Positions 1 through 64,000 of a stretch of DNA of 64,000 bases are shown here, in pieces. The notes under the pieces were generated by a model that saw only the letters and a list, made by a program, of their open reading frames with translations, was not told the origin of the DNA and did not search any database. The stretch is taken from NCBI GenBank assembly GCA_003278145.1, contig QCGV01000001.1, positions 327,616 to 391,615 of the forward strand, given 5' to 3'. Every line of letters begins with the position of its first letter. Within the stretch, counting starts at the first letter, position 1. The translations under genes were made by a program, and so were the position numbers. This DNA is from OCS116 cluster bacterium AG-390-A19. Its GTDB lineage: Bacteria; Pseudomonadota; Alphaproteobacteria; MED-G09.

Positions 1-1
1 T

Positions 2-868
2 GGTGCAAGACAAATTGAATGTACTATGAATGGAATTGGAGAACGTGCAGGTAATGCTGCTCTTGAAGAATTGGTTATGTCAATGAAAGTAAGAAAAGAC
101 ATATTAAATTATGAATCTAAAGTAGATACTACTCTTTTTACAAGGGCTTCTAGGTTAGTTTCATCAGTAACGTCATTTCCAGTTCAATATAACAAAGCTA
201 TTGTTGGAAAGAATGCTTTTGCCCATGAATCTGGTATTCATCAGGATGGTATGCTTAAAAATAATGAAACATATGAGATTATGACTCCTGAGAGTATTGG
301 ATTAAGTGAATCAACTCTTGTTATGGGTAAACATTCTGGTCGCCATGCTTTTAAAGAAAAAGCTTTTGAACTCGGATATGAGCTTGCTGATAATCAATTA
401 AATGATGCATTTTATAGATTTAAAGATTTAGCAGATAAAAAGAAGGAAATATTTGATGATGATATCATAGCAATTATTGATGATGAGTTTTCTACGAGTT
501 TAGATCATATAAAATTAATTTCACTAAAAATTGAAGCTGGTACCTTTGGACCTCAAATTGCAGATTTATCGCTTGAAATAGATAATAAAGAGATATCAAG
601 CGTATCAGAAGGGTCTGGTCCAGTTGATGCCATATTTAATGCAATTAAAAATCTTTTTCCTCATAATGCTGACCTTCAGCTATATCAAGTTCATGCAGTA
701 ACTCAGGGCACTGATGCCCAGGCAGAAGTGAGCGTTCGTTTGCATGAGGATGGTAAAACAGTTGTAGGTAGAGGTGCTGATACAGATACTCTAGTAGCTT
801 CTGCAAGGGCTTATATTGCTGCTTTAAATAGGTTAATTATAAAGAGAGAAAAAAATAATCCTAATTAA
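2..868 (+). CDS. leuA: 2-isopropylmalate synthase, C-terminal part (5' end outside window)
   Basis: First committed step of leucine synthesis: acetyl-CoA plus 2-oxoisovalerate gives 2-isopropylmalate. The frame is already open at base 2, reading GARQIECTMNGIGERAGNA before any plausible start, so the gene enters from the left and the ATG at 26 is internal. Conserved elements seen are HESGIHQDGM (metal and substrate site) and GKHSGRHAF. The last 130 or so residues fit the LeuA allosteric domain that binds leucine. About 288 of the usual 510-520 residues are present. An acyltransferase follows after 23 bases on the same strand. Identity is very secure; regulation cannot be judged because the promoter is outside. 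Confidence 0.97.
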   Translation, partial: GARQIECTMNGIGERAGNAALEELVMSMKVRKDILNYESKVDTTLFTRASRLVSSVTSFPVQYNKAIVGKNAFAHESGIHQDGMLKNNETYEIMTPESIGLSESTLVMGKHSGRHAFKEKAFELGYELADNQLNDAFYRFKDLADKKKEIFDDDIIAIIDDEFSTSLDHIKLISLKIEAGTFGPQIADLSLEIDNKEISSVSEGSGPVDAIFNAIKNLFPHNADLQLYQVHAVTQGTDAQAEVSVRLHEDGKTVVGRGADTDTLVASARAYIAALNRLIIKREKNNPN

Positions 869-891
869 ATAAATTATGGATAGACAATTTT

Positions 892-1710
892 ATGCATCCT
901 ATTGATGAAATTATGGAAGAAAGGTGCCCAAATCTTATGAAAAATAAGATTTTGTGGTCATTTATTAAGCCATCTATCTTTAAGGTTTTTAAATATTATG
1001 ACGCAAAAAGAATTGTTGATGATATTTCTGAAAAGTCAGGATTTGAGTGTTTTACATACTTAACTAATTTTCTTCAATCAGATCATTTTGTTAAAGACAT
1101 CAATAATGTTCCTAAAAGTGGGCCAATAATACTAGCTGGTAATCATCCAACTGGTTTAACTGATGGTATTGTAATGTTTGATGTATTAAAGGATCATAGA
1201 CCTGACTATACTCTTTACGCGAATTCAGATATGATTAAAATTGCCAAAGGGTTTCAGGATATAATTATTCCAGTTGATTGGAATGAAAAGAATAAATCAT
1301 CTGAAAAAAGCCGTATGATTTTGAAATCAACAAAGGATGCCCTTCTAGGAAATAAAGCTTTGCTAGTTTTTCCTTCTTCACGTCTCTCTAAAAGAAAAGG
1401 TGCATACTTATATGAAAGACCTTGGTTAACAACCATAATAAAACTCTCTAAGAAATATAATGCACCAATTGTTCCATTTCACATGACTGGATCAAATTCC
1501 CTTTTATTTTATTTTTTAGAAATAGTTAATACAGAATTAAAAGATGTAAGCCTATTTAGAGAGCTATTTAATAAAAAAAATTTTAACTATAAAATAAAAT
1601 TTGGGAAAAAAATCCATCCATCATCTTTGGCTGATAATGTTGAGAAGGAAATAGCAAATATTCAAAATTATGTAGAGTATTCACTTGGAAAACCGCCATC
1701 AATCTTATAA
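892..1710 (+). CDS. Lysophospholipid acyltransferase family protein (PlsC/GPAT-like)
   Basis: Predicted to transfer an acyl chain to a lysophospholipid or related acceptor at the inner membrane. The acyltransferase signature is seen as GNHPTGLTDG (about residues 84-93), a variant of the His/Asp block, followed by a second conserved region IPVDW and the FPSSRLSKRKG block (about 162-172), which resembles the family's phosphate-binding motif. The 272-residue length is normal for the soluble-type members of this group. It follows leuA by 23 bases and may share its transcript. The exact substrate cannot be read from sequence; a hemolysin-like or ornithine-lipid acyltransferase is an alternative within the same superfamily. 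Confidence 0.8.
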   Translation: MHPIDEIMEERCPNLMKNKILWSFIKPSIFKVFKYYDAKRIVDDISEKSGFECFTYLTNFLQSDHFVKDINNVPKSGPIILAGNHPTGLTDGIVMFDVLKDHRPDYTLYANSDMIKIAKGFQDIIIPVDWNEKNKSSEKSRMILKSTKDALLGNKALLVFPSSRLSKRKGAYLYERPWLTTIIKLSKKYNAPIVPFHMTGSNSLLFYFLEIVNTELKDVSLFRELFNKKNFNYKIKFGKKIHPSSLADNVEKEIANIQNYVEYSLGKPPSIL

Positions 1711-1714
1711 AAAA

Positions 1715-2230
1715 TTAAGAATTTTTACTGTAAAGCCTTCGATATAATTTATCTTCGAGATTTAAGCCCACTCCAGATTGTAACTGATCCATAGCATCAC
1801 CAAGATCACTTACCTCAGATGTAAAATTATAATCCAAAATATATTCACTTCTAGACATCAACCAATCCTGGTTAGTTTTCTTGAAGCTATTATGATATCT
1901 CCCACCAAAGAAATTTAAATTTTTACCATCATGAGTTGATGTTGCTATTCCATAGCACTCAACCTCAGCATTTTCTCCATCTATTTCAATGGCTACATTT
2001 GATAGAAAATGATATCTATGCATAGACTGTCTTTCGACTTCCATTACAACAGGATAGAAACCTTGGACATCTCCTTTATAAAATCCATAATCTATGTAAG
2101 CATCTTGTGTATAACAAGTGCGTAAAAGTTCTTCGTCTAACCAATCTAGAGATCGACAATATCTCGTTATTGTCTGATTAATAGATAAATGAGCTTCTAT
2201 ATTATTTAACCTTTTTTCTATGTCTGACAT
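1715..2230 (-). CDS. NTF2-like / SnoaL-like domain protein
   Basis: A 171-residue protein with the cone-shaped NTF2-like fold predicted from its pattern: an N-terminal helix ending in an ITRYCRSLDWLDEE segment, a DAYIDYG strand, a YHFLSNVAIEI strand and a GRYHNSFKK strand. This pattern matches the SnoaL-like family that includes polyketide cyclases, steroid isomerase/dehydratase-like proteins and aromatic dioxygenase small subunits. No signal peptide is seen. It is divergent from the PQQ dehydrogenase operon, with a 118-base shared promoter region, so a role in the same pathway is possible but is inference. Its 3' end meets the acyltransferase gene with a 4-base gap. Confidence 0.75.
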   Translation of the reverse strand: MSDIEKRLNNIEAHLSINQTITRYCRSLDWLDEELLRTCYTQDAYIDYGFYKGDVQGFYPVVMEVERQSMHRYHFLSNVAIEIDGENAEVECYGIATSTHDGKNLNFFGGRYHNSFKKTNQDWLMSRSEYILDYNFTSEVSDLGDAMDQLQSGVGLNLEDKLYRRLYSKNS

Positions 2231-2291
2231 TTATTACTCCTATTTCCATAAATATTTATAATTAAATTAGAATAAATATAGTTTATTTCTA

Positions 2292-2307
2292 TTGAAACAT
2301 ATTTCAA
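2292..2307. promoter_or_regulatory. Inverted repeat TTGAAA-N4-TTTCAA, candidate operator
   Basis: A perfect 6-bp inverted repeat with a 4-base spacer lies 42 bases before the first PQQ dehydrogenase ATG, within the divergent gap. A TATAAT hexamer sits 10 bases further on at 2318-2323. The arrangement fits a repressor or activator site overlapping the promoter of the oxidation operon, but in such AT-rich DNA short dyads arise often. Confidence 0.3.
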
Positions 2308-2348
2308 AAACTACTTATATAATATTTTGATATTTTTAGGATGTATTT

Positions 2349-4310
2349 ATGCGCTTTTTAATCTTTCTTGTTTTTATTTTTTATATTAACCCTTCCTATT
2401 CCGCGACTGATGATTGGACATCATACGGAAAAGGCTCTGGTGGAGGTCATTTTTCTAAAGCTGATGAAATTACCCCTGAAAATGTTAGAAAACTAGAAAG
2501 GGTGTGGGTTCATAGATCGGGAGATTATAAAGGTGGGGCAAACTCTGCTGGAGTAAAAGGAGGAGAGTATCAGACATCTTTTCAAGCAACACCGTTGCTT
2601 GTCGATGACACTCTATTTTATTGTACTTCATTTAATAGAGTTTTTGCTCTAGACCCCGAAACTGGAAAAGAAAAGTGGGTATTTGATCCAAAACTTAAAA
2701 AAGATGGTAGAGCGATTTTAGCTTGCAGAGGTCTAAGTAGTTGGAAAGACAAAACAAAATCTTCCTTTGAAAAATGTCATCACAGAATAATGGGTGTTAC
2801 AATTGATGCGGAACTCTTTTCTATTGATGGAAAAAGCGGAGAACTTTGTAATGATTTTGGTGATAATGGAAGGGTAAATCTTAGAGAGGGACTTGGAGAT
2901 CATCCTGCCTTGTACTACTGGAGTACCTCTCCTCCAGCAATTATAAATGAAAAAATTGTAGTAGGAGGAAGTGTTATTGATAACTTGTCAACAGATATAC
3001 CAGGAGGAGTGGTAAGAGCATTTGACATAAGATCAGGGGAACTATCATGGTACTGGGATCCAATTCCTCAAGAAGAAGCAACAATAATGGATGAAAATGG
3101 CAATCCTTTGTACCGAAGAGGTACTGCAAATGTTTGGTCAATCATATCAGCTGACCCTGATTTAAATATGGTTTATCTCCCAACTGGTAATGCTTCTCCA
3201 GACTATTATGGCGGTCATAGAGAAGGTCTTGAGGAGTATTCAAGTTCAATTGTTGCATTAAATGCTGATACTGGAGAATTAATTTGGAGCTTTCAAACAG
3301 TTCATCATGATATTTGGGATTATGATGTTCCTTCTCAACCAACTTTTTATGAATTTGAAAGAAATGGAAAAGTAATAAAAGCACTTGCTCAAACAACAAA
3401 GACTGGTCTTACTTTTTTATTAAATAGAGAGACTGGTAAGCCTATATTCCCTATTGAAGAAAAAGAAGTTCCTCAAGGAGCGATCGAAGGAGATTATGTA
3501 AGTAAAACTCAACCTTTTCCTACTAAACCAGCACCTCTAAATCCAATATATTTTGATCCTGAAAAAGCTTTTGGATTTACTTTTTGGGATCGAGGTCATT
3601 GCAAGAGAACTGCAAAGAAATTAAGGAATGAGGGTTTATTTACGCCCCCCTCTCTTCAAGGAAGCATTCACTATCCCAGCGCTGTTGGTGGAAATAATTG
3701 GGGAGGACCTGCTGTAGATCCGGAAAGAAATATCATGGTTGTTAATACAAACAATATGGCCAGTTTAATAGTTATGATCCCTAGAGAGGATTGTAATAAA
3801 CCTCTTGAAGAGCTCTCAGTTAATAAAAACCAAGTTAGATATACTAATATTGAGACAAATGAAGGCGCTCCATATTGTAATCTTCGTTCAATGGGTTTCT
3901 TTTCTCCATTAGGTGTACCATGTACTGAGCCTCCTTGGGGAACATTAACTGCTATTGATCTTAATAATGGTGAACATTTATGGAATGTTCCATTGGGAAC
4001 TTCTAAGGATTTAGCACCTTTTCCTTTTTGGTGGATTAAAGGAGCCCCTAATATAGGCGGTCCAACAGTTACTGCATCTGGTGTAACCTTCATTGGTGCA
4101 ACAAGTGATCATTATTTAAGAGCCTTCAATACTGAAACAGGTGAAGAGATAGCAAAGTTCAGACTTCCTACAGGCGCACATGCAACCCCTATGACTTATA
4201 CAAATAAAGAAGGTAAGCAATTTGTTGTAATCGCTGCGGGAGGGCATTGGGCTATTGGAACACCAGCTTCAGATCACTTGATTGCCTTTGCGCTTCCCGA
4301 AAATAAATAG
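2349..4310 (+). CDS. Secreted PQQ-dependent dehydrogenase (glucose/quinate dehydrogenase-like), copy 1
   Basis: Quinoprotein predicted to oxidise an alcohol, sugar or aldose in the periplasm and pass electrons to the respiratory chain. Residues 1-19 form a signal peptide ending in SYSA. The rest is a PQQ beta-propeller with repeated DPETGKEKW, NADTGELIW and NTETGEEI blade motifs. HHDIWDYDVPSQP carries the Asp that corresponds to the catalytic Asp of membrane glucose dehydrogenase, and the Lys of TTKTG fits the PQQ-contacting Lys. GVPCTEPPWG is also typical of this branch. There is no N-terminal five-helix membrane domain and no cytochrome c domain. The next gene is a close paralogue 8 bases on. 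Substrate unknown; no pqq synthesis genes lie in the window. Confidence 0.88.
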   Translation: MRFLIFLVFIFYINPSYSATDDWTSYGKGSGGGHFSKADEITPENVRKLERVWVHRSGDYKGGANSAGVKGGEYQTSFQATPLLVDDTLFYCTSFNRVFALDPETGKEKWVFDPKLKKDGRAILACRGLSSWKDKTKSSFEKCHHRIMGVTIDAELFSIDGKSGELCNDFGDNGRVNLREGLGDHPALYYWSTSPPAIINEKIVVGGSVIDNLSTDIPGGVVRAFDIRSGELSWYWDPIPQEEATIMDENGNPLYRRGTANVWSIISADPDLNMVYLPTGNASPDYYGGHREGLEEYSSSIVALNADTGELIWSFQTVHHDIWDYDVPSQPTFYEFERNGKVIKALAQTTKTGLTFLLNRETGKPIFPIEEKEVPQGAIEGDYVSKTQPFPTKPAPLNPIYFDPEKAFGFTFWDRGHCKRTAKKLRNEGLFTPPSLQGSIHYPSAVGGNNWGGPAVDPERNIMVVNTNNMASLIVMIPREDCNKPLEELSVNKNQVRYTNIETNEGAPYCNLRSMGFFSPLGVPCTEPPWGTLTAIDLNNGEHLWNVPLGTSKDLAPFPFWWIKGAPNIGGPTVTASGVTFIGATSDHYLRAFNTETGEEIAKFRLPTGAHATPMTYTNKEGKQFVVIAAGGHWAIGTPASDHLIAFALPENK

Positions 4311-4318
4311 GATATTTT

Positions 4319-6286
4319 ATGATTAGAGTACTTTTAATATTAATTTTTATTATCTCTTACCAATCACTTAATGCAAAAAACGATGATTGGTCTTCATATG
4401 GAAAAGATTCTGGTGGTGGTCACTATTCTGAAGCAGATGAAATTACACCTGAAAATGTAAAAAATTTAAAAAAGATTTGGGAGCACAGATCCGGTGATTT
4501 TCATGCTGGATTAAATTGGACTGAGGATGTTACACCAAATAGTAGTCAGCAAACTTCATTTCAAGCAACTCCAATTTTAGTTAATGACACTTTATTTTAT
4601 TGCACACCTTATAATAGAGTTTTTGCTCTAGATCCTGAGACTGGGGAAGAAAAATGGGTATTTGATCCCAAAATTGAAATTGAACAAAAAGCACTTCTTC
4701 ATTGTAGAGGGGTTGGTAGTTGGATAGATATAAATAAAACTGAAAATGAAGAGTGTTATCATCGTATTATTACTGGAACGATTGACGCCGAACTTTTTGC
4801 TATAGATGGGAAAACTGGAAAACTTTGTTCTGACTTTGGAGACTATGGAAAGGTAAATTTAAGAGATGGTCTTGGTGAGCATAATCCTGCTTATTATTAT
4901 AGTGTTTCCCCTCCAGCAATTATTGGTGATATTATTGTTGTTGGAGGAGGTATTGCTGATAATGTTAGTACATCTGTTCCTGGGGGAGTTGTTCGCGCTT
5001 ATAACATTAGAACTGGTGATTTAATATGGTATTGGGATCCTATACCTCCAGGCCAAGAGCCAATAATTGACGAAGAGGGACAACAATTATATCAAAGAGG
5101 GACAACAAATGTATGGTCGATTATATCGACTGATCCTGAACTAAACTTAATATACCTTCCAACAGGCAATACTGCTGCAGATAATTACGGTGGTCATAGA
5201 AATGGTTCAGATTATTATTCGAGTTCTGTAGTAGCTTTAGATGCTTCAAGTGGAGAAGTTGTTTGGCATTTCCAAACGGTTTATCATGATATTTGGGATT
5301 ATGATGTTCCCTCTCAACCAACTTTTTATGAATTTGAAAGGAATGGAGAAGTTATAAAAGCATTAGCACAGACAACCAAAATGGGTTTTGTTTTCCTATT
5401 AAACAGAGAGACAGGTGAGCCTATTTTTCCTATAGAAGAGCGAGAGGTTCCACAAGGTGCTGTCGAGGGTGACTATGTTACTAAAACTCAGCCCTTTCCA
5501 TCAAAACCAGCTCCTTTGACACCTACTTATTTAGATCCTGAAGAAGTTTTTGGTTTTACTCCTTGGGATAAAGGTTATTGTAAAAAAGCTGCTAAAGATT
5601 TGAGAAATGAGGGTCTTTATACACCTCCATCTTTGGAAGGTAGTGTTCACTATCCGAGTGCAATAGGGGGTGCAAATTGGGGAGGCCCTGCAGTTGATGC
5701 TTCCAGGAATATTCTTATTGCCAATACAATGAATTTATCAAGCACAATAGTAATGGTTCCAAGGAAGGACTGTGATAAAGCCCTTAAGGAATTAGCAAGA
5801 GATAACGTTCAATCAAGATTTTCAGCATTACAACAAAATGAGGGAACACCTTATTGCACTATAAGAGCTTATGGATTTATGTCTCCGTTAGGAGTTCCAT
5901 GTACTAAACCCCCATGGGGAAATCTTACTGCTATTGACTTAAATACTGGTGATCATTTATGGCAAATTCCATTAGGAACATCCAAAGATTTAGCACCTTT
6001 TCCTTTTTGGTGGATAAAAGGAGCACCAAATATTGGTGGTCCAACAGTAACTACTACAGGTTTAACATTTATAGCTGCAACTAGTGACTATTACTTAAGA
6101 GCATTTAAGACCGAAACAGGTGAAGAGTTAGCTAAATTTAGATTACCAACAGCTGGTCATGCAACACCAATGACTTATACCAATAAGATTGGTAAACAAT
6201 TTGTTGTAATTGCTGCAGGAGGACACTGGGCAGTTGGTTCCCCAGCCTCAGATCATTTAATTGCATTTGCTTTAGAGGATAAATAA
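4319..6286 (+). CDS. Secreted PQQ-dependent dehydrogenase, copy 2 (tandem paralogue)
   Basis: Same architecture as the preceding gene: signal peptide in the first 19 residues ending in LNA, then about 635 residues of PQQ propeller. HDIWDYDVPSQP, TTKMG, GVPCTKPPWG and the closing AAGGHWAVGSPASDHL are all present, so both copies look catalytically intact. The two proteins align over their whole length with few indels. Differences gather in the early region after HRSGD and in the Cys-rich middle, which could change substrate preference. It starts 8 bases after copy 1 and is followed after 2 bases by the P450, so it is clearly in an operon. A tandem duplication with divergence is the simplest history. 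Confidence 0.88.
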   Translation: MIRVLLILIFIISYQSLNAKNDDWSSYGKDSGGGHYSEADEITPENVKNLKKIWEHRSGDFHAGLNWTEDVTPNSSQQTSFQATPILVNDTLFYCTPYNRVFALDPETGEEKWVFDPKIEIEQKALLHCRGVGSWIDINKTENEECYHRIITGTIDAELFAIDGKTGKLCSDFGDYGKVNLRDGLGEHNPAYYYSVSPPAIIGDIIVVGGGIADNVSTSVPGGVVRAYNIRTGDLIWYWDPIPPGQEPIIDEEGQQLYQRGTTNVWSIISTDPELNLIYLPTGNTAADNYGGHRNGSDYYSSSVVALDASSGEVVWHFQTVYHDIWDYDVPSQPTFYEFERNGEVIKALAQTTKMGFVFLLNRETGEPIFPIEEREVPQGAVEGDYVTKTQPFPSKPAPLTPTYLDPEEVFGFTPWDKGYCKKAAKDLRNEGLYTPPSLEGSVHYPSAIGGANWGGPAVDASRNILIANTMNLSSTIVMVPRKDCDKALKELARDNVQSRFSALQQNEGTPYCTIRAYGFMSPLGVPCTKPPWGNLTAIDLNTGDHLWQIPLGTSKDLAPFPFWWIKGAPNIGGPTVTTTGLTFIAATSDYYLRAFKTETGEELAKFRLPTAGHATPMTYTNKIGKQFVVIAAGGHWAVGSPASDHLIAFALEDK

Positions 6287-6288
6287 AA

Positions 6289-7566
6289 ATGAAAAAAGGT
6301 AGTATTAAATTATCTGATATTAATTTTTTAGATCCTGGTTTACAAGAGGATCCTTATGAAGCTTATGAAGTCTTAAGAAGAGAGGCTCCTGTTTATTTAA
6401 GCTCTGATACTGGTTTTTTCGTTGTCTCTAAATATAATGATTTAAAAAGGGTGTTAACTGACTATGAGTTCTTTTCTAGAGATTTATCAGGGTATTGGGA
6501 TAAAGAAATTAAAGAAGAAAATAAAAAAAATGGTTACTGGAAGAATGGAGAAAAAGTTAAAAAAGTTTTTATGGAAAAGGGTTGGAGACAGATAGCAACT
6601 TTTGATTCTGAACCACCAAATCATACAAAATACAGAAAAGCATCAAATCCAAGTTTTACAGCAAGTAAAATAAGAAAAATGGAACCTTACATAGAGATTC
6701 TAATTAATGAACTAATTGATGAATTTATTAATGATGGTGAGGTCGAATTTATTTCACAATTCTGCATTCCTTTACCCATGAATATTATTCAAGATAGATT
6801 AGGTTTTCCAAAAAAAGATTTATCAAAGTTAAAGGCTTGGTCTTTTGATACATCAGAGGGTTTAAGTCAAAGATTAACTGAAGATGAAGAAATCGCTTGC
6901 GCAGAGAGATTAGTGAAGTTTCAGCACTATATGAATGACACATTTGAGGAAAAAAGAAAAAACCCACAAGAAGATATTATCTCAGATTTGGTTAATTTTA
7001 GATTTGAAGATGGAAGTCAATTAATAACTGAAGAGCTTTTATCAATGGTAAGCGCTCTTAATATTGGAGGTAATGAAACTACAACTAATTCAATTGCTGG
7101 TGGAATGTTAATTCTGATGCAACAAAAAGAAAAACTAAATGATTTAATAACTGGAAAAGCTAAGCTTAAAAATTTTGTAGAGGAAATTATTAGGCTTGAA
7201 ACGCCAGTTCAAAGTCTTTTTAGAAGAGTTCGAAAAGATGTAACATTAGGTGATGTAACTATTCCAGAAGGTTCAATAATTGATATGAGGTTTGGTTCTG
7301 CAAATCGAGATGAGGATATATTCAGTTGTCCTATGCAAATGGACTTAGAAAGAAAAAATCCAGGAAAACACCTTGCTTACGGCATATCCCATCATCATTG
7401 TATTGGTGCCCCGCTAGCTAGACAAGAAATGAGAATGGCCTTCGATATATTGCTTAAACGTCTTAAAAATATAAATCTAGCCGAAAATAAGAATGATTTT
7501 CTTCATCACCCTCACTTTGCTTTGAGAGGTTTAAAAGAGCTTCATTTAACTTTTGAAAAAGGTTAA
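6289..7566 (+). CDS. Cytochrome P450 monooxygenase
   Basis: Heme-thiolate monooxygenase of the soluble bacterial type, 425 residues. The I-helix oxygen-binding motif is GGNETT, the K-helix ExxR is EEIIR, and the heme loop is YGISHHHCIG with the ligand Cys at residue 371. DSEPPNHTKYRK is the usual early conserved block. Two extra His sit just before the ligand Cys. It needs a redox partner; the ferredoxin and reductase at 22.5-23.8 kb are candidates. Only 2 bases separate it from the upstream PQQ dehydrogenase and 12 bases from the downstream SDR. This is a different family from the CYP153-like P450 at 60.4 kb. Substrate unknown. Confidence 0.93.
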   Translation: MKKGSIKLSDINFLDPGLQEDPYEAYEVLRREAPVYLSSDTGFFVVSKYNDLKRVLTDYEFFSRDLSGYWDKEIKEENKKNGYWKNGEKVKKVFMEKGWRQIATFDSEPPNHTKYRKASNPSFTASKIRKMEPYIEILINELIDEFINDGEVEFISQFCIPLPMNIIQDRLGFPKKDLSKLKAWSFDTSEGLSQRLTEDEEIACAERLVKFQHYMNDTFEEKRKNPQEDIISDLVNFRFEDGSQLITEELLSMVSALNIGGNETTTNSIAGGMLILMQQKEKLNDLITGKAKLKNFVEEIIRLETPVQSLFRRVRKDVTLGDVTIPEGSIIDMRFGSANRDEDIFSCPMQMDLERKNPGKHLAYGISHHHCIGAPLARQEMRMAFDILLKRLKNINLAENKNDFLHHPHFALRGLKELHLTFEKG

Positions 7567-7578
7567 TATAGGACCTCT

Positions 7579-8343
7579 ATGAATAAAACAGCGCTTATAA
7601 CAGGAGCCTCTTCTGGTCTTGGAAAAGATTTTGCAACCTTATTTGCTGAGAAAGGCTATGATTTAGTTCTTACTGCTAGAAGAAAAAAAAATTTAGAAGA
7701 AATAAGCAGTAATCTAACCAATCAATTTGGAGTAAAAGTCTTTTTCATTTCTTACGATCTTAGTGATTTAAAATCGACTGAAGAAATTTATAATTTTTGT
7801 GAAGAAAACAAAATTCAAATTGATCTTTTAGTTAATAATGCCGGTTATGGGTTAACTGATAGTTTTGAAGAGATTTCTCTAAAGGATCATATCGATTTTA
7901 TAAATGTATTATCGACTTCAGCAATTGCATTAACAAGATTATTTTTACCTGGAATGATAAAAAGAAAATTTGGAAGAATAATAAATATTTCTTCTGTTGC
8001 TGCCTTCGCTCCTTATACAAATTCTGGTGGTATGTATATTGCCACAAAATTAATGCTCCTAAAATTTTCAGAAATGATTCATAATGATTATAAGAGTAAG
8101 AATATTTTTTCTTGTTCTGTATGTCCTGGTTTTACCCACACCGAATTTCATAAAGATATGAAAGAGTTTAAAAGTTCTATCCCTTCTTTCATGTGGATGG
8201 ACTCAAGAACTGTAGTTGAACAAGCATACGAAGCCTCAATGTCTGGCAAAGAAATAATTATAAATGGTTGGGGCTATAAAATTTTAGTTTTTTTAATGAA
8301 AATAACGCCAAAATGGCTTATTAAAGCACTTTCAGGTCAATAG
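7579..8343 (+). CDS. SDR family NAD(P)-dependent oxidoreductase
   Basis: Classical short-chain dehydrogenase/reductase, 254 residues. The cofactor-binding turn TGASSGLGKDF is at residues 8-18, NNAG near residue 90, the catalytic Ser lies in NISSVAAF and the catalytic Tyr/Lys pair in YIATK. The C-terminus is basic and hydrophobic (KILVFLMKITPKW), suggesting loose membrane contact, as in DltE/YqjQ-like members that act on lipophilic ketones or acyl chains. It sits fourth in the PQQ-PQQ-P450 operon. It may oxidise the alcohol formed by the P450, but this is inferred from position only. Confidence 0.88.
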   Translation: MNKTALITGASSGLGKDFATLFAEKGYDLVLTARRKKNLEEISSNLTNQFGVKVFFISYDLSDLKSTEEIYNFCEENKIQIDLLVNNAGYGLTDSFEEISLKDHIDFINVLSTSAIALTRLFLPGMIKRKFGRIINISSVAAFAPYTNSGGMYIATKLMLLKFSEMIHNDYKSKNIFSCSVCPGFTHTEFHKDMKEFKSSIPSFMWMDSRTVVEQAYEASMSGKEIIINGWGYKILVFLMKITPKWLIKALSGQ

Positions 8344-8383
8344 GCGATAATACAAATAAGTTTAATTAAATAAGGGGATTTCT

Positions 8384-9319
8384 ATGACATTAGTAACAGT
8401 TTTTGGTGCTTCAGGGAGAATGGGGCAGGCACAAGTTCGTCAATTATTACTAGCCGGTTATCAAGTAAGAGCTATCACCAGAAAAAAAGGTGTTTTTAAA
8501 GATGAAAATGTTACCGAGGTCTCAGCAGATTATAATGATCCTGAAAGTTTAGATAATGCAATAGAGGGAGCTGATGCTGCCTTTTATAATAAACCTTCCT
8601 TTGAACAAGTTACAAAAATGATTGATTTTTGTGCCGCTGTTGGAGCAGCTGCAGCAAGAGCGGATGTAAGACTGATATATCAAACAGCTGCATACGCACC
8701 TGATGACGAGATTGGTCAGTATAATTATGATAGAGTTTTAGCTACTGAAAGAGCTCTAAAACAAGGTGGAGCAAGAACAACTATTTTTAGACCAGTATTA
8801 TTTATGGATAATACTTTAACCAAGTGGGCTAGAAACGATATTATTGAAAATGACGAATTTGCTTATCCTCATAAAGAAGGGCTTCAAGCTAATTGGATAT
8901 GTTTAGATGATGTTGCTAAATTTATGATTGCTGCTTTAGAGAGAGATGATCTTATAGGTAGAGCAATGGTAATAGGTGGTCCAGAAGTTTTAACTCCTCA
9001 AAGAATTGCTGATACATTGTCCGGACACCTCGGAAGGTCTATAAAGCCAAAAACTTTAACTCCAAAAGAGTTTGCTATTCGTATGGCAGATATTTTTGAA
9101 GGTGTGAGCGATATTGGTAGAGAAGATTATATAGCAGCAATGCAGGGTTTTTATGAATATAATAATGAAAATGAAGATAACCTAAATCCTTTTAAGGTTG
9201 ATATGGAAGATGTGTTAGAGGAAATCCCAATAAAATTAACAACTTTTAGTGAATGGGTAAAACAACAAGATTGGGTTCCTATTGATGATGATGATGTAAC
9301 TACTCCATCAGGTGGGTAA
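8384..9319 (+). CDS. NmrA-like / atypical SDR NAD(P)-binding protein
   Basis: Atypical SDR of the NmrA/NAD(P)-binding group, 311 residues. The nucleotide-binding motif GASGRMGQAQV lies at residues 8-18, followed by a strand-helix-strand pattern and the DYNDPESLDNAIEGAD segment typical of the family. The classical YxxxK active site is not evident. The C-terminal 60 residues are acidic. AAGGGG-type spacing (aaggggatttct) gives a strong ribosome site before the ATG. It closes the oxidation operon and is convergent with the membrane reductase that follows. Members act as redox sensors, isoflavone-type reductases or quinone reductases; the role here is open. Confidence 0.8.
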   Translation: MTLVTVFGASGRMGQAQVRQLLLAGYQVRAITRKKGVFKDENVTEVSADYNDPESLDNAIEGADAAFYNKPSFEQVTKMIDFCAAVGAAAARADVRLIYQTAAYAPDDEIGQYNYDRVLATERALKQGGARTTIFRPVLFMDNTLTKWARNDIIENDEFAYPHKEGLQANWICLDDVAKFMIAALERDDLIGRAMVIGGPEVLTPQRIADTLSGHLGRSIKPKTLTPKEFAIRMADIFEGVSDIGREDYIAAMQGFYEYNNENEDNLNPFKVDMEDVLEEIPIKLTTFSEWVKQQDWVPIDDDDVTTPSGG

Positions 9320-10060
9320 TTATAAAATTTTCGGAATTATTGCTTTTCGATCTTTTGGATAATTATCAAATTTATCTTTATACCAAGAGTGATGTTTTAA
9401 AGCTCTTGGAAGAAGATTAAAGATTGTCCAAAGAGCAAAAACAAACCCTGATAAACTCCAGGTCATTATTGCCCAACCTATCCATTCAATAATTTCTCCA
9501 AAGTAGTTTGGGCTTGATACCCATTTATAAAAACCGCCATATGGAATTTGATATCCTTTTTCCTCTTTTGATATATTTAATAATATTCTGTCAGAATGAA
9601 TATTTATTGCCATTCCCAAAATAAAGATGCAAAGGCCAATTAAGAAGTTTGAATTTAAAAGCCATGAAATATCATATTGATTATCCATAAAGAAAAACCA
9701 AAAACCATGAAAAGAAGCATTAAAAACATTAAAAATAAAAGCTAGAATAGCCACAACTAAAGGCATAGAACCATTTTTATCAATTAAAAAAGGCCAAATA
9801 ATACTTCGATTAATATAATGAATAGACCAAATAAATAAAAATATTATGAGAACAATATTGGTAAAATCAGCATAAAGAAAATAAAACAACCACATAACAT
9901 AAAGAGCCGGTGTTTCCATCAAAATCCACCCAAATCTTTTTTGTAAATTTGGACCCCAGCCCGATCTTATATGACGACCATATGGGGCAGTTATAAAAAG
10001 AAGAATAAGAAATGTTATTATTCCAATACCAATCCAAGAATTTATAAGAATTTGAAACAT
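9320..10060 (-). CDS. Integral membrane protein of the steroid 5-alpha-reductase / methyltransferase family
   Basis: A 246-residue protein with about six hydrophobic membrane segments. Its C-terminal half carries the 3-oxo-5-alpha-steroid 4-dehydrogenase-like signature: GYQIPYGGFYKWVSSPNYFG (about residues 170-189), then ALKHHSWYKDKF and a final YPKDRKAIIP. These residues bind NADPH in steroid reductases and SAM in isoprenylcysteine methyltransferase relatives. SSPNYFGE with the YGGFYKWV stretch favours the reductase-like subgroup. The stop codon directly abuts that of the NmrA-like gene on the other strand. Whether its substrate is a steroid, a polyprenoid or another lipid cannot be decided here. 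Confidence 0.75.
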   Translation of the reverse strand: MFQILINSWIGIGIITFLILLFITAPYGRHIRSGWGPNLQKRFGWILMETPALYVMWLFYFLYADFTNIVLIIFLFIWSIHYINRSIIWPFLIDKNGSMPLVVAILAFIFNVFNASFHGFWFFFMDNQYDISWLLNSNFLIGLCIFILGMAINIHSDRILLNISKEEKGYQIPYGGFYKWVSSPNYFGEIIEWIGWAIMTWSLSGFVFALWTIFNLLPRALKHHSWYKDKFDNYPKDRKAIIPKIL

Positions 10061-10110
10061 TATTTTTTTAGGTTAAATTAAAATTTGATTCTTAGCTAAA
10101 GGATAATCAT

Positions 10111-11034
10111 TTGCAAAGAAAAATTTGGATAAACGGAGATTATGTTAATTGGGAAGATGCTCAAGTTCATATTTTATCGCATTCACATCAACGTGGTTCG
10201 CTAATTTTCGGATTCATACCTATTTTTGAAAACGATGGAGCTGTCTCTCTATTTAGACTAAATGATCATGTAGACAGGCTTTTTAACTCATGTATTTCAG
10301 CTGGGATTCCTATATCTTATTCACCTATGGATATTAAATTAGCGATTAAAGATACAGTCAGAAAAAATCCGGGGAGTAAATTTGCAAAAATTAGTGTTTA
10401 TATTTCATCTGTTGAGGTTGACGTAGTTCCTCAAGACCCCTTTTCTAGTATTGCTATTGCAGCTTATGACCCTGAAGCAGATATAATCTCTAAAAATACT
10501 CAACCTTTTCACTCATCAAAAGAGCTAAGTGTATGGCTAGAAAAAGAGAAACACCAAAGAAGATCTGATATTATACCTCCCCAAATCAAAATTGCTGGAA
10601 ATTATACATCATCAATGATGGCCAAATGGAAAGCTAGGAAAAATGGATATGATGAAATTATCCTTACTGATCAAGATGGTTTTATAACTGAAGCACCAAC
10701 ATCAAATGTTTTTTTGATAGACAAATATGATACCTTGTTAACTGCACCTGAAGAAGATGTTCTTTATGGTATAACTAGAAAAAGTATTTTAGAGATTGCT
10801 GATGATGAGGGTATAAAAACTAAAATAGAAAAAATACCCCTCTTAGAATTAGAAAATGCTAAAGAGATTTTTGTAAGCTCCTCCTCTCATTTGTTAACAC
10901 CTGTAATTAAAATTGATAATAAAAAAGTTGGTAATGGTAAAATCGGTGATCTTACAAATAAATTAAAGAATAGATTTTCTAAAATTATACAATCTAATGA
11001 TAAATTTTCCCAAGATTGGCTAGAAAATATATAA
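10111..11034 (+). CDS. Class IV PLP aminotransferase (branched-chain amino acid aminotransferase-like)
   Basis: Pyridoxal-phosphate enzyme of fold type IV, 307 residues. The PLP Lys is expected in IKIAGNYTSS, and the glutamate/phosphate block is TEAPTSNVFLI, both typical of IlvE-type proteins. DYVNWEDAQVHILSHSHQRG at the N-terminus also fits IlvE. The start is TTG at 10111, supported by an AAAGGA ribosome site 8 bases before. Likely reaction: transamination of branched-chain amino acids with 2-oxoglutarate. A D-amino acid transaminase or aminodeoxychorismate lyase is a less likely alternative. leuA at the left edge is the only other branched-chain gene in view. Confidence 0.82.
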   Translation: MQRKIWINGDYVNWEDAQVHILSHSHQRGSLIFGFIPIFENDGAVSLFRLNDHVDRLFNSCISAGIPISYSPMDIKLAIKDTVRKNPGSKFAKISVYISSVEVDVVPQDPFSSIAIAAYDPEADIISKNTQPFHSSKELSVWLEKEKHQRRSDIIPPQIKIAGNYTSSMMAKWKARKNGYDEIILTDQDGFITEAPTSNVFLIDKYDTLLTAPEEDVLYGITRKSILEIADDEGIKTKIEKIPLLELENAKEIFVSSSSHLLTPVIKIDNKKVGNGKIGDLTNKLKNRFSKIIQSNDKFSQDWLENI

Positions 11035-11049
11035 AATGATGGAGTAAAA

Positions 11050-11142
11050 ATGAAAAAATTTTTATTAGCATTACTAATTTTTATAATTATGGCTGTTTGT
11101 TTGTCACCGATCTTTTTTTTAGCCCTAAGCTTTTTTCAATAA
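11050..11142 (+). CDS. Possible 30-residue hydrophobic peptide
   Basis: A short frame begins with MKKFLLALLIFIIMAV and runs 30 codons to a TAA. A GGAG ribosome site lies 5 bases before the ATG. The peptide is nearly all hydrophobic with two Lys at the front, as in a single membrane segment or an orphan signal peptide. It sits 15 bases after the aminotransferase stop. It resembles no family I know, and the case rests only on the ribosome site and composition. Confidence 0.35.
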   Translation: MKKFLLALLIFIIMAVCLSPIFFLALSFFQ

Positions 11143-11161
11143 TTGGTTTGATTAAAAATTT

Positions 11162-11197
11162 GCATAATTTGTCAAATTATGCGGTTATGTGACAAAT
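11162..11197. promoter_or_regulatory. Overlapping inverted repeats upstream of the TonB-dependent receptor
   Basis: GCATAATTT-GTC-AAATTATGC (11162-11182) is a perfect 9-bp dyad with a 3-base centre. Its ATTTGTC half (11167-11173) is repeated inverted as GACAAAT at 11191-11197, making a second dyad. The region lies 23-58 bases before the receptor ATG. It could be an operator for a dimeric repressor, or in RNA a hairpin in the 5' leader. It does not look like a canonical Fur box. Confidence 0.4.
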
Positions 11198-11219
11198 AAT
11201 AATAATTTGGGGGAAAATT

Positions 11220-13370
11220 ATGAGGAATAATTTCAAATTTCTTGTTCTGAGCTTATCTTTATTTTCTATCTTATTGTTCAATAATGATAAGATTGCTGTT
11301 GCTCAAGAAACAAGTTTAGGTCTTGAAGAAATCATTGTTACTGCAAGAAAGAGGGAGGAAAGTCTTTTAGATATCCCTGAGACAGTTGTAGCATTATCTG
11401 GAGAGACTATTTCAAGGCATAATATTAAAAATTTAGATAAAATTGGAATGTCTGTTCCTAATCTTAACCTAAACACAAGAACTGACGGATGGCCAAATGT
11501 TACTATGCGAGGTATGGGTGCCTTCAGTCTTACACAAGGTGTTGGTTTTTATTTGGATGATGTTCAGCTATTTGGTGATGCCTCCTCTAGATTCGGTGAT
11601 TTAGATAGAATTGAAGTCTTAAAAGGCCCTCAAGGTGTTCTTTATGGTGGAAGTAATATTGGTGGTGCTGTTAAGTTTATTAGCACAAGACCTTCTCCTG
11701 ATGAAACAACTGGCCATATTAAACTTATGGCTGGAGAACAGAGCTCAACTGATGTTGAAGGCTCTATAAATTTACCAATTGGTAATGAATGGGCAGTCCG
11801 TCTTTTTGCTTTTACAAGAGAAGATGATGGTTTTATGTACAATCCAACAACCGATGACGATAGTGTGGCGGGTTACGAGGAAAGTGGTGGCAGAATATCT
11901 ATCGCCGGACCTTTATCAGATAATTTATCTCTTTATGCTTCATTAAGATCTAATCAATATGATGGACCGAATAATAATTGGGCTCTTGAAAGAGGAACTG
12001 CACCAAATTTTGATTATCCATATATTAATGATATTGAAACACCTTCAAATAATGATAAAGAGACTTATGGTGCAAGTGTAGAGCTTGTTTGGGAACTTGA
12101 TGGCTTTGATGTAACAAGCATAACATCTTATACTGATACAGAAGCTAAAAGACTTACTGATGTCGATCTGCAACCTGAATTATGGCTTAATGCTCAACAA
12201 AATGAAACTTTCGAAGCAACTATTCAAGAGATAAGATTTGCGTCTAATACAGGTAATAATCTTCAGTGGCAAGCAGGATTATATTCCTCAAAAATGGAAT
12301 GGGTTGAAAGATCAACCACAAGGTTTGGACCTCAAATTTTTGGAATAGATCTTACTATTCCTGCAAAGCATGATGACACTGAAACTACTCATTTAGCAGC
12401 TTTTGGTAACCTTACATATACTTCAGGGCCATGGGAAATTGGTTTTGGTTTAAGGGTTGATTCTTGGGAAAGAAAGAAACTTGTACCTGCTGAAGTTACT
12501 GAAAGTGGTTTAGATCATGCAAATTCAATTGATGGAACTGAGGTTCTTCCTAGACTATCTATTTCTAGAGAGATTGATGATGATACTATGTTTTATGTTA
12601 CTATATCAAAAGGCTATGAGCCTGGTGGCCTAAGACATGAACCAGTTACTTTTGATTCTCAAGGTAACCCATCCTTATCAACTTATGGTAAAGAAGAAGC
12701 CTTGCAAACTGAAATTGGATTAAAAGGTTCGTTTATGGATGGAAGAGGTAATTTCTCTGCCGCGGCATTTTTGATAGACTATGAGGATAGGTTGTTTACT
12801 ACTATTGTTCAGTCAGCAACAGGTCCTTTTGAATCAGTTGGTAATTCAGGAAACTCTGAAAATGTAGGTTTTGAGCTTGAGCTTGCATATCAAGCGACTG
12901 AAAACTTATCTTTGGCTGCAGCTTTTGGTACTTTAAGTGCTGAATGGGATAGAGGAACTATCATTAATGGTGTTGATATGAGTGGTAGAACTCCATCAGG
13001 GTCTATAGATAATGGTATGGCTTTGGCAGCGAATTATGAAAAACCATTAAATAATGGTATGGAATTCATTGCTGATTTTCAATATAATAGACGTGGTACA
13101 AGTGCTAGTATGCCAGCTCATAATTCAATAAAAAATCCTAAATATTATACTCTAAACCTTACTACAGGTATTAGATCTGGTAATTGGGAATTTATGATAC
13201 ATGGTGAAAATCTAACCGATGAGCAATATTATACCGATCTTGAGAATTGGGTTAATTTAGGAGCAGGTGGTGCTTTAGACCCTGTTAATAATATGACAGA
13301 CCCTTTCTATATTATTGGTACACACGGACATCCTAGAATGATTTCCGGAAGTATATCTTATAGGTTTTAA
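11220..13370 (+). CDS. TonB-dependent outer membrane receptor
   Basis: Outer-membrane active transporter, 716 residues. Residues 1-28 form a signal peptide ending in AVAQ. The TonB box region reads EEIIVTARKREES, followed by the plug domain with GPQGVLYGGSNIGGAVKFIS and then a 22-strand-type barrel rich in alternating aromatics. The chain ends in ISYRF with a terminal Phe, as barrel proteins do. GGGGG before the ATG is a strong ribosome site. No tonB/exbBD, siderophore or vitamin genes lie near it. Position beside the oxidation operon suggests uptake of an organic substrate rather than iron, but this is inference. A strong terminator follows. Confidence 0.95.
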   Translation: MRNNFKFLVLSLSLFSILLFNNDKIAVAQETSLGLEEIIVTARKREESLLDIPETVVALSGETISRHNIKNLDKIGMSVPNLNLNTRTDGWPNVTMRGMGAFSLTQGVGFYLDDVQLFGDASSRFGDLDRIEVLKGPQGVLYGGSNIGGAVKFISTRPSPDETTGHIKLMAGEQSSTDVEGSINLPIGNEWAVRLFAFTREDDGFMYNPTTDDDSVAGYEESGGRISIAGPLSDNLSLYASLRSNQYDGPNNNWALERGTAPNFDYPYINDIETPSNNDKETYGASVELVWELDGFDVTSITSYTDTEAKRLTDVDLQPELWLNAQQNETFEATIQEIRFASNTGNNLQWQAGLYSSKMEWVERSTTRFGPQIFGIDLTIPAKHDDTETTHLAAFGNLTYTSGPWEIGFGLRVDSWERKKLVPAEVTESGLDHANSIDGTEVLPRLSISREIDDDTMFYVTISKGYEPGGLRHEPVTFDSQGNPSLSTYGKEEALQTEIGLKGSFMDGRGNFSAAAFLIDYEDRLFTTIVQSATGPFESVGNSGNSENVGFELELAYQATENLSLAAAFGTLSAEWDRGTIINGVDMSGRTPSGSIDNGMALAANYEKPLNNGMEFIADFQYNRRGTSASMPAHNSIKNPKYYTLNLTTGIRSGNWEFMIHGENLTDEQYYTDLENWVNLGAGGALDPVNNMTDPFYIIGTHGHPRMISGSISYRF

Positions 13371-13393
13371 TAGCTTATATTATAAATAAATTT

Positions 13394-13422
13394 AAAGGCC
13401 CTTGTTTAAGGGCCTTTTTTTT
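13394..13422 (+). terminator. Rho-independent terminator after the TonB-dependent receptor
   Basis: AAAGGCCCTT (13394-13403) pairs perfectly with AAGGGCCTTT (13408-13417) across a 4-base loop, and a T run continues to 13422. It lies 23 bases after the receptor stop and touches the 3' end of the convergent hydroxylase gene. This is the clearest intrinsic terminator in the window. Confidence 0.9.
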
Positions 13423-14320
13423 ATCTAGATCCGAATTCTTTTTTAATATCAGTTGACATTTTTCTAGACCCATCATGACTCCAACCAGGGGGTGCAAATA
13501 GATAGAAAAATTTTTGTTTTATGGAAATATCTTTCCTTAGCATATCCTTTAAGATATTCCAGTATTCGTGGAAGGCTATTTTAATTGGATTAAAGGTTTC
13601 CAAATCTTTTACTAGGCCATAATCTGGAAACTTATCTTTATCTTCTTCAGCAAAAGTATTAAATAATTTATCCCATATGATAAGGGTACCTGCGTAATTT
13701 TTATCAAGAAACTTTGGGTTTTTTCCATGATGAACTCTATGATGTGAAGGAGTATTAAAAATTGCTTCTACCCAATTAGGAAGTTTTCTTATTGTTTCTG
13801 TATGAATAAAAAATTGATATATGGCATTCATTGCCCCACAAAAAATAACTAAAACTGGGTCAAAACCAATTAAAATTAAAGGAATTTTTAAATACATTGT
13901 CCCTGTAAAATGTTTTGTCCAACCTTGTCGAAGAGCTACCGCTAGGGAAATTCTGTTACTGGAATGATGAGTTACATGCATTGCCCATCCCCACCTACAC
14001 CTGTGTACTATTCTGTGGTGAGTATAGTATCTGAGATCATCAAGAATGAAGCAGATTATAACTGTCCATATTGTAAGGGGGAGTTTAGTTATTTGATATT
14101 GTTCAAACCAAAATAAAACATTCAATGTAATAAAAGCAGATAAACCGTTTGTAACAACGCTTGTTAAACCCATAAATATAGATACTGAATTGTCTTTTGT
14201 ATCAATAGTCCCATTAGTTTTTAAGAATTTAATAGCTAAAATCTCTAATAAAATTGCTAAAAAAAAGAAAGGGATAGCTATTAAGGTAACTTCTAGATTT
14301 ATTATTTTCTCTAAACTCAC
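13421..14320 (-). CDS. Sterol desaturase / fatty acid hydroxylase family protein
   Basis: Integral-membrane di-iron oxygenase, 299 residues. The family's histidine clusters are visible: HHRIVH (about residue 107), HVTHHSS (about 120), a later isolated His in FIHTET and HHRVHHG (about 197). Four or so hydrophobic membrane segments occupy the first half and the middle. The enzyme is expected to hydroxylate or desaturate a lipid C-H bond using oxygen. A tRNA-Lys gene lies 22 bases upstream on the same strand, so the two may share transcription. Together with the 5-alpha-reductase-like protein it hints at terpenoid or sterol-like lipid chemistry; the substrate is not shown by sequence. Confidence 0.88.
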   Translation of the reverse strand: MSLEKIINLEVTLIAIPFFFLAILLEILAIKFLKTNGTIDTKDNSVSIFMGLTSVVTNGLSAFITLNVLFWFEQYQITKLPLTIWTVIICFILDDLRYYTHHRIVHRCRWGWAMHVTHHSSNRISLAVALRQGWTKHFTGTMYLKIPLILIGFDPVLVIFCGAMNAIYQFFIHTETIRKLPNWVEAIFNTPSHHRVHHGKNPKFLDKNYAGTLIIWDKLFNTFAEEDKDKFPDYGLVKDLETFNPIKIAFHEYWNILKDMLRKDISIKQKFFYLFAPPGWSHDGSRKMSTDIKKEFGSR

Positions 14321-14342
14321 TTTTATTCTCTTATCTTATTTT

Positions 14343-14418
<76 letters not shown>

Positions 14419-14477
14419 TTAAAATATATGTTGCTAGAATATACGGATATTATTAATACAGTAAATAAACTTTTATA

Positions 14478-14684
14478 ATGAGAGAAAAGAAAATGACTCC
14501 TGAGCTTTACAAACTTTTTTTACAAATGGCGATTATTGGTGCGATAACAGGTGTTCTGGGATTTTTATCAGAAAAATATCAAGAAACAATATATAGTCGT
14601 ATTTTAATGTCTTTAACTATAATGTTTTCATTAATAATGTTTTATAAAGTTTATCAAACTCTTAGGATATGGATCTCTATTTAA
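14478..14684 (+). CDS. Small two-helix membrane protein, unknown function
   Basis: A 68-residue protein with two hydrophobic segments, about residues 16-28 and 40-56, separated by a charged SEKYQET turn. I recognise no domain. Two starts are possible: ATG at 14478, or ATG at 14493 which gives MTPELYKLF and has a GAGAAAAG purine stretch just before it. It stands alone between a minus-strand tRNA and the minus-strand transporter operon, and a 59-base AT-rich gap upstream could hold its promoter. Its length, start signals and membrane pattern support a real gene. Confidence 0.6.
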   Translation: MREKKMTPELYKLFLQMAIIGAITGVLGFLSEKYQETIYSRILMSLTIMFSLIMFYKVYQTLRIWISI

Positions 14685-14699
14685 ATATTTATCTAATAT

Positions 14700-15530
14700 T
14701 TAATCGTTTATAAGTTTTTCTCTAAGAAATCTGGATAATTTATCAATTAATGCAACCATGATAAGTATTATTATTATTATGAAAAATGCTTGATCCCAGT
14801 ATTGCGCCTTCATTCTCTCTGATAATTGAAGTCCTATACCGCCAGCACCAACTATTCCTAATATAACAGCTGATCGAGAGTTAGATTCAAAGAAATAAAG
14901 GCTCTGAGAAATAAAAATTGGCACAACTTGCGGCATCAATCCAAATCTAATAGTAGATAATTTTGTTGATCCTGATGAAACTAGCCCTTCAATTTGTTTG
15001 TTATCACTATTATCTGCAGCTTCTGAATATAGTTTTGATAAAGTTCCTGTATCAGCTACAAAAATTGCTAATACTCCTGAGAGAGGGCCTAAACCAAAAG
15101 CTCGAACAAAAATTAAAGCCCAAATAAGAATATCAACTCCGCGAATAAAATCTAGAATCCTCCTTACAATAAACCTAAATAAGTTTATTTTTGTAACTTG
15201 TCTTGATGCAAGTAACCCTAAAGGAATAGATATTACAGAGGCAGCAAAAGTTCCCAGAAAAGCCATAGCTAAAGTCTGTAAAATACCAACCAAGATTGAA
15301 TTAAAATTCCATGATAGAAAATCATTCCAAGTGACCATTGAAAGTAATATTGGTTTCATTTTGTTCAGACCGTTTAAAAGTTCGGTAACTGAAATATTAA
15401 AATATTTTATTGAAAAAATTAGGTATGAAAAAATTAGTAAGGAAAAGAAAATTTTTAAAGGTGAACGTTTCCATAATGGAGAAAATATTTTTGGATAAAG
15501 CGTCACTATCTCTTGATTAGTCATTTTCAA
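14700..15530 (-). CDS. phnE: Phosphonate-type ABC transporter permease (second PhnE-like)
   Basis: Inner-membrane subunit of a PhnCDE-family importer, 276 residues with about six hydrophobic segments. The ATPase-contact EAA loop is visible as GIVGAGGIGLQLSERMKA near residue 226. RRILDFIRGVDILIWALIF is a typical PhnE block. It overlaps the first permease by 14 bases and is last in a phnC-phnE-phnE operon. Such importers carry phosphonates, phosphite or related anions and are often phosphate-regulated. No Pho box is apparent to me. No periplasmic binding protein gene (phnD) is present in the window. Confidence 0.88.
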   Translation of the reverse strand: MKMTNQEIVTLYPKIFSPLWKRSPLKIFFSLLIFSYLIFSIKYFNISVTELLNGLNKMKPILLSMVTWNDFLSWNFNSILVGILQTLAMAFLGTFAASVISIPLGLLASRQVTKINLFRFIVRRILDFIRGVDILIWALIFVRAFGLGPLSGVLAIFVADTGTLSKLYSEAADNSDNKQIEGLVSSGSTKLSTIRFGLMPQVVPIFISQSLYFFESNSRSAVILGIVGAGGIGLQLSERMKAQYWDQAFFIIIIILIMVALIDKLSRFLREKLIND

Positions 15531-16386
15531 TCCTGGTAATATTTTTTCTCAGATAGCCTGATAATAAATCAATCGATATGACGGTTAAAATTATCAATAA
15601 TATAATTGCACTAACTTCTTCATAATAATTAAAATTAATTACAAGATATAACTCTTGACCTATTCCGCCTGCGCCAACAAAGCCTAAAATTGTTGAAGCC
15701 CTTATATTAATCTCAAATCTAAGTAGTGCGTATGAAATTAAATTTGGAAGAACTTGTGGTAATAATCCAAATTTCATTTCTGATAACCAGTTTCCTCCTG
15801 ATGCCTTAAGAGCCTCTATTGGTTTATTGTTCGAGTTTTCATGAACTTCAGAAAATAATTTACCCAGGGACCCAGTTGTATGAAGTGTCATTGCTATAAT
15901 CCCTGCAAGTGGACCAATTCCCAATACCCAAACAAATAGAATTGCAAAAATTATTTCTGGAACTCCTCTAAAAAATTCAAGTATTCTTCTAATAGAAAAA
16001 AAGAGTAGAGAATTAGGGGAAGTATTTTTTGCTGCTAAAAAACTTAAAAAAAGTGCTAATGTTGAACCTACAATGGTTGCAAGAAGAGCCATGTTAAAAG
16101 TTTCAAAAAGTAATTTTAAGTATTTAGGTAGATTAAAATACCAATAAGCAATAGATCCTTGATCTTTAGAGCCAAGAAATAACTTATTTGATTCTATTGA
16201 AGGAAGAATTTGTGAAACGTAATCACCTAGTCTTGGCATTCCATTTAATAGATTTGAGACATTAATATCTATTATTTTAGAGGAAAGTATTACTCCAATA
16301 AATATTAAAATAATAAGGGATAAATTCCAAAAACGTTTTTTTCCTATTAAATTTTTATAATGATTATCGGAAGTTATTTTATTCAT
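15517..16386 (-). CDS. phnE: Phosphonate-type ABC transporter permease (first PhnE-like)
   Basis: 289-residue permease paralogous to the following one. It has an N-terminal membrane helix, a periplasmic stretch of about 70 residues (GMPRLGDYVSQILPSIESN and on) and about five more helices. The EAA-like loop GFVGAGGIGQELYLVIN is near residue 239, and RRILEFFRGVPEIIFAILF matches the PhnE family. Its start overlaps the phnC 3' end by 8 bases, showing tight coupling. Two different permease genes imply a heterodimeric channel, as is common in marine alphaproteobacteria. Confidence 0.9.
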   Translation of the reverse strand: MNKITSDNHYKNLIGKKRFWNLSLIILIFIGVILSSKIIDINVSNLLNGMPRLGDYVSQILPSIESNKLFLGSKDQGSIAYWYFNLPKYLKLLFETFNMALLATIVGSTLALFLSFLAAKNTSPNSLLFFSIRRILEFFRGVPEIIFAILFVWVLGIGPLAGIIAMTLHTTGSLGKLFSEVHENSNNKPIEALKASGGNWLSEMKFGLLPQVLPNLISYALLRFEINIRASTILGFVGAGGIGQELYLVINFNYYEEVSAIILLIILTVISIDLLSGYLRKNITRIEND

Positions 16387-17125
16387 CGTCTAAATCATAG
16401 AGCTTCTTTGCAATATCAGCTGTTAACTGGTTTGGCTTTCCATCAAAAACAACTTCTCCTTCAGATAAACCAATTAAGCGGTCACAATATTTTTTTGCTA
16501 TCTCTAAAGAGTGAAGATTACATATAATAGTTATTCCATCTTCTCGATTAATTTTAAGCATATCGTCCATAACTTTTTTTGAATTTTTTGGGTCTAAAGA
16601 TGAGATTGGTTCATCAGCTAATAGGATTTTTGGTTTTTGCATTAAAGCTCTTGCAATAGCAACTCTTTGTTGTTGTCCTCCCGATAATGTTCCAGATCTC
16701 TGAAGAGATTTTTCGGCAAGTTCAAACCTGTCTAGATTTTTTAATGCATTAATTTTTTCTTCCTTTGAAAAATATCCAAATAAATTTAAAAAACTATAAC
16801 TCCTGCCTAAACTCCCTATTAAAACATTTGTTAACACATCTAATCGATCAACTAAGTTAAATTGTTGAAAAATCATAGCGCATTCTGAACGCCACCTTCT
16901 TAGTGCTTTTCCTCTGATATCTGTAATAATTATACCATTAAATTCGATTGAGCCTTCAGTTGGTTCAATCAATCTATTTATCATTCTTAGAAGAGTTGAT
17001 TTACCGGATCCAGATCGACCAATAATCCCAGTAATTTTACCTTGTTCGACCTCAAGGTTTATATTGTTAATCGCAACTGTATCCTTGAACTTTTTTTTAA
17101 GATTTTTTATTCTGAGTGGTTTCAT
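16379..17125 (-). CDS. phnC: Phosphonate-type ABC transporter ATP-binding protein
   Basis: ATPase subunit, 248 residues. Walker A is GRSGSGKST (about residues 36-44), the Q loop lies in MIFQQFNLVDRLDVL, the signature is LSGGQQQRVAIARAL and Walker B is ILLADEPISSLDP. NLVDRLDVLTNVL and the length are characteristic of PhnC among ABC ATPases. It leads the phnC-phnE-phnE operon. phnD, usually next to phnC, is missing here; the binding protein must be encoded elsewhere or the operon is reduced. Confidence 0.92.
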   Translation of the reverse strand: MKPLRIKNLKKKFKDTVAINNINLEVEQGKITGIIGRSGSGKSTLLRMINRLIEPTEGSIEFNGIIITDIRGKALRRWRSECAMIFQQFNLVDRLDVLTNVLIGSLGRSYSFLNLFGYFSKEEKINALKNLDRFELAEKSLQRSGTLSGGQQQRVAIARALMQKPKILLADEPISSLDPKNSKKVMDDMLKINREDGITIICNLHSLEIAKKYCDRLIGLSEGEVVFDGKPNQLTADIAKKLYDLDDE

Positions 17126-17217
17126 AATATCTCATCAATGATTTGTGGATTTACAGACTCATTATAATGATTAAACTAATCTTATATTTGCTATATTCAA
17201 GCTTGGATCAAAAAAAA

Positions 17218-18720
17218 ATGAAACTCTTTTATTTAAAAGCCATAATAATTATATTTCTAGTTTTCTATTCAAGCAACGCTTTTGCAAGTGTTGATCAAAG
17301 CATTAACGATTTTTTAGAACCTATTGCCTCGCTTATTTCAGGGATTGTTTTTTATTCACTTCCAATTGGAAGTGCTAATGTTGAGTTAATTGTTATTTGG
17401 CTTATAGCTGGAGGCTTATTTTCAACTTTTTATTTTAAATTCATTAATTTTAGAGGTTTTAAACATGCCTTAGAATTAGTTTCTGGAAAATTTTCAAAAA
17501 AAGAATCAAAGGGTGAGGTTTCACACTTTAAAGCTTTAGCAACTGCTTTATCTGGAACCGTTGGTTTAGGAAATATCGGTGGAGTAGCTGTAGCCATTTC
17601 TCTTGGGGGTCCCGGTGCAACTTTTTGGATGATACTATCTGGCTTAATCGGTATGTCTTTGAAATTTTGTGAGTGCACTTTAGGAGTGAAATACAGAAAT
17701 ATTAATCCTGACGGAACTGTTTCAGGTGGACCTATGTATTATTTATCGAAAGGTCTTCAAGAGAAGGGTTTTAAGTTTTTAGGTAGTATTCTTGCCTATA
17801 TGTTTGCAATTTTTTGCATTTTTGCATCACTAGGTGGTGGAAATATGTTTCAGGTTAATCAATCTTTAGACCTATTAATTTATGTTACAGGAGGTAGTGG
17901 AAGTTTCTTGGACCTACACTCCTGGGTTTATGGATCTTTTATAGCTATTCTTGTTGGTTTGGTAATTATTGGAGGAATTAAAAGAATTGGTTCAGTTACC
18001 TCAAAATTAGTTCCTTCAATGGCAGTAATTTATTTAGTTTCATCTTTGATTATTATTTTTTCAAATTATGACCAAATACCATCAGCAATTTCATCAATTT
18101 TTATAGGCGCATTTTCTCCCGAAGGAGTAACAGGTGGTTTCCTTGGTGTATTGATTCTTGGCTTTAGAAGAGCTGTGTTTTCCAATGAGGCAGGAATTGG
18201 GTCTGCACCTATCGCACATTCCGCAGTAAAAACAGATGATCCCACAACCGAAGGGTTGGTTTCTCTATTGGAACCATTTGTTGATACAGTTATTATTTGT
18301 ACTTTAACAGCATTAGTAATTATTACGTCTGGTGTTTATATAACAGGCCAAGAAATTGAAGGTGCAAGAATGACATCCCAGGCATTTGGAACGGTATTAC
18401 CAACATTTCCTTATTTACTTGCTCTTGTTGCAACTCTATTTGCCTTTTCCACTATGATTTCTTGGTCATATTACGGTGTAAAGGCTGTTACCTTTATTTT
18501 TGGTGAGTCTAAAAATATTGAAACTCTATATAAAGTTATATTTTGTCTTTTTGCTATTGTTGGATCTTCACTTGATTTGGTTAAAGTAATCGATTTATCT
18601 GATGCAGCGTTATTTCTGATGGCAATTCCAAATTTAATCGGAGTTTATATTTTAGCTGGAATTGTTAAAAAAGAATCTCTTAATTATTTTTCTAAATTGA
18701 AGAAAATTGAAAAAGTTTAG
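17218..18720 (+). CDS. Alanine/glycine:cation symporter family (AGCS) transporter
   Basis: Sodium-coupled amino acid importer of the inner membrane with about 10-11 hydrophobic segments. Family hallmarks are ALSGTVGLGNIGGVAVAIS near residue 106, GGPMYYLSKG and the RRAVFSNEAGIGSAPIAHSA block. The frame is open back to a TTG at 17143, but the ATG at 17218 gives MKLFYLKAIIII... ending FASVDQSIN, a signal-like first helix as seen in related proteins, so I prefer it. It is divergent from phnC across about 90 bases. No glycine riboswitch is visible upstream. Substrate is likely alanine, glycine or a similar small amino acid. Confidence 0.9.
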   Translation: MKLFYLKAIIIIFLVFYSSNAFASVDQSINDFLEPIASLISGIVFYSLPIGSANVELIVIWLIAGGLFSTFYFKFINFRGFKHALELVSGKFSKKESKGEVSHFKALATALSGTVGLGNIGGVAVAISLGGPGATFWMILSGLIGMSLKFCECTLGVKYRNINPDGTVSGGPMYYLSKGLQEKGFKFLGSILAYMFAIFCIFASLGGGNMFQVNQSLDLLIYVTGGSGSFLDLHSWVYGSFIAILVGLVIIGGIKRIGSVTSKLVPSMAVIYLVSSLIIIFSNYDQIPSAISSIFIGAFSPEGVTGGFLGVLILGFRRAVFSNEAGIGSAPIAHSAVKTDDPTTEGLVSLLEPFVDTVIICTLTALVIITSGVYITGQEIEGARMTSQAFGTVLPTFPYLLALVATLFAFSTMISWSYYGVKAVTFIFGESKNIETLYKVIFCLFAIVGSSLDLVKVIDLSDAALFLMAIPNLIGVYILAGIVKKESLNYFSKLKKIEKV

Positions 18721-19321
18721 TATTTTAAAATCAATTAAAGGCTTTATGGATCCAGATGAGGGAGAGTGTCTTTATAGATATTCCTTAGAAGCATCAAAAA
18801 AAGGACCAATTTTAGAAATAGGATCATATTGCGGAAAATCAACAATTTATATTGGAACAGCATGTAAAGAAAATAATTCGCTCCTATATGCAATTGATCA
18901 TCACACTGGATCTGAAGAAAATCAAATCGGCTGGGAATACCATGATGAAGAACTATTTGATAGCGAGACTGGAAAAATTAATACTTTTCCGGAATTTAGA
19001 AAAAATATAAGAAGTTTTGATTTAGAAAAATTTGTTATTCCTATTGTTTCTGATTCTGTGTTAGTGGCTAAATACTGGACAATTAATCTATCAATGGTTT
19101 TTATAGATGGCGGGCATAGTGAAGAAGCAGCTTTTAATGATTTTGATAATTGGAATGATAAAATTATAAATGACGGATTTTTAGCCATTCACGATGTTTT
19201 TCCGAACCCTGATGACGGTGGAAGGCCTCCTTATGAAATTTTTCTCAAAGCAATAAATTCTGGAAAATTTAAAGAGTATAAAACTGTTAAGTCTCTAAAA
19301 ATACTTAAAAAAGTTTTATAA
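18707..19321 (+). CDS. Class I SAM-dependent methyltransferase (Methyltransf_24-like)
   Basis: A 204-residue protein with a Rossmann SAM-binding start, ILEIGSYCGKSTIY (about residues 31-44), then AIDHHTG and MVFIDGGHSEEAAFNDFDNW (about 132-151), as in the class often found with glycan genes. The start is a TTG lying inside the symporter's 3' end (14-base overlap). The 3' end overlaps the convergent alpha-toroid gene by 6 bases. The partner genes on the other strand suggest it serves the same glycan or glycolipid pathway, but that is inference from proximity. Acceptor molecule unknown. Confidence 0.8.
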   Translation: MKKFSILKSIKGFMDPDEGECLYRYSLEASKKGPILEIGSYCGKSTIYIGTACKENNSLLYAIDHHTGSEENQIGWEYHDEELFDSETGKINTFPEFRKNIRSFDLEKFVIPIVSDSVLVAKYWTINLSMVFIDGGHSEEAAFNDFDNWNDKIINDGFLAIHDVFPNPDDGGRPPYEIFLKAINSGKFKEYKTVKSLKILKKVL

Positions 19322-20383
19322 AAGATCATCTAAAAATAATGATGACCCATTACTTAATTCATAAATTGCATCATATGCCAAAATTACCGCAGCAGAAGTC
19401 CAAGGCGGTCTCTCTTTTGGCCAAAAAACTTCAAGCTCATACTGTCGTCCCATCCAGTAGGCTCCTTCATCATCCCTCCACTGGTGAGTATATGAAATCA
19501 TTTCTTTAGCTAATTTATTTTCACCAATTTTTTTTAGAGCAATTGCTAACTCTGCCGTTTCAGCTATTGTCACCCATGGTTGATCTTCGACACATTTACA
19601 ACCAACCCCATCAACTACAAACGTTTCCCATTTACTGAATAATTTTTCTTTAGCATCTTGTTTTGAAATTAAGCCACATAGAACAGGATAATACCAATCC
19701 ATTGAAAAACGTTGTTTTGAGTCCCAAGTTCTATCAAATAATTCAGGTTTATTTTTAATGGCATAACCTAATTTCTCCAAAGACTGCTTCCATTCATCAA
19801 CATTTATATCTAAAATTTTCGCACATTTTATTGCACTTATAAGACTTTTATAAATTGAACAACAGCCTGTAATCAACGCATCATCATTTGGGGCAGACTC
19901 ATCTTTCGCCGCCCACCTTATTTCACCTTCTAAAGATTGATTTCCAATAACAAAATTAATTGCGTTAAATATAGTAGGCCATAATTTGATAAGATCTTCT
20001 TTTGACTTATTTACTAGATAATCGTGCCAAGAGGCGGTAGCAATATATGCTGCAAAGTTTGTATCTCTAATTAAACTTCCTGCATCACTTTCTTCTCCAG
20101 TAAAGGCTCCACTATCTTCATCAAATTCAACAGTACTTCCCAGTTGTCCATACCATGATCCGTCTTTGAGTTGATAATTTTTTAAATAATCAAATCCTAA
20201 ATCTTTTTCTTTTTTATAACCTAGTAAATTTAAAGCCATAACAGACTCAAGATGATTCCATGCATCAAAAACACCTTCTTTAAACCATGTTATTGATCCA
20301 TTATTTTTTTGAAGTTCAATTATCCTGTTTGATGAGCCTTTAAAGAATTTAATTTTATCTTTGTTTACTATTTTTTCTGTCAT
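19316..20383 (-). CDS. Alpha/alpha-toroid protein (terpene-cyclase/glycosidase-like fold), function unknown
   Basis: A 355-residue protein built of repeated helix pairs: AWNHLESVMALNLLGY, LGFDYLKNYQLKDGSWYG, DTNFAAYIATASWHDYL, TIAETAELAIALKKIG and PPWTSAAVILAYDAIYEL. The DGSWYG and W-rich repeats recall QW-type toroids, so databases may label it prenyltransferase or squalene-cyclase-like. The glycosidase six-hairpin fold gives a similar pattern, and DDEGAYWMGRQ fits that better to my eye. No signal peptide is present, so it is cytosolic. It follows the methyltransferase by 1 base in the glycosyltransferase operon. Catalytic residues cannot be assigned. Confidence 0.65.
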   Translation of the reverse strand: MTEKIVNKDKIKFFKGSSNRIIELQKNNGSITWFKEGVFDAWNHLESVMALNLLGYKKEKDLGFDYLKNYQLKDGSWYGQLGSTVEFDEDSGAFTGEESDAGSLIRDTNFAAYIATASWHDYLVNKSKEDLIKLWPTIFNAINFVIGNQSLEGEIRWAAKDESAPNDDALITGCCSIYKSLISAIKCAKILDINVDEWKQSLEKLGYAIKNKPELFDRTWDSKQRFSMDWYYPVLCGLISKQDAKEKLFSKWETFVVDGVGCKCVEDQPWVTIAETAELAIALKKIGENKLAKEMISYTHQWRDDEGAYWMGRQYELEVFWPKERPPWTSAAVILAYDAIYELSNGSSLFLDDLL

Positions 20384-20384
20384 T

Positions 20385-21122
20385 TTATTTTTTTTTGAAA
20401 TATAGGACTATTGATTTACCCATTACTGGATCAAAAAATTTTTCTAAAACTCTAGTAAGGATTGGTCTTTTTAAAATATCCCATTCTAGAAACTTTTTAT
20501 ATAAATTTACAAAAATATTTTTTTCATTTTTAACACCTACATAACATTTTAACCACCAGTATGGCGAATGAAGACCATGTTTATAGGACTTTGATAAATA
20601 AAAAAAATTATTACTCCTGAAGCTGTTAATAAGTTGTTTTTTGTTAAAAATATGAATGTGCCCACCTGGTTCATTATGATATTCATCAGATAGGTACCAA
20701 CATATTTTCTCAGGAATCTGATTAGGAACTGATATTCCAATATATGAATTCTTTTTTGAAACTCTATGAATTTCATCGATTACTTTTTCATAATTTGGAA
20801 TGTGCTCAAGAACTTCAGAGCATATTACTTGATCGAAAGTTTCATCTTTAAAAGGAAGTGAGAGAGCATTTCCGGTCATTAAATTGAAATGTCTGTTTGG
20901 ATCATTTGTGATATCTGGATAGGTTTCAAAACCTTGATAAGTAATTTTTATGTCCTCTAAAGAAAGGTCGAGACCAATTACATGACACTTCTTATAATAA
21001 TAAAGCTTATGGATATGTCTTCCTTTTCCACATCCAAGGTCTAAAATTGTGTCACCATCCTTAATTTTAATTTTATCTAGATCTATTGTCAGCATTTGAA
21101 ATTGCCTCTCTATAAACTTCAA
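20385..21122 (-). CDS. Class I SAM-dependent methyltransferase (Methyltransf_11-like)
   Basis: A 245-residue methyltransferase. Motif I is ILDLGCGKGRHIHKL (about residues 27-41), the acidic end of strand 2 is GLDLS, and post-motif segments are GNALSLPFKDETFDQVICSE and EVLEHI. The C-terminal portion (HSPYWWLKCYVGV and LEKFFDPVMGKSIVLY) is not part of the core fold and looks specific to a subfamily that travels with glycosyltransferases. The gene starts 50 bases inside the preceding glycosyltransferase frame; a second Met at residue 10 would still overlap it. Probably a glycan or lipid-linked sugar methylase; acceptor unknown. Confidence 0.82.
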   Translation of the reverse strand: MKFIERQFQMLTIDLDKIKIKDGDTILDLGCGKGRHIHKLYYYKKCHVIGLDLSLEDIKITYQGFETYPDITNDPNRHFNLMTGNALSLPFKDETFDQVICSEVLEHIPNYEKVIDEIHRVSKKNSYIGISVPNQIPEKICWYLSDEYHNEPGGHIHIFNKKQLINSFRSNNFFYLSKSYKHGLHSPYWWLKCYVGVKNEKNIFVNLYKKFLEWDILKRPILTRVLEKFFDPVMGKSIVLYFKKK

Positions 21123-22350
21123 CTAATTCTTTAGCAGCTCTTTTCCAGGTAAATTTTTCTAAAACTCTTTTTCTTCCTTTTTCACCAAGCTCTTTTCTTT
21201 TTTCAGGCGATAATAAGAGTTCTTTTATTGCTTTCCTTAATTCATTTGGGTTTGAATGAGGCACAATTATACCTGAATCACCTACGACTTCTGGGAGAGA
21301 ACCTCCATTTGTTGAAATTAATGGAATACCACAAGACATTGCTTCACCTGCTGGAAATCCAAAACCCTCATAAACGGATGGTGAAATAGCAATTGTTGAT
21401 TCAGCATATAATTCTGCAATTTCCCTACTTGTTAAATCGGAGATAAATTTAACTTTATTTTTAATATCTTTTTTATCTAATTCATTACTGGTTGGGCCAT
21501 CCCTTAACTTTCCTATAACAACTAAAGATAGGTCAGGAAACTCATCTAGAAGTTCTGAATATGCTCTAATTAGATAAATTAAACCCTTTAGAGGTACATC
21601 AGCACTTGCTGTAGTAATTAATTGATTTTTTTTTCTTTTAATAGATGGAATTGGTTCAAAAGTTTTATGATCAATCCCATGAAGTACTTTTCTTGTTTTT
21701 TTTGGATCTATTTTAAAATCTTTTACTACATCTTTTCTAGTATTTTCAGACACCACAATTATAGGGTCTAGCTTTCTAGCAACTTTAATCTGCATTTTTA
21801 AGAAGCTGTACCATCTCCATTTAAGTAATTTAAGTGATAAAGTTTCAGCGTGTTTGATATCTATTCTTTTATCCATAGTAATAGGGTGATGAATTGTTCC
21901 TACAACCGGAACACCCATATCTCTTAATTTTATTAATCCATAAGCTAAAGTCTGGTTATCATGTACAACATCGAATCTTTCATAATTTTCTTTACCCCAA
22001 ATTGCCATTCTTTCGCCAAAAGTATATGGCTCAGAAAAACCACCACTCAAATGACTTAGCCATTCATAAAGGTTAATAGGTTCTTTAAGAAGATTTAATC
22101 TAAAAGCTTTAAGAGGACTATCGAAAGAATAAAGATCAAGTGATGGTAATTTGGTTAATTTAACCCCTTTATCTAGAATTGGGTAAGGTTGTCCCGATAC
22201 AACTTCAACAGTATGTCCTAATTCAACCATAGCTTTAGTCACTAAACGCATGTAAATACCCTGACCACCTGTAAAAGGGTGGCTTCTATAGCTAGGCATC
22301 AAAATTCTTAGGGGTTTATCGTTTATTTTACTCATGGAGACTTGTATCAT
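21073..22350 (-). CDS. Glycosyltransferase family 4 protein
   Basis: GT-B fold retaining glycosyltransferase, 425 residues. The N-terminal domain begins RILMPSYRSHPFTGGQGIYM, with the GGQG loop typical of GT4. The C-terminal domain has TTASADVPLKGLIYLI (nucleotide-sugar region), then ISPSVYEGFGFPAGEAMSCG with the conserved Glu residues, about residues 325-345. It acts at the cytosolic face, using a nucleotide sugar. It is first of three overlapping minus-strand genes. The ATG at 22350 or the one at 22335 could be the start, and neither has a clear ribosome site. Product linkage unknown. Confidence 0.88.
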   Translation of the reverse strand: MIQVSMSKINDKPLRILMPSYRSHPFTGGQGIYMRLVTKAMVELGHTVEVVSGQPYPILDKGVKLTKLPSLDLYSFDSPLKAFRLNLLKEPINLYEWLSHLSGGFSEPYTFGERMAIWGKENYERFDVVHDNQTLAYGLIKLRDMGVPVVGTIHHPITMDKRIDIKHAETLSLKLLKWRWYSFLKMQIKVARKLDPIIVVSENTRKDVVKDFKIDPKKTRKVLHGIDHKTFEPIPSIKRKKNQLITTASADVPLKGLIYLIRAYSELLDEFPDLSLVVIGKLRDGPTSNELDKKDIKNKVKFISDLTSREIAELYAESTIAISPSVYEGFGFPAGEAMSCGIPLISTNGGSLPEVVGDSGIIVPHSNPNELRKAIKELLLSPEKRKELGEKGRKRVLEKFTWKRAAKELVEVYREAISNADNRSR

Positions 22351-22470
22351 AATTTGTTGGTTAGTAATAAATTTTAAATACTCTTTAGTTTTTAAAAATA
22401 ATGATTTGAATAAATTTAAAGAACATTTATAAACGTTTTATCTATTTATCTAAATAAAGGAAGTAATTAA

Positions 22471-23829
<1,359 letters not shown>

Positions 23830-24087
23830 TTACCAGCAATAGTACCTATTACAAAATCTGTTATCTAAACCATTTCTTCTTATTGCATCTGTATTTTTAT
23901 CCTGAGCTCTAATTGATTTTAAGGTCAATCTACAGGTACCATAAGCTTCGGTTCCTTCAATAAAAGATAATTTTATACATTCTTCATGATCAATTTTATC
24001 TCTTAATGCAGCTCTTTCCTCAAGTGCTTGTTGAGAAACGCAAGAAGAAAGAAAAATTATTAATGTTAATATTATAGTTTTTTTCAT
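23830..24087 (-). CDS. Small predicted lipoprotein
   Basis: An 85-residue protein with signal MKKTIILTLIIFLSSC; the lipobox LSSC predicts cleavage and lipidation at Cys16. The mature part is short, charged and has four more Cys (ECI, TCR, FCN, YCW), which could form disulfides in the periplasm. No known domain recognised. It lies 7 bases from the VWA gene and 6 bases from the reductase, all on the same strand, so it may be co-transcribed with both. Function unknown. Confidence 0.75.
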   Translation of the reverse strand: MKKTIILTLIIFLSSCVSQQALEERAALRDKIDHEECIKLSFIEGTEAYGTCRLTLKSIRAQDKNTDAIRRNGLDNRFCNRYYCW

Positions 24088-24094
24088 TTTTTCC

Positions 24095-25276
24095 TCATTT
24101 GTTTCGACTTAACTCTTTCATACCTTTATCCAAACCGTCTAATGTTAATGGATACATTCTGTCAGATATAATCTGACTAATTATTTGAGTGGAAGGTGTG
24201 AATTCCCAATGTTTTGTTTCAACTGGATTTATCCATATTACATTTTGATAAATATCAGTAATTCTTTGTAACCACTCTGCGCCTGCTTCTTCATTCCAAT
24301 GTTCAACACTACCACCTGGGTAGGTGATTTCATATGGACTCATTGACGCATCTCCTACAAAAATAACTTTATAATCTGATGAATATTTATGTAAGATATC
24401 CCAAGTATCAATTTTTTCGGTATGCCTTCTTCTATTGTCTTTCCAAACACTTTCATACAAGCAATTGTGAAAATAAAAACTTTCCATATTCTTAAATTCT
24501 GTTTTAGCTGCTGAAAAAAGTTCTTCACATAGCTTAACATGCATATCCATTGAGCCACCAATATCAAAAAATAATAGAACTTTAACTTTATTTCTTCTTT
24601 CGGGTACTAAAGATATATCTAAATAACCTTTATCTGCAGTATTTTTAATAGTTCCGGGTAGATCAAGTGTGTCCGCTGCACCATCTCTCGCAAATTTTCT
24701 AAGCCTTCTAAGTGCAACTTTTATATTTCTAGTACCAATTTCAACATCTTTATCTAAATTTTTGAACTCTCTCTTGTCCCATACCTTAACAGCTTTATAA
24801 TTTTTATTTTCTTTTTGTCCTATTCTAATACCCTCTGGATTATAACCATCAGATCCATAAGGAGATGTACCACCAGTCCCAATCCATTTAGAGCCTCCTT
24901 CATGCCTTTTCTCTTGTTCTTCAAGCCGTTTTTTTAATTCTTCCATTAATTTATCCCAGCCACCCATAGACTCAATTTTTTGTTTTTCTTCTTCGGTAAG
25001 GAATTTTTCATTAAGTGTTTTTAACCACTCTTCAGGGATTTCAGTAATTTCATCTGACTCTAAAGACTCAAGACCTTTAAAGACATGACCAAAAACACGA
25101 TCAAATTTATCGAGATTTTTTTCATCTTTAACAAGAGTTGATCTTGATAAATAATAGAATTCCTCAATCTTTCTATTAGGTATGTCCTTATCCATTGCTT
25201 CCAATAGAGTTAAATACTCCCTCAAAGAAACTGGCAGATTAGCATTTTTTAATTCATGAAAAAAATTAACGAACAT
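24095..25276 (-). CDS. VWA-domain protein, CoxE-like
   Basis: A 393-residue protein whose C-terminal half is a von Willebrand A domain. The metal site begins FFDIGGSMDMHVK, with DIGGS in place of the usual DxSxS but keeping Asp and the last Ser. YFHNCLYESVW and VIFVGDASMSPYE follow, all typical of the CoxE-like COG3825 group. The N-terminal half is helical and charged, with an acidic/basic linker (EELKKRLEEQEKRHEGG). It forms a pair with the MoxR-type AAA ATPase 9 bases upstream. Such pairs act as chaperones that load metal or remodel oxidoreductases; in carboxydotrophs CoxD/CoxE mature the CO dehydrogenase site. Confidence 0.87.
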   Translation of the reverse strand: MFVNFFHELKNANLPVSLREYLTLLEAMDKDIPNRKIEEFYYLSRSTLVKDEKNLDKFDRVFGHVFKGLESLESDEITEIPEEWLKTLNEKFLTEEEKQKIESMGGWDKLMEELKKRLEEQEKRHEGGSKWIGTGGTSPYGSDGYNPEGIRIGQKENKNYKAVKVWDKREFKNLDKDVEIGTRNIKVALRRLRKFARDGAADTLDLPGTIKNTADKGYLDISLVPERRNKVKVLLFFDIGGSMDMHVKLCEELFSAAKTEFKNMESFYFHNCLYESVWKDNRRRHTEKIDTWDILHKYSSDYKVIFVGDASMSPYEITYPGGSVEHWNEEAGAEWLQRITDIYQNVIWINPVETKHWEFTPSTQIISQIISDRMYPLTLDGLDKGMKELSRNK

Positions 25277-25285
25277 TGAAAATTA

Positions 25286-26131
25286 CTACCCATTCTCTCT
25301 TCTAGCTAAGAAAGCCAATCTTTCAAAAAGATGAACATCCTGTTCATTTTTTAATAAGGCACCATGTAACGGTGGAATTAAGTTATTAGCATTTTTTTCT
25401 CTTAACATTTCTGGTTTAATGTCCTCATTCATAAGTAATTTAAGCCAATCTAAAAGTTCGGAGGTTGAAGGTTTTTTCTTAATTCCTGGAACATCCCGAA
25501 GTTCGTAAAAAACTTTAAGAGACTCAGATACTAATTTTGATTTAATTTTTGGATAATGAACATCTACAATTTTTTCCATTGTATCTGCATCAGGAAAAGA
25601 AATATAATGAAAAAAGCATCTTCTTAAAAATGCATCTGGTAATTCTTTTTCATTATTTGAGGTAATTATAACAACTGGTCTTTTTGCAGCTTTTATTGTT
25701 TCGTTAGTTTCGTAAACAAAAAATTCCATTCTATCTAGTTCTTGAAGTAAATCATTTGGGAATTCAATATCAGCTTTATCAATTTCATCAATTAATAAAA
25801 TTGGCCTTTCATTGGACTCGAATGCCTCCCATAATTTACCTTGTTTGATATAGTTTTTTATATCTTTAACTTTTTCATCGCCTAATTGAGAGTCCCTTAG
25901 TCTCGTTATTGCGTCATATTCATAGAGACCTTGCTGAGCTTTTGTTGTTGATTTTATATGCCATGTTATTAAAGGCATTTTAAGAGCTTTTGAAACTTCT
26001 TCCGCCAATACGGTTTTACCTGTTCCAGGTTCACCTTTAATGAGCAATGGTCTTTCAAGTGTAACTGCAGCATTTACAGCGATACGAAGATCTTCTGTTG
26101 CTATATAATCTTTTGTTCCTTCGAACTTCAT
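25286..26131 (-). CDS. MoxR-family AAA+ ATPase (CoxD-like)
   Basis: A 281-residue AAA+ ATPase. Walker A is GEPGTGKTVLAEE (about residues 37-49), Walker B is ILLIDEIDKAD, sensor 1 is VVIITSNNEKELPDAFLRRC with the arginine finger. The lid domain ends with LIPPLHGALLKNEQD. It is the first gene of a MoxR-VWA pair. The target complex is unknown; the molybdenum hydroxylase large subunit at 58 kb is one candidate in this window, 32 kb away. A 145-base divergent gap separates it from dksA. Confidence 0.9.
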   Translation of the reverse strand: MKFEGTKDYIATEDLRIAVNAAVTLERPLLIKGEPGTGKTVLAEEVSKALKMPLITWHIKSTTKAQQGLYEYDAITRLRDSQLGDEKVKDIKNYIKQGKLWEAFESNERPILLIDEIDKADIEFPNDLLQELDRMEFFVYETNETIKAAKRPVVIITSNNEKELPDAFLRRCFFHYISFPDADTMEKIVDVHYPKIKSKLVSESLKVFYELRDVPGIKKKPSTSELLDWLKLLMNEDIKPEMLREKNANNLIPPLHGALLKNEQDVHLFERLAFLARRENG

Positions 26132-26221
26132 TTTTCACCTCTAATATATTTTATAATAAATAAAAAAGATAATCTAATGATCAAAATATCTAATATCAAC
26201 TATCATTATTACGAATCTTAC

Positions 26222-26250
26222 TTGAGATTTTAATTTATTTGCTTTAAAAA
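26222..26250 (+). promoter_or_regulatory. Predicted sigma-70-type promoter for dksA
   Basis: TTGAGA (26222-26227) and TAAAAA (26245-26250) are separated by 17 bases, 27 bases before the dksA ATG. The -35 matches consensus at five of six positions, the -10 at four. The AAAGAGG ribosome site follows at 26264-26270. This is a consensus match by eye only. Confidence 0.4.
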
Positions 26251-26276
26251 CTTTTTTCTTAGTAAAGAGGATTAAA

Positions 26277-26693
26277 ATGGCTACTCGTTTACCAAAAGGA
26301 TACACACCTTCTGAAAAAGAACCTTTTATGAACGCTAAGCAAAAAGAATTTTTTAGACGAAAATTACTTGCTTGGCGAAATGATATTATTCAGGAGACTA
26401 AGGAAACATTAAACAACTTACAAAAAGAAGTCGTTAATTTTTCAGATTTAGCCGATAGGGCCTCTTCTGAAACTGATCGATCTCTTGAACTACGAGCACG
26501 AGATCGTCAAAGAAAGTTAATCTCTAAAATCGATGAAGCTCTCTCTCGTATTGACGATGGCTCTTATGGTTATTGTGAAGAAACAGGGGAAAATATTGGA
26601 TTAAAACGCTTGATAGCAAGACCAATTGCAACTTTGTCTATAGATTCGCAAGAAAGACATGAAAGAAAAGAAAAAGTTTACCGAGACGATTAA
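26277..26693 (+). CDS. dksA: RNA polymerase-binding transcription factor DksA
   Basis: A 138-residue regulator that enters the RNA polymerase secondary channel and acts with ppGpp. The coiled-coil runs from about residue 30 to 90 and carries ADRASSETDRSLELRARDR, including the acidic tip (the DLADRAS region). The C-terminal finger reads YGYCEETGENIGLKRLIARP: only one of the four zinc cysteines is kept, which is the normal alphaproteobacterial form. The end REKVYRDD-like (KEKVYRDD) is conserved. Strong AAAGAGG ribosome site. It stands alone upstream of recA with its own probable promoter. Confidence 0.95.
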   Translation: MATRLPKGYTPSEKEPFMNAKQKEFFRRKLLAWRNDIIQETKETLNNLQKEVVNFSDLADRASSETDRSLELRARDRQRKLISKIDEALSRIDDGSYGYCEETGENIGLKRLIARPIATLSIDSQERHERKEKVYRDD

Positions 26694-26803
26694 TATTTAC
26701 TCCGAATCGATATCTCCTTTTTTTATCTAAAAAATAGATCATAATAAGAACATATTTAATTTTATACAATAAATTCAGTTATTTAATTGTTATTGCAAAA
26801 ATA

Positions 26804-26833
26804 GAACAAAAGTAGTACAAACTTAAATATAAT
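26804..26833 (+). promoter_or_regulatory. Candidate LexA (SOS) box and -10 element upstream of recA
   Basis: GAAC-N7-GTAC at 26804-26818 differs in one base from the alphaproteobacterial LexA consensus GAAC-N7-GAAC (the reverse complement of GTTC-N7-GTTC). TATAAT follows at 26828-26833, 28 bases before the recA ATG. The box would cover the -35 region, the expected place for LexA repression. lexA is not in the window. Confidence 0.5.
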
Positions 26834-26860
26834 TCTTCTTAAAAAATTGGAGTAACAAAA

Positions 26861-27988
26861 ATGAAAGAATCACTTAAAGCTATAGAAACTAAAGGAAATA
26901 AAGATATGGATAAATCAAAATCGCTAGATGCTGCTCTTGGACAAATAGAAAAGCAGTTTGGAAAAGGCTCCATCATGAAATTGGGTGGTGATAAGGCGAT
27001 AACTGAAATAGAGGGGGTTTCATCAGGTTCTCTTGGGCTTGATATTGCTCTTGGAATAGGTGGTTTTCCAAAAGGAAGAGTGATTGAAATTTATGGCCCA
27101 GAAAGCTCAGGTAAAACAACTTTGGCATTACATGCTATAGCCGAGGCTCAAAAAGCTGGAGGTGTTTGTGGTTTCATTGATGCAGAACATGCCCTAGACC
27201 CAATCTATGCTCGAAATCTTGGTGTAGAAATTGAAGATTTATTAATTTCACAACCTGACCATGGTGAACAAGCTCTCGAAATCGCTGATACCTTAATTCG
27301 ATCTGCTGCAGTTGACGTTATTGTTATAGACTCTGTCGCAGCCTTAACTCCAAAGGCTGAACTTGACGGTGAAATGGGTGATAGTCTTCCTGGTCTTCAA
27401 GCACGTCTAATGAGTCAAGCTTTAAGAAAATTAACAGCATCAATCTCTAAAACCAACTGTATGATTATTTTTATTAATCAAATTAGAATGAAGATAGGTG
27501 TTATGTTTGGAAGTCCGGAAACAACAACTGGAGGAAATGCATTAAAGTTCTATTCAACTGTTAGGTTGGATATCCGGCGCATTGGAGCCCTTAAGGACCG
27601 TGAAGACATTGTTGGAAATCAGACTCGGGTAAAGGTTGTAAAAAATAAAGTTGCGCCGCCATTTAAAACAATTGAATTTGATATTCTTTACGGAAAGGGT
27701 ATCTCAAAAAAAGGTGAAATAATTGATATTGGTGTTGAAGCAGGAATAATCGAAAAATCTGGAACTTGGTATTCATACGAAGGAGAGCGTATGGGTCAGG
27801 GAAGAGAAAATGTTAAAACATTTCTTGAAGAAAATCCTGATATTTCAGCGGCAATAGAAATCTCCATACGTGAGAGCGCTGGTTTGAAAATCGATCCTTC
27901 ATTGATCAAGGATAAAGCAGCCTCTAAGCCTCAAATTACCGAAGACAGTAAAAGTAATGAAGAGGAGAGTGTTTCGGTCACGAAGTAA
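26861..27988 (+). CDS. recA: Recombinase RecA
   Basis: DNA strand-exchange protein and LexA coprotease, 375 residues. Walker A is GPESSGKTT (about residues 83-91), Walker [11 protein letters not shown], loop 1 [20 protein letters not shown] and loop 2 region [18 protein letters not shown]. The acidic tail ends in [15 protein letters not shown] lies 9 bases before the ATG at 26861; the 15 residues before [10 protein letters not shown] are longer than in many RecAs, so a start at the ATG giving MDKSKSLD (26906) is possible. alaS follows in the common alphaproteobacterial order. Confidence 0.98.
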
Positions 27989-28017
27989 ATTATTGCAAGA
28001 AATAACAAATAGTCTAA

Positions 28018-28061
28018 ATATTGTGCTAAGCTAGTATTAATCTATTATCTTGGCACAATAT
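28018..28061 (+). promoter_or_regulatory. Long stem-loop that includes the alaS start codon
   Basis: ATATTGTGCTAAG (28018-28030) can pair with CTTGGCACAATAT (28049-28061) as 13 consecutive pairs, with one G-U wobble, around an 18-base loop. The 3' arm contains the first two bases of the alaS AUG at 28060, and no purine-rich ribosome site precedes that AUG. No T run follows, so it is not an intrinsic terminator. It may control translation of alaS, or be a DNA dyad bound by a protein. Confidence 0.55.
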
Positions 28062-30621
28062 GACAAATTTGAATGAAATAAGGACTGAATTTTTAGATTT
28101 TTTTGAAAAAAATAATCACACCGTTTTACCCTCAAGTCCTGTAATACCTCAAAATGATCCAACCCTGATGTTTGTTAATGCTGGGATGGTTCCCTTTAAA
28201 GATTATTTCATAGGAAATCAAAAGCCTGAAACTAAAAGAGCTGCTAGCTCTCAGAAATGCGTAAGGGCTGGTGGTAAACATAATGACTTAGATAATGTAG
28301 GTCATACAGCAAGGCATTTAACTTTCTTTGAAATGTTAGGAAATTTCTCTTTTGGAGATTACTTTAAAGAGGAGGCGATAAGCTTAGCATGGCAGCTTTT
28401 AACAAATCAGTTTGATATTCCAAAAGATCGTTTGTTAATTACAGTGTTTCATGAAGATGAAGAGGCTTTGAAAATATGGAAAAAAATATCAGGTTTTTCA
28501 GATGAAAAAATTATAAGAATCTCAACTAATGATAATTTTTGGTCAATGGGGTCTGAAGGTCCTTGTGGACCTTGCTCGGAAATATTTTATGATCATGGAG
28601 ATAGTGTCGATGGAGGGCCTCCAGGCTCTAAAGACGAAGATGGTGATAGATTTGTAGAAATTTGGAATCTTGTTTTTATGCAATATTTAAAAAAAGAAAA
28701 CCAAGAGCAAACCTTACTTCCAAAACCCTCAATTGACACAGGTATGGGCCTTGAGAGGATTTCTGCTGTACTTCAAGGCAAGACAAGTAGTTTTGAAATA
28801 GATATTTTTAAATCACTAATAGGCAGTATCGAAGAACTAATTAAAGTTAAGTCTAATGATGAAAATATTGCTAGTTTTAGAATAATAGCTGATCACTTAA
28901 GATCTATTTCTTTTCTTATCGCAGATGGAGTCATTCCTTCAAATGAGGGTAGGGGTTATGTATTGAGAAGAATAATGCGAAGGGCAATGCGTCATTCTCA
29001 TAAGCTAGGCTTTAATAAGCCAGTATTATTTGATCTATCTAAACTTATTATAAATCTTATGGATAACCCCTATAATGAACTTAAAAGAGCAGAGAAATTA
29101 ATTAATATAACTTTGCATAACGAGGAAGATAAATTTCTATCAACTTTATCTAGAGGTTTAAAAATTCTTGAAGAGGAGTCTAGGTTATTAGGTCCAGGTG
29201 ATATTTTTGACGGTAAAACTGCTTTTAAATTATACGATACTTATGGATTTCCAATTGATTTAACCGAGGATTTATTAAGAGATAAAGAATTATCGCTAAA
29301 TAAAGACCAATTCGACCTTGCAATGGAAAAACAAAAAGAAGATGCAAAGAAATCTTGGCTTGGCTCTGGTGAGAAAAAGACTGAAGAAATATGGTTTAAA
29401 GTTTCTGAAATCAATAAAGAAACTGAATTCCTTGGTTATGAAAAAAATCAAATATCTGCAGAAGTTGTTTCAATAATTTCAGATAATAAACTCGTTGATA
29501 ATATTGAAGAGGGTGATGAAGCAATTTTAATTTTTAACCAAACTCCTTTTTATGCTGAAAGCGGAGGTCAGGTTGGAGATATAGGGTTAATTTCTGGTAA
29601 AGAAATTGAATTTACAGTTACTGATACTAAGAAAAAAATTAATAATATTCATGCACATATTGGAGTTTTAAAAAGAGGTAAAATTTTTAAAAATGATGTT
29701 TTAGACTTATCCATTGATGAAACTCATAGAAATGAGATAAAGCTTAATCATTCCTCAACACACCTTCTTCATGAAGCGCTGAGGCAAGTTCTTGGAGAGC
29801 ATGTAACACAAAAAGGGTCACAGGTTACCGCAAAAAAATTGCGTTTTGATTTTAGTCACAATAATCCAATTGAATATGATGATTTATTCAAAGTTGAAAA
29901 AATTATTAATGAGCAAATAAAAAGTAATTCAAAAGTAAAAACGGAAATTTTATCATATGATAAGGCTGTTGAAAAAGGAGCTTTAGCATTATTTGGTGAA
30001 AAGTATGATGAAACAGTAAGAGTTCTATCCATGGGTAAAAATAATTTTTCAACTGAGTTATGTGGTGGTACTCACGTTGATACCCTTGAGGAAATTGGTT
30101 CATTTAAGTTAATAGCCCAAAGCTCTGTTGCATCTGGAGTAAGAAGATTGGAAGCAGTAACAGGTAATATGGTGAATTCAACAGAGACACTTCTTGAAAA
30201 AATATTAAATCAAAAGAAAATCAAAGAGGATAAAAAATCAAATAAAAAGACAGAAGAAACTATTTCTAAAAAAATCTTAGATGGTGAAATTATAAAATTA
30301 GGTGAAGTCAGTTTATTTTTTGATTCTTTAAAAAATGTTAATGGTAAAAACTTAAGAAGTTTAATTGATGAATGTAAAAAGGATTATGAAAAATCGATTA
30401 TTTGTCTAATTAGCTCTGAAGAAAAAAAAGTAACAATAGCTGTAGGTGTTACTAATGATATTATAAATGAATATGACTCTGTTGAGTTGGTGAATATTGT
30501 TTCAGAAATAATGAAGGGTAAAGGTGGTGGAGGAAGAAGAGATATGGCTCTTGCAGGGGGAACAGATATAAATAAGATTGATGATGCAAAGAAAATTTTA
30601 ATTAATAAGATAAAAGATTAA
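28060..30621 (+). CDS. alaS: Alanine-tRNA ligase
   Basis: Charges tRNA-Ala and edits mischarged Ser/Gly. 853 residues, slightly short of the usual 870-880. The class II catalytic domain starts NEIRTEFLDFFEKNNH and includes FVNAGMVPFKDYF. Editing-domain zinc motifs are HSSTHLLHEALR (about residue 566) and CGGTHVDTLEEIGSF (about 668). The C-terminal DHHA1-type domain ends GKGGGGRRDMALAGGTD. The linker around residues 712-740 is Lys/Glu-rich and looks compressed, which explains the shorter length. The start is ATG at 28060 inside a hairpin, without a clear ribosome site. Confidence 0.98.
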   Translation: MTNLNEIRTEFLDFFEKNNHTVLPSSPVIPQNDPTLMFVNAGMVPFKDYFIGNQKPETKRAASSQKCVRAGGKHNDLDNVGHTARHLTFFEMLGNFSFGDYFKEEAISLAWQLLTNQFDIPKDRLLITVFHEDEEALKIWKKISGFSDEKIIRISTNDNFWSMGSEGPCGPCSEIFYDHGDSVDGGPPGSKDEDGDRFVEIWNLVFMQYLKKENQEQTLLPKPSIDTGMGLERISAVLQGKTSSFEIDIFKSLIGSIEELIKVKSNDENIASFRIIADHLRSISFLIADGVIPSNEGRGYVLRRIMRRAMRHSHKLGFNKPVLFDLSKLIINLMDNPYNELKRAEKLINITLHNEEDKFLSTLSRGLKILEEESRLLGPGDIFDGKTAFKLYDTYGFPIDLTEDLLRDKELSLNKDQFDLAMEKQKEDAKKSWLGSGEKKTEEIWFKVSEINKETEFLGYEKNQISAEVVSIISDNKLVDNIEEGDEAILIFNQTPFYAESGGQVGDIGLISGKEIEFTVTDTKKKINNIHAHIGVLKRGKIFKNDVLDLSIDETHRNEIKLNHSSTHLLHEALRQVLGEHVTQKGSQVTAKKLRFDFSHNNPIEYDDLFKVEKIINEQIKSNSKVKTEILSYDKAVEKGALALFGEKYDETVRVLSMGKNNFSTELCGGTHVDTLEEIGSFKLIAQSSVASGVRRLEAVTGNMVNSTETLLEKILNQKKIKEDKKSNKKTEETISKKILDGEIIKLGEVSLFFDSLKNVNGKNLRSLIDECKKDYEKSIICLISSEEKKVTIAVGVTNDIINEYDSVELVNIVSEIMKGKGGGGRRDMALAGGTDINKIDDAKKILINKIKD

Positions 30622-30623
30622 AA

Positions 30624-31844
30624 TTAATTTTTTTCCATCTCATCTTGTAAGTTGCTATCAACTTTATCTAGAAATTGCTCTGTTGTAAGCCAATCCTGTT
30701 GAGGACCAACTAACAAAGCAAGATCTTTTGTCATCGATCCTTTTTCAACAGTCTTGATACAAACTTTTTCTAATTTTAATGCAAATTCTTTTAATTTTGC
30801 ATTGTCATCTAACTTTGCCCTGTGCTGTAAACCTCGTGTCCATGCAAAAATTGAAGCAATAGAGTTAGTTGAGGTTTCTTTCCCTTCTTGATGTAAGCGA
30901 TAATGACGTGTGACCGTTCCATGTGCAGCCTCTGCCTCAACAGTTTTACCATCGGGAGTCATTAATACACTTGTCATTAATCCTAATGAACCAAAACCTT
31001 GTGCAACTGTATCTGATTGAACATCTCCGTCATAATTTTTTGTAGCCCATACAAATGCACCTGACCATTTTAGAGCACAAGCTACCATGTCATCAATTAA
31101 TCTATGTTCATATATTATATTTTTTTCTTTAAATTGATCTTCATATTCTTCTTCGAAGACTTTTTGAAACAAATCTTTAAAACGTCCATCGTACGCTTTC
31201 AAAATTGTATTTTTTGTTGATAAATATACAGGCCACTCTCTAATAAGACCATAATTCATACAGGCTCTAGCAAAATTCTTAATAGATTCGTCTGTGTTAT
31301 ACATTCCTAAAGCAATACCACCACCTGGAAAATTATACACATCCTCTTCAATTAATTGCTTTCCATCTTCAGACTCCCATTTTATAGAAAGTTTTCCTTT
31401 AGAAGGAACAACAAAATCTGTAGCTCTATACTGATCACCAAATGCATGTCGGCCAACTACAATTGGCTGGGTCCACCCTGGAACTAATCGAGGAATATTT
31501 TGACAGAGAATTGGCTCTCTAAATACTGTACCATCTAATATATTTCTTATGGTACCATTAGGAGACTTCCACATTTTTTTTAGATTAAATTCTTCAACCC
31601 TATCCTCATCAGGAGTAATTGTTGCACACTTGATTCCAACACCACATTTTTTTATTGCTTCAGCAGAATCTATTGTGATTTGATCATCTGTTTCATCACG
31701 ACTTTGTATGCCTAAATCATAATATTGAATATCTATATCTAAATATGGAAGAATTAATTTTTCTTTTATTAGCTTCCATATAATTCTTGTCATTTCATCG
31801 CCGTCTAAATCAACTACGGGATTTTCTACTTTTATTTTAGACAT
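30624..31844 (-). CDS. icd: NADP-dependent isocitrate dehydrogenase
   Basis: TCA-cycle enzyme converting isocitrate to 2-oxoglutarate and CO2. The 406-residue chain is of the eukaryote-like homodimeric type (subfamily II), beginning [16 protein letters not shown]. Substrate-binding [19 protein letters not shown] is at about 94-112, metal-binding region [17 protein letters not shown] at 251-267 and the NADP region [12 protein letters not shown] at about 307-318. It is convergent with alaS with a 2-base gap, and divergent from trmJ. The recA-alaS-icd order is shared with many alphaproteobacteria. Confidence 0.97.
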
Positions 31845-31874
31845 TCACATTTCCACTAGATAAATTTTTAAATA

Positions 31875-31912
31875 ATGTTACTCAATAACACATAGATTTG
31901 TTATTTCAACAT
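31875..31912. promoter_or_regulatory. Nested inverted repeats in the icd/trmJ divergent gap
   Basis: AATAACA (31884-31890) and TGTTATT (31899-31905) form a perfect 7-bp dyad with an 8-base centre. ATGTT (31875-31879) and AACAT (31908-31912) form an outer pair around it. The site is 31 bases from the icd start and 33 from trmJ, so it could be an operator for either. AT-rich background makes chance plausible. Confidence 0.25.
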
Positions 31913-31944
31913 CATTAACAAAATAATAATATAAAAATTAGATA

Positions 31945-32766
31945 ATGGAAAAAAATATTTTAAAAAATAATATAGCAATAATCCTTGTAGAACCGCAACT
32001 CGGAGAAAATATTGGTACCACGGCTAGGGCGATGCTCAATTTTGGGTTTGAAAACCTTATTTTAGTTAATCCAAGAGATGATTGGCCAAATGATTATGCT
32101 ATAAAAGCAGCTGCTGGGGCAATTAAAGTTATTGATAGGGCAAAGATCTTTAAAAATCTTGAGGAAGCGCTTTCTGATTTTAATTTTGCTTTTTCAACAA
32201 CCATTCGACCAAGGGATATGGTTAAGCCAGTGAATGGGTTAGAAAAAATGGCTCAAAAAACCTTTAAAAAACTAGAAATGCATCAAAAAATAGCATTTAT
32301 TTTTGGTAGAGAGAAATCAGGTTTAACTAATCATCAAATTTCTTTGACTGACGAAATTATTGAAATTCCTACCAATAAAGATTTTTCCTCCTTGAATCTT
32401 GCTCAAGCAGTTATTTTAATTGTTTCGGAATTAAATCGTATGGAAGTGAGTTATTTTAAAGAGGAAATGGTTATCCCTGATAGCTTTCCAGCTAATAAGA
32501 AAGATTTAATATCTTTCTTTAATCATTTGGAGAGAGCATTAGACGAGTCTGGTTTTTTAAAACCTAAAGAAAAAAAACCTACAATGATGATGAATATAAG
32601 AAATATCTTTAATCGTTCAAATCTAACAGACCAAGAGGTAAAAACTTTGAGAGGTATTATTACTGCGTTATTAAGATGGCCAAGTTATGAAAAAGATGAA
32701 GAAAAAACCAAAAAAATTAAAAAAATTGCTGATGGAAGTTTAAATAAACATAATAAAGAACATTGA
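31945..32766 (+). CDS. trmJ: tRNA/rRNA 2'-O-methyltransferase of the SpoU/TrmJ family
   Basis: SPOUT-fold RNA methyltransferase, 273 residues, likely modifying position 32 of tRNAs. Motif 1 is NIGTTARAMLNFGFENLILV (about residues 20-39), motif 2 FIFGREKSGLTNHQI (about 118-132) and motif 3 SLNLAQAVILI (about 149-159). A helical tail of about 80 residues follows, as in TrmJ. It starts a plus-strand pair with rpsD. LasT-like relatives have the same motifs, so the exact target is not certain. Confidence 0.85.
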   Translation: MEKNILKNNIAIILVEPQLGENIGTTARAMLNFGFENLILVNPRDDWPNDYAIKAAAGAIKVIDRAKIFKNLEEALSDFNFAFSTTIRPRDMVKPVNGLEKMAQKTFKKLEMHQKIAFIFGREKSGLTNHQISLTDEIIEIPTNKDFSSLNLAQAVILIVSELNRMEVSYFKEEMVIPDSFPANKKDLISFFNHLERALDESGFLKPKEKKPTMMMNIRNIFNRSNLTDQEVKTLRGIITALLRWPSYEKDEEKTKKIKKIADGSLNKHNKEH

Positions 32767-32840
32767 CTTAATGTTATATTATCTTTACTAAATCCCGTTT
32801 AAATAAAGATTTAATTTTCTTTTAAAAATTTGAGGTATTA

Positions 32841-33461
32841 ATGACTAAAAGAATACAAGCTAAGTATAAGATCGATAGACGTATGGGGGAGAATATTTGG
32901 GGACGTCCAAAAAGCCCTATAAATTTAAGATCTTATGGACCAGGACAACACGGTCAAGGTAGAAAAGGGAAGCTTTCAGATTTTGGACTTCAAATGAGAG
33001 CTAAACAAAAGCTTAAAGGTTATTATGGTAATATCACTGAAAAACAGTTTAAAAGAATTTTTAAAGAAGCTGAGAGAATTAAAGGTGATACATCTGAAAA
33101 TTTAATTGGTCTTCTAGAAAGACGTTTAGATGCAATTGTTTACAGAGCTAAATTTGTTCCAACTGTTTTTTCAGCTAGACAGTTTATTAACCATGGTCAT
33201 GTAAAAGTAAATGGAAGAAGAGTTAATATCCCATCTTATAGAGTTAAGACAACTGACATAATTGAAATCAAAGATAAATCGAAAGGTTTGGAGGTTGTTT
33301 TAAGAGGAACTGAGAGCTCTGAAAGAGATATACCTGACTATATAGAGGTTGATGGTAAAAAAATGTCAGCAAAGATTACTAGGATACCAAATCTTTCTGA
33401 GGTTCCTTATCCCGTTCAAATGGAACCAAATCTTGTAGTTGAGTTTTATTCAAGAAACTAA
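32841..33461 (+). CDS. rpsD: 30S ribosomal protein S4
   Basis: Primary 16S rRNA-binding protein of the small subunit, 206 residues. The N-terminus reads [18 protein letters not shown] and then [20 protein letters not shown]. The S4 domain follows with [20 protein letters not shown] and [20 protein letters not shown]. The N-terminal zinc cysteines of some S4 proteins are absent, the usual alphaproteobacterial state. GAGG lies 7 bases before the ATG. The 74-base AT-rich gap after trmJ could hold its own promoter. It is convergent with grxD. Confidence 0.98.
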
Positions 33462-33465
33462 ATTT

Positions 33466-33792
33466 TCAACTTAATAAATTTTCGTTTTCAAAAATCTCTT
33501 TAAGTTCACCATTCTCAAACATTTCTTTAATAATATCACATCCCCCCATTAATTCGCCTTTAACATAAAGTTGAGGGATTGTTGGCCAATTAGAAAATTC
33601 TTTTATTCCTTCTCTTATACCTTCATTATCAAGAACATTTGTAGTAGTAAAAGGTACTTCTAAATAAGTTAAAATCTGAACAACTGTACTTGAGAAACCA
33701 CATTGTGGAAATAAAGGCGTCCCCTTCATAAATAAATGAACATCATTTGAGTTAATTTCTTGCTCAATTGATTCTTTGATTTTTTTATCCAT
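33466..33792 (-). CDS. grxD: Monothiol glutaredoxin, Grx4 family
   Basis: CGFS-type glutaredoxin of 108 residues that carries and delivers [2Fe-2S] clusters. The motif [19 protein letters not shown] (about residues 22-40) holds the single active Cys; [19 protein letters not shown] supplies glutathione contacts. It lies 3 bases from the bolA gene upstream. Grx4 and BolA proteins form cluster-bridged heterodimers in iron sensing and Fe-S trafficking, so the neighbours support each other. Confidence 0.96.
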
Positions 33793-33795
33793 TAA

Positions 33796-34032
33796 TTATT
33801 CCTTTGGTACCTCTGTTTTTATTGATAGAGCATGAAGGGTATAGCCCATCTTTTTTCCTAATACATCATATACTAGCTTATGCTGATTAATTTTACTTAA
33901 TCCTCTAAATTTATTTGATATAATTTTTACTGCATAATGATCATTATCTCCAGCTAAATCTTGAATTTCAATTACTGATTCAGATAGCCCATTATTTAAA
34001 ACCTCAAATAATTCATCTTTTGTCATGCCCAT
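33796..34032 (-). CDS. bolA: BolA family protein
   Basis: A 78-residue BolA/IbaG-like protein with the class II KH-like fold. The conserved FRGLSKINQHKLVYDVLG block (about residues 43-60) contains the His that coordinates a shared Fe-S cluster with Grx4. Adjacent grxD (3 bases) supports this partnership. It directly follows purL by 1 base, an arrangement common in alphaproteobacteria. It starts at ATG 34032, giving MGMTKDELFEVL; the second Met at residue 3 is an alternative start. Confidence 0.93.
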   Translation of the reverse strand: MGMTKDELFEVLNNGLSESVIEIQDLAGDNDHYAVKIISNKFRGLSKINQHKLVYDVLGKKMGYTLHALSIKTEVPKE

Positions 34033-34033
34033 T

Positions 34034-36226
34034 TTAATTACTCTTTAGGTAGCTTTTAAACCAATTCTCATAGAGATCTCTTAGTTCCTCAATATCTATT
34101 TCATTATCTCTATCGATTTTAATTTTTTTTCCGTTTGTTTTTCCAATATTTAAATAAGATATGTTACTTTTTTTAATATATTCAATAGCATCATTTAAAT
34201 TTTTATCTTCAACTGAAATAATATATCTCCCCTGATCTTCTCCAAAAAGAAAGCTGTAATTAAGATTACTTTTGTCTATGTTTAATTGAAAACCAATTTC
34301 CCCTGATATTGACATTTCTGTCAGCGCAATAAGAAGCCCTCCATCAGAAATATCATGGACAGTATCAATTTTAAGTTTTGTAACTAAATTTCTTACCAGG
34401 TCTCCAGTTTTTTTCTCCAAAATAAGGTCTACTTTTGGCGGTAAACCCTGACTATCTCCAAAAATTTCATAGGCAAAAACTGATTGACATAAATGCCCTT
34501 TTGTATCCCCTAATATAATAATATTTTCATTTGTTCTTTTAAAATTTGGTGTAGAAAAATGATCAAGACTTTCTAATAATCCAACACCTCCAATCGCTGG
34601 AGTGGGATTAATTCCTTTTCCATTTGTTTCATTATATAAAGATACATTTCCTGAAACGACAGGATAGTCGAGTATCTCACAAGCCTCAACCATTCCATTA
34701 ATTACACCAGCAAATTGACCCATTATTTCCTCTTTTTCAGGGTTACCAAAATTCATACAGTCAGTAATTGCAATTGGTTTTGCTCCTACGGATGTTATAT
34801 TTCTCCACGATTCAGCAACTGCTTGTTTTCCACCCTCTGTTGGATCTGCCGCACAATACCTCGGGGTAGAGTCAGAGCAAACAGCAAGTGCTTTATTTGT
34901 TCCGTGAACTCTTATAATTGCCGAATCACCCCCTGGCCTTAAAATAGTATCATTCATAACCATGTGATCATATTGCTCCCAAACCCATCTTCTACTACAT
35001 AGATTTGGCGAGGATATTAATTTCTTTAGTATATCAATTATTTTTTTATCTGATTTTAGCAGGTAAGATTGATCTACTTCAGGATTAGTAACAATTTTAT
35101 AAGGTCTATTGTAAGAAGGAGCTCCACTTTCTAAAATATTAAGAGGTATATCAGCTTTTTTTTCACTTTCATGTTTTATTACAATGTGATTAGTATCCGT
35201 TAATACCCCTATAGTTGCAAAGTCTAAGCCCCATTTATCAAAAACAGATTTTGCTTCCTTCTCTTTTTCTGGTTCGATAATCATGAGCATTCTTTCCTGA
35301 CTTTCTGAAAGCATCATTTCATACGCAGTCATTAAAGCCTCTCTACAAGGAAGTTTATCTAGATTTAAATCAATGCCAACATTTCCCTTGCTAGCCATTT
35401 CTACTGCAGATGATGTTAATCCTGCAGCACCCATATCTTGGATTGCAATTATAATATCTTCTTTCATTAACTCTAGGCATGCCTCAAGGAGAAGTTTTTC
35501 AGCAAAAGGATCACCAACTTGAACTGTTGGTCTTTTTTCGTCAGAAGAGTCATCGAATTCAGCAGATGCCATTGTTGCACCGTGAATTCCATCTCTTCCA
35601 GTTTTAGACCCTACATAAACAACAGAATTTCCAATTCCAGATGCTTTAGAATAAAAAATCTTGTTAATTTTAGCAATTCCAACACACATGGCGTTGACTA
35701 GGATATTATCATTATAACAAGCATTAAACTCAACTTCTCCTCCTACAGTTGGGACACCCATGCAATTACCATAACCACCAATACCTGAAACAACCCCAGT
35801 AAGTAGATGTTTTGTTTTAGAATGATTTATATCACCAAACCTTAGTGAATTAAGAAGAGCAACTGGTCTTGCACCCATTGTAAAGACGTCGCGCATAATT
35901 CCACCAACTCCAGTTGCAGCCCCCTGATAGGGTTCTATATAAGATGGATGATTATGACTTTCCATTTTAAAAACAGCTGCATCACCATCACCTAAATCTA
36001 TGACACCTGCATTTTCACCTGGTCCTTGAATAACCTTATCGTTACTAGTAGGTAATTTTTTTAACCATGTTTTTGAAGATTTATATGAACAGTGTTCCGA
36101 CCACATCGCAGAGAAAATTCCTAGTTCTGTTATAGTTGGCTCTCTACCAAGAGACTCAAGAATGAAACTATACTCTTTATCATTTATGCCGTGTTCATCT
36201 ATAAGCTCTTTGGTTATTTTGATCAT
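34034..36226 (-). CDS. purL: Phosphoribosylformylglycinamidine synthase subunit PurL
   Basis: Large subunit of the FGAM synthase (purine step 4), 730 residues, the small-form PurL that works with PurQ and PurS. Seen are [14 protein letters not shown] near residue 40, [28 protein letters not shown] (split by position, about 70-97, ATP/Mg site), and [19 protein letters not shown] near 260. The second half repeats the fold with [12 protein letters not shown] and [15 protein letters not shown]. Its ATG overlaps the purQ stop in ATGA, indicating translational coupling. It closes the purC-purS-purQ-purL run. Confidence 0.98.
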
Positions 36227-36912
36227 TGAATTGACTCTAAGACTGAAATGAAGAATTTTTCTCCATCAATTAAACCAGCTACTTTATCTGTAGCTCTCTC
36301 AGGATGAGGCATCATTCCAAGAATATTCCCTTGTTCATTTATTATTCCTGCAATGTTATTTTTTGAACCATTAGGATTTGTTTCATCATTTACAATTCCA
36401 TCTTTGTTGCAATATCTAAAGGCAACAAGATCTTTATCTTCAATATTATTAATAGTCTTTTGATCTGCGAAATAATTACCTTCATTATGTGCAACTGGGA
36501 TCTCAATTATTTCATTAGCTGAGTATTTATGAGTAAATCTTGATTTAGAGTTTTCTACCTTTAATGGTAAATTCTTACAAATAAATGATAAGTCTCTATT
36601 CCTGATTAGAGTGCCAGGTAATAAATTTGTTTCTGTCAAAATTTGGAAACCATTACATATACCAATTATAAATGTTCCGTTTTCACCACATTTAATTATT
36701 TCAGACATTATTGGGCTATTAGCAGCCATTGACCCACATCTCAAATAGTCACCATATGAGAAACCTCCTGGCAAAACAATCAAATCGCTTTTTGGTAAAG
36801 TTTGTTCCTTATGCCATACCATTTTAGGGTTACTTTTGAAGACTTTTTTTAGAGAAACAGCAATATCTCTATCGCAATTAGAGCCAGGAAAAACAATTAC
36901 TGATATTTCCAT
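36223..36912 (-). CDS. purQ: Phosphoribosylformylglycinamidine synthase subunit PurQ (glutaminase)
   Basis: Class I glutamine amidotransferase subunit, 229 residues, delivering ammonia to PurL. The nucleophile Cys is in [11 protein letters not shown] (about residue 86) and the His-Glu pair in [10 protein letters not shown] near residue 207. FPGSNCDRD at the N-terminus and [14 protein letters not shown] are family hallmarks. It overlaps purS by 1 base and purL by 4, so the complex's subunits are translated together. Confidence 0.97.
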
Positions 36913-37160
36913 TATTCTTCCTTTGTGATAGTAATTTCATAATCTTCAATTACTAAGTTAGCCAGTAGTTGTTTGCTTGCATCCTCCACAATTTTTTGCG
37001 CATCATTCTCATTAATGGAATCTATTTCAATTTCAATTAGTTTTCCTTGAATAACACTATTTATTTGAGAAAATCCTAGTTGGTTTAATGATTTTTCTAT
37101 TGCCTTTCCTTGGGGATCTAGGACACCTTTTTTTGGCATTATTTTTACAAGTGCTTTCAT
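36912..37160 (-). CDS. purS: Phosphoribosylformylglycinamidine synthase subunit PurS
   Basis: Small structural subunit of 82 residues bridging PurL and PurQ. The sequence fits the family: KALVKIMPKKGVLDPQGKAI at the N-terminus, LNQLGFSQINSVIQGKLIEI in the middle and LLANLVIEDYEI at the end. Its stop overlaps the purQ start (TAATG). It follows purC by 19 bases. PurS is found only where small PurL is used, which fits this operon. Confidence 0.96.
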   Translation of the reverse strand: MKALVKIMPKKGVLDPQGKAIEKSLNQLGFSQINSVIQGKLIEIEIDSINENDAQKIVEDASKQLLANLVIEDYEITITKEE

Positions 37161-37179
37161 AAAGTCTCTTAATAATTAT

Positions 37180-37908
37180 TTATATATTTGAGAGATCTAT
37201 TTCTAAACGAGTCGCTACTTCTTTGTAAGCCTCAATTAATCCACCAATATTTCTTCTAAATCTATCTTTGTCTAATTTTTCATTTGAACTCATATCCCAA
37301 AGACGACAAGAATCCGGACTAATTTCATCAGCAAGTATAATTTCAGAAACATTCTTAGAGTGAAATCTTCCAAATTCAATTTTAAAATCAACAAGAGTAA
37401 TATTTATTTTTTTAAAAAGATCAGAGAGGAGCATGTTTATTTGAAGTGCATTTTTTTTCATTATTTCGATCTCATCTGACTTAGCCCATCCAAAAACTTT
37501 CATATGTTCTTCGGAAACAAGAGGATCATCATTCTCATCATCCTTCAAATTAAACTCTATTAAAGTCTTTGGGAGGTGTTTTCCTTCATCAATTCCAAAT
37601 CTTTGTGAAAAAGTACCTGCAGCAATATTTCTTACAACTACTTCAATTGGAATTATTTCTACTCGTTTAATTAGTTGCTCTCGTGGACTTAGTCTTTTTA
37701 TGAAATGATTAGAAATATTATTCTTATCAAGATAAATAAAAATATATTCGCTAATGAGATTATTTAAGACACCTTTGCTATCGATTATCTCGTGTTTCTT
37801 TTTATTAAAGGCTGTTGCATCATCTTTAAAGAATTGAATCAATTCAGAAGGCTTCTCTGTTTCATACAGTTGCTTTGCCTTGCCTTCATATAAAATTTTT
37901 TTTGACAT
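37180..37908 (-). CDS. purC: Phosphoribosylaminoimidazole-succinocarboxamide synthase
   Basis: SAICAR synthetase, 242 residues: joins aspartate to CAIR using ATP in purine synthesis. The N-terminal ATP-binding region is LYEGKAKQLYET; PIEVVVRNIAAGTFSQRFG (about residues 88-106) and ADEISPDSCRLWD (about 195-207) are the usual substrate blocks. AGGTAATA precedes the start. Same strand as the CinA-like gene 13 bases upstream. Domain order and length are normal. Confidence 0.97.
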   Translation of the reverse strand: MSKKILYEGKAKQLYETEKPSELIQFFKDDATAFNKKKHEIIDSKGVLNNLISEYIFIYLDKNNISNHFIKRLSPREQLIKRVEIIPIEVVVRNIAAGTFSQRFGIDEGKHLPKTLIEFNLKDDENDDPLVSEEHMKVFGWAKSDEIEIMKKNALQINMLLSDLFKKINITLVDFKIEFGRFHSKNVSEIILADEISPDSCRLWDMSSNEKLDKDRFRRNIGGLIEAYKEVATRLEIDLSNI

Positions 37909-37921
37909 TATTACCTTCTAA

Positions 37922-38674
37922 CTAATTGTAATTAAATGAATTTTTTGATAAATAAATTTTGAATTTCTCTTCGGTAAGAGTTAAAAACTCTTTATCAAGT
38001 GACTTTATAACTACGTTTACACCAAAATCCTTTTCTGAGTTAAAAAAAGGATAGCTTCCAATTTTGATATTTTCGTTTTCATCATTTAGAGATTTTAATA
38101 CAGGAGCAATATCGCCTTCAACAGCATCAACTTTTACTGTTATAGTATGAATTAGATTACCTTTATTCAAAAAACCTAAAGAATTATCCAGCATAGATTT
38201 CATAATTTTTGGAATACCTGCAAACACAAAAACATTATTTATTTTAAAGCCTGGCGCTGCAGAAATAGGGTTTTCTATTAATGTTGCACCTTTAGGTATT
38301 CTTGCCATTCTTTGACGTACTTCATTAAATTCTGATCCAATTGATTTATAATATTTTTTTAAAATATCATAAGCTTCTGAATTTACTTCTAAATCAACTC
38401 CAAAAGCTTCAGCAACACTATCTGCGGTAATATCGTCATGCGTTGGGCCTATTCCGCCAGTTGTAAACAAATAATTATTTTTATTTCTCAATTCATTTAC
38501 ACTGTTAATAATTATATTTTTTTTATCTGGGATTACTCTTATTTCACTGGTGGTTATTCCCATCATTTCTAACTCTTTGGCTATATAATTAGAGTTTGTA
38601 TCTTGGGTTCTTCCAGATAAAATTTCATCTCCAATAACAAGAATAGCAGCAGAATATTTTTCTTTTTTAATCAT
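37922..38674 (-). CDS. Competence/damage-inducible protein A-like (MoaB/MogA-fold domain)
   Basis: A 250-residue protein with the molybdopterin-binding-like fold found at the N-terminus of CinA. Signature segments are AAILVIGDEILSGRTQDTNS (about residues 9-28), LFTTGGIGPTHDDITADSVA (about 69-88) and PGFKINNVFVFAGIP. The C-terminal deamidase domain of full CinA is absent, as is usual in alphaproteobacteria. The biochemical role of stand-alone versions is unclear; some CinA N-terminal domains act on ADP-ribose or FAD pyrophosphate. It heads the run leading into purC. Confidence 0.88.
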   Translation of the reverse strand: MIKKEKYSAAILVIGDEILSGRTQDTNSNYIAKELEMMGITTSEIRVIPDKKNIIINSVNELRNKNNYLFTTGGIGPTHDDITADSVAEAFGVDLEVNSEAYDILKKYYKSIGSEFNEVRQRMARIPKGATLIENPISAAPGFKINNVFVFAGIPKIMKSMLDNSLGFLNKGNLIHTITVKVDAVEGDIAPVLKSLNDENENIKIGSYPFFNSEKDFGVNVVIKSLDKEFLTLTEEKFKIYLSKNSFNYN

Positions 38675-38778
38675 ATAATTTTATATCAGGATAGGTTAAT
38701 TACAACAATAGCTTCATAGACTAGCTGTATAAAATTTTATAATATATAAATACAATATGAAACGATGGGGAAATTAAA

Positions 38779-39567
38779 ATTAACACAAATTCTATAAAAA
38801 TTCATAATGAAGAGGCATTCTGTGGAATGAGAAAAGTTGGAAAGCTTGCTGCAGAATTATTGGATTTATTTGTTGATAAGGTAAAGCCTGGAGTAACAAC
38901 AGAATCTTTAGATTGCTTTGCGTATGAATTTATAAAAGATAATGGAGCAATTCCAGCGCCATTGAATTATAGGGGTTTTAAGAAATCAATATGTACATCT
39001 ATAAACCACGTTATATGTCACGGTATACCAAGTGAAAGAGTTTTAGATGAAGGTGATATAGTTAATATTGATGTAACGCTTATACTTGATGGATGGCATG
39101 GTGATACATCAAGAATGTATTCTGCAGGGAATCCTTCTGTTAAAGCTCGAAATTTAATAAATAATACCTATGAAGCTATGATGAAGGGAATTAATCTTAT
39201 CAAGCCAGGGGTAAAATTAGGTGACTTAGGTTTTGTCATTCAGAATCATGCTGAAACTAATAATTATTCTGTTGTTAGAGAGTTTTGTGGACATGGCTTA
39301 GGTGAAGTTTTTCATGATGAACCAAATATTTTGCATTATGGAGTTGAGGATACTGGACTGTCTCTTCAGGAGGGTATGTTTTTTACAGTAGAGCCAATGG
39401 TTAATATTGGAAAACCTGAAAGTAAAATTTTGTCTGATGGTTGGACTGCTGTTACAAGAGATAGAAGTTTATCTGCACAATTTGAGCATTCTGTAGGTGT
39501 AACATCTGATGGAGTTGAAATTTTCACGAGATCCCTAAATAAAAGGGCTAATCCAATAGAAAATTAA
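38779..39567 (+). CDS. map: Type I methionine aminopeptidase (start probably non-AUG)
   Basis: Removes initiator Met from nascent proteins. Metal ligands are seen in NIDVTLILDGWHGDTSRM (two Asp), EFCGHGLGEVFHDEPN (His), TVEPM (Glu) and AQFEHSVGV (Glu). The first in-frame ATG is at 38827, but the frame before it encodes INTNSIKIHNEEAFCG, which matches the usual N-terminus of this family, and runs back to a stop at 38758. No ATG, GTG or TTG occurs in that stretch. A GGGGA at 38767-38771 sits 7 bases before an ATT at 38779. I therefore place the start at the ATT; the fallback is ATG 38827, losing 16 residues. Confidence 0.93.
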   Translation: MNTNSIKIHNEEAFCGMRKVGKLAAELLDLFVDKVKPGVTTESLDCFAYEFIKDNGAIPAPLNYRGFKKSICTSINHVICHGIPSERVLDEGDIVNIDVTLILDGWHGDTSRMYSAGNPSVKARNLINNTYEAMMKGINLIKPGVKLGDLGFVIQNHAETNNYSVVREFCGHGLGEVFHDEPNILHYGVEDTGLSLQEGMFFTVEPMVNIGKPESKILSDGWTAVTRDRSLSAQFEHSVGVTSDGVEIFTRSLNKRANPIEN

Positions 39568-39610
39568 TTCCATAATTGATTATTTGGTTAAAATAGTTAA
39601 AAGGTTAGAA

Positions 39611-40903
39611 ATGGTTCCAAGATATTCAAGAAAAGAAATGGTTGAAATATGGAGTGATATTTCGAAATACTCAATTTGGTTAGATATTGAAATTCATGCT
39701 CTTGAGGGTATGGAAAAAGTTGGCATTGTTCCGGCTGGTACTGCTGAAACAGTTAGAAGAAAAGCAAAGTTTGACTCTAAAAGAATTGATGAAATTGAAG
39801 CCGAGATTAAACATGATGTTTTAGCATTTTTAACAAATATATCAGAAACTGTTGGACCTGAGGCAAGGTTTATTCACCAAGGAATGACATCTTCAGATGT
39901 TTTAGACACTTGCCTTAACATTCAATTAAAGAGAGCTGGAGAGCTTCTTTTAAAAGATATGGATTTATTATTATCTTCTATAAAATCTCAAGCTTTAAAA
40001 CATAAGAAAACAATTTGCGTAGGAAGAAGTCATGGAATTCATGCAGAGCCAACAACATTTGGATTAAAAATGTTACAAGCTTATGCTGAATTTTCCAGAA
40101 ACAGAAAAAGACTTGAGTTGTCCGTTGAGGAAATAAGCTCTTGTGCTATTTCAGGATCTGTAGGTACATTTGCAAATATTGATCCAAGTGTTGAGGAACA
40201 TGTAGCAAAAGCCCTAGGATTAAATGTTGAGCCTGTATCGACTCAAATAATTCCTAGAGATAGACATGCAGCTTTCTTCTCAACTATGGGAATTATTGCT
40301 AGTTCAATTGAGAGGCTTGCTACCGAAATTAGACACCTTCAGCGTTCAGAAGTCTTGGAAGTAGAAGAATATTTTTCTTCAAAACAAAAGGGATCTTCAT
40401 CAATGCCGCATAAACGCAATCCTGTTTTAACAGAAAATTTAACAGGTCTTGCAAGGGTTGTAAGAAGTTCAGTTATGCCAGCGCTCGAGAATATTTCTTT
40501 GTGGCATGAAAGAGATATTTCACATTCTAGCGTTGAAAGATTTATTGGTCCAGACACCACTATTACACTTGATTTTGCATTAAACCGTTTAAATAATGTT
40601 GTAGAAAATATGGTTGTATACCCAGATAATATGATGAGGAATCTTGAAAAATTTAATGGTCTTGTTTTTTCTCAAAGAGTTTTACTCTCTCTTACTCAAA
40701 AAAATATAAGTAGGGAGGATTCTTATTTAATGGTTCAAAGAAATTCCATGAAAGTTTGGAATGATGAAGGATCGTTTTATGAATTAATAAAAAAAGATAA
40801 AGAAATTTGTTCGATTTTATCTAATGATGAAATTGACGATATCTTTGATTTGAATTATCACTTGAAACACATTGAAGAAATTTTTCAGAGAGTCTTGGAG
40901 TAA
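39611..40903 (+). CDS. purB: Adenylosuccinate lyase
   Basis: Acts twice in purine synthesis: splits fumarate from SAICAR and from adenylosuccinate. The fumarase/aspartase signature is GSSSMPHKRNP (about residues 260-270); HDVLAFLTNI and MTSSDVLDTC are the other conserved regions. The frame is open from a TTG at 39584, but the ATG at 39611 has AAGG 6 bases before it and gives MVPRYSRKEMVEIW, the normal family N-terminus. tRNA-Leu begins 7 bases after the stop on the same strand. Confidence 0.97.
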   Translation: MVPRYSRKEMVEIWSDISKYSIWLDIEIHALEGMEKVGIVPAGTAETVRRKAKFDSKRIDEIEAEIKHDVLAFLTNISETVGPEARFIHQGMTSSDVLDTCLNIQLKRAGELLLKDMDLLLSSIKSQALKHKKTICVGRSHGIHAEPTTFGLKMLQAYAEFSRNRKRLELSVEEISSCAISGSVGTFANIDPSVEEHVAKALGLNVEPVSTQIIPRDRHAAFFSTMGIIASSIERLATEIRHLQRSEVLEVEEYFSSKQKGSSSMPHKRNPVLTENLTGLARVVRSSVMPALENISLWHERDISHSSVERFIGPDTTITLDFALNRLNNVVENMVVYPDNMMRNLEKFNGLVFSQRVLLSLTQKNISREDSYLMVQRNSMKVWNDEGSFYELIKKDKEICSILSNDEIDDIFDLNYHLKHIEEIFQRVLE

Positions 40904-40910
40904 TATTTAT

Positions 40911-40998
40911 GCGGCCATGGTGGAACAGGTAGACACAAGGGACTTAAAATCCCTCGGCAGATAATGCCGTCCCGGTTCGACTCCGGGTGGCCGCACCA
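40911..40998 (+). tRNA. tRNA-Leu (anticodon TAA)
   Basis: An 88-base class II tRNA with encoded CCA. The acceptor GCGGCCA pairs with TGGCCGC, the anticodon stem GGGA/TCCC encloses CTTAAAA giving TAA, the long variable arm is CTCGGCAGATAATGCCGT and the T arm is CCCGG-TTCGACT-CCGGG. It reads UUA and, by wobble, UUG. UUA should be the most used Leu codon in such AT-rich DNA. Confidence 0.97.
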
Positions 40999-41000
40999 TC

Positions 41001-41189
41001 TTAACCAGAGTATTTGTATAAAGTTCCGCAGTAGGGGCATACAATTTCTTTTTTTCTTCCAAAGTTAAGAAAAATATGAGGATGATCATGCGGTGGCTTT
41101 GCTCCCAAACAATTAAATTCTTTAAACTTAATTTTAATTGATTTCTGGCCTTTATCATTTGTTACTTTTGGTATCTCAGTACTTATCAT
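41001..41189 (-). CDS. Zinc-finger domain protein, zf-CHCC / NDUFS6-like
   Basis: A 62-residue protein whose C-terminal half has the CHCC zinc-binding set: Cys in FNCLGAKPP, His in HDHPHIFLNFG, and IVCPYCGTLY. This pattern matches bacterial relatives of mitochondrial complex I subunit NDUFS6, a zinc-binding accessory or assembly subunit in alphaproteobacteria. Complex I genes are not in the window. Its stop lies 2 bases from the tRNA-Leu 3' end on the other strand. An overlapping frame in the same strand (41158 leftward) is a shadow. Confidence 0.88.
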   Translation of the reverse strand: MISTEIPKVTNDKGQKSIKIKFKEFNCLGAKPPHDHPHIFLNFGRKKEIVCPYCGTLYKYSG

Positions 41190-41200
41190 AATTGGATTCC

Positions 41201-41986
41201 TTATTGTTTAGGTAAAGACAAATGCATACCAGCATCAGAAATTAATGTCTCACCAGTTATATGCTCTCCACCCTCTAAACAAAAGAAGATAACTGACTTT
41301 GCAATATCGTCAGGTGTTCCAGCTCTTTTTAAAGGAGTTATATCCTCTTGATCTTTAACAATTCTGTTAAATGTTTCTTCTCCAAATCTATCTAAAAACC
41401 AACCAGTACCAATAAAACCAGGACATACAGTATTTACTCTAATTTCTGGTCCCAAGGCTTTAGCTAAAGAGAGTGTCATTGTATTTAATGCACCTTTAGA
41501 CGCTGCATAGGCAATTGATGATCCAATACCAGTTTTACCTGCTATTGAAGATACATTAACGACGCTTCCAAATTTTTGCTTTTTCATATGAGGCTCAACA
41601 GCTCTTATCATTTGGTATGGACCAACAACATTTACTTTGTAAATATTTATAAAATCTTGATCAGTTAATGCATCAAGTTTTTGATGATTGGCAAATTTAG
41701 TAGTTCCAGCATTATTTACTAATATATCAACTTTTTTAAATTTTTTTATTGTTTCATTAACAAGATTTACACAATTATCATCTGCAGCAACATCACCTTT
41801 AACACATAAGGTTTCGACTTGATATTCTTTACAAATTTTTTCTATTTCTTCAGCTTTTTCCTTATTTTTAGAATAATTTATAACAACATTAACTCCTTTC
41901 TGAGCAAGCCCTATTGCTACTGAAGCTCCTAGACCAGCTGATGATCCAGTAATTATTGCCACTTTATCTTTATTTTCCATGTGCAT
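41201..41986 (-). CDS. SDR family oxidoreductase (FabG-like)
   Basis: Classical short-chain dehydrogenase/reductase, 261 residues. The cofactor loop is TGSSAGLGASVA (about residues 14-25), NNAG is near residue 93, the catalytic Ser in VNVSSIAGKTG and the Tyr/Lys in YAASKGALNTM. It ends GGEHITGETLISDAGMHL, typical of FabG-like and beta-hydroxy-acid or alcohol dehydrogenases. The actual start may be ATG 41980 (MENKDKVAI) rather than 41986. It lies 11 bases from the zf-CHCC gene. Substrate not predictable. Confidence 0.87.
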   Translation of the reverse strand: MHMENKDKVAIITGSSAGLGASVAIGLAQKGVNVVINYSKNKEKAEEIEKICKEYQVETLCVKGDVAADDNCVNLVNETIKKFKKVDILVNNAGTTKFANHQKLDALTDQDFINIYKVNVVGPYQMIRAVEPHMKKQKFGSVVNVSSIAGKTGIGSSIAYAASKGALNTMTLSLAKALGPEIRVNTVCPGFIGTGWFLDRFGEETFNRIVKDQEDITPLKRAGTPDDIAKSVIFFCLEGGEHITGETLISDAGMHLSLPKQ

Positions 41987-42101
41987 CCTTTAAATTTTTG
42001 TTATATACGAAATTATATTATTTAATTTAAACTATTTATAAAAAACTAAAAAATAATAACAAATCATTTTTTATTTTTTTAAAATAATTATGTGGGGTCA
42101 A

Positions 42102-42851
42102 ATGTCTTCGATAGAAAAAATTAACAGAGATTGCCCTGTTTGGGAAAAGCTTTTAGCTGAGGTTAATGATACTGTTAAACATGAACCAGATCTTGAAGAG
42201 TTTTTTGCAAAATCGATTTTAAACTTTTCTGATATTGAATCTTCAATTTCATATGTTTTAGCTAATCAACTTCAGCAAAATGGCTTTGATTTAGAAAAAA
42301 CACAATCAATAATTTATAATGCATTTATTTCGGAAGAAAATGCTTATGAAAAAATTATAACAGATATCAATACTGTATTCGATAGAGATCCAGCATGTAT
42401 TACTTATTATCAACCAATATTGTTCTTCAAAGGTTTTCAATCCCTTCAAGTCTACAGAGCAGCAAATCATTATTGGAAAAAGGGTAATAAAGCTACTGCT
42501 TTTTATCTTCAATCAAGAGCTTCTCAAATATTTGATATAGATATTCATCCTGCTGCTGTTATTGGAAAAGGTGTTTTAATGGATCATGCGACTGGCTTGG
42601 TAATTGGCGAAACAGCAACTGTTGGTGATGGCTGTTCAATTTTTCATGATGTAACATTGGGTGCAACAGGTAGCCAAACTGGAGACAGACATCCAAAAGT
42701 AGGAAAAAATGTAACTATATCTGCTAATGTTTCAATTTTAGGAAATATTAAGATTGGGGATAATGTAAAAATTGGGGCTAGTTCACTTGTTCTTGAAGAT
42801 TTACCTGCAAATTGTACAGCTGTGGGTGTTCCAGCAAAAATTAAGAAATAA
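42102..42851 (+). CDS. cysE: Serine O-acetyltransferase
   Basis: Acetylates serine as the first step of cysteine synthesis. The N-terminal helical domain is followed by a left-handed beta-helix of hexapeptide repeats: IHPAAVIGKGVLMDHATG, VIGETATVGDG, FHDVTLGATG and HPKVGKNVTI. The catalytic His is expected in MDHATG and the substrate region in RHPKVG. Two in-frame ATGs are close: 42090 and 42102. I chose 42102 because GTGGGG precedes it. The DUF3126 gene follows 14 bases on, an alphaproteobacterial pairing. Confidence 0.95.
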   Translation: MSSIEKINRDCPVWEKLLAEVNDTVKHEPDLEEFFAKSILNFSDIESSISYVLANQLQQNGFDLEKTQSIIYNAFISEENAYEKIITDINTVFDRDPACITYYQPILFFKGFQSLQVYRAANHYWKKGNKATAFYLQSRASQIFDIDIHPAAVIGKGVLMDHATGLVIGETATVGDGCSIFHDVTLGATGSQTGDRHPKVGKNVTISANVSILGNIKIGDNVKIGASSLVLEDLPANCTAVGVPAKIKK

Positions 42852-42865
42852 TAAAGCGAGTTTAA

Positions 42866-43273
42866 ATGAAAAATGATGAAATTTTAATTGTTCAGGATTA
42901 TTTAAGAATAACTTTTGGCAATGAAGAAATTCAAATTAGAAAGTCCGAAAATGATGATAACTTAAACAGTATTTTCATTAATAACTCCCGTATTGGTAAC
43001 ATTTTTAGAGATATTGATCCAGATGATAAGGAAGTAACTTATACAGTTAGCATCCCTATATCTTTATCAGGAGAAAATAATATATCTCATCAACAATATT
43101 TGATAGATCTTTTAGGTACGGATAAAATTTTTCTAACAGGCAGGGGGTCTATTGATGATTCTCAAGAGGTTTATTTAAAAAGAGCCGAGGATGATGAATA
43201 TATTGGTATTATTTATAAAAATGATGACGCATCATACACCTTTACAATGTCTATCTTAGATTTTGATTTATAA
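42866..43273 (+). CDS. Tandem DUF3126 protein
   Basis: A 135-residue cytosolic protein. The C-terminal half (about residues 75-135, HQQYLIDLLG ... DEYIGIIYKNDD ... SYTFTMSILDFDL) matches the DUF3126 family that sits next to cysE in alphaproteobacteria, normally a single domain of about 70 residues. The N-terminal half (about 5-66, VQDYLRITFGNEEI ... RIGNIFRDID ... TYTVSIPI) aligns with the same pattern: QxYL, G, I, DD, IGxI, D, YT, SI. So this copy is a two-domain fusion or duplication. Function of the family is unknown. The preceding cysE is 14 bases away. Confidence 0.8.
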   Translation: MKNDEILIVQDYLRITFGNEEIQIRKSENDDNLNSIFINNSRIGNIFRDIDPDDKEVTYTVSIPISLSGENNISHQQYLIDLLGTDKIFLTGRGSIDDSQEVYLKRAEDDEYIGIIYKNDDASYTFTMSILDFDL

Positions 43274-43283
43274 TATAGAAAAA

Positions 43284-43820
43284 ATGGCAATATACGAATT
43301 AGATAATAAAAAACCAAAATTACCGAAGAAAGGATCTTATTGGGTCGCTTCAAATGCTTCTGTTATTGGAGATGTTGAGGTTCATGAGGGTGCAAGTATA
43401 TGGTTTAATACTGTTGTGAGAGGTGATTGTGAAAAAATAATAATCGGTAAAAATTCTAATATTCAAGATAGTAGTGTTCTTCATAATGATTATGGATATC
43501 CTTTAATTATTGGAAAAGATGTAACTGTAGGTCATCAAGTAATGCTTCATGGTTGTGATATTGGTGATAATTCACTGATTGGAATTGGAGCGGTGATTCT
43601 AAATGGTGCAAAAATTGGTAAAAACTGTTTAATAGGATCAAAAGCTCTTATTCCTGAAGGTAAGATTATTCCAGATAATTCTATGGTTGTGGGAATTCCA
43701 GGAAGAGTGATTAAATCAATTGATAAAGATATGGAGCTTTTTTTGAAAGCATCAGCTGATCATTATAACGAAAATTGGAATCGTTTTTCAAAAACACTAA
43801 AATTAATAGATGAGGATTAA
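43284..43820 (+). CDS. Gamma carbonic anhydrase-like hexapeptide protein
   Basis: A left-handed beta-helix protein of 178 residues. The zinc ligands of gamma-class anhydrases are in place: the His of SVLHND, and both His of VGHQVMLHGC. RGDCEKIIIGKNSNIQDS and GIPGRVIK are also typical. Some members (YrdA/PaaY-like) hydrolyse thioesters or have no anhydrase activity, so catalysis is unproved. The open frame extends to a TTG at 43263 inside the DUF3126 gene; the ATG at 43284 gives MAIYELDNKKPKLP and is preferred. The enoyl-CoA hydratase gene follows at once. Confidence 0.87.
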   Translation: MAIYELDNKKPKLPKKGSYWVASNASVIGDVEVHEGASIWFNTVVRGDCEKIIIGKNSNIQDSSVLHNDYGYPLIIGKDVTVGHQVMLHGCDIGDNSLIGIGAVILNGAKIGKNCLIGSKALIPEGKIIPDNSMVVGIPGRVIKSIDKDMELFLKASADHYNENWNRFSKTLKLIDED

Positions 43821-43821
43821 A

Positions 43822-44598
43822 ATGGATTATGAATTTTCAAAATTAGAGAAAAAAGAAAAATTATGGATTATTACTTTAAATAGGCCTGAGAGAATGAACG
43901 CTCTTCATTCACCTGCTCATTTTGAGTTAGAAAATATTTTCAATGATTTTTCAAATGACGAAAATGCATGGGTAGCAATAATTACTGGAGAAGGTGAAAG
44001 AGCTTTTTGTGCAGGTAATGATCTTAGGTATCAGGCAGAAGGCGGAAAAATGGAAAGAAACGACACTGGTTTTGCAGGCTTAACATCACGATTTAACTTA
44101 AATAAACCACTTATTGCTGCAGTTAATGGGGTTGCAATGGGAGGAGGATTTGAAATTGCTTTGGCTTGTGATTTAATAATAGCCTCCGAAAATGCTACAT
44201 TTGCATTACCCGAACCAAAAGTAGGTCTTGCTGCTTTAGCCGGTGGAATGCACCGATTACCCAGACAAATTGGAATGAAAAGAGCAATGAGTATGATGCT
44301 TACTGGAAGAACTGTAGGTGCTGAAGAAGGCTTAAATTTAGGTTTTGTTAATGAGGTTACAAAAATCGAAGAATTAATGAAAACTGCTGAAAATTGGGCA
44401 CAATTAATTTTAGATTGTTCCCCAACATCAATTAGGACAACTAAAGATGTAGCAATGTCAGGTTTATCACATGCCAATATAGAAGATGCTATGTCTGCAA
44501 AATATGAGTCAGTTATAAATTTATTTAAAAGTGAGGATTTTATTGAAGGACCTTTGGCTTTTTCTGAAAAAAGGAAACCAAATTGGACTGGCAAGTAA
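43822..44598 (+). CDS. Enoyl-CoA hydratase/isomerase (crotonase) family protein
   Basis: Crotonase-fold enzyme of 258 residues, acting on enoyl-CoA or similar thioesters. The oxyanion-hole segments are AFCAGNDLRYQ (about residues 61-71) and AAVNGVAMGGGFEIALACDL (about 100-119). FALPEPKVGLAALAGG (about 128-143) has the Glu at the first catalytic position, but the second position carries an Ala where classic hydratases have Glu, so it may be an isomerase, hydrolase or carnitinyl-CoA-type member. The start is placed at ATG 43822 with GAGG 6 bases before it; 43810 is an alternative overlapping the previous stop. Confidence 0.85.
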   Translation: MDYEFSKLEKKEKLWIITLNRPERMNALHSPAHFELENIFNDFSNDENAWVAIITGEGERAFCAGNDLRYQAEGGKMERNDTGFAGLTSRFNLNKPLIAAVNGVAMGGGFEIALACDLIIASENATFALPEPKVGLAALAGGMHRLPRQIGMKRAMSMMLTGRTVGAEEGLNLGFVNEVTKIEELMKTAENWAQLILDCSPTSIRTTKDVAMSGLSHANIEDAMSAKYESVINLFKSEDFIEGPLAFSEKRKPNWTGK

Positions 44599-44604
44599 CC
44601 ACTT

Positions 44605-45210
44605 ATGAGTAAAATAGAATTCTTTTTTGATTGTTCCTCTCCATGGACTTATTTAGCTTTTCATGGTTTTCAAGAAATTATTAAAAATAATAAAATTCAA
44701 GTAGAGTGGAAACCTATTCTTGTTGGTGGTGTTTTTAATTCCGTAAATCAAGATATATACGAAACAAGAAAAAACCCCAATCCTTTAAAATTTAAATATT
44801 CCAGAAAAGACTTAAAAGATTGGTCGGCTCTTTACAATATTACAATTAATTGGCCAGATTTATTTCCTTTGAACGCAGTGAATGTAATGCGAGGCGTAAT
44901 AGTAGCTGATAAGTATAATAAACTTGTTCCTTTTAGTTATTCCTGTTTTGAATTGTATTGGTCAAAAGGAAAGGATATTTCTGATTTAGATATTTTATCT
45001 GAAATAGCCGTTGCTAATGGTATTGAAAAAGATATTTTTATTAATGAAATTAAAACTCAAGCTATTAAGGACCAGTTAAGAAAAAATACAGATAATTTAA
45101 TGGAAAGAGGAGGGTTTGGCTCTCCTACAATTTTTATTAATGAAAATGACATGTATTTTGGTAATGACCGTTTACAATTAGTAAAAGAAAAAATTTTGGG
45201 GAATTTTTGA
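44605..45210 (+). CDS. 2-hydroxychromene-2-carboxylate isomerase-like (DsbA/kappa-GST family)
   Basis: Thioredoxin-fold protein of 201 residues. The N-terminus KIEFFFDCSSPWTYLAFHGF carries the glutathione-binding Ser-Pro-Trp pattern of HCCA isomerases, where Ser replaces the redox Cys. GGFGSPTIFINENDMYFGND (about residues 172-191) supplies the cis-Pro and the C-terminal family motif. Such enzymes isomerise ring-opened aromatics (naphthalene path) or conjugate glutathione. It lies 6 bases after the crotonase gene. No aromatic dioxygenase is nearby, so the substrate is open. Confidence 0.85.
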   Translation: MSKIEFFFDCSSPWTYLAFHGFQEIIKNNKIQVEWKPILVGGVFNSVNQDIYETRKNPNPLKFKYSRKDLKDWSALYNITINWPDLFPLNAVNVMRGVIVADKYNKLVPFSYSCFELYWSKGKDISDLDILSEIAVANGIEKDIFINEIKTQAIKDQLRKNTDNLMERGGFGSPTIFINENDMYFGNDRLQLVKEKILGNF

Positions 45211-45211
45211 T

Positions 45212-45463
45212 ATGAAAATTAAGCTAAGTTATTGGAGTGCAAATATACTGATAGTTATTTTTCTTCTTTCTATTTGGTTTCTTTCTTCTTTCGGTGCAGG
45301 GATATTATTTACGGAATATCTTGATAAATTTCAAATTGGTGGTTTTAAGGTTGGATTTTGGTTTTCTCAACAAGGCTCTATCATAACTTTTGTTTTAATA
45401 ATTGTTCTTTATTGCTTTCTTATGAATAGATTAGATAAAATATATAATTCTGAGGGGGAATAA
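45212..45463 (+). CDS. DUF4212 protein, small subunit of a sodium:solute symporter
   Basis: An 83-residue protein with two membrane helices, about residues 8-31 and 51-70. FKVGFWFSQQGSI and VLYCFLMNRLDKIY are hallmarks of DUF4212, the small partner that precedes VC_2705-type symporters. The next gene is exactly that symporter, starting in the base after this stop. The gene begins 1 base after the HCCA-isomerase-like stop. Confidence 0.9.
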   Translation: MKIKLSYWSANILIVIFLLSIWFLSSFGAGILFTEYLDKFQIGGFKVGFWFSQQGSIITFVLIIVLYCFLMNRLDKIYNSEGE

Positions 45464-47212
45464 TTGGATCTTCAGTTTCTTACATATTTGATAGCAGGTG
45501 CATCTTTTGCTTTGTATATTGGTATTGCCTTATGGTCTAAAGCATCTTCTACAAATGAATTTTATATAGCTGGGGGAGGAGTACATCCTGTAGCAAATGG
45601 TATGGCTACTGCAGCCGACTGGATGTCAGCAGCATCATTTATTTCTATGGCAGGGATTATATCTTTTATGGGAAGGGATGGAGCTGTTTATCTTATGGGT
45701 TGGACTGGTGGCTATGTTTTACTCGCTCTTTTATTGGCTCCATATTTAAGAAAGTTTGGCAAATATACAGTACCTGATTTTATTGGCGAGAGGTATTATT
45801 CAAAGATTGCTAGGTTTGTCGCAGTCCTTTGCCTAATATTTGTTTCATTTACCTATATAGCTGGTCAAATGAGAGGGGTAGGAATTGTTTTTTCTAGATT
45901 CTTAGAGGTTGATATAAATACCGGTGTGATAGTTGGAATGGTGATTGTTTTTATTTATGCTGTTTTAGGAGGTATGAAAGGAATCACCTATACCCAGGTT
46001 GCACAATATTGTGTTTTAATTTTTGCATATATGGTTCCAGCAATTTTTATTTCTATTTTAATTACTGGAAATCCAGTTCCTCAATTGGGTTTTGGTTCAA
46101 AAATTTTAAATGAAGATATATATCTACTTGATAAGTTAAACCTCGTTTTAAATGATTTAGGCTTTAATGATTACACTGAGTCAATTAGATCAAAAATAGA
46201 TGTTTTTTGCATTACAGCAGCCCTTATGGCAGGCACTGCAGGATTGCCTCATGTAATAGTTAGATTTTTTACTGTACCAAGGGTAAGAGATGCAAGAACA
46301 TCTGCTGGTTGGGCTTTAATGTTTATTGCAATTTTGTATACGACTGCTCCAGCAGTTTCTTCTTTTTCAAGGTTAAATTTTATTGATACTATTCATAATT
46401 CTGAATATCAAACAACCCCACAATGGTTCAAAAATTGGGAAAATATTGGATTAATTTCATGGTCAGATAAAAATAATGATGGAATTATTCAATATGGGCC
46501 TGGAAAAGCTCTAGAAAATACTAAACCAATTTTTTCTAATCAAAGGGGAGAGAGTGGCGAGAGAGTTGTTTTGAATAAACCCTCAGATAATAATAATGAA
46601 ATTTATATTGATAGAGATATTATGGTTCTTGCTAATCCAGAAATCGCAGCTTTACCTAATTGGGTCATTGCTCTTGTAGCTGCTGGAGCATTGGCAGCAG
46701 CTTTGTCAACTGCAGCTGGTTTATTATTAGTAATTTCTTCTGCGATAAGTCATGATTTGATGAAAAAAATATTTCGTCCGTCAATTAATGATAAGCAGGA
46801 ATTATTCTATGCAAGACTGTCTGCCGCTATTGCTATAGCTATCGCTGGTATTTTTGGAATTTATCCACCAGCATTTGTTGCTCAGGTTGTAGCCTTTGCA
46901 TTTGGTCTAGCCGCTTCATCAATTTTTCCAGTTTTAATAATGGGAATTTTCTCAAAAAGAATTAATTCAGTTGGTGCAATATCTGGGATGGTTTCAGGAT
47001 TAATCTTTACTTTGAGTTATATTGTATTTTTTAAATTTATTTCCCCAGAACTTAATTCCCCAGATCATTGGATTTTAGGTATTTCGCCAGAGGGTATTGG
47101 TGTAGTGGGGATGCTAATTAATTTTTTCTTTGCGATTATAATATCCTCTATAACTAAACCACCTCCAGAAGAAATAAGAACTTTAGTTAATAAAATTAGA
47201 CAACCTAGTTAA
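45464..47212 (+). CDS. Sodium:solute symporter, VC_2705 subfamily (acetate/ActP-like)
   Basis: Inner-membrane transporter of 582 residues with about 13 hydrophobic segments, likely importing a short carboxylate with sodium. GGGVHPVANGMATAADWMSA (about residues 38-57) and GLPHVIVRFFTVPRVRDART (about 262-281) are typical SSS blocks. A hydrophilic insertion of about 80 residues near 310-395 is normal for VC_2705 members; here it contains DKNNDGIIQYG, which looks like an EF-hand calcium loop. The start is TTG directly after the DUF4212 stop, with GAGGGGG as ribosome site. Confidence 0.92.
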   Translation: MDLQFLTYLIAGASFALYIGIALWSKASSTNEFYIAGGGVHPVANGMATAADWMSAASFISMAGIISFMGRDGAVYLMGWTGGYVLLALLLAPYLRKFGKYTVPDFIGERYYSKIARFVAVLCLIFVSFTYIAGQMRGVGIVFSRFLEVDINTGVIVGMVIVFIYAVLGGMKGITYTQVAQYCVLIFAYMVPAIFISILITGNPVPQLGFGSKILNEDIYLLDKLNLVLNDLGFNDYTESIRSKIDVFCITAALMAGTAGLPHVIVRFFTVPRVRDARTSAGWALMFIAILYTTAPAVSSFSRLNFIDTIHNSEYQTTPQWFKNWENIGLISWSDKNNDGIIQYGPGKALENTKPIFSNQRGESGERVVLNKPSDNNNEIYIDRDIMVLANPEIAALPNWVIALVAAGALAAALSTAAGLLLVISSAISHDLMKKIFRPSINDKQELFYARLSAAIAIAIAGIFGIYPPAFVAQVVAFAFGLAASSIFPVLIMGIFSKRINSVGAISGMVSGLIFTLSYIVFFKFISPELNSPDHWILGISPEGIGVVGMLINFFFAIIISSITKPPPEEIRTLVNKIRQPS

Positions 47213-47256
47213 TTTTATTGCTAAATAAAGTTATTTCATTTATCTAAGTGATTGTT

Positions 47257-47580
47257 ATGGTAGAAAAAAATACTACAAGAAAAAATAAAGTTTCTAAAGT
47301 TAATATAGAGTCTTCTGATGATAAGATTGCTTTAATTATTATGAGTTTCATAGTTGATATTCTCTACAGTATTTTCTTTATTGTCTTGGCTTATTTAGCT
47401 TTTTGGATAATTGTAGTTCTTGCTATACTAGGTTTTATTGTAAGGGCGGTCGGATCAGATCATCCTGATGACCTCAAGAACTTTACTAAAAGATTATCAG
47501 TTTATATGTCAGAGTGCTTAGATTTTTCCTCTCAGGTGGATAAAGAAAAACCATTTCCTTTTGGAAAGTTTCCTAATTAA
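47257..47580 (+). CDS. DUF4389 domain protein, small membrane protein
   Basis: A 107-residue protein with one long hydrophobic hairpin at about 30-68 and the DUF4389 tail: NFTKRLSVYMSECLDFSSQ then KPFPFGKFPN. Members are two-helix inner-membrane proteins of unknown role. The open frame extends to a GTG at 47248, but ATG 47257 gives MVEKNTTRKN and is the likelier start. It follows the symporter by 44 bases, perhaps in the same transcript. Its stop abuts hisI on the other strand. Confidence 0.82.
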   Translation: MVEKNTTRKNKVSKVNIESSDDKIALIIMSFIVDILYSIFFIVLAYLAFWIIVVLAILGFIVRAVGSDHPDDLKNFTKRLSVYMSECLDFSSQVDKEKPFPFGKFPN

Positions 47581-48069
47581 TTATAATTTTGTAGGGTTTG
47601 GTGTATCGCCATAAATCTCAACAGGGTCAAAAACTTTTTCTTTTTCTTCCCACTTTAATTCTAAATCTAAATTTATTTGATTTTCTGATGGAATAGACCT
47701 GTAAAAGCATGATTTATAACCTACATGACAACTTGCACCTGAACCACCTACATCTACTATAAGCCAAATTGAGTCTTGGTCATCGTCAATTCTTATTTCT
47801 TTAACTTTTTGAGTAAGGCCAGAGGTTTGCCCCTTGTGCCACACAGTCTGCCTACTTCTGCTAAAATAAAATGCTTCTCCAGACTCAATTGTTTTAACCA
47901 ATGCTTCCGCATTCATATATCCAACCATAAGTACTTCATTTGTTTTACTGTCAGTAGTTACACATGGAATAAGACCGTTTTCATCGAATTTTGGAGAAAG
48001 TGTATTTCCTTCTTCAACTTCTTCAACCGATAATCTTTTATGAAATTTTTTTTGATAATCTTCTGACAA
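47581..48069 (-). CDS. hisI: Phosphoribosyl-AMP cyclohydrolase
   Basis: Third step of histidine synthesis, opening the adenine ring of PR-AMP. 162 residues. The catalytic/metal segments are WHKGQTSGLTQ (about residues 76-86), DDDQDSIWLIVDV and GASCHVGYKSCFYR with the paired Cys. The HisE pyrophosphohydrolase domain is absent, so HisE must be separate. The N-terminus has about 25 extra residues. It follows folE by 2 bases; this folE-hisI pairing recurs in alphaproteobacteria. Confidence 0.96.
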   Translation of the reverse strand: MSEDYQKKFHKRLSVEEVEEGNTLSPKFDENGLIPCVTTDSKTNEVLMVGYMNAEALVKTIESGEAFYFSRSRQTVWHKGQTSGLTQKVKEIRIDDDQDSIWLIVDVGGSGASCHVGYKSCFYRSIPSENQINLDLELKWEEKEKVFDPVEIYGDTPNPTKL

Positions 48070-48071
48070 AT

Positions 48072-48695
48072 TTATTCCTTGATTAACTGCATAAATCTAT
48101 TTCTTAGCTCAGGATCCTCAGAAAATAAGCCTGAAAATTTAGTAGTAACGGTTGAAACATTTGGTTTGTTAATACCTCTTGTTGTCATGCATTGATGTTT
48201 TGCATCAATCATTACTGCTGTACCATATGGTTCAAGAACATTATCAATAGTATTGATAACTTGCATTGTCATTGTTTCTTGGGTTTGAAGACGTTTAGCA
48301 AAAATTTCTACAACTCTTGCTAGTTTTGAAATACCCACAACTTTCTTATTTGGAAGATATGCTACGTGGGCCTTTCCTAAAATTGGAACCATGTGATGTT
48401 CGCAATGAGTTTCAATATTTATATCTCTAAGGAAAACTATATCATCATATCCATTAACATCTTCAAATGTTTTACCTAAAACTTTTGATGCATCTAGTTC
48501 ATACCCTGCAAAAAACTCTTCATAGGCGTTAACAACTCTTTTGGGTGTCTCAATTAAACCCTCTCTCGAAGGATCATCTCCAGCCCATGATATTAAGGTT
48601 TTAACCGCTTCCATTGCTTCTTCTCTGGAGGGTTTATTTTCATTTAGTTTTGTTGATTCAGTATGAATAATTTCATCAGAAACTTTTTTATCCAT
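48072..48695 (-). CDS. folE: GTP cyclohydrolase I
   Basis: First enzyme of tetrahydrofolate (and 7-deazapurine) synthesis. 207 residues. Zinc ligands are in ETHCEHHMVPI (about residues 95-105) and the Cys of KHQCMTTRGI (about 166-175). TPKRVVNAYEEFFAGY and KLARVVEIFAKRLQTQE are also diagnostic. GGAGAT lies before the ATG. A 131-base divergent gap to cysS holds the promoters of both directions. Confidence 0.97.
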   Translation of the reverse strand: MDKKVSDEIIHTESTKLNENKPSREEAMEAVKTLISWAGDDPSREGLIETPKRVVNAYEEFFAGYELDASKVLGKTFEDVNGYDDIVFLRDINIETHCEHHMVPILGKAHVAYLPNKKVVGISKLARVVEIFAKRLQTQETMTMQVINTIDNVLEPYGTAVMIDAKHQCMTTRGINKPNVSTVTTKFSGLFSEDPELRNRFMQLIKE

Positions 48696-48826
48696 CAGTA
48701 ATCTCCTTTCTAAGTAATATACATGTACAATTCTAGCGGCATTAGAGCAATATTTTTTTGTTTTTATTTAATTATTTAGTTTTTTCAATATATAAACTAT
48801 CAATTAATTAATAGAATTAATTAGAA

Positions 48827-50152
48827 ATGGAATTAACTTTATATAACTCTTACACTCGTAAAAAAGAACTCTTTACTCCTATAAATGATAAAAGAGTTAC
48901 GATTTATGCTTGTGGACCAACTGTTTATGGTCCAGGCCATATCGGCAATGGAAGGTCTGCAATTGTTTTTGATACATTAACAAGATTACTTAGGTATAAA
49001 TATGAAAAAGTTATTTATGCAAGAAATATTACAGATGTTGACGATAAAATAATAAAATCATCAAAGGATGAGGGTATCTCTGTATCAGAGATTACAGATA
49101 AATATACAAAACAATATCATAAAGATTTTGAACAATTAAATGTTCTTCCTCCTGATATTGAACCATTTGCAACTGACCATATTAATGAAATGATAAGCTT
49201 TATTAATGAGCTTATTTCAAATAAAAATGCATACATTTCTGATTCTAATGTTCTTTTTGATGTTTCTACTTTTTCTGAATATGGGTCCTTATCTGGAAGA
49301 AAGGTTGAGGATATGATACCTGGGTCAAGAATACAGGTAGCAAGCTATAAAAAAGGATCATCAGATTTTATTTTATGGAAGCCATCTAAAGAGAATGAAA
49401 TAGGTTGGGAAAGTCCTTGGGGTAGAGGAAGACCAGGTTGGCATTTAGAGTGCTCAACTATGATAAAAAAACACTTAGGAGAAACAATTGATATTCATGG
49501 AGGGGGAGAAGATTTAACATTCCCTCATCACGAAAATGAATTGGCTCAGTCAAAATGCTGTAATAAAAAGAATCTCTCTAACTTTTGGGTTCATAATGGT
49601 CTTTTAAGGATTGATAATAATAAAATGTCTAAATCTTTGAAAAACTTTGTTCTTATGAAGGATCTTTTGAAAGATTATGATGGAGAGATTATACGCCTTG
49701 CAATGTTGGGCTCTCATTATAGACAGCCCTTAATATGGAGTGATGATTTAATTTCTCAATCAAAAAAAACGATTAATAATTTATATAATTCTATTAAAGA
49801 TTTAGACAGCAATATAGATGTAAATAATTGTAAACCTGACGATAAAGTTTTAGAGGCGCTTCATGATGATTTAAATACTCCAAAAGCCCTTGCTGAAATT
49901 TTTTCGATTTCAAAAAATATTTCAAAATCAAAAAATAAAGATGATTTAGTTAAGTCTTTAATCGGATCTGCAAATTTAATAGGATTATTAAAACACAAAT
50001 CAACAGATAAAATGCCCAAACAAAAATTAACAAAAGAAATTAAAAGTCTTATTAAACAAAGAGAAATTGCGCGTCAAAACAAAGACTATAAAGAGTCAGA
50101 TAAGCTCAGAGAGATTCTTTTGGGTTTAGGTGTAGAAATAAATGATACTTAA
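48827..50152 (+). CDS. cysS: Cysteine-tRNA ligase
   Basis: Class I synthetase of 441 residues, a little shorter than the 460 of E. coli. HIGH appears as GPGHIGNGR (about residues 38-46) and KMSKS as NNKMSKSLKNF near 265. Zinc ligands include the Cys of ACGPTVY, the Cys of HLECSTMIKKH and the His/Glu of TFPHHENELAQS. The C-terminal anticodon part ends in DYKESDKLREILLGLGVE. It leads a plus-strand run: cysS, NifU-like, yidD, thrS. Confidence 0.97.
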   Translation: MELTLYNSYTRKKELFTPINDKRVTIYACGPTVYGPGHIGNGRSAIVFDTLTRLLRYKYEKVIYARNITDVDDKIIKSSKDEGISVSEITDKYTKQYHKDFEQLNVLPPDIEPFATDHINEMISFINELISNKNAYISDSNVLFDVSTFSEYGSLSGRKVEDMIPGSRIQVASYKKGSSDFILWKPSKENEIGWESPWGRGRPGWHLECSTMIKKHLGETIDIHGGGEDLTFPHHENELAQSKCCNKKNLSNFWVHNGLLRIDNNKMSKSLKNFVLMKDLLKDYDGEIIRLAMLGSHYRQPLIWSDDLISQSKKTINNLYNSIKDLDSNIDVNNCKPDDKVLEALHDDLNTPKALAEIFSISKNISKSKNKDDLVKSLIGSANLIGLLKHKSTDKMPKQKLTKEIKSLIKQREIARQNKDYKESDKLREILLGLGVEINDT

Positions 50153-50169
50153 GTGATAATAATATAATT

Positions 50170-50625
50170 ATGGTTGAAAACTTATATAATGAAAGAATTT
50201 TAGAATTGGCTGCTACTTTATCAAAAGTAGGAAGATTGGAGAATGCTGAATTTTCCTCTGAGGCTGTAAGTAGATTATGTGGTTCAAAGGTTACAGTAGA
50301 TATTGGAATTTCTGGAAATAAAATTAATGACTTTTCGCATGTTGTAAAAGCATGTGCCCTAGGTCAGGCATCTTCATCAGTAATGGCAAAAAAAATAATA
50401 GGCACTGATATAAATGAGTTATTAGACCTTAAAATTAGAATGAAAGAAATGCTAAAAGATGATGGTCCACCACCATCAGGTAAGTGGTCTGATTTAGAGG
50501 TTTTACAACCAGTTAAAGATTACAAAGGGAGACACTCATCAGTTTTATTAACTTTTGATGCTGTAGAGGATTGTATAAATCAATATTTATCGAAATCCCA
50601 AAAACCAAGTGGTGAATTAATTTGA
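50170..50625 (+). CDS. NifU/IscU-like iron-sulfur cluster scaffold protein
   Basis: A 151-residue NifU N-terminal-type protein. Cys are at SRLCGSKVTV (about residue 37), VVKACALGQASSS (about 63) and DCINQYL (about 139), in the spacing of the scaffold family; the classic first Cys-Gly-Asp is replaced by CGSK. The subgroup is encoded beside hisI/folE/yidD/thrS in alphaproteobacteria, apart from the isc or suf operon. Its specific client is unknown. It follows cysS by 17 bases and overlaps yidD by 4. Confidence 0.87.
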   Translation: MVENLYNERILELAATLSKVGRLENAEFSSEAVSRLCGSKVTVDIGISGNKINDFSHVVKACALGQASSSVMAKKIIGTDINELLDLKIRMKEMLKDDGPPPSGKWSDLEVLQPVKDYKGRHSSVLLTFDAVEDCINQYLSKSQKPSGELI

Positions 50626-50861
50626 ATCCTCTTGTAAAATTTTCTATATTTTTGATAAATTTATATAAAAAATTAATTTCTCCATTTTTGATGAAATCTT
50701 GTCGATTTGAACCCACTTGCTCGTCATACTCATTAGAGGCTTTTAAGAGATTTGGATTTATGATTGGTTTGAAATTAACCGTGAAAAGGATTATACGTTG
50801 TCATCCATGGGGTGGTCATGGTTATGATCCAGTGCCAAATTTTGAAGAGATAAAAAAATAA
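50622..50861 (+). CDS. yidD: Membrane protein insertion efficiency factor YidD
   Basis: A 79-residue protein associated with YidC-dependent insertion at the inner membrane. The conserved core is CRFEPTCSSYSLEAFKRFG (about residues 27-45) followed by IIRCHPWGGHGYDPVP (about 58-73), with three conserved Cys. The N-terminus is an amphipathic helix. The start is TTG or the TTG-like codon at 50622, overlapping the previous TGA in TTGA, so it is translationally coupled. thrS follows in the usual order. Confidence 0.94.
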   Translation: MNPLVKFSIFLINLYKKLISPFLMKSCRFEPTCSSYSLEAFKRFGFMIGLKLTVKRIIRCHPWGGHGYDPVPNFEEIKK

Positions 50862-50879
50862 AAAAGGATTATTAAGGTT

Positions 50880-52793
50880 ATGCCAATAGTTACACTACCA
50901 GATGGGTCAAAAAAAGAATTTGAAAAATCTATAACTATTGATGAACTATCTAACTCAATAGGTGCAGGTCTTGCAAAAGCAACAGTTGCTGGAAAAATAA
51001 ATGGAATTCTTGTTGATGCATCAGAAAAGATTACTGAGGATTCAGATGTAATTATTGTAACAAATTCTGATCCTGAGGGTTTAGAAATAATTAGACACTC
51101 ATGCGCTCATTTATTTGGTCATGCTATAAAGCAAATGTATCCTGAAGCAAAAATGGCTATAGGTCCTACTATTGATAATGGATTTTACTATGATATTGAT
51201 TTGGATGTTTCTCTTAACGATAAGGATCTTGAGTTAATAGAAGCCAGAATGAAAGAATTAGCAAATACTGATTATGATGTTGTCAGGAACGTGGTTGATA
51301 GAGAGCAAGCTTTAAAGGCATTTAAAGATAGAAGTGAAGATTATAAAATTGAGATTATTAATGAAATTCCGGATAATGAAATAATTGCTTTGTATCATCA
51401 CAATGAATACACGGACATGTGTCGCGGACCTCATGTAACATCAACAAGACATCTTCGTTCATTTAAATTAATGAAAATAGCTGGGGCTTATTGGAGAGGT
51501 AATTCTGAAAATAAAATGCTTCAAAGAATTTATGGTACAGCTTGGTCTAATGATAAAGATTTAAAAAAACATCTTATTTTATTAGAAGAGGCTGAAAAGA
51601 GAGACCATAGGAAGCTTGGGAGAGAATTAGATTTATTTCATTTTCAAGATGAGGCTGTAGGTATGGTGTTTTGGCACCCAAAAGGCTGGAGTATATATAG
51701 AGAGTTAGAGGAATATATAAGAAGAAAAATTACGAAAGGTGGTTATCAGGAAATTAAAACACCTCAGTTAATTGATAAAAAGCTTTGGGAGCAGTCTGGT
51801 CATTGGGATAAATACTCGGAGCATATGTATACCTCTGAAGCTGACGAAAGAGAACTGGCGTTGAAACCTATGAATTGCCCGGGTCATATTCAAGTTTTTA
51901 ATCAAGGAATAAAAAGCTATAGAGACCTTCCTTTAAGAATGTCTGAATTTGGTTCGTGTCATAGATATGAACCATCAGGTGCTCTTCATGGTTTAATGAG
52001 GGTGCGAAATTTTGTACAAGATGATGCTCATATTTTTTGTACTGAAGATCAAATTGAATCTGAAACAATTTTATTTTGTAACCTTTTAAAGGAAGTTTAT
52101 GAAGAACTGGGTTTTGATAAGGTTTCTATTATGTTTGCTGATAGACCTGAGAAAAGAGTTGGCGATGATTCTATTTGGGACAAAGCTGAAGGCGCTCTAT
52201 TAAAGGCTACTAAAGCAACTGGCCTACCTTTTGAAGAGAATAAAGGTGATGGAGCATTTTATGGTCCAAAACTAGATTTTTACCTTCATGATGCAATTGG
52301 TAGGGTTTGGCAGTGTGGAACTCTGCAAGTTGATTTTAATTTACCCAATCGTTTAGGAGCATCTTATATTGGAGAGGATAATAATAAACATATCCCAATT
52401 ATGCTTCATAGGGCAATACTTGGAAGCTTGGAAAGGTTTTTAGGTATTTTAATTGAAAATTATGAAGGAAAATTTCCTCTTTGGCTTTCGCCTATTCAAG
52501 CTGCAATAACAACAATAACATCTGGATCAAATCAAGCAGCAGAGAGAATCATAGAAAAGCTTCGTGATAATGGTATTAGGTCTGTAATTGATTTAAGAAA
52601 TGAAAAAATTAATTATAAAGTCAGAGAACATTCAGTTAATAAAGTACCCTTCATTCTTGTTTTAGGTGATAGAGAAGTTGAAGAAAATACAATTACTATT
52701 CGTCGCCTAGGCTCCAAAGAGCAAAAAACTATGAATGTTGACGAATGTATTGAGCAAATAAGATTAGAGTCTCTTCCGCCCGATATTAAATAA
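50880..52793 (+). CDS. thrS: Threonine-tRNA ligase
   Basis: Class II synthetase of 637 residues. The TGS domain spans about residues 1-60. The editing domain carries [16 protein letters not shown] (about 74-89) and the later [13 protein letters not shown] metal motif. The catalytic core has [30 protein letters not shown] and the zinc His/Cys. The C-terminal anticodon domain starts near [10 protein letters not shown]. Ribosome site AAAAGGATT lies before the ATG. All domains are intact. Confidence 0.98.
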
Positions 52794-52794
52794 T

Positions 52795-54012
52795 TTATTT
52801 TTGAGAGTTTCCAATAATCCCTCTATCAATCAGCTCATTTATTTGATCTTCGTTAATTCCAATACTCTTAAGAACTTCAAAATTATCTTGCCCAAGTTTT
52901 GGAGCTGGTCCTTTTGGACCATCATCTGAATTATGAAACCTAACAGGAGAAGAAACTGTGGTATAATTTTCTTCACAGTCTTGGTCCTCAACCTTTGAAA
53001 AGGCACCGCTATCAATAGCTTGCTTATCTTTTGACACCTCTTTAAGGTTTTGAACAGGGGACCAAATTAAATCCTGCTCATCAAGTTTTTCACCCCACTC
53101 AGACATTGTATATTGGCTAAATGCTTTATCCATTTCGTCGATAAACTCTTTTGCATTTTCTCTTCTTGCTTGATTTGTATTGAATTTTTCGTTTTCTAGC
53201 CACTCCTCTTTTCCAAGAGCTCTTACAACTTTAGGTAAATCATAATCTCCACCGGCTCTTGGACTAAGACAAATCCATCTATCATCTTTAGTTTTGAAAA
53301 AATTAAATATAGGATTAATTTGTTCATCTCTCTTTTTAGTAGAGGGTACTCTTCCAAATTTTAATTGCAAAGCCATATCCGAGCTGAGAGAGTATATGCC
53401 TGTTCTCAAAAGAGATGTCTCAACAACTTTTCCTTTTCCTGTTTTTGTTCTTTCATAAACTGCAGCTAAAATTCCGCTAACAGTAGAAATTGCTGTTATA
53501 TGATCACCAGAAGCTGTTCTTATAGGAAGAGGTTCTTCTCCTTTTCTTTGAGTTAAATGTGCCATCCCTGATCTCGACCAATAAGCTGCGACATCAAAGC
53601 CAGGTCTATTTTTCTCTTCACCATCAAGACCATAACCAGTTAATGAGCAATATATTAATTTAGGGTTTACTTTAAGTAGGGATTCATGATCAAGTTTTGC
53701 ACTTTCAAGAGATTGCGGTCTTACATTTGTTAAGAAAATATCTGCATCTTTTATTAATTCTCTTACAATATCAGCACCCTTTTCATCGCTAGTATTTATT
53801 GAGATACCTTTTTTTCCTCTATTATCTAATGTGAATATAGGGTTACCCTCAATAGGAACATTTGACTTCATTCCTTCAAAGAATCTTCTCATTGGACAAC
53901 CATTCAAAGGTTCTACTTTTATAACTTCAGCACCCCAATCCCTTAACATAGCCCCAGCTGCCGGTGCTGCAACATAAGTAGCCATTTCAATAACTTTTAG
54001 TCCTTCAAGCAT
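52795..54012 (-). CDS. CaiB/BaiF-type CoA transferase
   Basis: Class III CoA transferase of about 405 residues, moving CoA between an acyl-CoA and a free acid. The catalytic Asp lies in RPGFDVAAYWSRSG (about residue 147). GLKVIEMATYVAAPAAGAML at the N-terminus and IKVEPLNGCPMRRF are family blocks. The open frame reaches ATG 54075, but that adds an atypical Asn/Ile-rich leader; ATG 54012 gives MLEGLKVIEM with GGGG upstream and is preferred. Convergent with thrS by 1 base. Partner acids are unknown; fatty, bile-acid-like or dicarboxylic acids are handled by relatives. Confidence 0.9.
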   Translation of the reverse strand: MLEGLKVIEMATYVAAPAAGAMLRDWGAEVIKVEPLNGCPMRRFFEGMKSNVPIEGNPIFTLDNRGKKGISINTSDEKGADIVRELIKDADIFLTNVRPQSLESAKLDHESLLKVNPKLIYCSLTGYGLDGEEKNRPGFDVAAYWSRSGMAHLTQRKGEEPLPIRTASGDHITAISTVSGILAAVYERTKTGKGKVVETSLLRTGIYSLSSDMALQLKFGRVPSTKKRDEQINPIFNFFKTKDDRWICLSPRAGGDYDLPKVVRALGKEEWLENEKFNTNQARRENAKEFIDEMDKAFSQYTMSEWGEKLDEQDLIWSPVQNLKEVSKDKQAIDSGAFSKVEDQDCEENYTTVSSPVRFHNSDDGPKGPAPKLGQDNFEVLKSIGINEDQINELIDRGIIGNSQK

Positions 54013-54081
54013 TTCAACCCCATTGAAAATTATTTTAGATAATAAACTGTGATTATTATTATTATGATATATCATTATTAC

Positions 54082-54870
54082 ATGAACGATAGTGAAAATA
54101 AATTAATTCCTGCATCAACTGTTTTAATAATTCGAGATGGTAAAATAGGCTTAGAAGTTTTCATGGTAGTAAGACATCATGAAATTGATTTTGCCTCAGG
54201 GGCTCTTGTATTCCCTGGAGGCAAGCTAGATAAAAATGATTATGATAAGAAATTAAAAAATTTATCTTATGTTGATGAAATTGATAACTCTGAAACCCTT
54301 CCATTTAAAATTGCTGCAATTAGAGAAAGTTTTGAAGAAGCAAATGTTTTGTTTGCTAATGATAAGAGTAGTAAATCTCATATAAGCATAAAAAGACTTA
54401 AAAGTTTATCCAATTGGAGAGAAAAATTTAATAACAACCATGCATCAATGATAGATTTTGCTTCAAATGAAGATTTAATTTTTTCTACAAAAAATCTTAT
54501 ACCATTTGCTCATTGGATTACCCCTGAAAAAATGCCAAAAAGATTTGATACTAGATTCTATATTGCAGAAGCCCCCAAAGATCATGAAGGTAAGCATGAT
54601 GGAACTGAATCCGTTGATTCTATATGGATAAGTCCTCAACAAGCTTTAGATGATTGCTATTCAAAAAAAAGAACAATTATTTTTCCAACAAGACTAAATC
54701 TAGAAAAGCTTAGTAAATCAAATACAGTTGAAGAAGCCCTAGAAAATGCAAGAAATTCAAAAATAGTTACAGTTATCCCATCAATAAGTAAGATTGAAGG
54801 AGAGGCTTTTTTAACAATTCCAGAAAAAGCTGGATATGGCTTAATAAAAGAACCTCTAAAAAATCTATAA
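54082..54870 (+). CDS. Nudix hydrolase family protein (NUDT19-like)
   Basis: A Nudix protein of 262 residues from the preferred ATG at 54082. The Nudix box is split by a long insertion, FPGGKLDKND at about 43-52 and AAIRESFEEANVLF at about 78-91; the REsxEE core is intact. This layout matches NUDT19/RP2-type proteins, CoA-diphosphatases in animals. The frame also opens at GTG 54049 and ATG 54064, giving an unlikely Ile/Tyr-rich leader. Location beside the CoA transferase would fit a CoA or acyl-CoA substrate, but this is only suggestive. Confidence 0.82.
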   Translation: MNDSENKLIPASTVLIIRDGKIGLEVFMVVRHHEIDFASGALVFPGGKLDKNDYDKKLKNLSYVDEIDNSETLPFKIAAIRESFEEANVLFANDKSSKSHISIKRLKSLSNWREKFNNNHASMIDFASNEDLIFSTKNLIPFAHWITPEKMPKRFDTRFYIAEAPKDHEGKHDGTESVDSIWISPQQALDDCYSKKRTIIFPTRLNLEKLSKSNTVEEALENARNSKIVTVIPSISKIEGEAFLTIPEKAGYGLIKEPLKNL

Positions 54871-54872
54871 AA

Positions 54873-55637
54873 TTAATAAATAAATTGTTCGTTAATTATT
54901 CTTTCTTCAAGATTTGTTTTAGGATCAAATAACATTTTTAATTGAATATCTTTATCTTCTGAAATTTCTACATATTCAATATCTCTAAATTCTGAGTTAT
55001 CAGCAACAACACTAACTGGTCTTTTCTTTTTCTCTAAAATATTAATTCTTACTTTTACGTTTCTCGGCAAAAGAGCTCCTTTCCACCTTCTTGGTCTAAA
55101 TGCAGAGATAGGTGTTAAGGCCAATAAGTTAGAAGTTAATGGAAGAATGGGACCATGGGCTGATAGGTTATAAGCAGTACTACCTGCAGGTGTACATAAA
55201 AGTAAACCATCACATATTAACTCTTTAAGTCTCTCTTTTCCATCAACATAAATTTTAACTTTCGCAGCTTGATATGTTTCTCGAAGAAGAGAAACTTCGT
55301 TAATAGCCTTTGCTGTAAAAATTTTATTCTTACTTTTAGTCTTCATTTTAAGAGGATGAAGTTCAGCCGATATAGATTTCTCAATTCTCTTTAAAAGGTT
55401 TTTTTCATTATATTTATTCATTAAGAAACCAATAGATCCTTTATTCATTCCGTAAATTGGTAAATCCCTATTTATATTATCATGAAGAGTTTGGAGCATT
55501 AGTCCGTCACCACCTAATGCAACAATAGTGTTAGCTTTATTTATTGGATAATTCTTATATAATTTAGCTAAATCTCTTTTTGCTTTTTTTGCTTCAGCAT
55601 TGTTACTTGATACTAAATGTATTTTTATTTCACTCAT
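54873..55637 (-). CDS. nadK: NAD kinase
   Basis: Phosphorylates NAD to NADP. 254 residues, the compact alphaproteobacterial form. The key motif is [14 protein letters not shown] (about residues 41-54); [14 protein letters not shown] and [20 protein letters not shown] (about 142-161) complete the nucleotide site. The start ATG at 55637 has no strong ribosome site. It is convergent with the Nudix gene (2 bases) and divergent from glpK. Confidence 0.95.
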
Positions 55638-55702
55638 AAAAAAATTCTTCCATAATAATTGTTATTTGTCATTTGTTTTACTATGAATAGTTATATTTAT
55701 CT

Positions 55703-57196
55703 ATGGGGGTTTTTTTGTTTCTTTCAATTGATCAGGGCACTTCATCAAGTAGAGCATTATTATTTGATGAAAAATTTAATGTTATTGATGTTTTTCAAAA
55801 AAAATTTAAACAAATTTATTTAAATGAATCATGGGTAGAACATAATCCAAATGAAATTTTTGAGAGCGTAGTTTCATGCTGTGAAAAAATTTTAAAAGGC
55901 AAAAACTCTAAAAAAATACTGTCAGTTGGCATAACCAATCAAAGAGAAACAATTTTAGTTTGGGATAATAAAACAGGAAAACCTCTTTATAACGCAATAG
56001 TTTGGCAAGATAAAAGAACATCAGAATTATGTAATAATTTAAAAAATGATGGGCTTGAAGATATTATAAATAAAAAAACAGGGCTGCTTCTTGATCCATA
56101 TTTCTCGGCTACAAAAATTGCTTGGATTTTGGATAATGTCGATGGTGTTAGAGAAAAAGCTAAAAACGGACAGGTTTGCTTTGGAACAATAGATACTTGG
56201 TTAATCTGGAAGTTAACAAATGGTAAAACTTTTGCAACAGATGTAACAAATGCTTCGAGAACAAGTTTATTTAATATTAAGGAAATGCAATGGGATAACG
56301 AACTTTTAGACATATTTAAAATTCCATTTCATTGTTTACCAGAGGTAAAAGCTTGTGATGATTATTATGGTGATACAGAAATTTTAAGTAGATCTATAAA
56401 AATTACGGGTGTAATTGGTGATCAGCAGTCCTCAGCTATAGGACAATTTTGTTTTGAAGAGGGTGACTTGAAGTCAACATATGGAACTGGCTGCTTTGTT
56501 TTAGCAAATACTGGGGATAAAATAATTTATTCAAATAAAAAATTACTAACAACTATTTCCTGCAAAATTAATAATGATGTAAGTTATGCTCTAGAAGGTT
56601 CAATTTTTATGGCTGGAGGATTAATGAATTGGATGCAGTCCAATTTAAAGTTATTTAAAAATATTTCAGAAACATCAAAGTTAGCCTCATCTGTAAACCC
56701 GTCATCAAATGTAATAATAGTACCAGCATTTTCTGGATTAGGAGCACCTCATTGGTCCCCTAATTCAAGGGGGGCAATTTATGGACTTACTCAAGATACA
56801 GGTAGAAGTGAATTAATACATTCTTCTTTGCAAGCAATTTCCCTTCAAACATATGATTTATTAGAAGCTTTTAGAGAAGATTTTGAAAGCAATAGTATCT
56901 CTTTATCTAATTTTCTAAGCATTGATGGTGGAATGATAGAGAACGATTGGTTTGTAAAAAATTTAGCAGATATTACAAACTTTAATATCCTTAAAGCTTA
57001 CACAAAAGAATCTACAGCATTAGGCGCCTCATTGGTTTCAGGTATAGGTATTGGGTATTATAAAGGGTTTGATAATATAAAGTCTTTAACTAATATGGGT
57101 AATAAATTGCAATCAACCATTGATAAAAATTTAAGAAAAAAAATTATTGAAAATTGGCATAATGCAGTTCAAAAGACTATAGAAATAGCTGATTAA
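55703..57196 (+). CDS. glpK: Glycerol kinase
   Basis: FGGY-family kinase of 497 residues converting glycerol to glycerol 3-phosphate. The phosphate-1 motif is SIDQGTSSSRALLFD (about residues 8-22). GITNQRET, VWQDKRT and the FGGY signatures GTIDTWLIWKLTNG and LEGSIFMAGGLMNW follow. The ATP site is STYGTGCFVLANTG. No glpF, glpD or glpR lies nearby, so it is isolated. The 65-base gap to nadK is the only room for a promoter. Confidence 0.95.
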   Translation: MGVFLFLSIDQGTSSSRALLFDEKFNVIDVFQKKFKQIYLNESWVEHNPNEIFESVVSCCEKILKGKNSKKILSVGITNQRETILVWDNKTGKPLYNAIVWQDKRTSELCNNLKNDGLEDIINKKTGLLLDPYFSATKIAWILDNVDGVREKAKNGQVCFGTIDTWLIWKLTNGKTFATDVTNASRTSLFNIKEMQWDNELLDIFKIPFHCLPEVKACDDYYGDTEILSRSIKITGVIGDQQSSAIGQFCFEEGDLKSTYGTGCFVLANTGDKIIYSNKKLLTTISCKINNDVSYALEGSIFMAGGLMNWMQSNLKLFKNISETSKLASSVNPSSNVIIVPAFSGLGAPHWSPNSRGAIYGLTQDTGRSELIHSSLQAISLQTYDLLEAFREDFESNSISLSNFLSIDGGMIENDWFVKNLADITNFNILKAYTKESTALGASLVSGIGIGYYKGFDNIKSLTNMGNKLQSTIDKNLRKKIIENWHNAVQKTIEIAD

Positions 57197-57267
57197 ATTT
57201 ATTAATAAAGACAATATTTGATTATTTGATATATTAATATTAAATAATTCTAGAAAGGTTATTAAGC

Positions 57268-58023
57268 ATGGGTAATGCAGTTAAGGATTCAGTCTCTACT
57301 GAAGAGTGGCAAACAAGAGTTGATCTAGCTGCTTTATATCGACTTGTTGCACTCTATGGTTGGGATGATTTAGTTTTTACTCATATTTCTGCAAGGGTTC
57401 CTGGCGAGGATAATCATTTTTTGCTAAATCCTTATGGCCTTCTCTTTGAGGAAATAAAAGCTTCTGATTTGGTAAAAATAGATCTTGATGGAAACATAGT
57501 TTCTGAAACAGAACATTTTGTTAATGCTGCAGGATTTACTATACACTCAGCTGTTCATGGAAATGGGCAACATAACCATGCGGTAATTCATACTCATTCA
57601 AATGACGGAGTTGCCGTTTCTGCTCAGGAACATGGGCTTTTACCAATTTCACAAACCGCAATGGTTATTAGAAATGAATGTGCCTATCATGATTACGAGG
57701 GAATAGCTCTTAATCATGATGAAAGAGATAGATTACTCAATGATTTGGGTGATAAACATTGTATGATTTTAAGGAATCATGGATTACTAGCCACAGGCGC
57801 AACCTGTGCCGATGCATGGTTGAGGTTATTTTTTCTTGAGAGAGCATGCACAATGCAAATAAAAGCTCTATCCGGTGGTTCAAAATTAAATATGGTCCCT
57901 GATGATGTTATTGAGCTTGTTACAGATCAAGGACAAATGGCCTCTGAACAAGGAATAGGTAACTTGGCATGGCCAGCACTTATAAGAAAACTTGATAAGA
58001 TTGATATTAGTTATAAAGAATAA
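57268..58023 (+). CDS. Class II aldolase/adducin family protein
   Basis: A 251-residue protein of the zinc-dependent class II aldolase fold. The metal His are in HTHSNDGVAV (two) and LRNHGLLATG (one). FTHISARVP near residue 36 and LINPYGLLFEEI-like LLNPYGLLFEEI near 53 complete the substrate pocket. Many homologues in this adducin-like branch lack tested aldolase activity. TCTAGAAAGG precedes the ATG. It lies 14 bases before the molybdenum hydroxylase subunit, suggesting a joint operon of unknown substrate. Confidence 0.87.
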   Translation: MGNAVKDSVSTEEWQTRVDLAALYRLVALYGWDDLVFTHISARVPGEDNHFLLNPYGLLFEEIKASDLVKIDLDGNIVSETEHFVNAAGFTIHSAVHGNGQHNHAVIHTHSNDGVAVSAQEHGLLPISQTAMVIRNECAYHDYEGIALNHDERDRLLNDLGDKHCMILRNHGLLATGATCADAWLRLFFLERACTMQIKALSGGSKLNMVPDDVIELVTDQGQMASEQGIGNLAWPALIRKLDKIDISYKE

Positions 58024-58037
58024 AAAAGGAGATTTTT

Positions 58038-60350
58038 ATGAAATTTGCGGTTGGACAGCCAGTAACTAGAATTGAAGATACGAGACTTATTACGGGTCAG
58101 GGTAAGTTTACTGATGATCAAAAGTTACCAGGAATGGTACATGGTGTTTTTGCAAGATCTCCTTATGCTCATGCAAAAATTATTTCAATTAATATTGATG
58201 AAGCAAAAAAAATGCCTGGTGTTATAGATATTTTTACTGGAGAAAGATTGCAAGAAGAAGGCTTATCTCATATGTCTGTAATAGATTTTTTACAAAATAA
58301 AGACGGATCACCTATGAATGCAAGCAAAAGACCTATTCTTGCTGTAGGCAAAGTTAGACATGTTGGTGACCCGGTTGCCTTTATTGTTGCTGAAACTACA
58401 AATCAGGCACTTGATGCTTCTGAATTTATTGAGGTTGATTATGAGGAGCTTCCTTGCGTAACAGATACTGCAAAAGCATTGGATCCACAATCACCATTAC
58501 TTTTTGATGAATTTGGTTCAAATTCTGCTGTGGATTGGGAGCTTGGTTCTGAGCAAGAGTGGAATGGTGTAAAAGATAAAGCTGAGCACGTCTCAGAAGT
58601 AACTCTGGTTAATAATAGAATTGTTGTAAATCCAATTGAACCAAGGTCTGCTACATCAGATTTTAATAAAGATGATGATCACTTTACTGTTTATGTTGAA
58701 AGCCAAGGACCTCATGCTATGAGAGAGAGGCTCGCTGCCTCTCTTGGAGTAGAGGAAAAGCAGGTTAAGGTTGTAACTAATGATGTTGGCGGAGGGTTTG
58801 GATTAAAAATGATGTGTTTTCCTGAATACATCGCCACCATGTTTGCTAGCAGATCTTTGAATAGACCTGTGAAGTGGACCTCTACAAGATCTGAGGCTTT
58901 TTTGAGTGACTCTCACGGAAGAGACCATGTAACGAAAGCTTCTATAGCTATGGATAAAGATGGTCATTTTTTGGGAGTAAAAGTTGATACAGTTGCAGCT
59001 GTAGGGGCTTATTTATCTCAGTATGGGATTTTTATACCTACACTTGCTGGCGCTGGAATGCATGTTGGCGTTTATAAAATACCCACCTTATATAATAAAG
59101 TTAATGTTGTTTATACAAATACTGTTCCAGTGGATGCCTACAGAGGAGCTGGACGGCCTGAGGCAAGTTATGTTATTGAGCGATTAGTTGATAAAGCTGC
59201 AGATGACTTAGGAATTGATCCTTTGGAGTTGCGAATGAAAAATTTTGTTCAACCAGATGAAATTGGTAAAAATGAAGGATCCATTCTTCCATTTGATAGC
59301 TGTGATTTCCAAAAAACTACAGAAATGTCGATCGTAAATTCATCATATAGTGATTTTATTAATAGAAAAAAATCTTCTGATAAGAATAAATATTTGAAGG
59401 GTATTGGTGTTTCTTATTATGTTGAAAGGACTCAAGGAGAAGGTTCTGAAAATTCTAGAGTAGTGGTTTCTAGTGATGGATCTGTAAAGGTTTATGCCGG
59501 TACTATGGCCACTGGACAAGGACATGAAACAGCATGGACGCAAATTTTGGTCGAAAAATTAGGTGTAAATCCTGAAGATGTTTCCGTTCATTTTGGTGAC
59601 AGTGATGACTTACCTGGAGGAGGTGGTACAGGTGGATCAAAGTCATTGTATATGGCTGCAGGAGCCATCAATGATGCTTCTGAGGTTATGTTAAAAAAAG
59701 GTATTGAGATAGCTGCCAATGAGCTTGAGGCATCTGTTGACGATATAGAATATACTACAAATGCTGGTCCTTTATTTGAGGTAAAAGGAACAAATAGAAA
59801 TATTGATTTATTCTCAGTTGCTAGATTGGCAGAAGGTCAATCTAATACTCAGATTCTTGATGGTGAGAGTGCTTATGAACATAAAGATCCTACCTTTCCA
59901 AATGGCTGTCATGTTTGCGAGGTATCTATTGATAAAGAAACTGGAAGAATAGAGATTGATAATTATTCTGCAACTGATGACTTTGGAAAAATAATTAATC
60001 CTCTTCTTGTAGCGGGCCAAGTTCATGGAGGTATCGTTCAAGGTTTAGGACAGGCTATGGGAGAGCATGCTATTTTTGAAGAAGAATCTGGGCAGTTAAT
60101 TAATGGTTCATATATGGATTATCATATGCCAAGAGCAGATGAATTTCCTCATCTTGATTTAGATTTTAATGAGGAAGCAGAATGTACAACGAATATGTTA
60201 GGGGCTAAAGGATGTGGTGAAGCTGGAACTGTAGCTTCAACTACTGCTTATGTTAATGCTGTATATGATGCTTTATCAGAATATGATTTTAAAGAGCTTG
60301 ATATGCCAATTACCCCAATGAAGGTCTGGAAAATTATTAATAATAATTAA
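58038..60350 (+). CDS. Xanthine dehydrogenase family molybdopterin-binding subunit (CoxL-like, large subunit)
   Basis: Large catalytic subunit of a molybdenum hydroxylase, 770 residues. The active-site loop is AYRGAGR (about residues 372-378), the form II signature, not the AYXCSFR of true CO dehydrogenase. The Mo ligands and catalytic Glu are represented by GGGFGLKMM, GTGGSKSLYMAAG and GAKGCGEAGTVAS. The medium FAD and small 2Fe-2S subunit genes, normally adjacent, are absent on both sides. AAAGGAG is a strong ribosome site. Possible substrates are aldehydes or N-heterocycles. It needs molybdopterin cytosine dinucleotide; those genes are elsewhere. Confidence 0.9.
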   Translation: MKFAVGQPVTRIEDTRLITGQGKFTDDQKLPGMVHGVFARSPYAHAKIISINIDEAKKMPGVIDIFTGERLQEEGLSHMSVIDFLQNKDGSPMNASKRPILAVGKVRHVGDPVAFIVAETTNQALDASEFIEVDYEELPCVTDTAKALDPQSPLLFDEFGSNSAVDWELGSEQEWNGVKDKAEHVSEVTLVNNRIVVNPIEPRSATSDFNKDDDHFTVYVESQGPHAMRERLAASLGVEEKQVKVVTNDVGGGFGLKMMCFPEYIATMFASRSLNRPVKWTSTRSEAFLSDSHGRDHVTKASIAMDKDGHFLGVKVDTVAAVGAYLSQYGIFIPTLAGAGMHVGVYKIPTLYNKVNVVYTNTVPVDAYRGAGRPEASYVIERLVDKAADDLGIDPLELRMKNFVQPDEIGKNEGSILPFDSCDFQKTTEMSIVNSSYSDFINRKKSSDKNKYLKGIGVSYYVERTQGEGSENSRVVVSSDGSVKVYAGTMATGQGHETAWTQILVEKLGVNPEDVSVHFGDSDDLPGGGGTGGSKSLYMAAGAINDASEVMLKKGIEIAANELEASVDDIEYTTNAGPLFEVKGTNRNIDLFSVARLAEGQSNTQILDGESAYEHKDPTFPNGCHVCEVSIDKETGRIEIDNYSATDDFGKIINPLLVAGQVHGGIVQGLGQAMGEHAIFEEESGQLINGSYMDYHMPRADEFPHLDLDFNEEAECTTNMLGAKGCGEAGTVASTTAYVNAVYDALSEYDFKELDMPITPMKVWKIINNN

Positions 60351-60413
60351 TATACATAGACGAAATTTTTTTTTTATGTATTGTTAAGTAACTGTTTTAA
60401 ATAAAGAGTTAAT

Positions 60414-61676
60414 ATGGATAAAAAAATAGAAATACCTGACGCATATTCTGTTCCTTTGGATAAGATTCACCCTGCTGAACCAGCTCTTTTTAAGAATAAC
60501 GTAATGTGGTCTTATTTTGAACGCTTAAGAAAAGAGGACCCTGTTCATTATTGTAAAAGACCATTTGATTTGGGCATGGGCGAATTTCTTGATGAAGAGA
60601 TTGGTCCTTATTGGTCAATTACTAAATATAATGATATTATGGATGTTGATACAAATCACAAAATTTTCTCTTCTGAACCTGCTATAACTCTCTTTGATCC
60701 ACGCGAAGAATTTACCACACCGATGTTTATTGCCATGGATCCTCCAAAACATGATATTCAACGAAAAGCAGTAAACCCAGTTGTTGCACCGAGCAATTTA
60801 AAAAACATGGAAGGTCTAATTCGAGAAAGAACACAAAACGTTCTTGATAGTTTGCCTAAAAATGAGTCTTTTGATTGGGTGAAAAGTGTTTCTATTGAAT
60901 TAACAACACAAATGCTTGCTACATTATTCGATTTTCCATTTGAGGATAGGTATAAATTAACAAGGTGGTCAGACGTTGCTACGGCTAGACCAGGAGACGG
61001 CGTTATCGAAACTGATGAGCAAAGGTATGGTGAATTATATGAATGCTTAGAGTACTTTACTAAATTATGGAATGAAAGAGTGAATTCCGAACCCAAAACT
61101 GATTTAATTTCAATGCTTGCGCATAATCCGTTGACTAGAAATATGGAGCCAATGGAGTATCTTGGTAATCTAATTCTTTTAATTGTGGGAGGTAATGATA
61201 CCACTAGAAATTCAATGACAGGTGGTATAGTTGCTTTAAATGAAAACCCTGACCAGTATGATAAATTAAGAAATAACCATGACTTAATTTACTCAATGGT
61301 GCCAGAAATTATTCGTTGGCAAACACCTCTAGCTTATATGCGAAGAACTGCTCTTGAGGATACAGAAATTAGAGGAAAAAAAATTAAAAAAGGTGATAAG
61401 GTTGTAATGTGGTATGTATCTGGAAACAGAGATGAAGAGGTTATTGATAACCCTAATGCATTTATAATAGATAGAGAAAGGCCAAGAACTCATCTTTCTT
61501 TTGGTTTTGGAATTCATAGGTGTGTTGGTAACCGTTTAGCTGATATGCAACTAGAGATATTATGGGAAGAAATTATGAAAAGATTTAATAATATTGAGGT
61601 ATTAGCTGAACCTGAACGCGTAAACTCTTCGTTTGTAAAAGGTTATCTCTCTCTTCCAGTTAAGATAACTGATTAA
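60414..61676 (+). CDS. Cytochrome P450, CYP153-like (alkane/fatty acid omega-hydroxylase)
   Basis: A 420-residue P450. The I-helix reads VGGNDTTRNSMTGG, the K-helix PEIIRWQTPLAYMRR holds ExxR, and the heme loop HLSFGFGIHRCVGNRLADMQ has the ligand Cys at residue 370. These segments match the CYP153 family closely: LLIVGGNDTTRNSMTGG and LSFGFGIHRCVGNRLA are near-diagnostic. CYP153 enzymes hydroxylate the terminal carbon of medium-chain alkanes and fatty acids in the cytosol, with a class I ferredoxin and reductase. These partners are not adjacent here; candidates lie at 22.5-23.8 kb. The flavin reductase gene follows by 31 bases. Confidence 0.88.
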   Translation: MDKKIEIPDAYSVPLDKIHPAEPALFKNNVMWSYFERLRKEDPVHYCKRPFDLGMGEFLDEEIGPYWSITKYNDIMDVDTNHKIFSSEPAITLFDPREEFTTPMFIAMDPPKHDIQRKAVNPVVAPSNLKNMEGLIRERTQNVLDSLPKNESFDWVKSVSIELTTQMLATLFDFPFEDRYKLTRWSDVATARPGDGVIETDEQRYGELYECLEYFTKLWNERVNSEPKTDLISMLAHNPLTRNMEPMEYLGNLILLIVGGNDTTRNSMTGGIVALNENPDQYDKLRNNHDLIYSMVPEIIRWQTPLAYMRRTALEDTEIRGKKIKKGDKVVMWYVSGNRDEEVIDNPNAFIIDRERPRTHLSFGFGIHRCVGNRLADMQLEILWEEIMKRFNNIEVLAEPERVNSSFVKGYLSLPVKITD

Positions 61677-61707
61677 GTCAGTATAATTTTTATCTATAAG
61701 ATACACA

Positions 61708-62196
61708 ATGAAATCTGAAAATCCTCAAAATCGTAACTTAAGAGATATTTTTGGAAAATTTGCTACTGGTGTTTGTGCGATTTCTTTTTATGGTAAGGAT
61801 AAAAAACCGAGAGGAATTACTGTAAATTCATTTGCTTCAGTTTCTCTTAATCCACCTTTAACATTATGGTGTATTGATAATAGTTCAGATGTTTATGAGG
61901 AAATTATTGATAAAGATAAATATATTTTTAATTTTCTCTCTGAAGATCAATTAGGTATTGCTAAACTCTTATCAATGAAAAGTAATCATTCTTTAGATGG
62001 TGAAGAATTTATTGATCATGAATTTGGTCTTATCCTTAAAAACTCTTTAGGCTGGATAGCGTGCTCAAGAAAAGAAATTATTCCATCCGGAGATCATTCA
62101 ATTATAATAGGTAATGTAGATAATTTTGAAATTTTGAGTAAAAATAAAAAACCACTTCTTTTTTGGTCAGGCGAGTTTAAGAATAAAATTAGCTAA
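61708..62196 (+). CDS. Flavin reductase family protein (HpaC-like)
   Basis: A 162-residue FMN-binding split-barrel protein that reduces free flavin with NAD(P)H for two-component monooxygenases. RDIFGKFATGVCAISF at the N-terminus, GITVNSFASVSLNPPL (about 33-48) and GDHSIIIGNVDNFEI near the C-terminus are the usual blocks. Its 3' end overlaps the convergent monooxygenase by 8 bases. The Baeyer-Villiger enzyme next door binds its own FAD, so the flavin reductase may instead serve another oxygenase. Confidence 0.86.
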   Translation: MKSENPQNRNLRDIFGKFATGVCAISFYGKDKKPRGITVNSFASVSLNPPLTLWCIDNSSDVYEEIIDKDKYIFNFLSEDQLGIAKLLSMKSNHSLDGEEFIDHEFGLILKNSLGWIACSRKEIIPSGDHSIIIGNVDNFEILSKNKKPLLFWSGEFKNKIS

Positions 62197-63796
62197 ATGC
62201 TAGTTCTGGAAAACCTTTATCGACAGACTCTCTCAACCTGTCATAATAAACCCCTGCACCACCAAAATAAATTAAAACTCTTGCATTTTTATTCTCGATG
62301 TTAGCTCCCATCATCCAAGAGTGAACTTGATCACCAACATCCATTAATGTTTGTTTGTGAATTTCGGAGACATGAGCAGACCATTCATTCTCTGCTTCTT
62401 GAAGAGGTTGGCACAATGTGTGTCCTTCTTCTTCCATTTTTTTTATACAATCAGAAATCCAAAGTGCATTTTGTTCAATTGAAGTAGGTAGATTAGCAAA
62501 AGGGGCCTGTGGCCCAGTAATAGTAAACAAATTTGGAAAATCTGAGATACATACACCCATGATTGATTTGGACTCTTTTTCCCATTTATCTCTAATAGTT
62601 GAACCACTGCTTCCCTTGATGTCAAAAGCTTCAAGAGCACCTGTGTATGCTTGAAAACCTGTTGCTAAAATAATAATATCAAAAGAGTAATTATTTTTAG
62701 TTGTTTTAACTCCTTTTTTAGTAATTTCTGATATTGGTTCATTATTTTTTATATCGACAAGATTAACATTTTCTCTATTGAACGCTTCATAAAACCCATG
62801 ATCTAATGGAGGTCTTTTAGCAAATAGAGGATAGCCTTTTGGGGTAAGAAGGTCAGCAATAATTGGATCTTTGACTTTTTCTTTCATTTTTTTGATAACA
62901 AAATCAGCTGCCATTTTATTGGCCTCTGGATCCGCTAAAAGATCATCGAATGTTTCAAAAACCCATCGGAAACTTCCTTTCCAGTTCTCTTCAAATATTT
63001 TTTCACGTTCTTCGGGGGGTGTATCAACCGCATTACGTCCTACAGGGCTATCGAAAGCCATACCAAAAACATGGTTTCTGCACTTTTGAATAATTTCATC
63101 ATAATTATCTTTAATTTCTTTTTCCCATTCTGGTGTCATTGGTCTTTGCATTGCTGGTAATACAAAATTTGGAGTTCTTTGAAAAACTGTAACACTTTCT
63201 GCGGTTTTAGCCATTACAGGTAACATTTGAACAGTTGATGCACCACACCCAATTATACCAATTTTTTTACCTTCATAATTAAGTCCTTCTTGTGGCCATC
63301 TAGATGAGTGAAAACAAGGACCCTCAAATTTTTCCCTACCCTTTATGTTCGGAATTACTGGTTGAGATATCATTCCCATAGCGCTTATAAAGTATTTACA
63401 GTTTAATTTTTCACCGTTCCCTGTAGTTACTGTCCAAATTTTTTCATCATTATTGAATTCAGCACTTATAATTTCAGTATTGAGTTGAATATCTGGCCAC
63501 ATATTACATTTATCAGCTACAAAATGAAGATATCGATTTGTTTCTTCCCATCCTGGATATCTCTCCGACCAAGTCCATTCTTGCATAATTTCTTTTGAAA
63601 AGGATAGGCAGTAATAATAACCCTCACTATCAGTAGCTGCTCCTGGATACTTATTCCAATTCCAAGTCCCGCCAATTCCAGATGCTTTGTCAAAAACCTT
63701 TAATGAAATACCTAATTTTTTAAGATGATGAATTAATGCTAATCCTGCAAAACCTGCGCCAACAACAATTGCATCATAATCGACTTTTGTACCCAA
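62189..63796 (-). CDS. Baeyer-Villiger-type flavin monooxygenase
   Basis: FAD/NADPH monooxygenase of about 535 residues. The FAD motif is VVGAGFAGLALIHHLKKLG, the Baeyer-Villiger fingerprint is FEGPCFHSSRWP (FxGxxxHxxxWP), and the NADPH motif IIGCGASTVQMLP follows. GIGGTWNWNKYPGAATDS also fits. The frame runs to 63874 with a hydrophobic leader not seen in relatives; a TTG at 63796 with GGGGA upstream gives GTKVDYDAIVVG at once and is preferred. It converts ketones to esters or lactones. Placement beside CYP153 suggests breakdown of alkane-derived or cyclic ketones. Confidence 0.9.
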   Translation of the reverse strand: MGTKVDYDAIVVGAGFAGLALIHHLKKLGISLKVFDKASGIGGTWNWNKYPGAATDSEGYYYCLSFSKEIMQEWTWSERYPGWEETNRYLHFVADKCNMWPDIQLNTEIISAEFNNDEKIWTVTTGNGEKLNCKYFISAMGMISQPVIPNIKGREKFEGPCFHSSRWPQEGLNYEGKKIGIIGCGASTVQMLPVMAKTAESVTVFQRTPNFVLPAMQRPMTPEWEKEIKDNYDEIIQKCRNHVFGMAFDSPVGRNAVDTPPEEREKIFEENWKGSFRWVFETFDDLLADPEANKMAADFVIKKMKEKVKDPIIADLLTPKGYPLFAKRPPLDHGFYEAFNRENVNLVDIKNNEPISEITKKGVKTTKNNYSFDIIILATGFQAYTGALEAFDIKGSSGSTIRDKWEKESKSIMGVCISDFPNLFTITGPQAPFANLPTSIEQNALWISDCIKKMEEEGHTLCQPLQEAENEWSAHVSEIHKQTLMDVGDQVHSWMMGANIENKNARVLIYFGGAGVYYDRLRESVDKGFPELAFS

Positions 63797-63958
63797 TTTA
63801 TCATCCCCAAAAATTTTATTATTATGATTTTTTCTAATTAATAAATAACATATCATGGGTATTATAACTTGCAATATTGAAAAAAATTTAAAAATTATTC
63901 TTCACTAACTATCTTTTTTTTAATTTTTAAATATTATTTTATTTTCAAAGGGGGAAAA

Positions 63959-64000
63959 TTGAGCGGTAATTTAAATAATAAAGGAAGAAATAACTTACTT
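63959..64000 (+). CDS. Start of an unidentified gene, cut by the window edge
   Basis: A TTG at 63959 opens a frame that is still open at the end, after SGNLNNKGRNNLL. GGGGG at 63950-63954 would serve as ribosome site, similar to TTG or ATG starts elsewhere in this window. Only 14 codons are visible and no family can be named. It is divergent from the Baeyer-Villiger monooxygenase. Confidence 0.4.
   Translation, partial: MSGNLNNKGRNNLL

What the first reader, a model, noticed from the sequence alone, without database searches (positions are those of the whole stretch)
18707..22350. Glycosyltransferase / methyltransferase / alpha-toroid cassette of unknown product
Three overlapping minus-strand genes (GT4, class I methyltransferase with an unusual PYWWLK tail, alpha/alpha-toroid protein) meet a convergent second methyltransferase. 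The toroid protein has no clear catalytic residues and could be a glycosidase, epimerase-like or cyclase-like enzyme. The set looks like a compact pathway making a methylated glycan, glycolipid or osmolyte.
Basis: inference. Interest (0 to 1): 0.5.

Follow-up and report, generated by a model that had tools for sequence, protein, structure and literature searches.

The report
Methylmannose polysaccharide genes in marine bacterium
A four-gene set known from mycobacteria, which builds and recycles an unusual methylated mannose polymer inside the cell, is present with its gene order intact in a small ocean bacterium and in many unrelated microbes, so this polymer is probably far more widespread than the mycobacterial literature suggests.

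Summary
The finding is real, and the set can be named. The toroid protein (19316-20383 -) is an ortholog of MmpH, the mycobacterial methylmannose polysaccharide (MMP) endomannosidase; the GT4 is ManT (alpha-1,4-mannosyltransferase); the convergent plus-strand methyltransferase is MeT1 (1-O-methyltransferase); the PYWWLK methyltransferase is the cluster's still putative 3-O-methyltransferase, pMeT3. PDB best hits: 7qsj (3.5e-70), 7qsg (2e-92), 6g7d (6.8e-56); the toroid model fits 7qsj at TM 0.87. MmpH residues D47 and E262 are invariant in 81 of 81 sequences. The genome belongs to the marine OCS116 cluster (Alphaproteobacteria). The order manT>pmeT3>mmpH><meT1 recurs in Alpha- and Gammaproteobacteria (SAR86, Halieaceae), deltaproteobacteria and Actinomycetota; haloarchaea have the triplet without meT1. 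mmpH is in 15 of 18 OCS116-family genomes, 112 of 390 of one gammaproteobacterial order, 65 of 396 Actinomycetota, 5 of 398 Pseudomonadota, 6 of 294 of the haloarchaeal phylum. The mechanism is known; this host range was not in the papers I could search. Open: no standard GDP-mannose pyrophosphorylase found in OCS116 genomes, the first-primer enzyme, and the polymer's role outside mycobacteria.

The parts
21073..22350 (-). manT: GT4 alpha-(1->4)-mannosyltransferase ortholog (425 aa); H154, K255, E328, E336 match H142, K240, E313, E321 of M. hassiacum ManT
   Evidence: phmmer to 7qsg 2e-92, aligned over residues 14-419; K240, E313, E321 kept in 72 of 72 ManT rows, H142 in 71 of 72 with one gap
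20385..21122 (-). pmeT3: putative 3-O-methyltransferase, class I SAM fold with the C-terminal HSPYWWLKC signature; likely true start 21095 (Met10)
   Evidence: Pfam Methyltransf_23/31/11; family alignment including Mycobacterium L095; model pLDDT 88.2, best PDB fold hit RebM 3bus, a sugar O-methyltransferase by recall
19316..20383 (-). mmpH: MMP endomannosidase ortholog, (alpha/alpha)6 barrel (355 aa)
   Evidence: phmmer to 7qsj 3.5e-70; model matches 7qsj at TM 0.87, rmsd 2.4, 37% identity
20264..20266 (-). codon of MmpH Asp40 = M. hassiacum Asp47, proposed catalytic acid
   Evidence: D in 81 of 81; mutant data in PMC9883506
20255..20257 (-). codon of MmpH Asn43 = M. hassiacum Asp50; Asn in this lineage
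   Evidence: D 57, N 24 of 81
19559..19561 (-). codon of MmpH Glu275 = M. hassiacum Glu262, proposed catalytic base
   Evidence: E in 81 of 81; mutant data in PMC9883506
18707..19321 (+). meT1: MMP 1-O-methyltransferase ortholog (204 aa), convergent with mmpH
   Evidence: phmmer to 6g7d 6.8e-56, next PDB hit 9e-5; DHHxGSEExQxG and FIDGGH motifs kept
17143..18720 (+). AGCS sodium:alanine symporter; neighbour of meT1 in the OCS116 family, not part of the system
   Evidence: TIGR00835 426.5 bits; next to meT1 in family-f1 loci, not matched in L014, L016, L017

Best explanation
This is an orthologous copy of the mycobacterial 3-O-methylmannose polysaccharide (MMP) gene cluster in a marine OCS116-cluster alphaproteobacterium. 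ManT adds alpha-(1->4)-linked mannose units to short oligomannoside primers. pMeT3 methylates the added mannoses on O-3 (this activity is inferred even in mycobacteria). MeT1 blocks the reducing end by 1-O-methylation. MmpH cuts mature chains into short oligomannosides that prime new chains, so the polymer copies itself partly conservatively. The enzymes look soluble, so the polymer is most likely cytosolic. Shown here: orthology, gene order, conservation of the residues tested in the paper, fold of MmpH. Inferred: the product in this organism, its location, and its role. Role proposed by analogy only: sequestering acyl chains or supporting growth in the cold.
For: Specific best hits for three of the four proteins to the three solved enzymes of the mycobacterial pathway: 7qsj 3.5e-70, 7qsg 2e-92, 6g7d 6.8e-56. 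MmpH model to 7qsj: TM 0.87, against 0.67 for the next fold. Same 4-gene cluster as in PMC9883506. All four genes were found in 112 fetched loci; the triplet lies on one strand in 112 of 112 and meT1 on the opposite strand in 111 of 112, including a Mycobacterium. Where meT1 is not adjacent, Zhongshania and Spongiibacter have one copy elsewhere. Residues: MmpH D47, W49, M215, Y219, E262, E265, W315 in 81 of 81; ManT K240, E313, E321 in 72 of 72. In all four gene trees the window's nearest rows are the same OCS116-family loci. No hydrophobic segment in the four proteins (max 19-residue KD mean 1.27). A second phosphohexomutase of AlgC size, a candidate phosphomannomutase, is in the genome.
Against: No chemistry: no MMP has been shown in any proteobacterium in the papers searched. 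No standard mannose-1-phosphate guanylyltransferase was found in this genome or in six OCS116-family genomes at least 93% complete, so the mannosyl donor is unexplained. MmpH carries Asn where M. hassiacum has Asp50, and D50A lost most activity there. ManT D293, proposed to contact guanine, is Ser here and is kept in only 8 of 72. pMeT3 activity is unproven anywhere. Gammaproteobacterial copies often sit beside lipopolysaccharide genes, which would fit an exported product.
Confidence: 0.87

Rival explanations
1. The same enzymes make a related but different methylated polymer in this clade: another sugar or another nucleotide donor, with the chain-cutting logic unchanged.
For: No GDP-mannose pyrophosphorylase by PF00483 in 6 of 6 OCS116-family genomes at least 93% complete, while G020 and G026 have ManC-like ORFs; ManT D293 is Ser and MmpH D50 is Asn in this lineage; a cytidylyltransferase-like domain fused to a mannose-6-phosphate isomerase cupin is in 9 of 21 genomes searched, counting one partial copy.
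Against: All residues named around the MmpH subsite except D50 are kept in the window; MeT1, specific for a 3-O-methylated mannoside in mycobacteria, is present; ManT position 293 varies throughout the family; the fusion gene is absent from the 96% complete G004 and lies about 16 kb from an RmlA gene in G000, so it may serve another glycan.
Confidence: 0.1
2. The set makes a methylated mannan that is exported, as an O-antigen or lipopolysaccharide part.
For: Among 81 loci (80 named and the window), Kdo transferase is near the cluster in 23, HldE in 12, RmlA in 19. PMC9883506 cites an O-antigen of alpha-1,2-linked 3-O-methylmannose in Oligotropha.
Against: No exporter, polymerase or lipid-linked initiating transferase recurs with the set across groups (only nine neighbour clusters were named by Pfam); the same set is in Actinomycetota and, without meT1, in haloarchaea, which have no lipopolysaccharide (general knowledge); the four proteins lack membrane segments; an endo-hydrolase and a reducing-end methyl cap do not fit O-antigen assembly (inference).
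Confidence: 0.03

Closest known systems
Mycobacterial MMP gene cluster meT1-mmpH-pmeT3-manT (Maranha et al. 2023, PMC9883506)
   Same: All four genes, the triplet on one strand with meT1 convergent, catalytic residues tested in the paper, fold of MmpH
   Different: Host is a low-GC marine alphaproteobacterium; MmpH Asp50 is Asn; ManT Asp293 is Ser; no standard GDP-mannose pyrophosphorylase found; identity to the M. hassiacum MmpH stretch 41%
Acetylated methylmannose polysaccharide of Streptomyces griseus (cited in PMC9883506)
   Same: Related polymer; in two of four large actinobacterial genomes looked at with longer flanks, manT-pmeT3-mmpH has meT1 some 2.5-5 kb away (L224, L228)
   Different: The window has no acetyltransferase neighbour; 12 other loci do. 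The S. griseus genome itself was not examined
Mycobacterial 6-O-methylglucose lipopolysaccharide pathway (MGLP)
   Different: Different sugar and enzymes; its genes were not searched for here
GH15 / GH125 (alpha/alpha)6-barrel glycosidases
   Same: Barrel fold and partly shared active-site layout by the paper's comparison
   Different: The GH125 enzymes compared are exo-acting; folds other than 7qsj match the model far more weakly

Membership tests
MMP gene cluster | mmpH ortholog | tested here: met
   7qsj 3.5e-70 and TM 0.87
MMP gene cluster | manT ortholog (GT4) | tested here: met
   7qsg 2e-92, the only PDB hit at E 1e-20 or better
MMP gene cluster | meT1 ortholog | tested here: met
   6g7d 6.8e-56
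MMP gene cluster | pmeT3 between manT and mmpH | tested here: met
   aligned with the Mycobacterium L095 copy, 39% identity, shared WWLKC motif
MMP gene cluster | Gene order with meT1 convergent to mmpH | tested here: met
MmpH | Catalytic acid/base Asp47 and Glu262 | tested here: met
   D40 and E275 in the window
MmpH | Asp50, whose Ala mutant lost most activity in M. hassiacum | tested here: not met
   Asn43 in the window; N in 24 of 81 rows, the alphaproteobacterial rows plus two Halieaceae, L062 and L063. A conservative natural change within an otherwise intact cluster; not taken as defining the family, but it lowers certainty about details
MMP gene cluster | GDP-mannose supply | tested here: inconclusive
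   candidate phosphomannomutase present, no PF00483 guanylyltransferase recognised
MMP gene cluster | The polymer itself: 11-14 alpha-1,4-linked 3-O-methylmannoses with a 1-O-methyl end | not testable with these tools
   needs chemistry
O-antigen / LPS locus | Exporter, polymerase or initiating transferase with the set | tested here: not met
   none seen to recur across groups in the neighbour clustering; only nine neighbour clusters were scanned with Pfam

The most novel reading that the evidence does not exclude
Cytosolic polymethylated mannan is not a mycobacterial speciality but an old, mostly vertically inherited metabolite of several bacterial phyla and of haloarchaea, common in marine heterotrophs of cold or dilute water. 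Its function must then be independent of mycobacterial lipid chemistry, and in OCS116 it is made without the standard GDP-mannose pyrophosphorylase.
Probability: 0.3. Interest if true: 0.75.

Novelty: new member of a known kind. Interest (0 to 1): 0.52.

Why it matters
MMP is discussed as a mycobacterial molecule that handles fatty acyl chains and helps growth at 15 degrees C (PMC9883506). Finding its whole gene set in OCS116, SAR86, Halieaceae and Syntrophaceae, and three of its genes in haloarchaea, means that its function can be tested in non-pathogenic Gram-negative cultures, and that explanations tied to mycobacterial lipids alone are too narrow. The wider family also bears on enzyme questions left open in the paper: Asp47 is invariant and Asp50 is not, which favours Asp47 as the catalytic acid; and a conserved O-acetyltransferase near twelve clusters is a candidate for making the acetylated form.

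Tried and rejected
Rejected for the toroid: squalene/hopene cyclase or prenyltransferase (SQHop_cyclase_N at E 0.15 and TIGR01787 at 0.013, both far under their cut-offs), epimerase (fold hits far weaker than 7qsj), MAX effector (E 0.034, below its cut-off).

Rejected: recent transfer from Actinobacteria. In the MmpH tree the 23 alphaproteobacterial rows form one side of a branch at SH-aLRT 100, the 18 actinobacterial rows one side at 92, the 4 haloarchaeal rows one side at 100; gammaproteobacteria are not a single group. The other trees give similar groups: alpha is one side for ManT (93) but needs 2 changes for pMeT3 and 3 for MeT1; actino is one side in all three (99 each). These are quick trees without bootstrap, with several long or compositionally odd rows; rows were hand-picked from the loci held (67, 67, 52 and 67 rows).

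Led nowhere: a fifth gene conserved across groups that could make the first primer (81 loci clustered, none found); the cytidylyltransferase-PMI fusion as donor enzyme (absent from G004, about 16 kb from RmlA in G000). Neighbour clusters 4-7, 11, 12, 16 and 22 were taken as overlapping-frame ORFs from their strand and place, not tested. GlmU, RmlA, MurU, GalU, ManC and IspD were named by eye and recall; so were YqiB and CpdA.

Loci from the genome search carry about 1.5 kb flanks, so ManT is partial in many. Literature was searched in a licence-limited library only; the 2019 MeT1 paper is not held and was not read. Of PMC9883506 I read the abstract, sections 4, 6, 8, 11, 14, 15, 16, 18 and passages; all other papers only as search listings. 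The paper names the base mutant Glu262Ala in the text and Glu256Ala in a figure legend. An earlier count said that MmpH Asn50 occurs only in alphaproteobacteria, and that that meT1 lies about 6 kb away in L224 and L228; re-reading searches corrected both (two Halieaceae have Asn too; distances about 5 and 2.5 kb).
Full report
What is there. Pfam gives a GT4, a class I methyltransferase, a Methyltransf_24 protein and nothing convincing for the toroid. Against all PDB chains the toroid has one strong relative: 7qsj, methylmannose polysaccharide hydrolase MmpH, E 3.5e-70. The GT4's only hit at 1e-20 or better is 7qsg, 2e-92; its PDB name is 'D-inositol 3-phosphate glycosyltransferase', and I take it as the ManT structure because its numbered residues match those given for ManT in PMC9883506. 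The plus-strand methyltransferase hits 6g7d at 6.8e-56 with the next at 9e-5; 6g7d is the MeT1 structure by recall, its PDB name being only 'methyltransferase domain protein'. The remaining methyltransferase sits where pMeT3 sits in mycobacteria, aligns with the Mycobacterium copy at 39% identity and shares the WWLKC motif. So the window holds the whole cluster that Maranha et al. (PMC9883506) describe for MMP.

How it works. In the paper, MmpH cuts MMP of 11-14 units into pieces of 4-5 and 7-8 units, ManT extends such pieces from GDP-mannose, MeT1 methylates free reducing ends, and pMeT3 is the likely O-3 methyltransferase. An M. smegmatis mutant without mmpH makes no MMP and, of the temperatures tested, grows slower at 15 degrees C only. 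I take the same cycle for the window; activity here is inferred. All four proteins look soluble: no 19-residue segment exceeds a mean Kyte-Doolittle value of 1.27, against 2.25 for the neighbouring symporter.

Active sites. Over 81 MmpH sequences (80 named loci and the window), D47, W49, M215, Y219, E262, E265 and W315 are invariant, N101 is kept in 80, T163 in 77, F102 in 65; D50 is D in 57 and N in 24, the N rows being the alphaproteobacterial ones plus L062 and L063, both Halieaceae. The paper could not decide between Asp47 and Asp50 as the catalytic acid; the natural Asp-to-Asn change at 50 favours Asp47. In ManT, K240, E313 and E321 are kept in 72 of 72, H142 in 71 (one gap), G15 in 66 (six gaps); D293, proposed to contact guanine, in only 8. 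MeT1 keeps DHHxGSEExQxG and FIDGGH almost throughout. The predicted toroid (pLDDT 86.8) fits 7qsj at TM 0.87 and 37% identity; the next fold is an invertase at TM 0.67. The pMeT3 model (pLDDT 88.2) is closest to RebM 3bus.

Whose genome. Contig C1 of G010, a genome of the window's family, has the length 791,894 of QCOV01000001.1, an OCS116 cluster bacterium genome, with MmpH at the matching place. The window's genome is 1.37 Mb, 83% complete.

Distribution. In the window's family MmpH is in 15 of 18 genomes; the three without it are 55-76% complete; 6 of 6 genomes at least 90% complete have it. In the rest of the class sample it is in 3 of 43. Even samples: Pseudomonadota 5 of 398 including the window, Actinomycetota 65 of 396 including the query genome, the haloarchaeal phylum 6 of 294 including Natrinema, the order of HTCC2148 112 of 390 including the query genome.

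Co-occurrence. Counted as presence in the fetched stretch: pMeT3 and ManT with MmpH in 74 of 75 named loci with room (the exception, L073, is near a contig end; 5 of 80 had no room), 16 of 16 of the family and class loci (18 fetched; L001 is the window itself and was left out, one had no room), 4 of 4 Pseudomonadota, 30 of 30 Actinomycetota (the 30 loci fetched of 66 matches), 6 of 6 haloarchaea and 9 of 9 (10 fetched of the 112 genomes) of the gammaproteobacterial order. MeT1 was in 72 of 78, 16 of 16, 4 of 4, 16 of 30, 0 of 6 and 10 of 10. Of the six named loci without MeT1, two genomes (Zhongshania, Spongiibacter) have it elsewhere, one (L090) has a fragment at a contig end and Natrinema has none; L023 and L084 were not followed up. 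In two of four large actinobacterial genomes looked at with longer flanks, MeT1 lies about 2.5-5 kb off; in the other two it is not in the 14.5-kb stretch.

Neighbours. No fifth gene is common to all groups. Gammaproteobacterial copies lie near Kdo transferase (23 of 81 loci), HldE (12), RmlA (19), RmlB (15), a TolC-like OEP protein (16); identities of representatives are. A hexapeptide O-acetyltransferase family is within the stretch in 12 loci.

The donor problem. A second phosphohexomutase of about 498 residues, besides a GlmM-sized one, is in most genomes of the family, but PF00483 finds only RmlA in G000 and, in G003, G004, G008, G010, G011 and G013, only ORFs that I read by eye as GlmU, RmlA or IspD. 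G020 and G026 have ManC-like ORFs of about 500 residues. TIGR01479 finds in G000 only the isomerase cupin of a fusion protein. How OCS116 makes its mannosyl donor is therefore open.

Literature. Searches for methylmannose polysaccharide with hydrolase and methyltransferase (2 papers), methylmannose polysaccharide (13), polymethylated polysaccharide (12), methylmannose with Proteobacteria (2, unrelated by title), MmpH (92, one relevant of the 20 listed), 3-O-methylmannose (11) and a mixed query (435, 15 listed) showed no report of MMP or its genes in Proteobacteria or archaea in the listings. The words proteobacteria, marine, gram-negative and archaea do not occur at a word start in the main text of PMC9883506. 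This library is incomplete.

Verdict. Membership in the MMP cluster family is met on genes, order, residues and fold; one tested residue (Asp50) differs. The kind of system is known. What is new, as far as I could search, is its host range, and that makes the function of MMP testable outside mycobacteria.

Noticed in passing
L032, L042, L043, L061, L070, L081, L083, L090, L092, L096, L097, L167 near the MMP cluster: A conserved 240-residue hexapeptide O-acetyltransferase family accompanies the cluster in gamma- and deltaproteobacterial loci, one alphaproteobacterial locus and SAR324; candidate for acetylated MMP.
   Followed up: partly
G000 contig C4:68600-69376 (L100:6601-7380 +): Fusion of a cytidylyltransferase-like domain (PF01467) with a mannose-6-phosphate isomerase cupin (PF01050), in 9 of 21 genomes searched counting one partial copy.
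   Followed up: partly
OCS116-family genomes G000, G003, G004, G008, G010, G011, G013: No standard mannose-1-phosphate guanylyltransferase recognised by PF00483 although the MMP genes are present.
   Followed up: partly
L207-L212 (haloarchaea): manT-pmeT3-mmpH triplet without meT1 in the stretch; none in the Natrinema genome.
   Followed up: partly
window 14700-17125: ABC transporter whose ATPase passes the PhnC cut-off (TIGR02315, 334.8 bits, cut-off 266.1) with two permeases; phosphonate-type uptake.
   Followed up: no
window 2349-6286: Two adjacent PQQ-dependent alcohol/glucose dehydrogenase genes.
   Followed up: no
window 13421-14320: Fatty acid hydroxylase family protein (PF04116) a few kilobases from the MMP genes.
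   Followed up: no
window 24095-26131: CoxE-like VWA protein with an AAA ATPase.
   Followed up: no
G526:C15:15352-16359: One actinobacterial mmpH carries an in-frame TGA.
   Followed up: no
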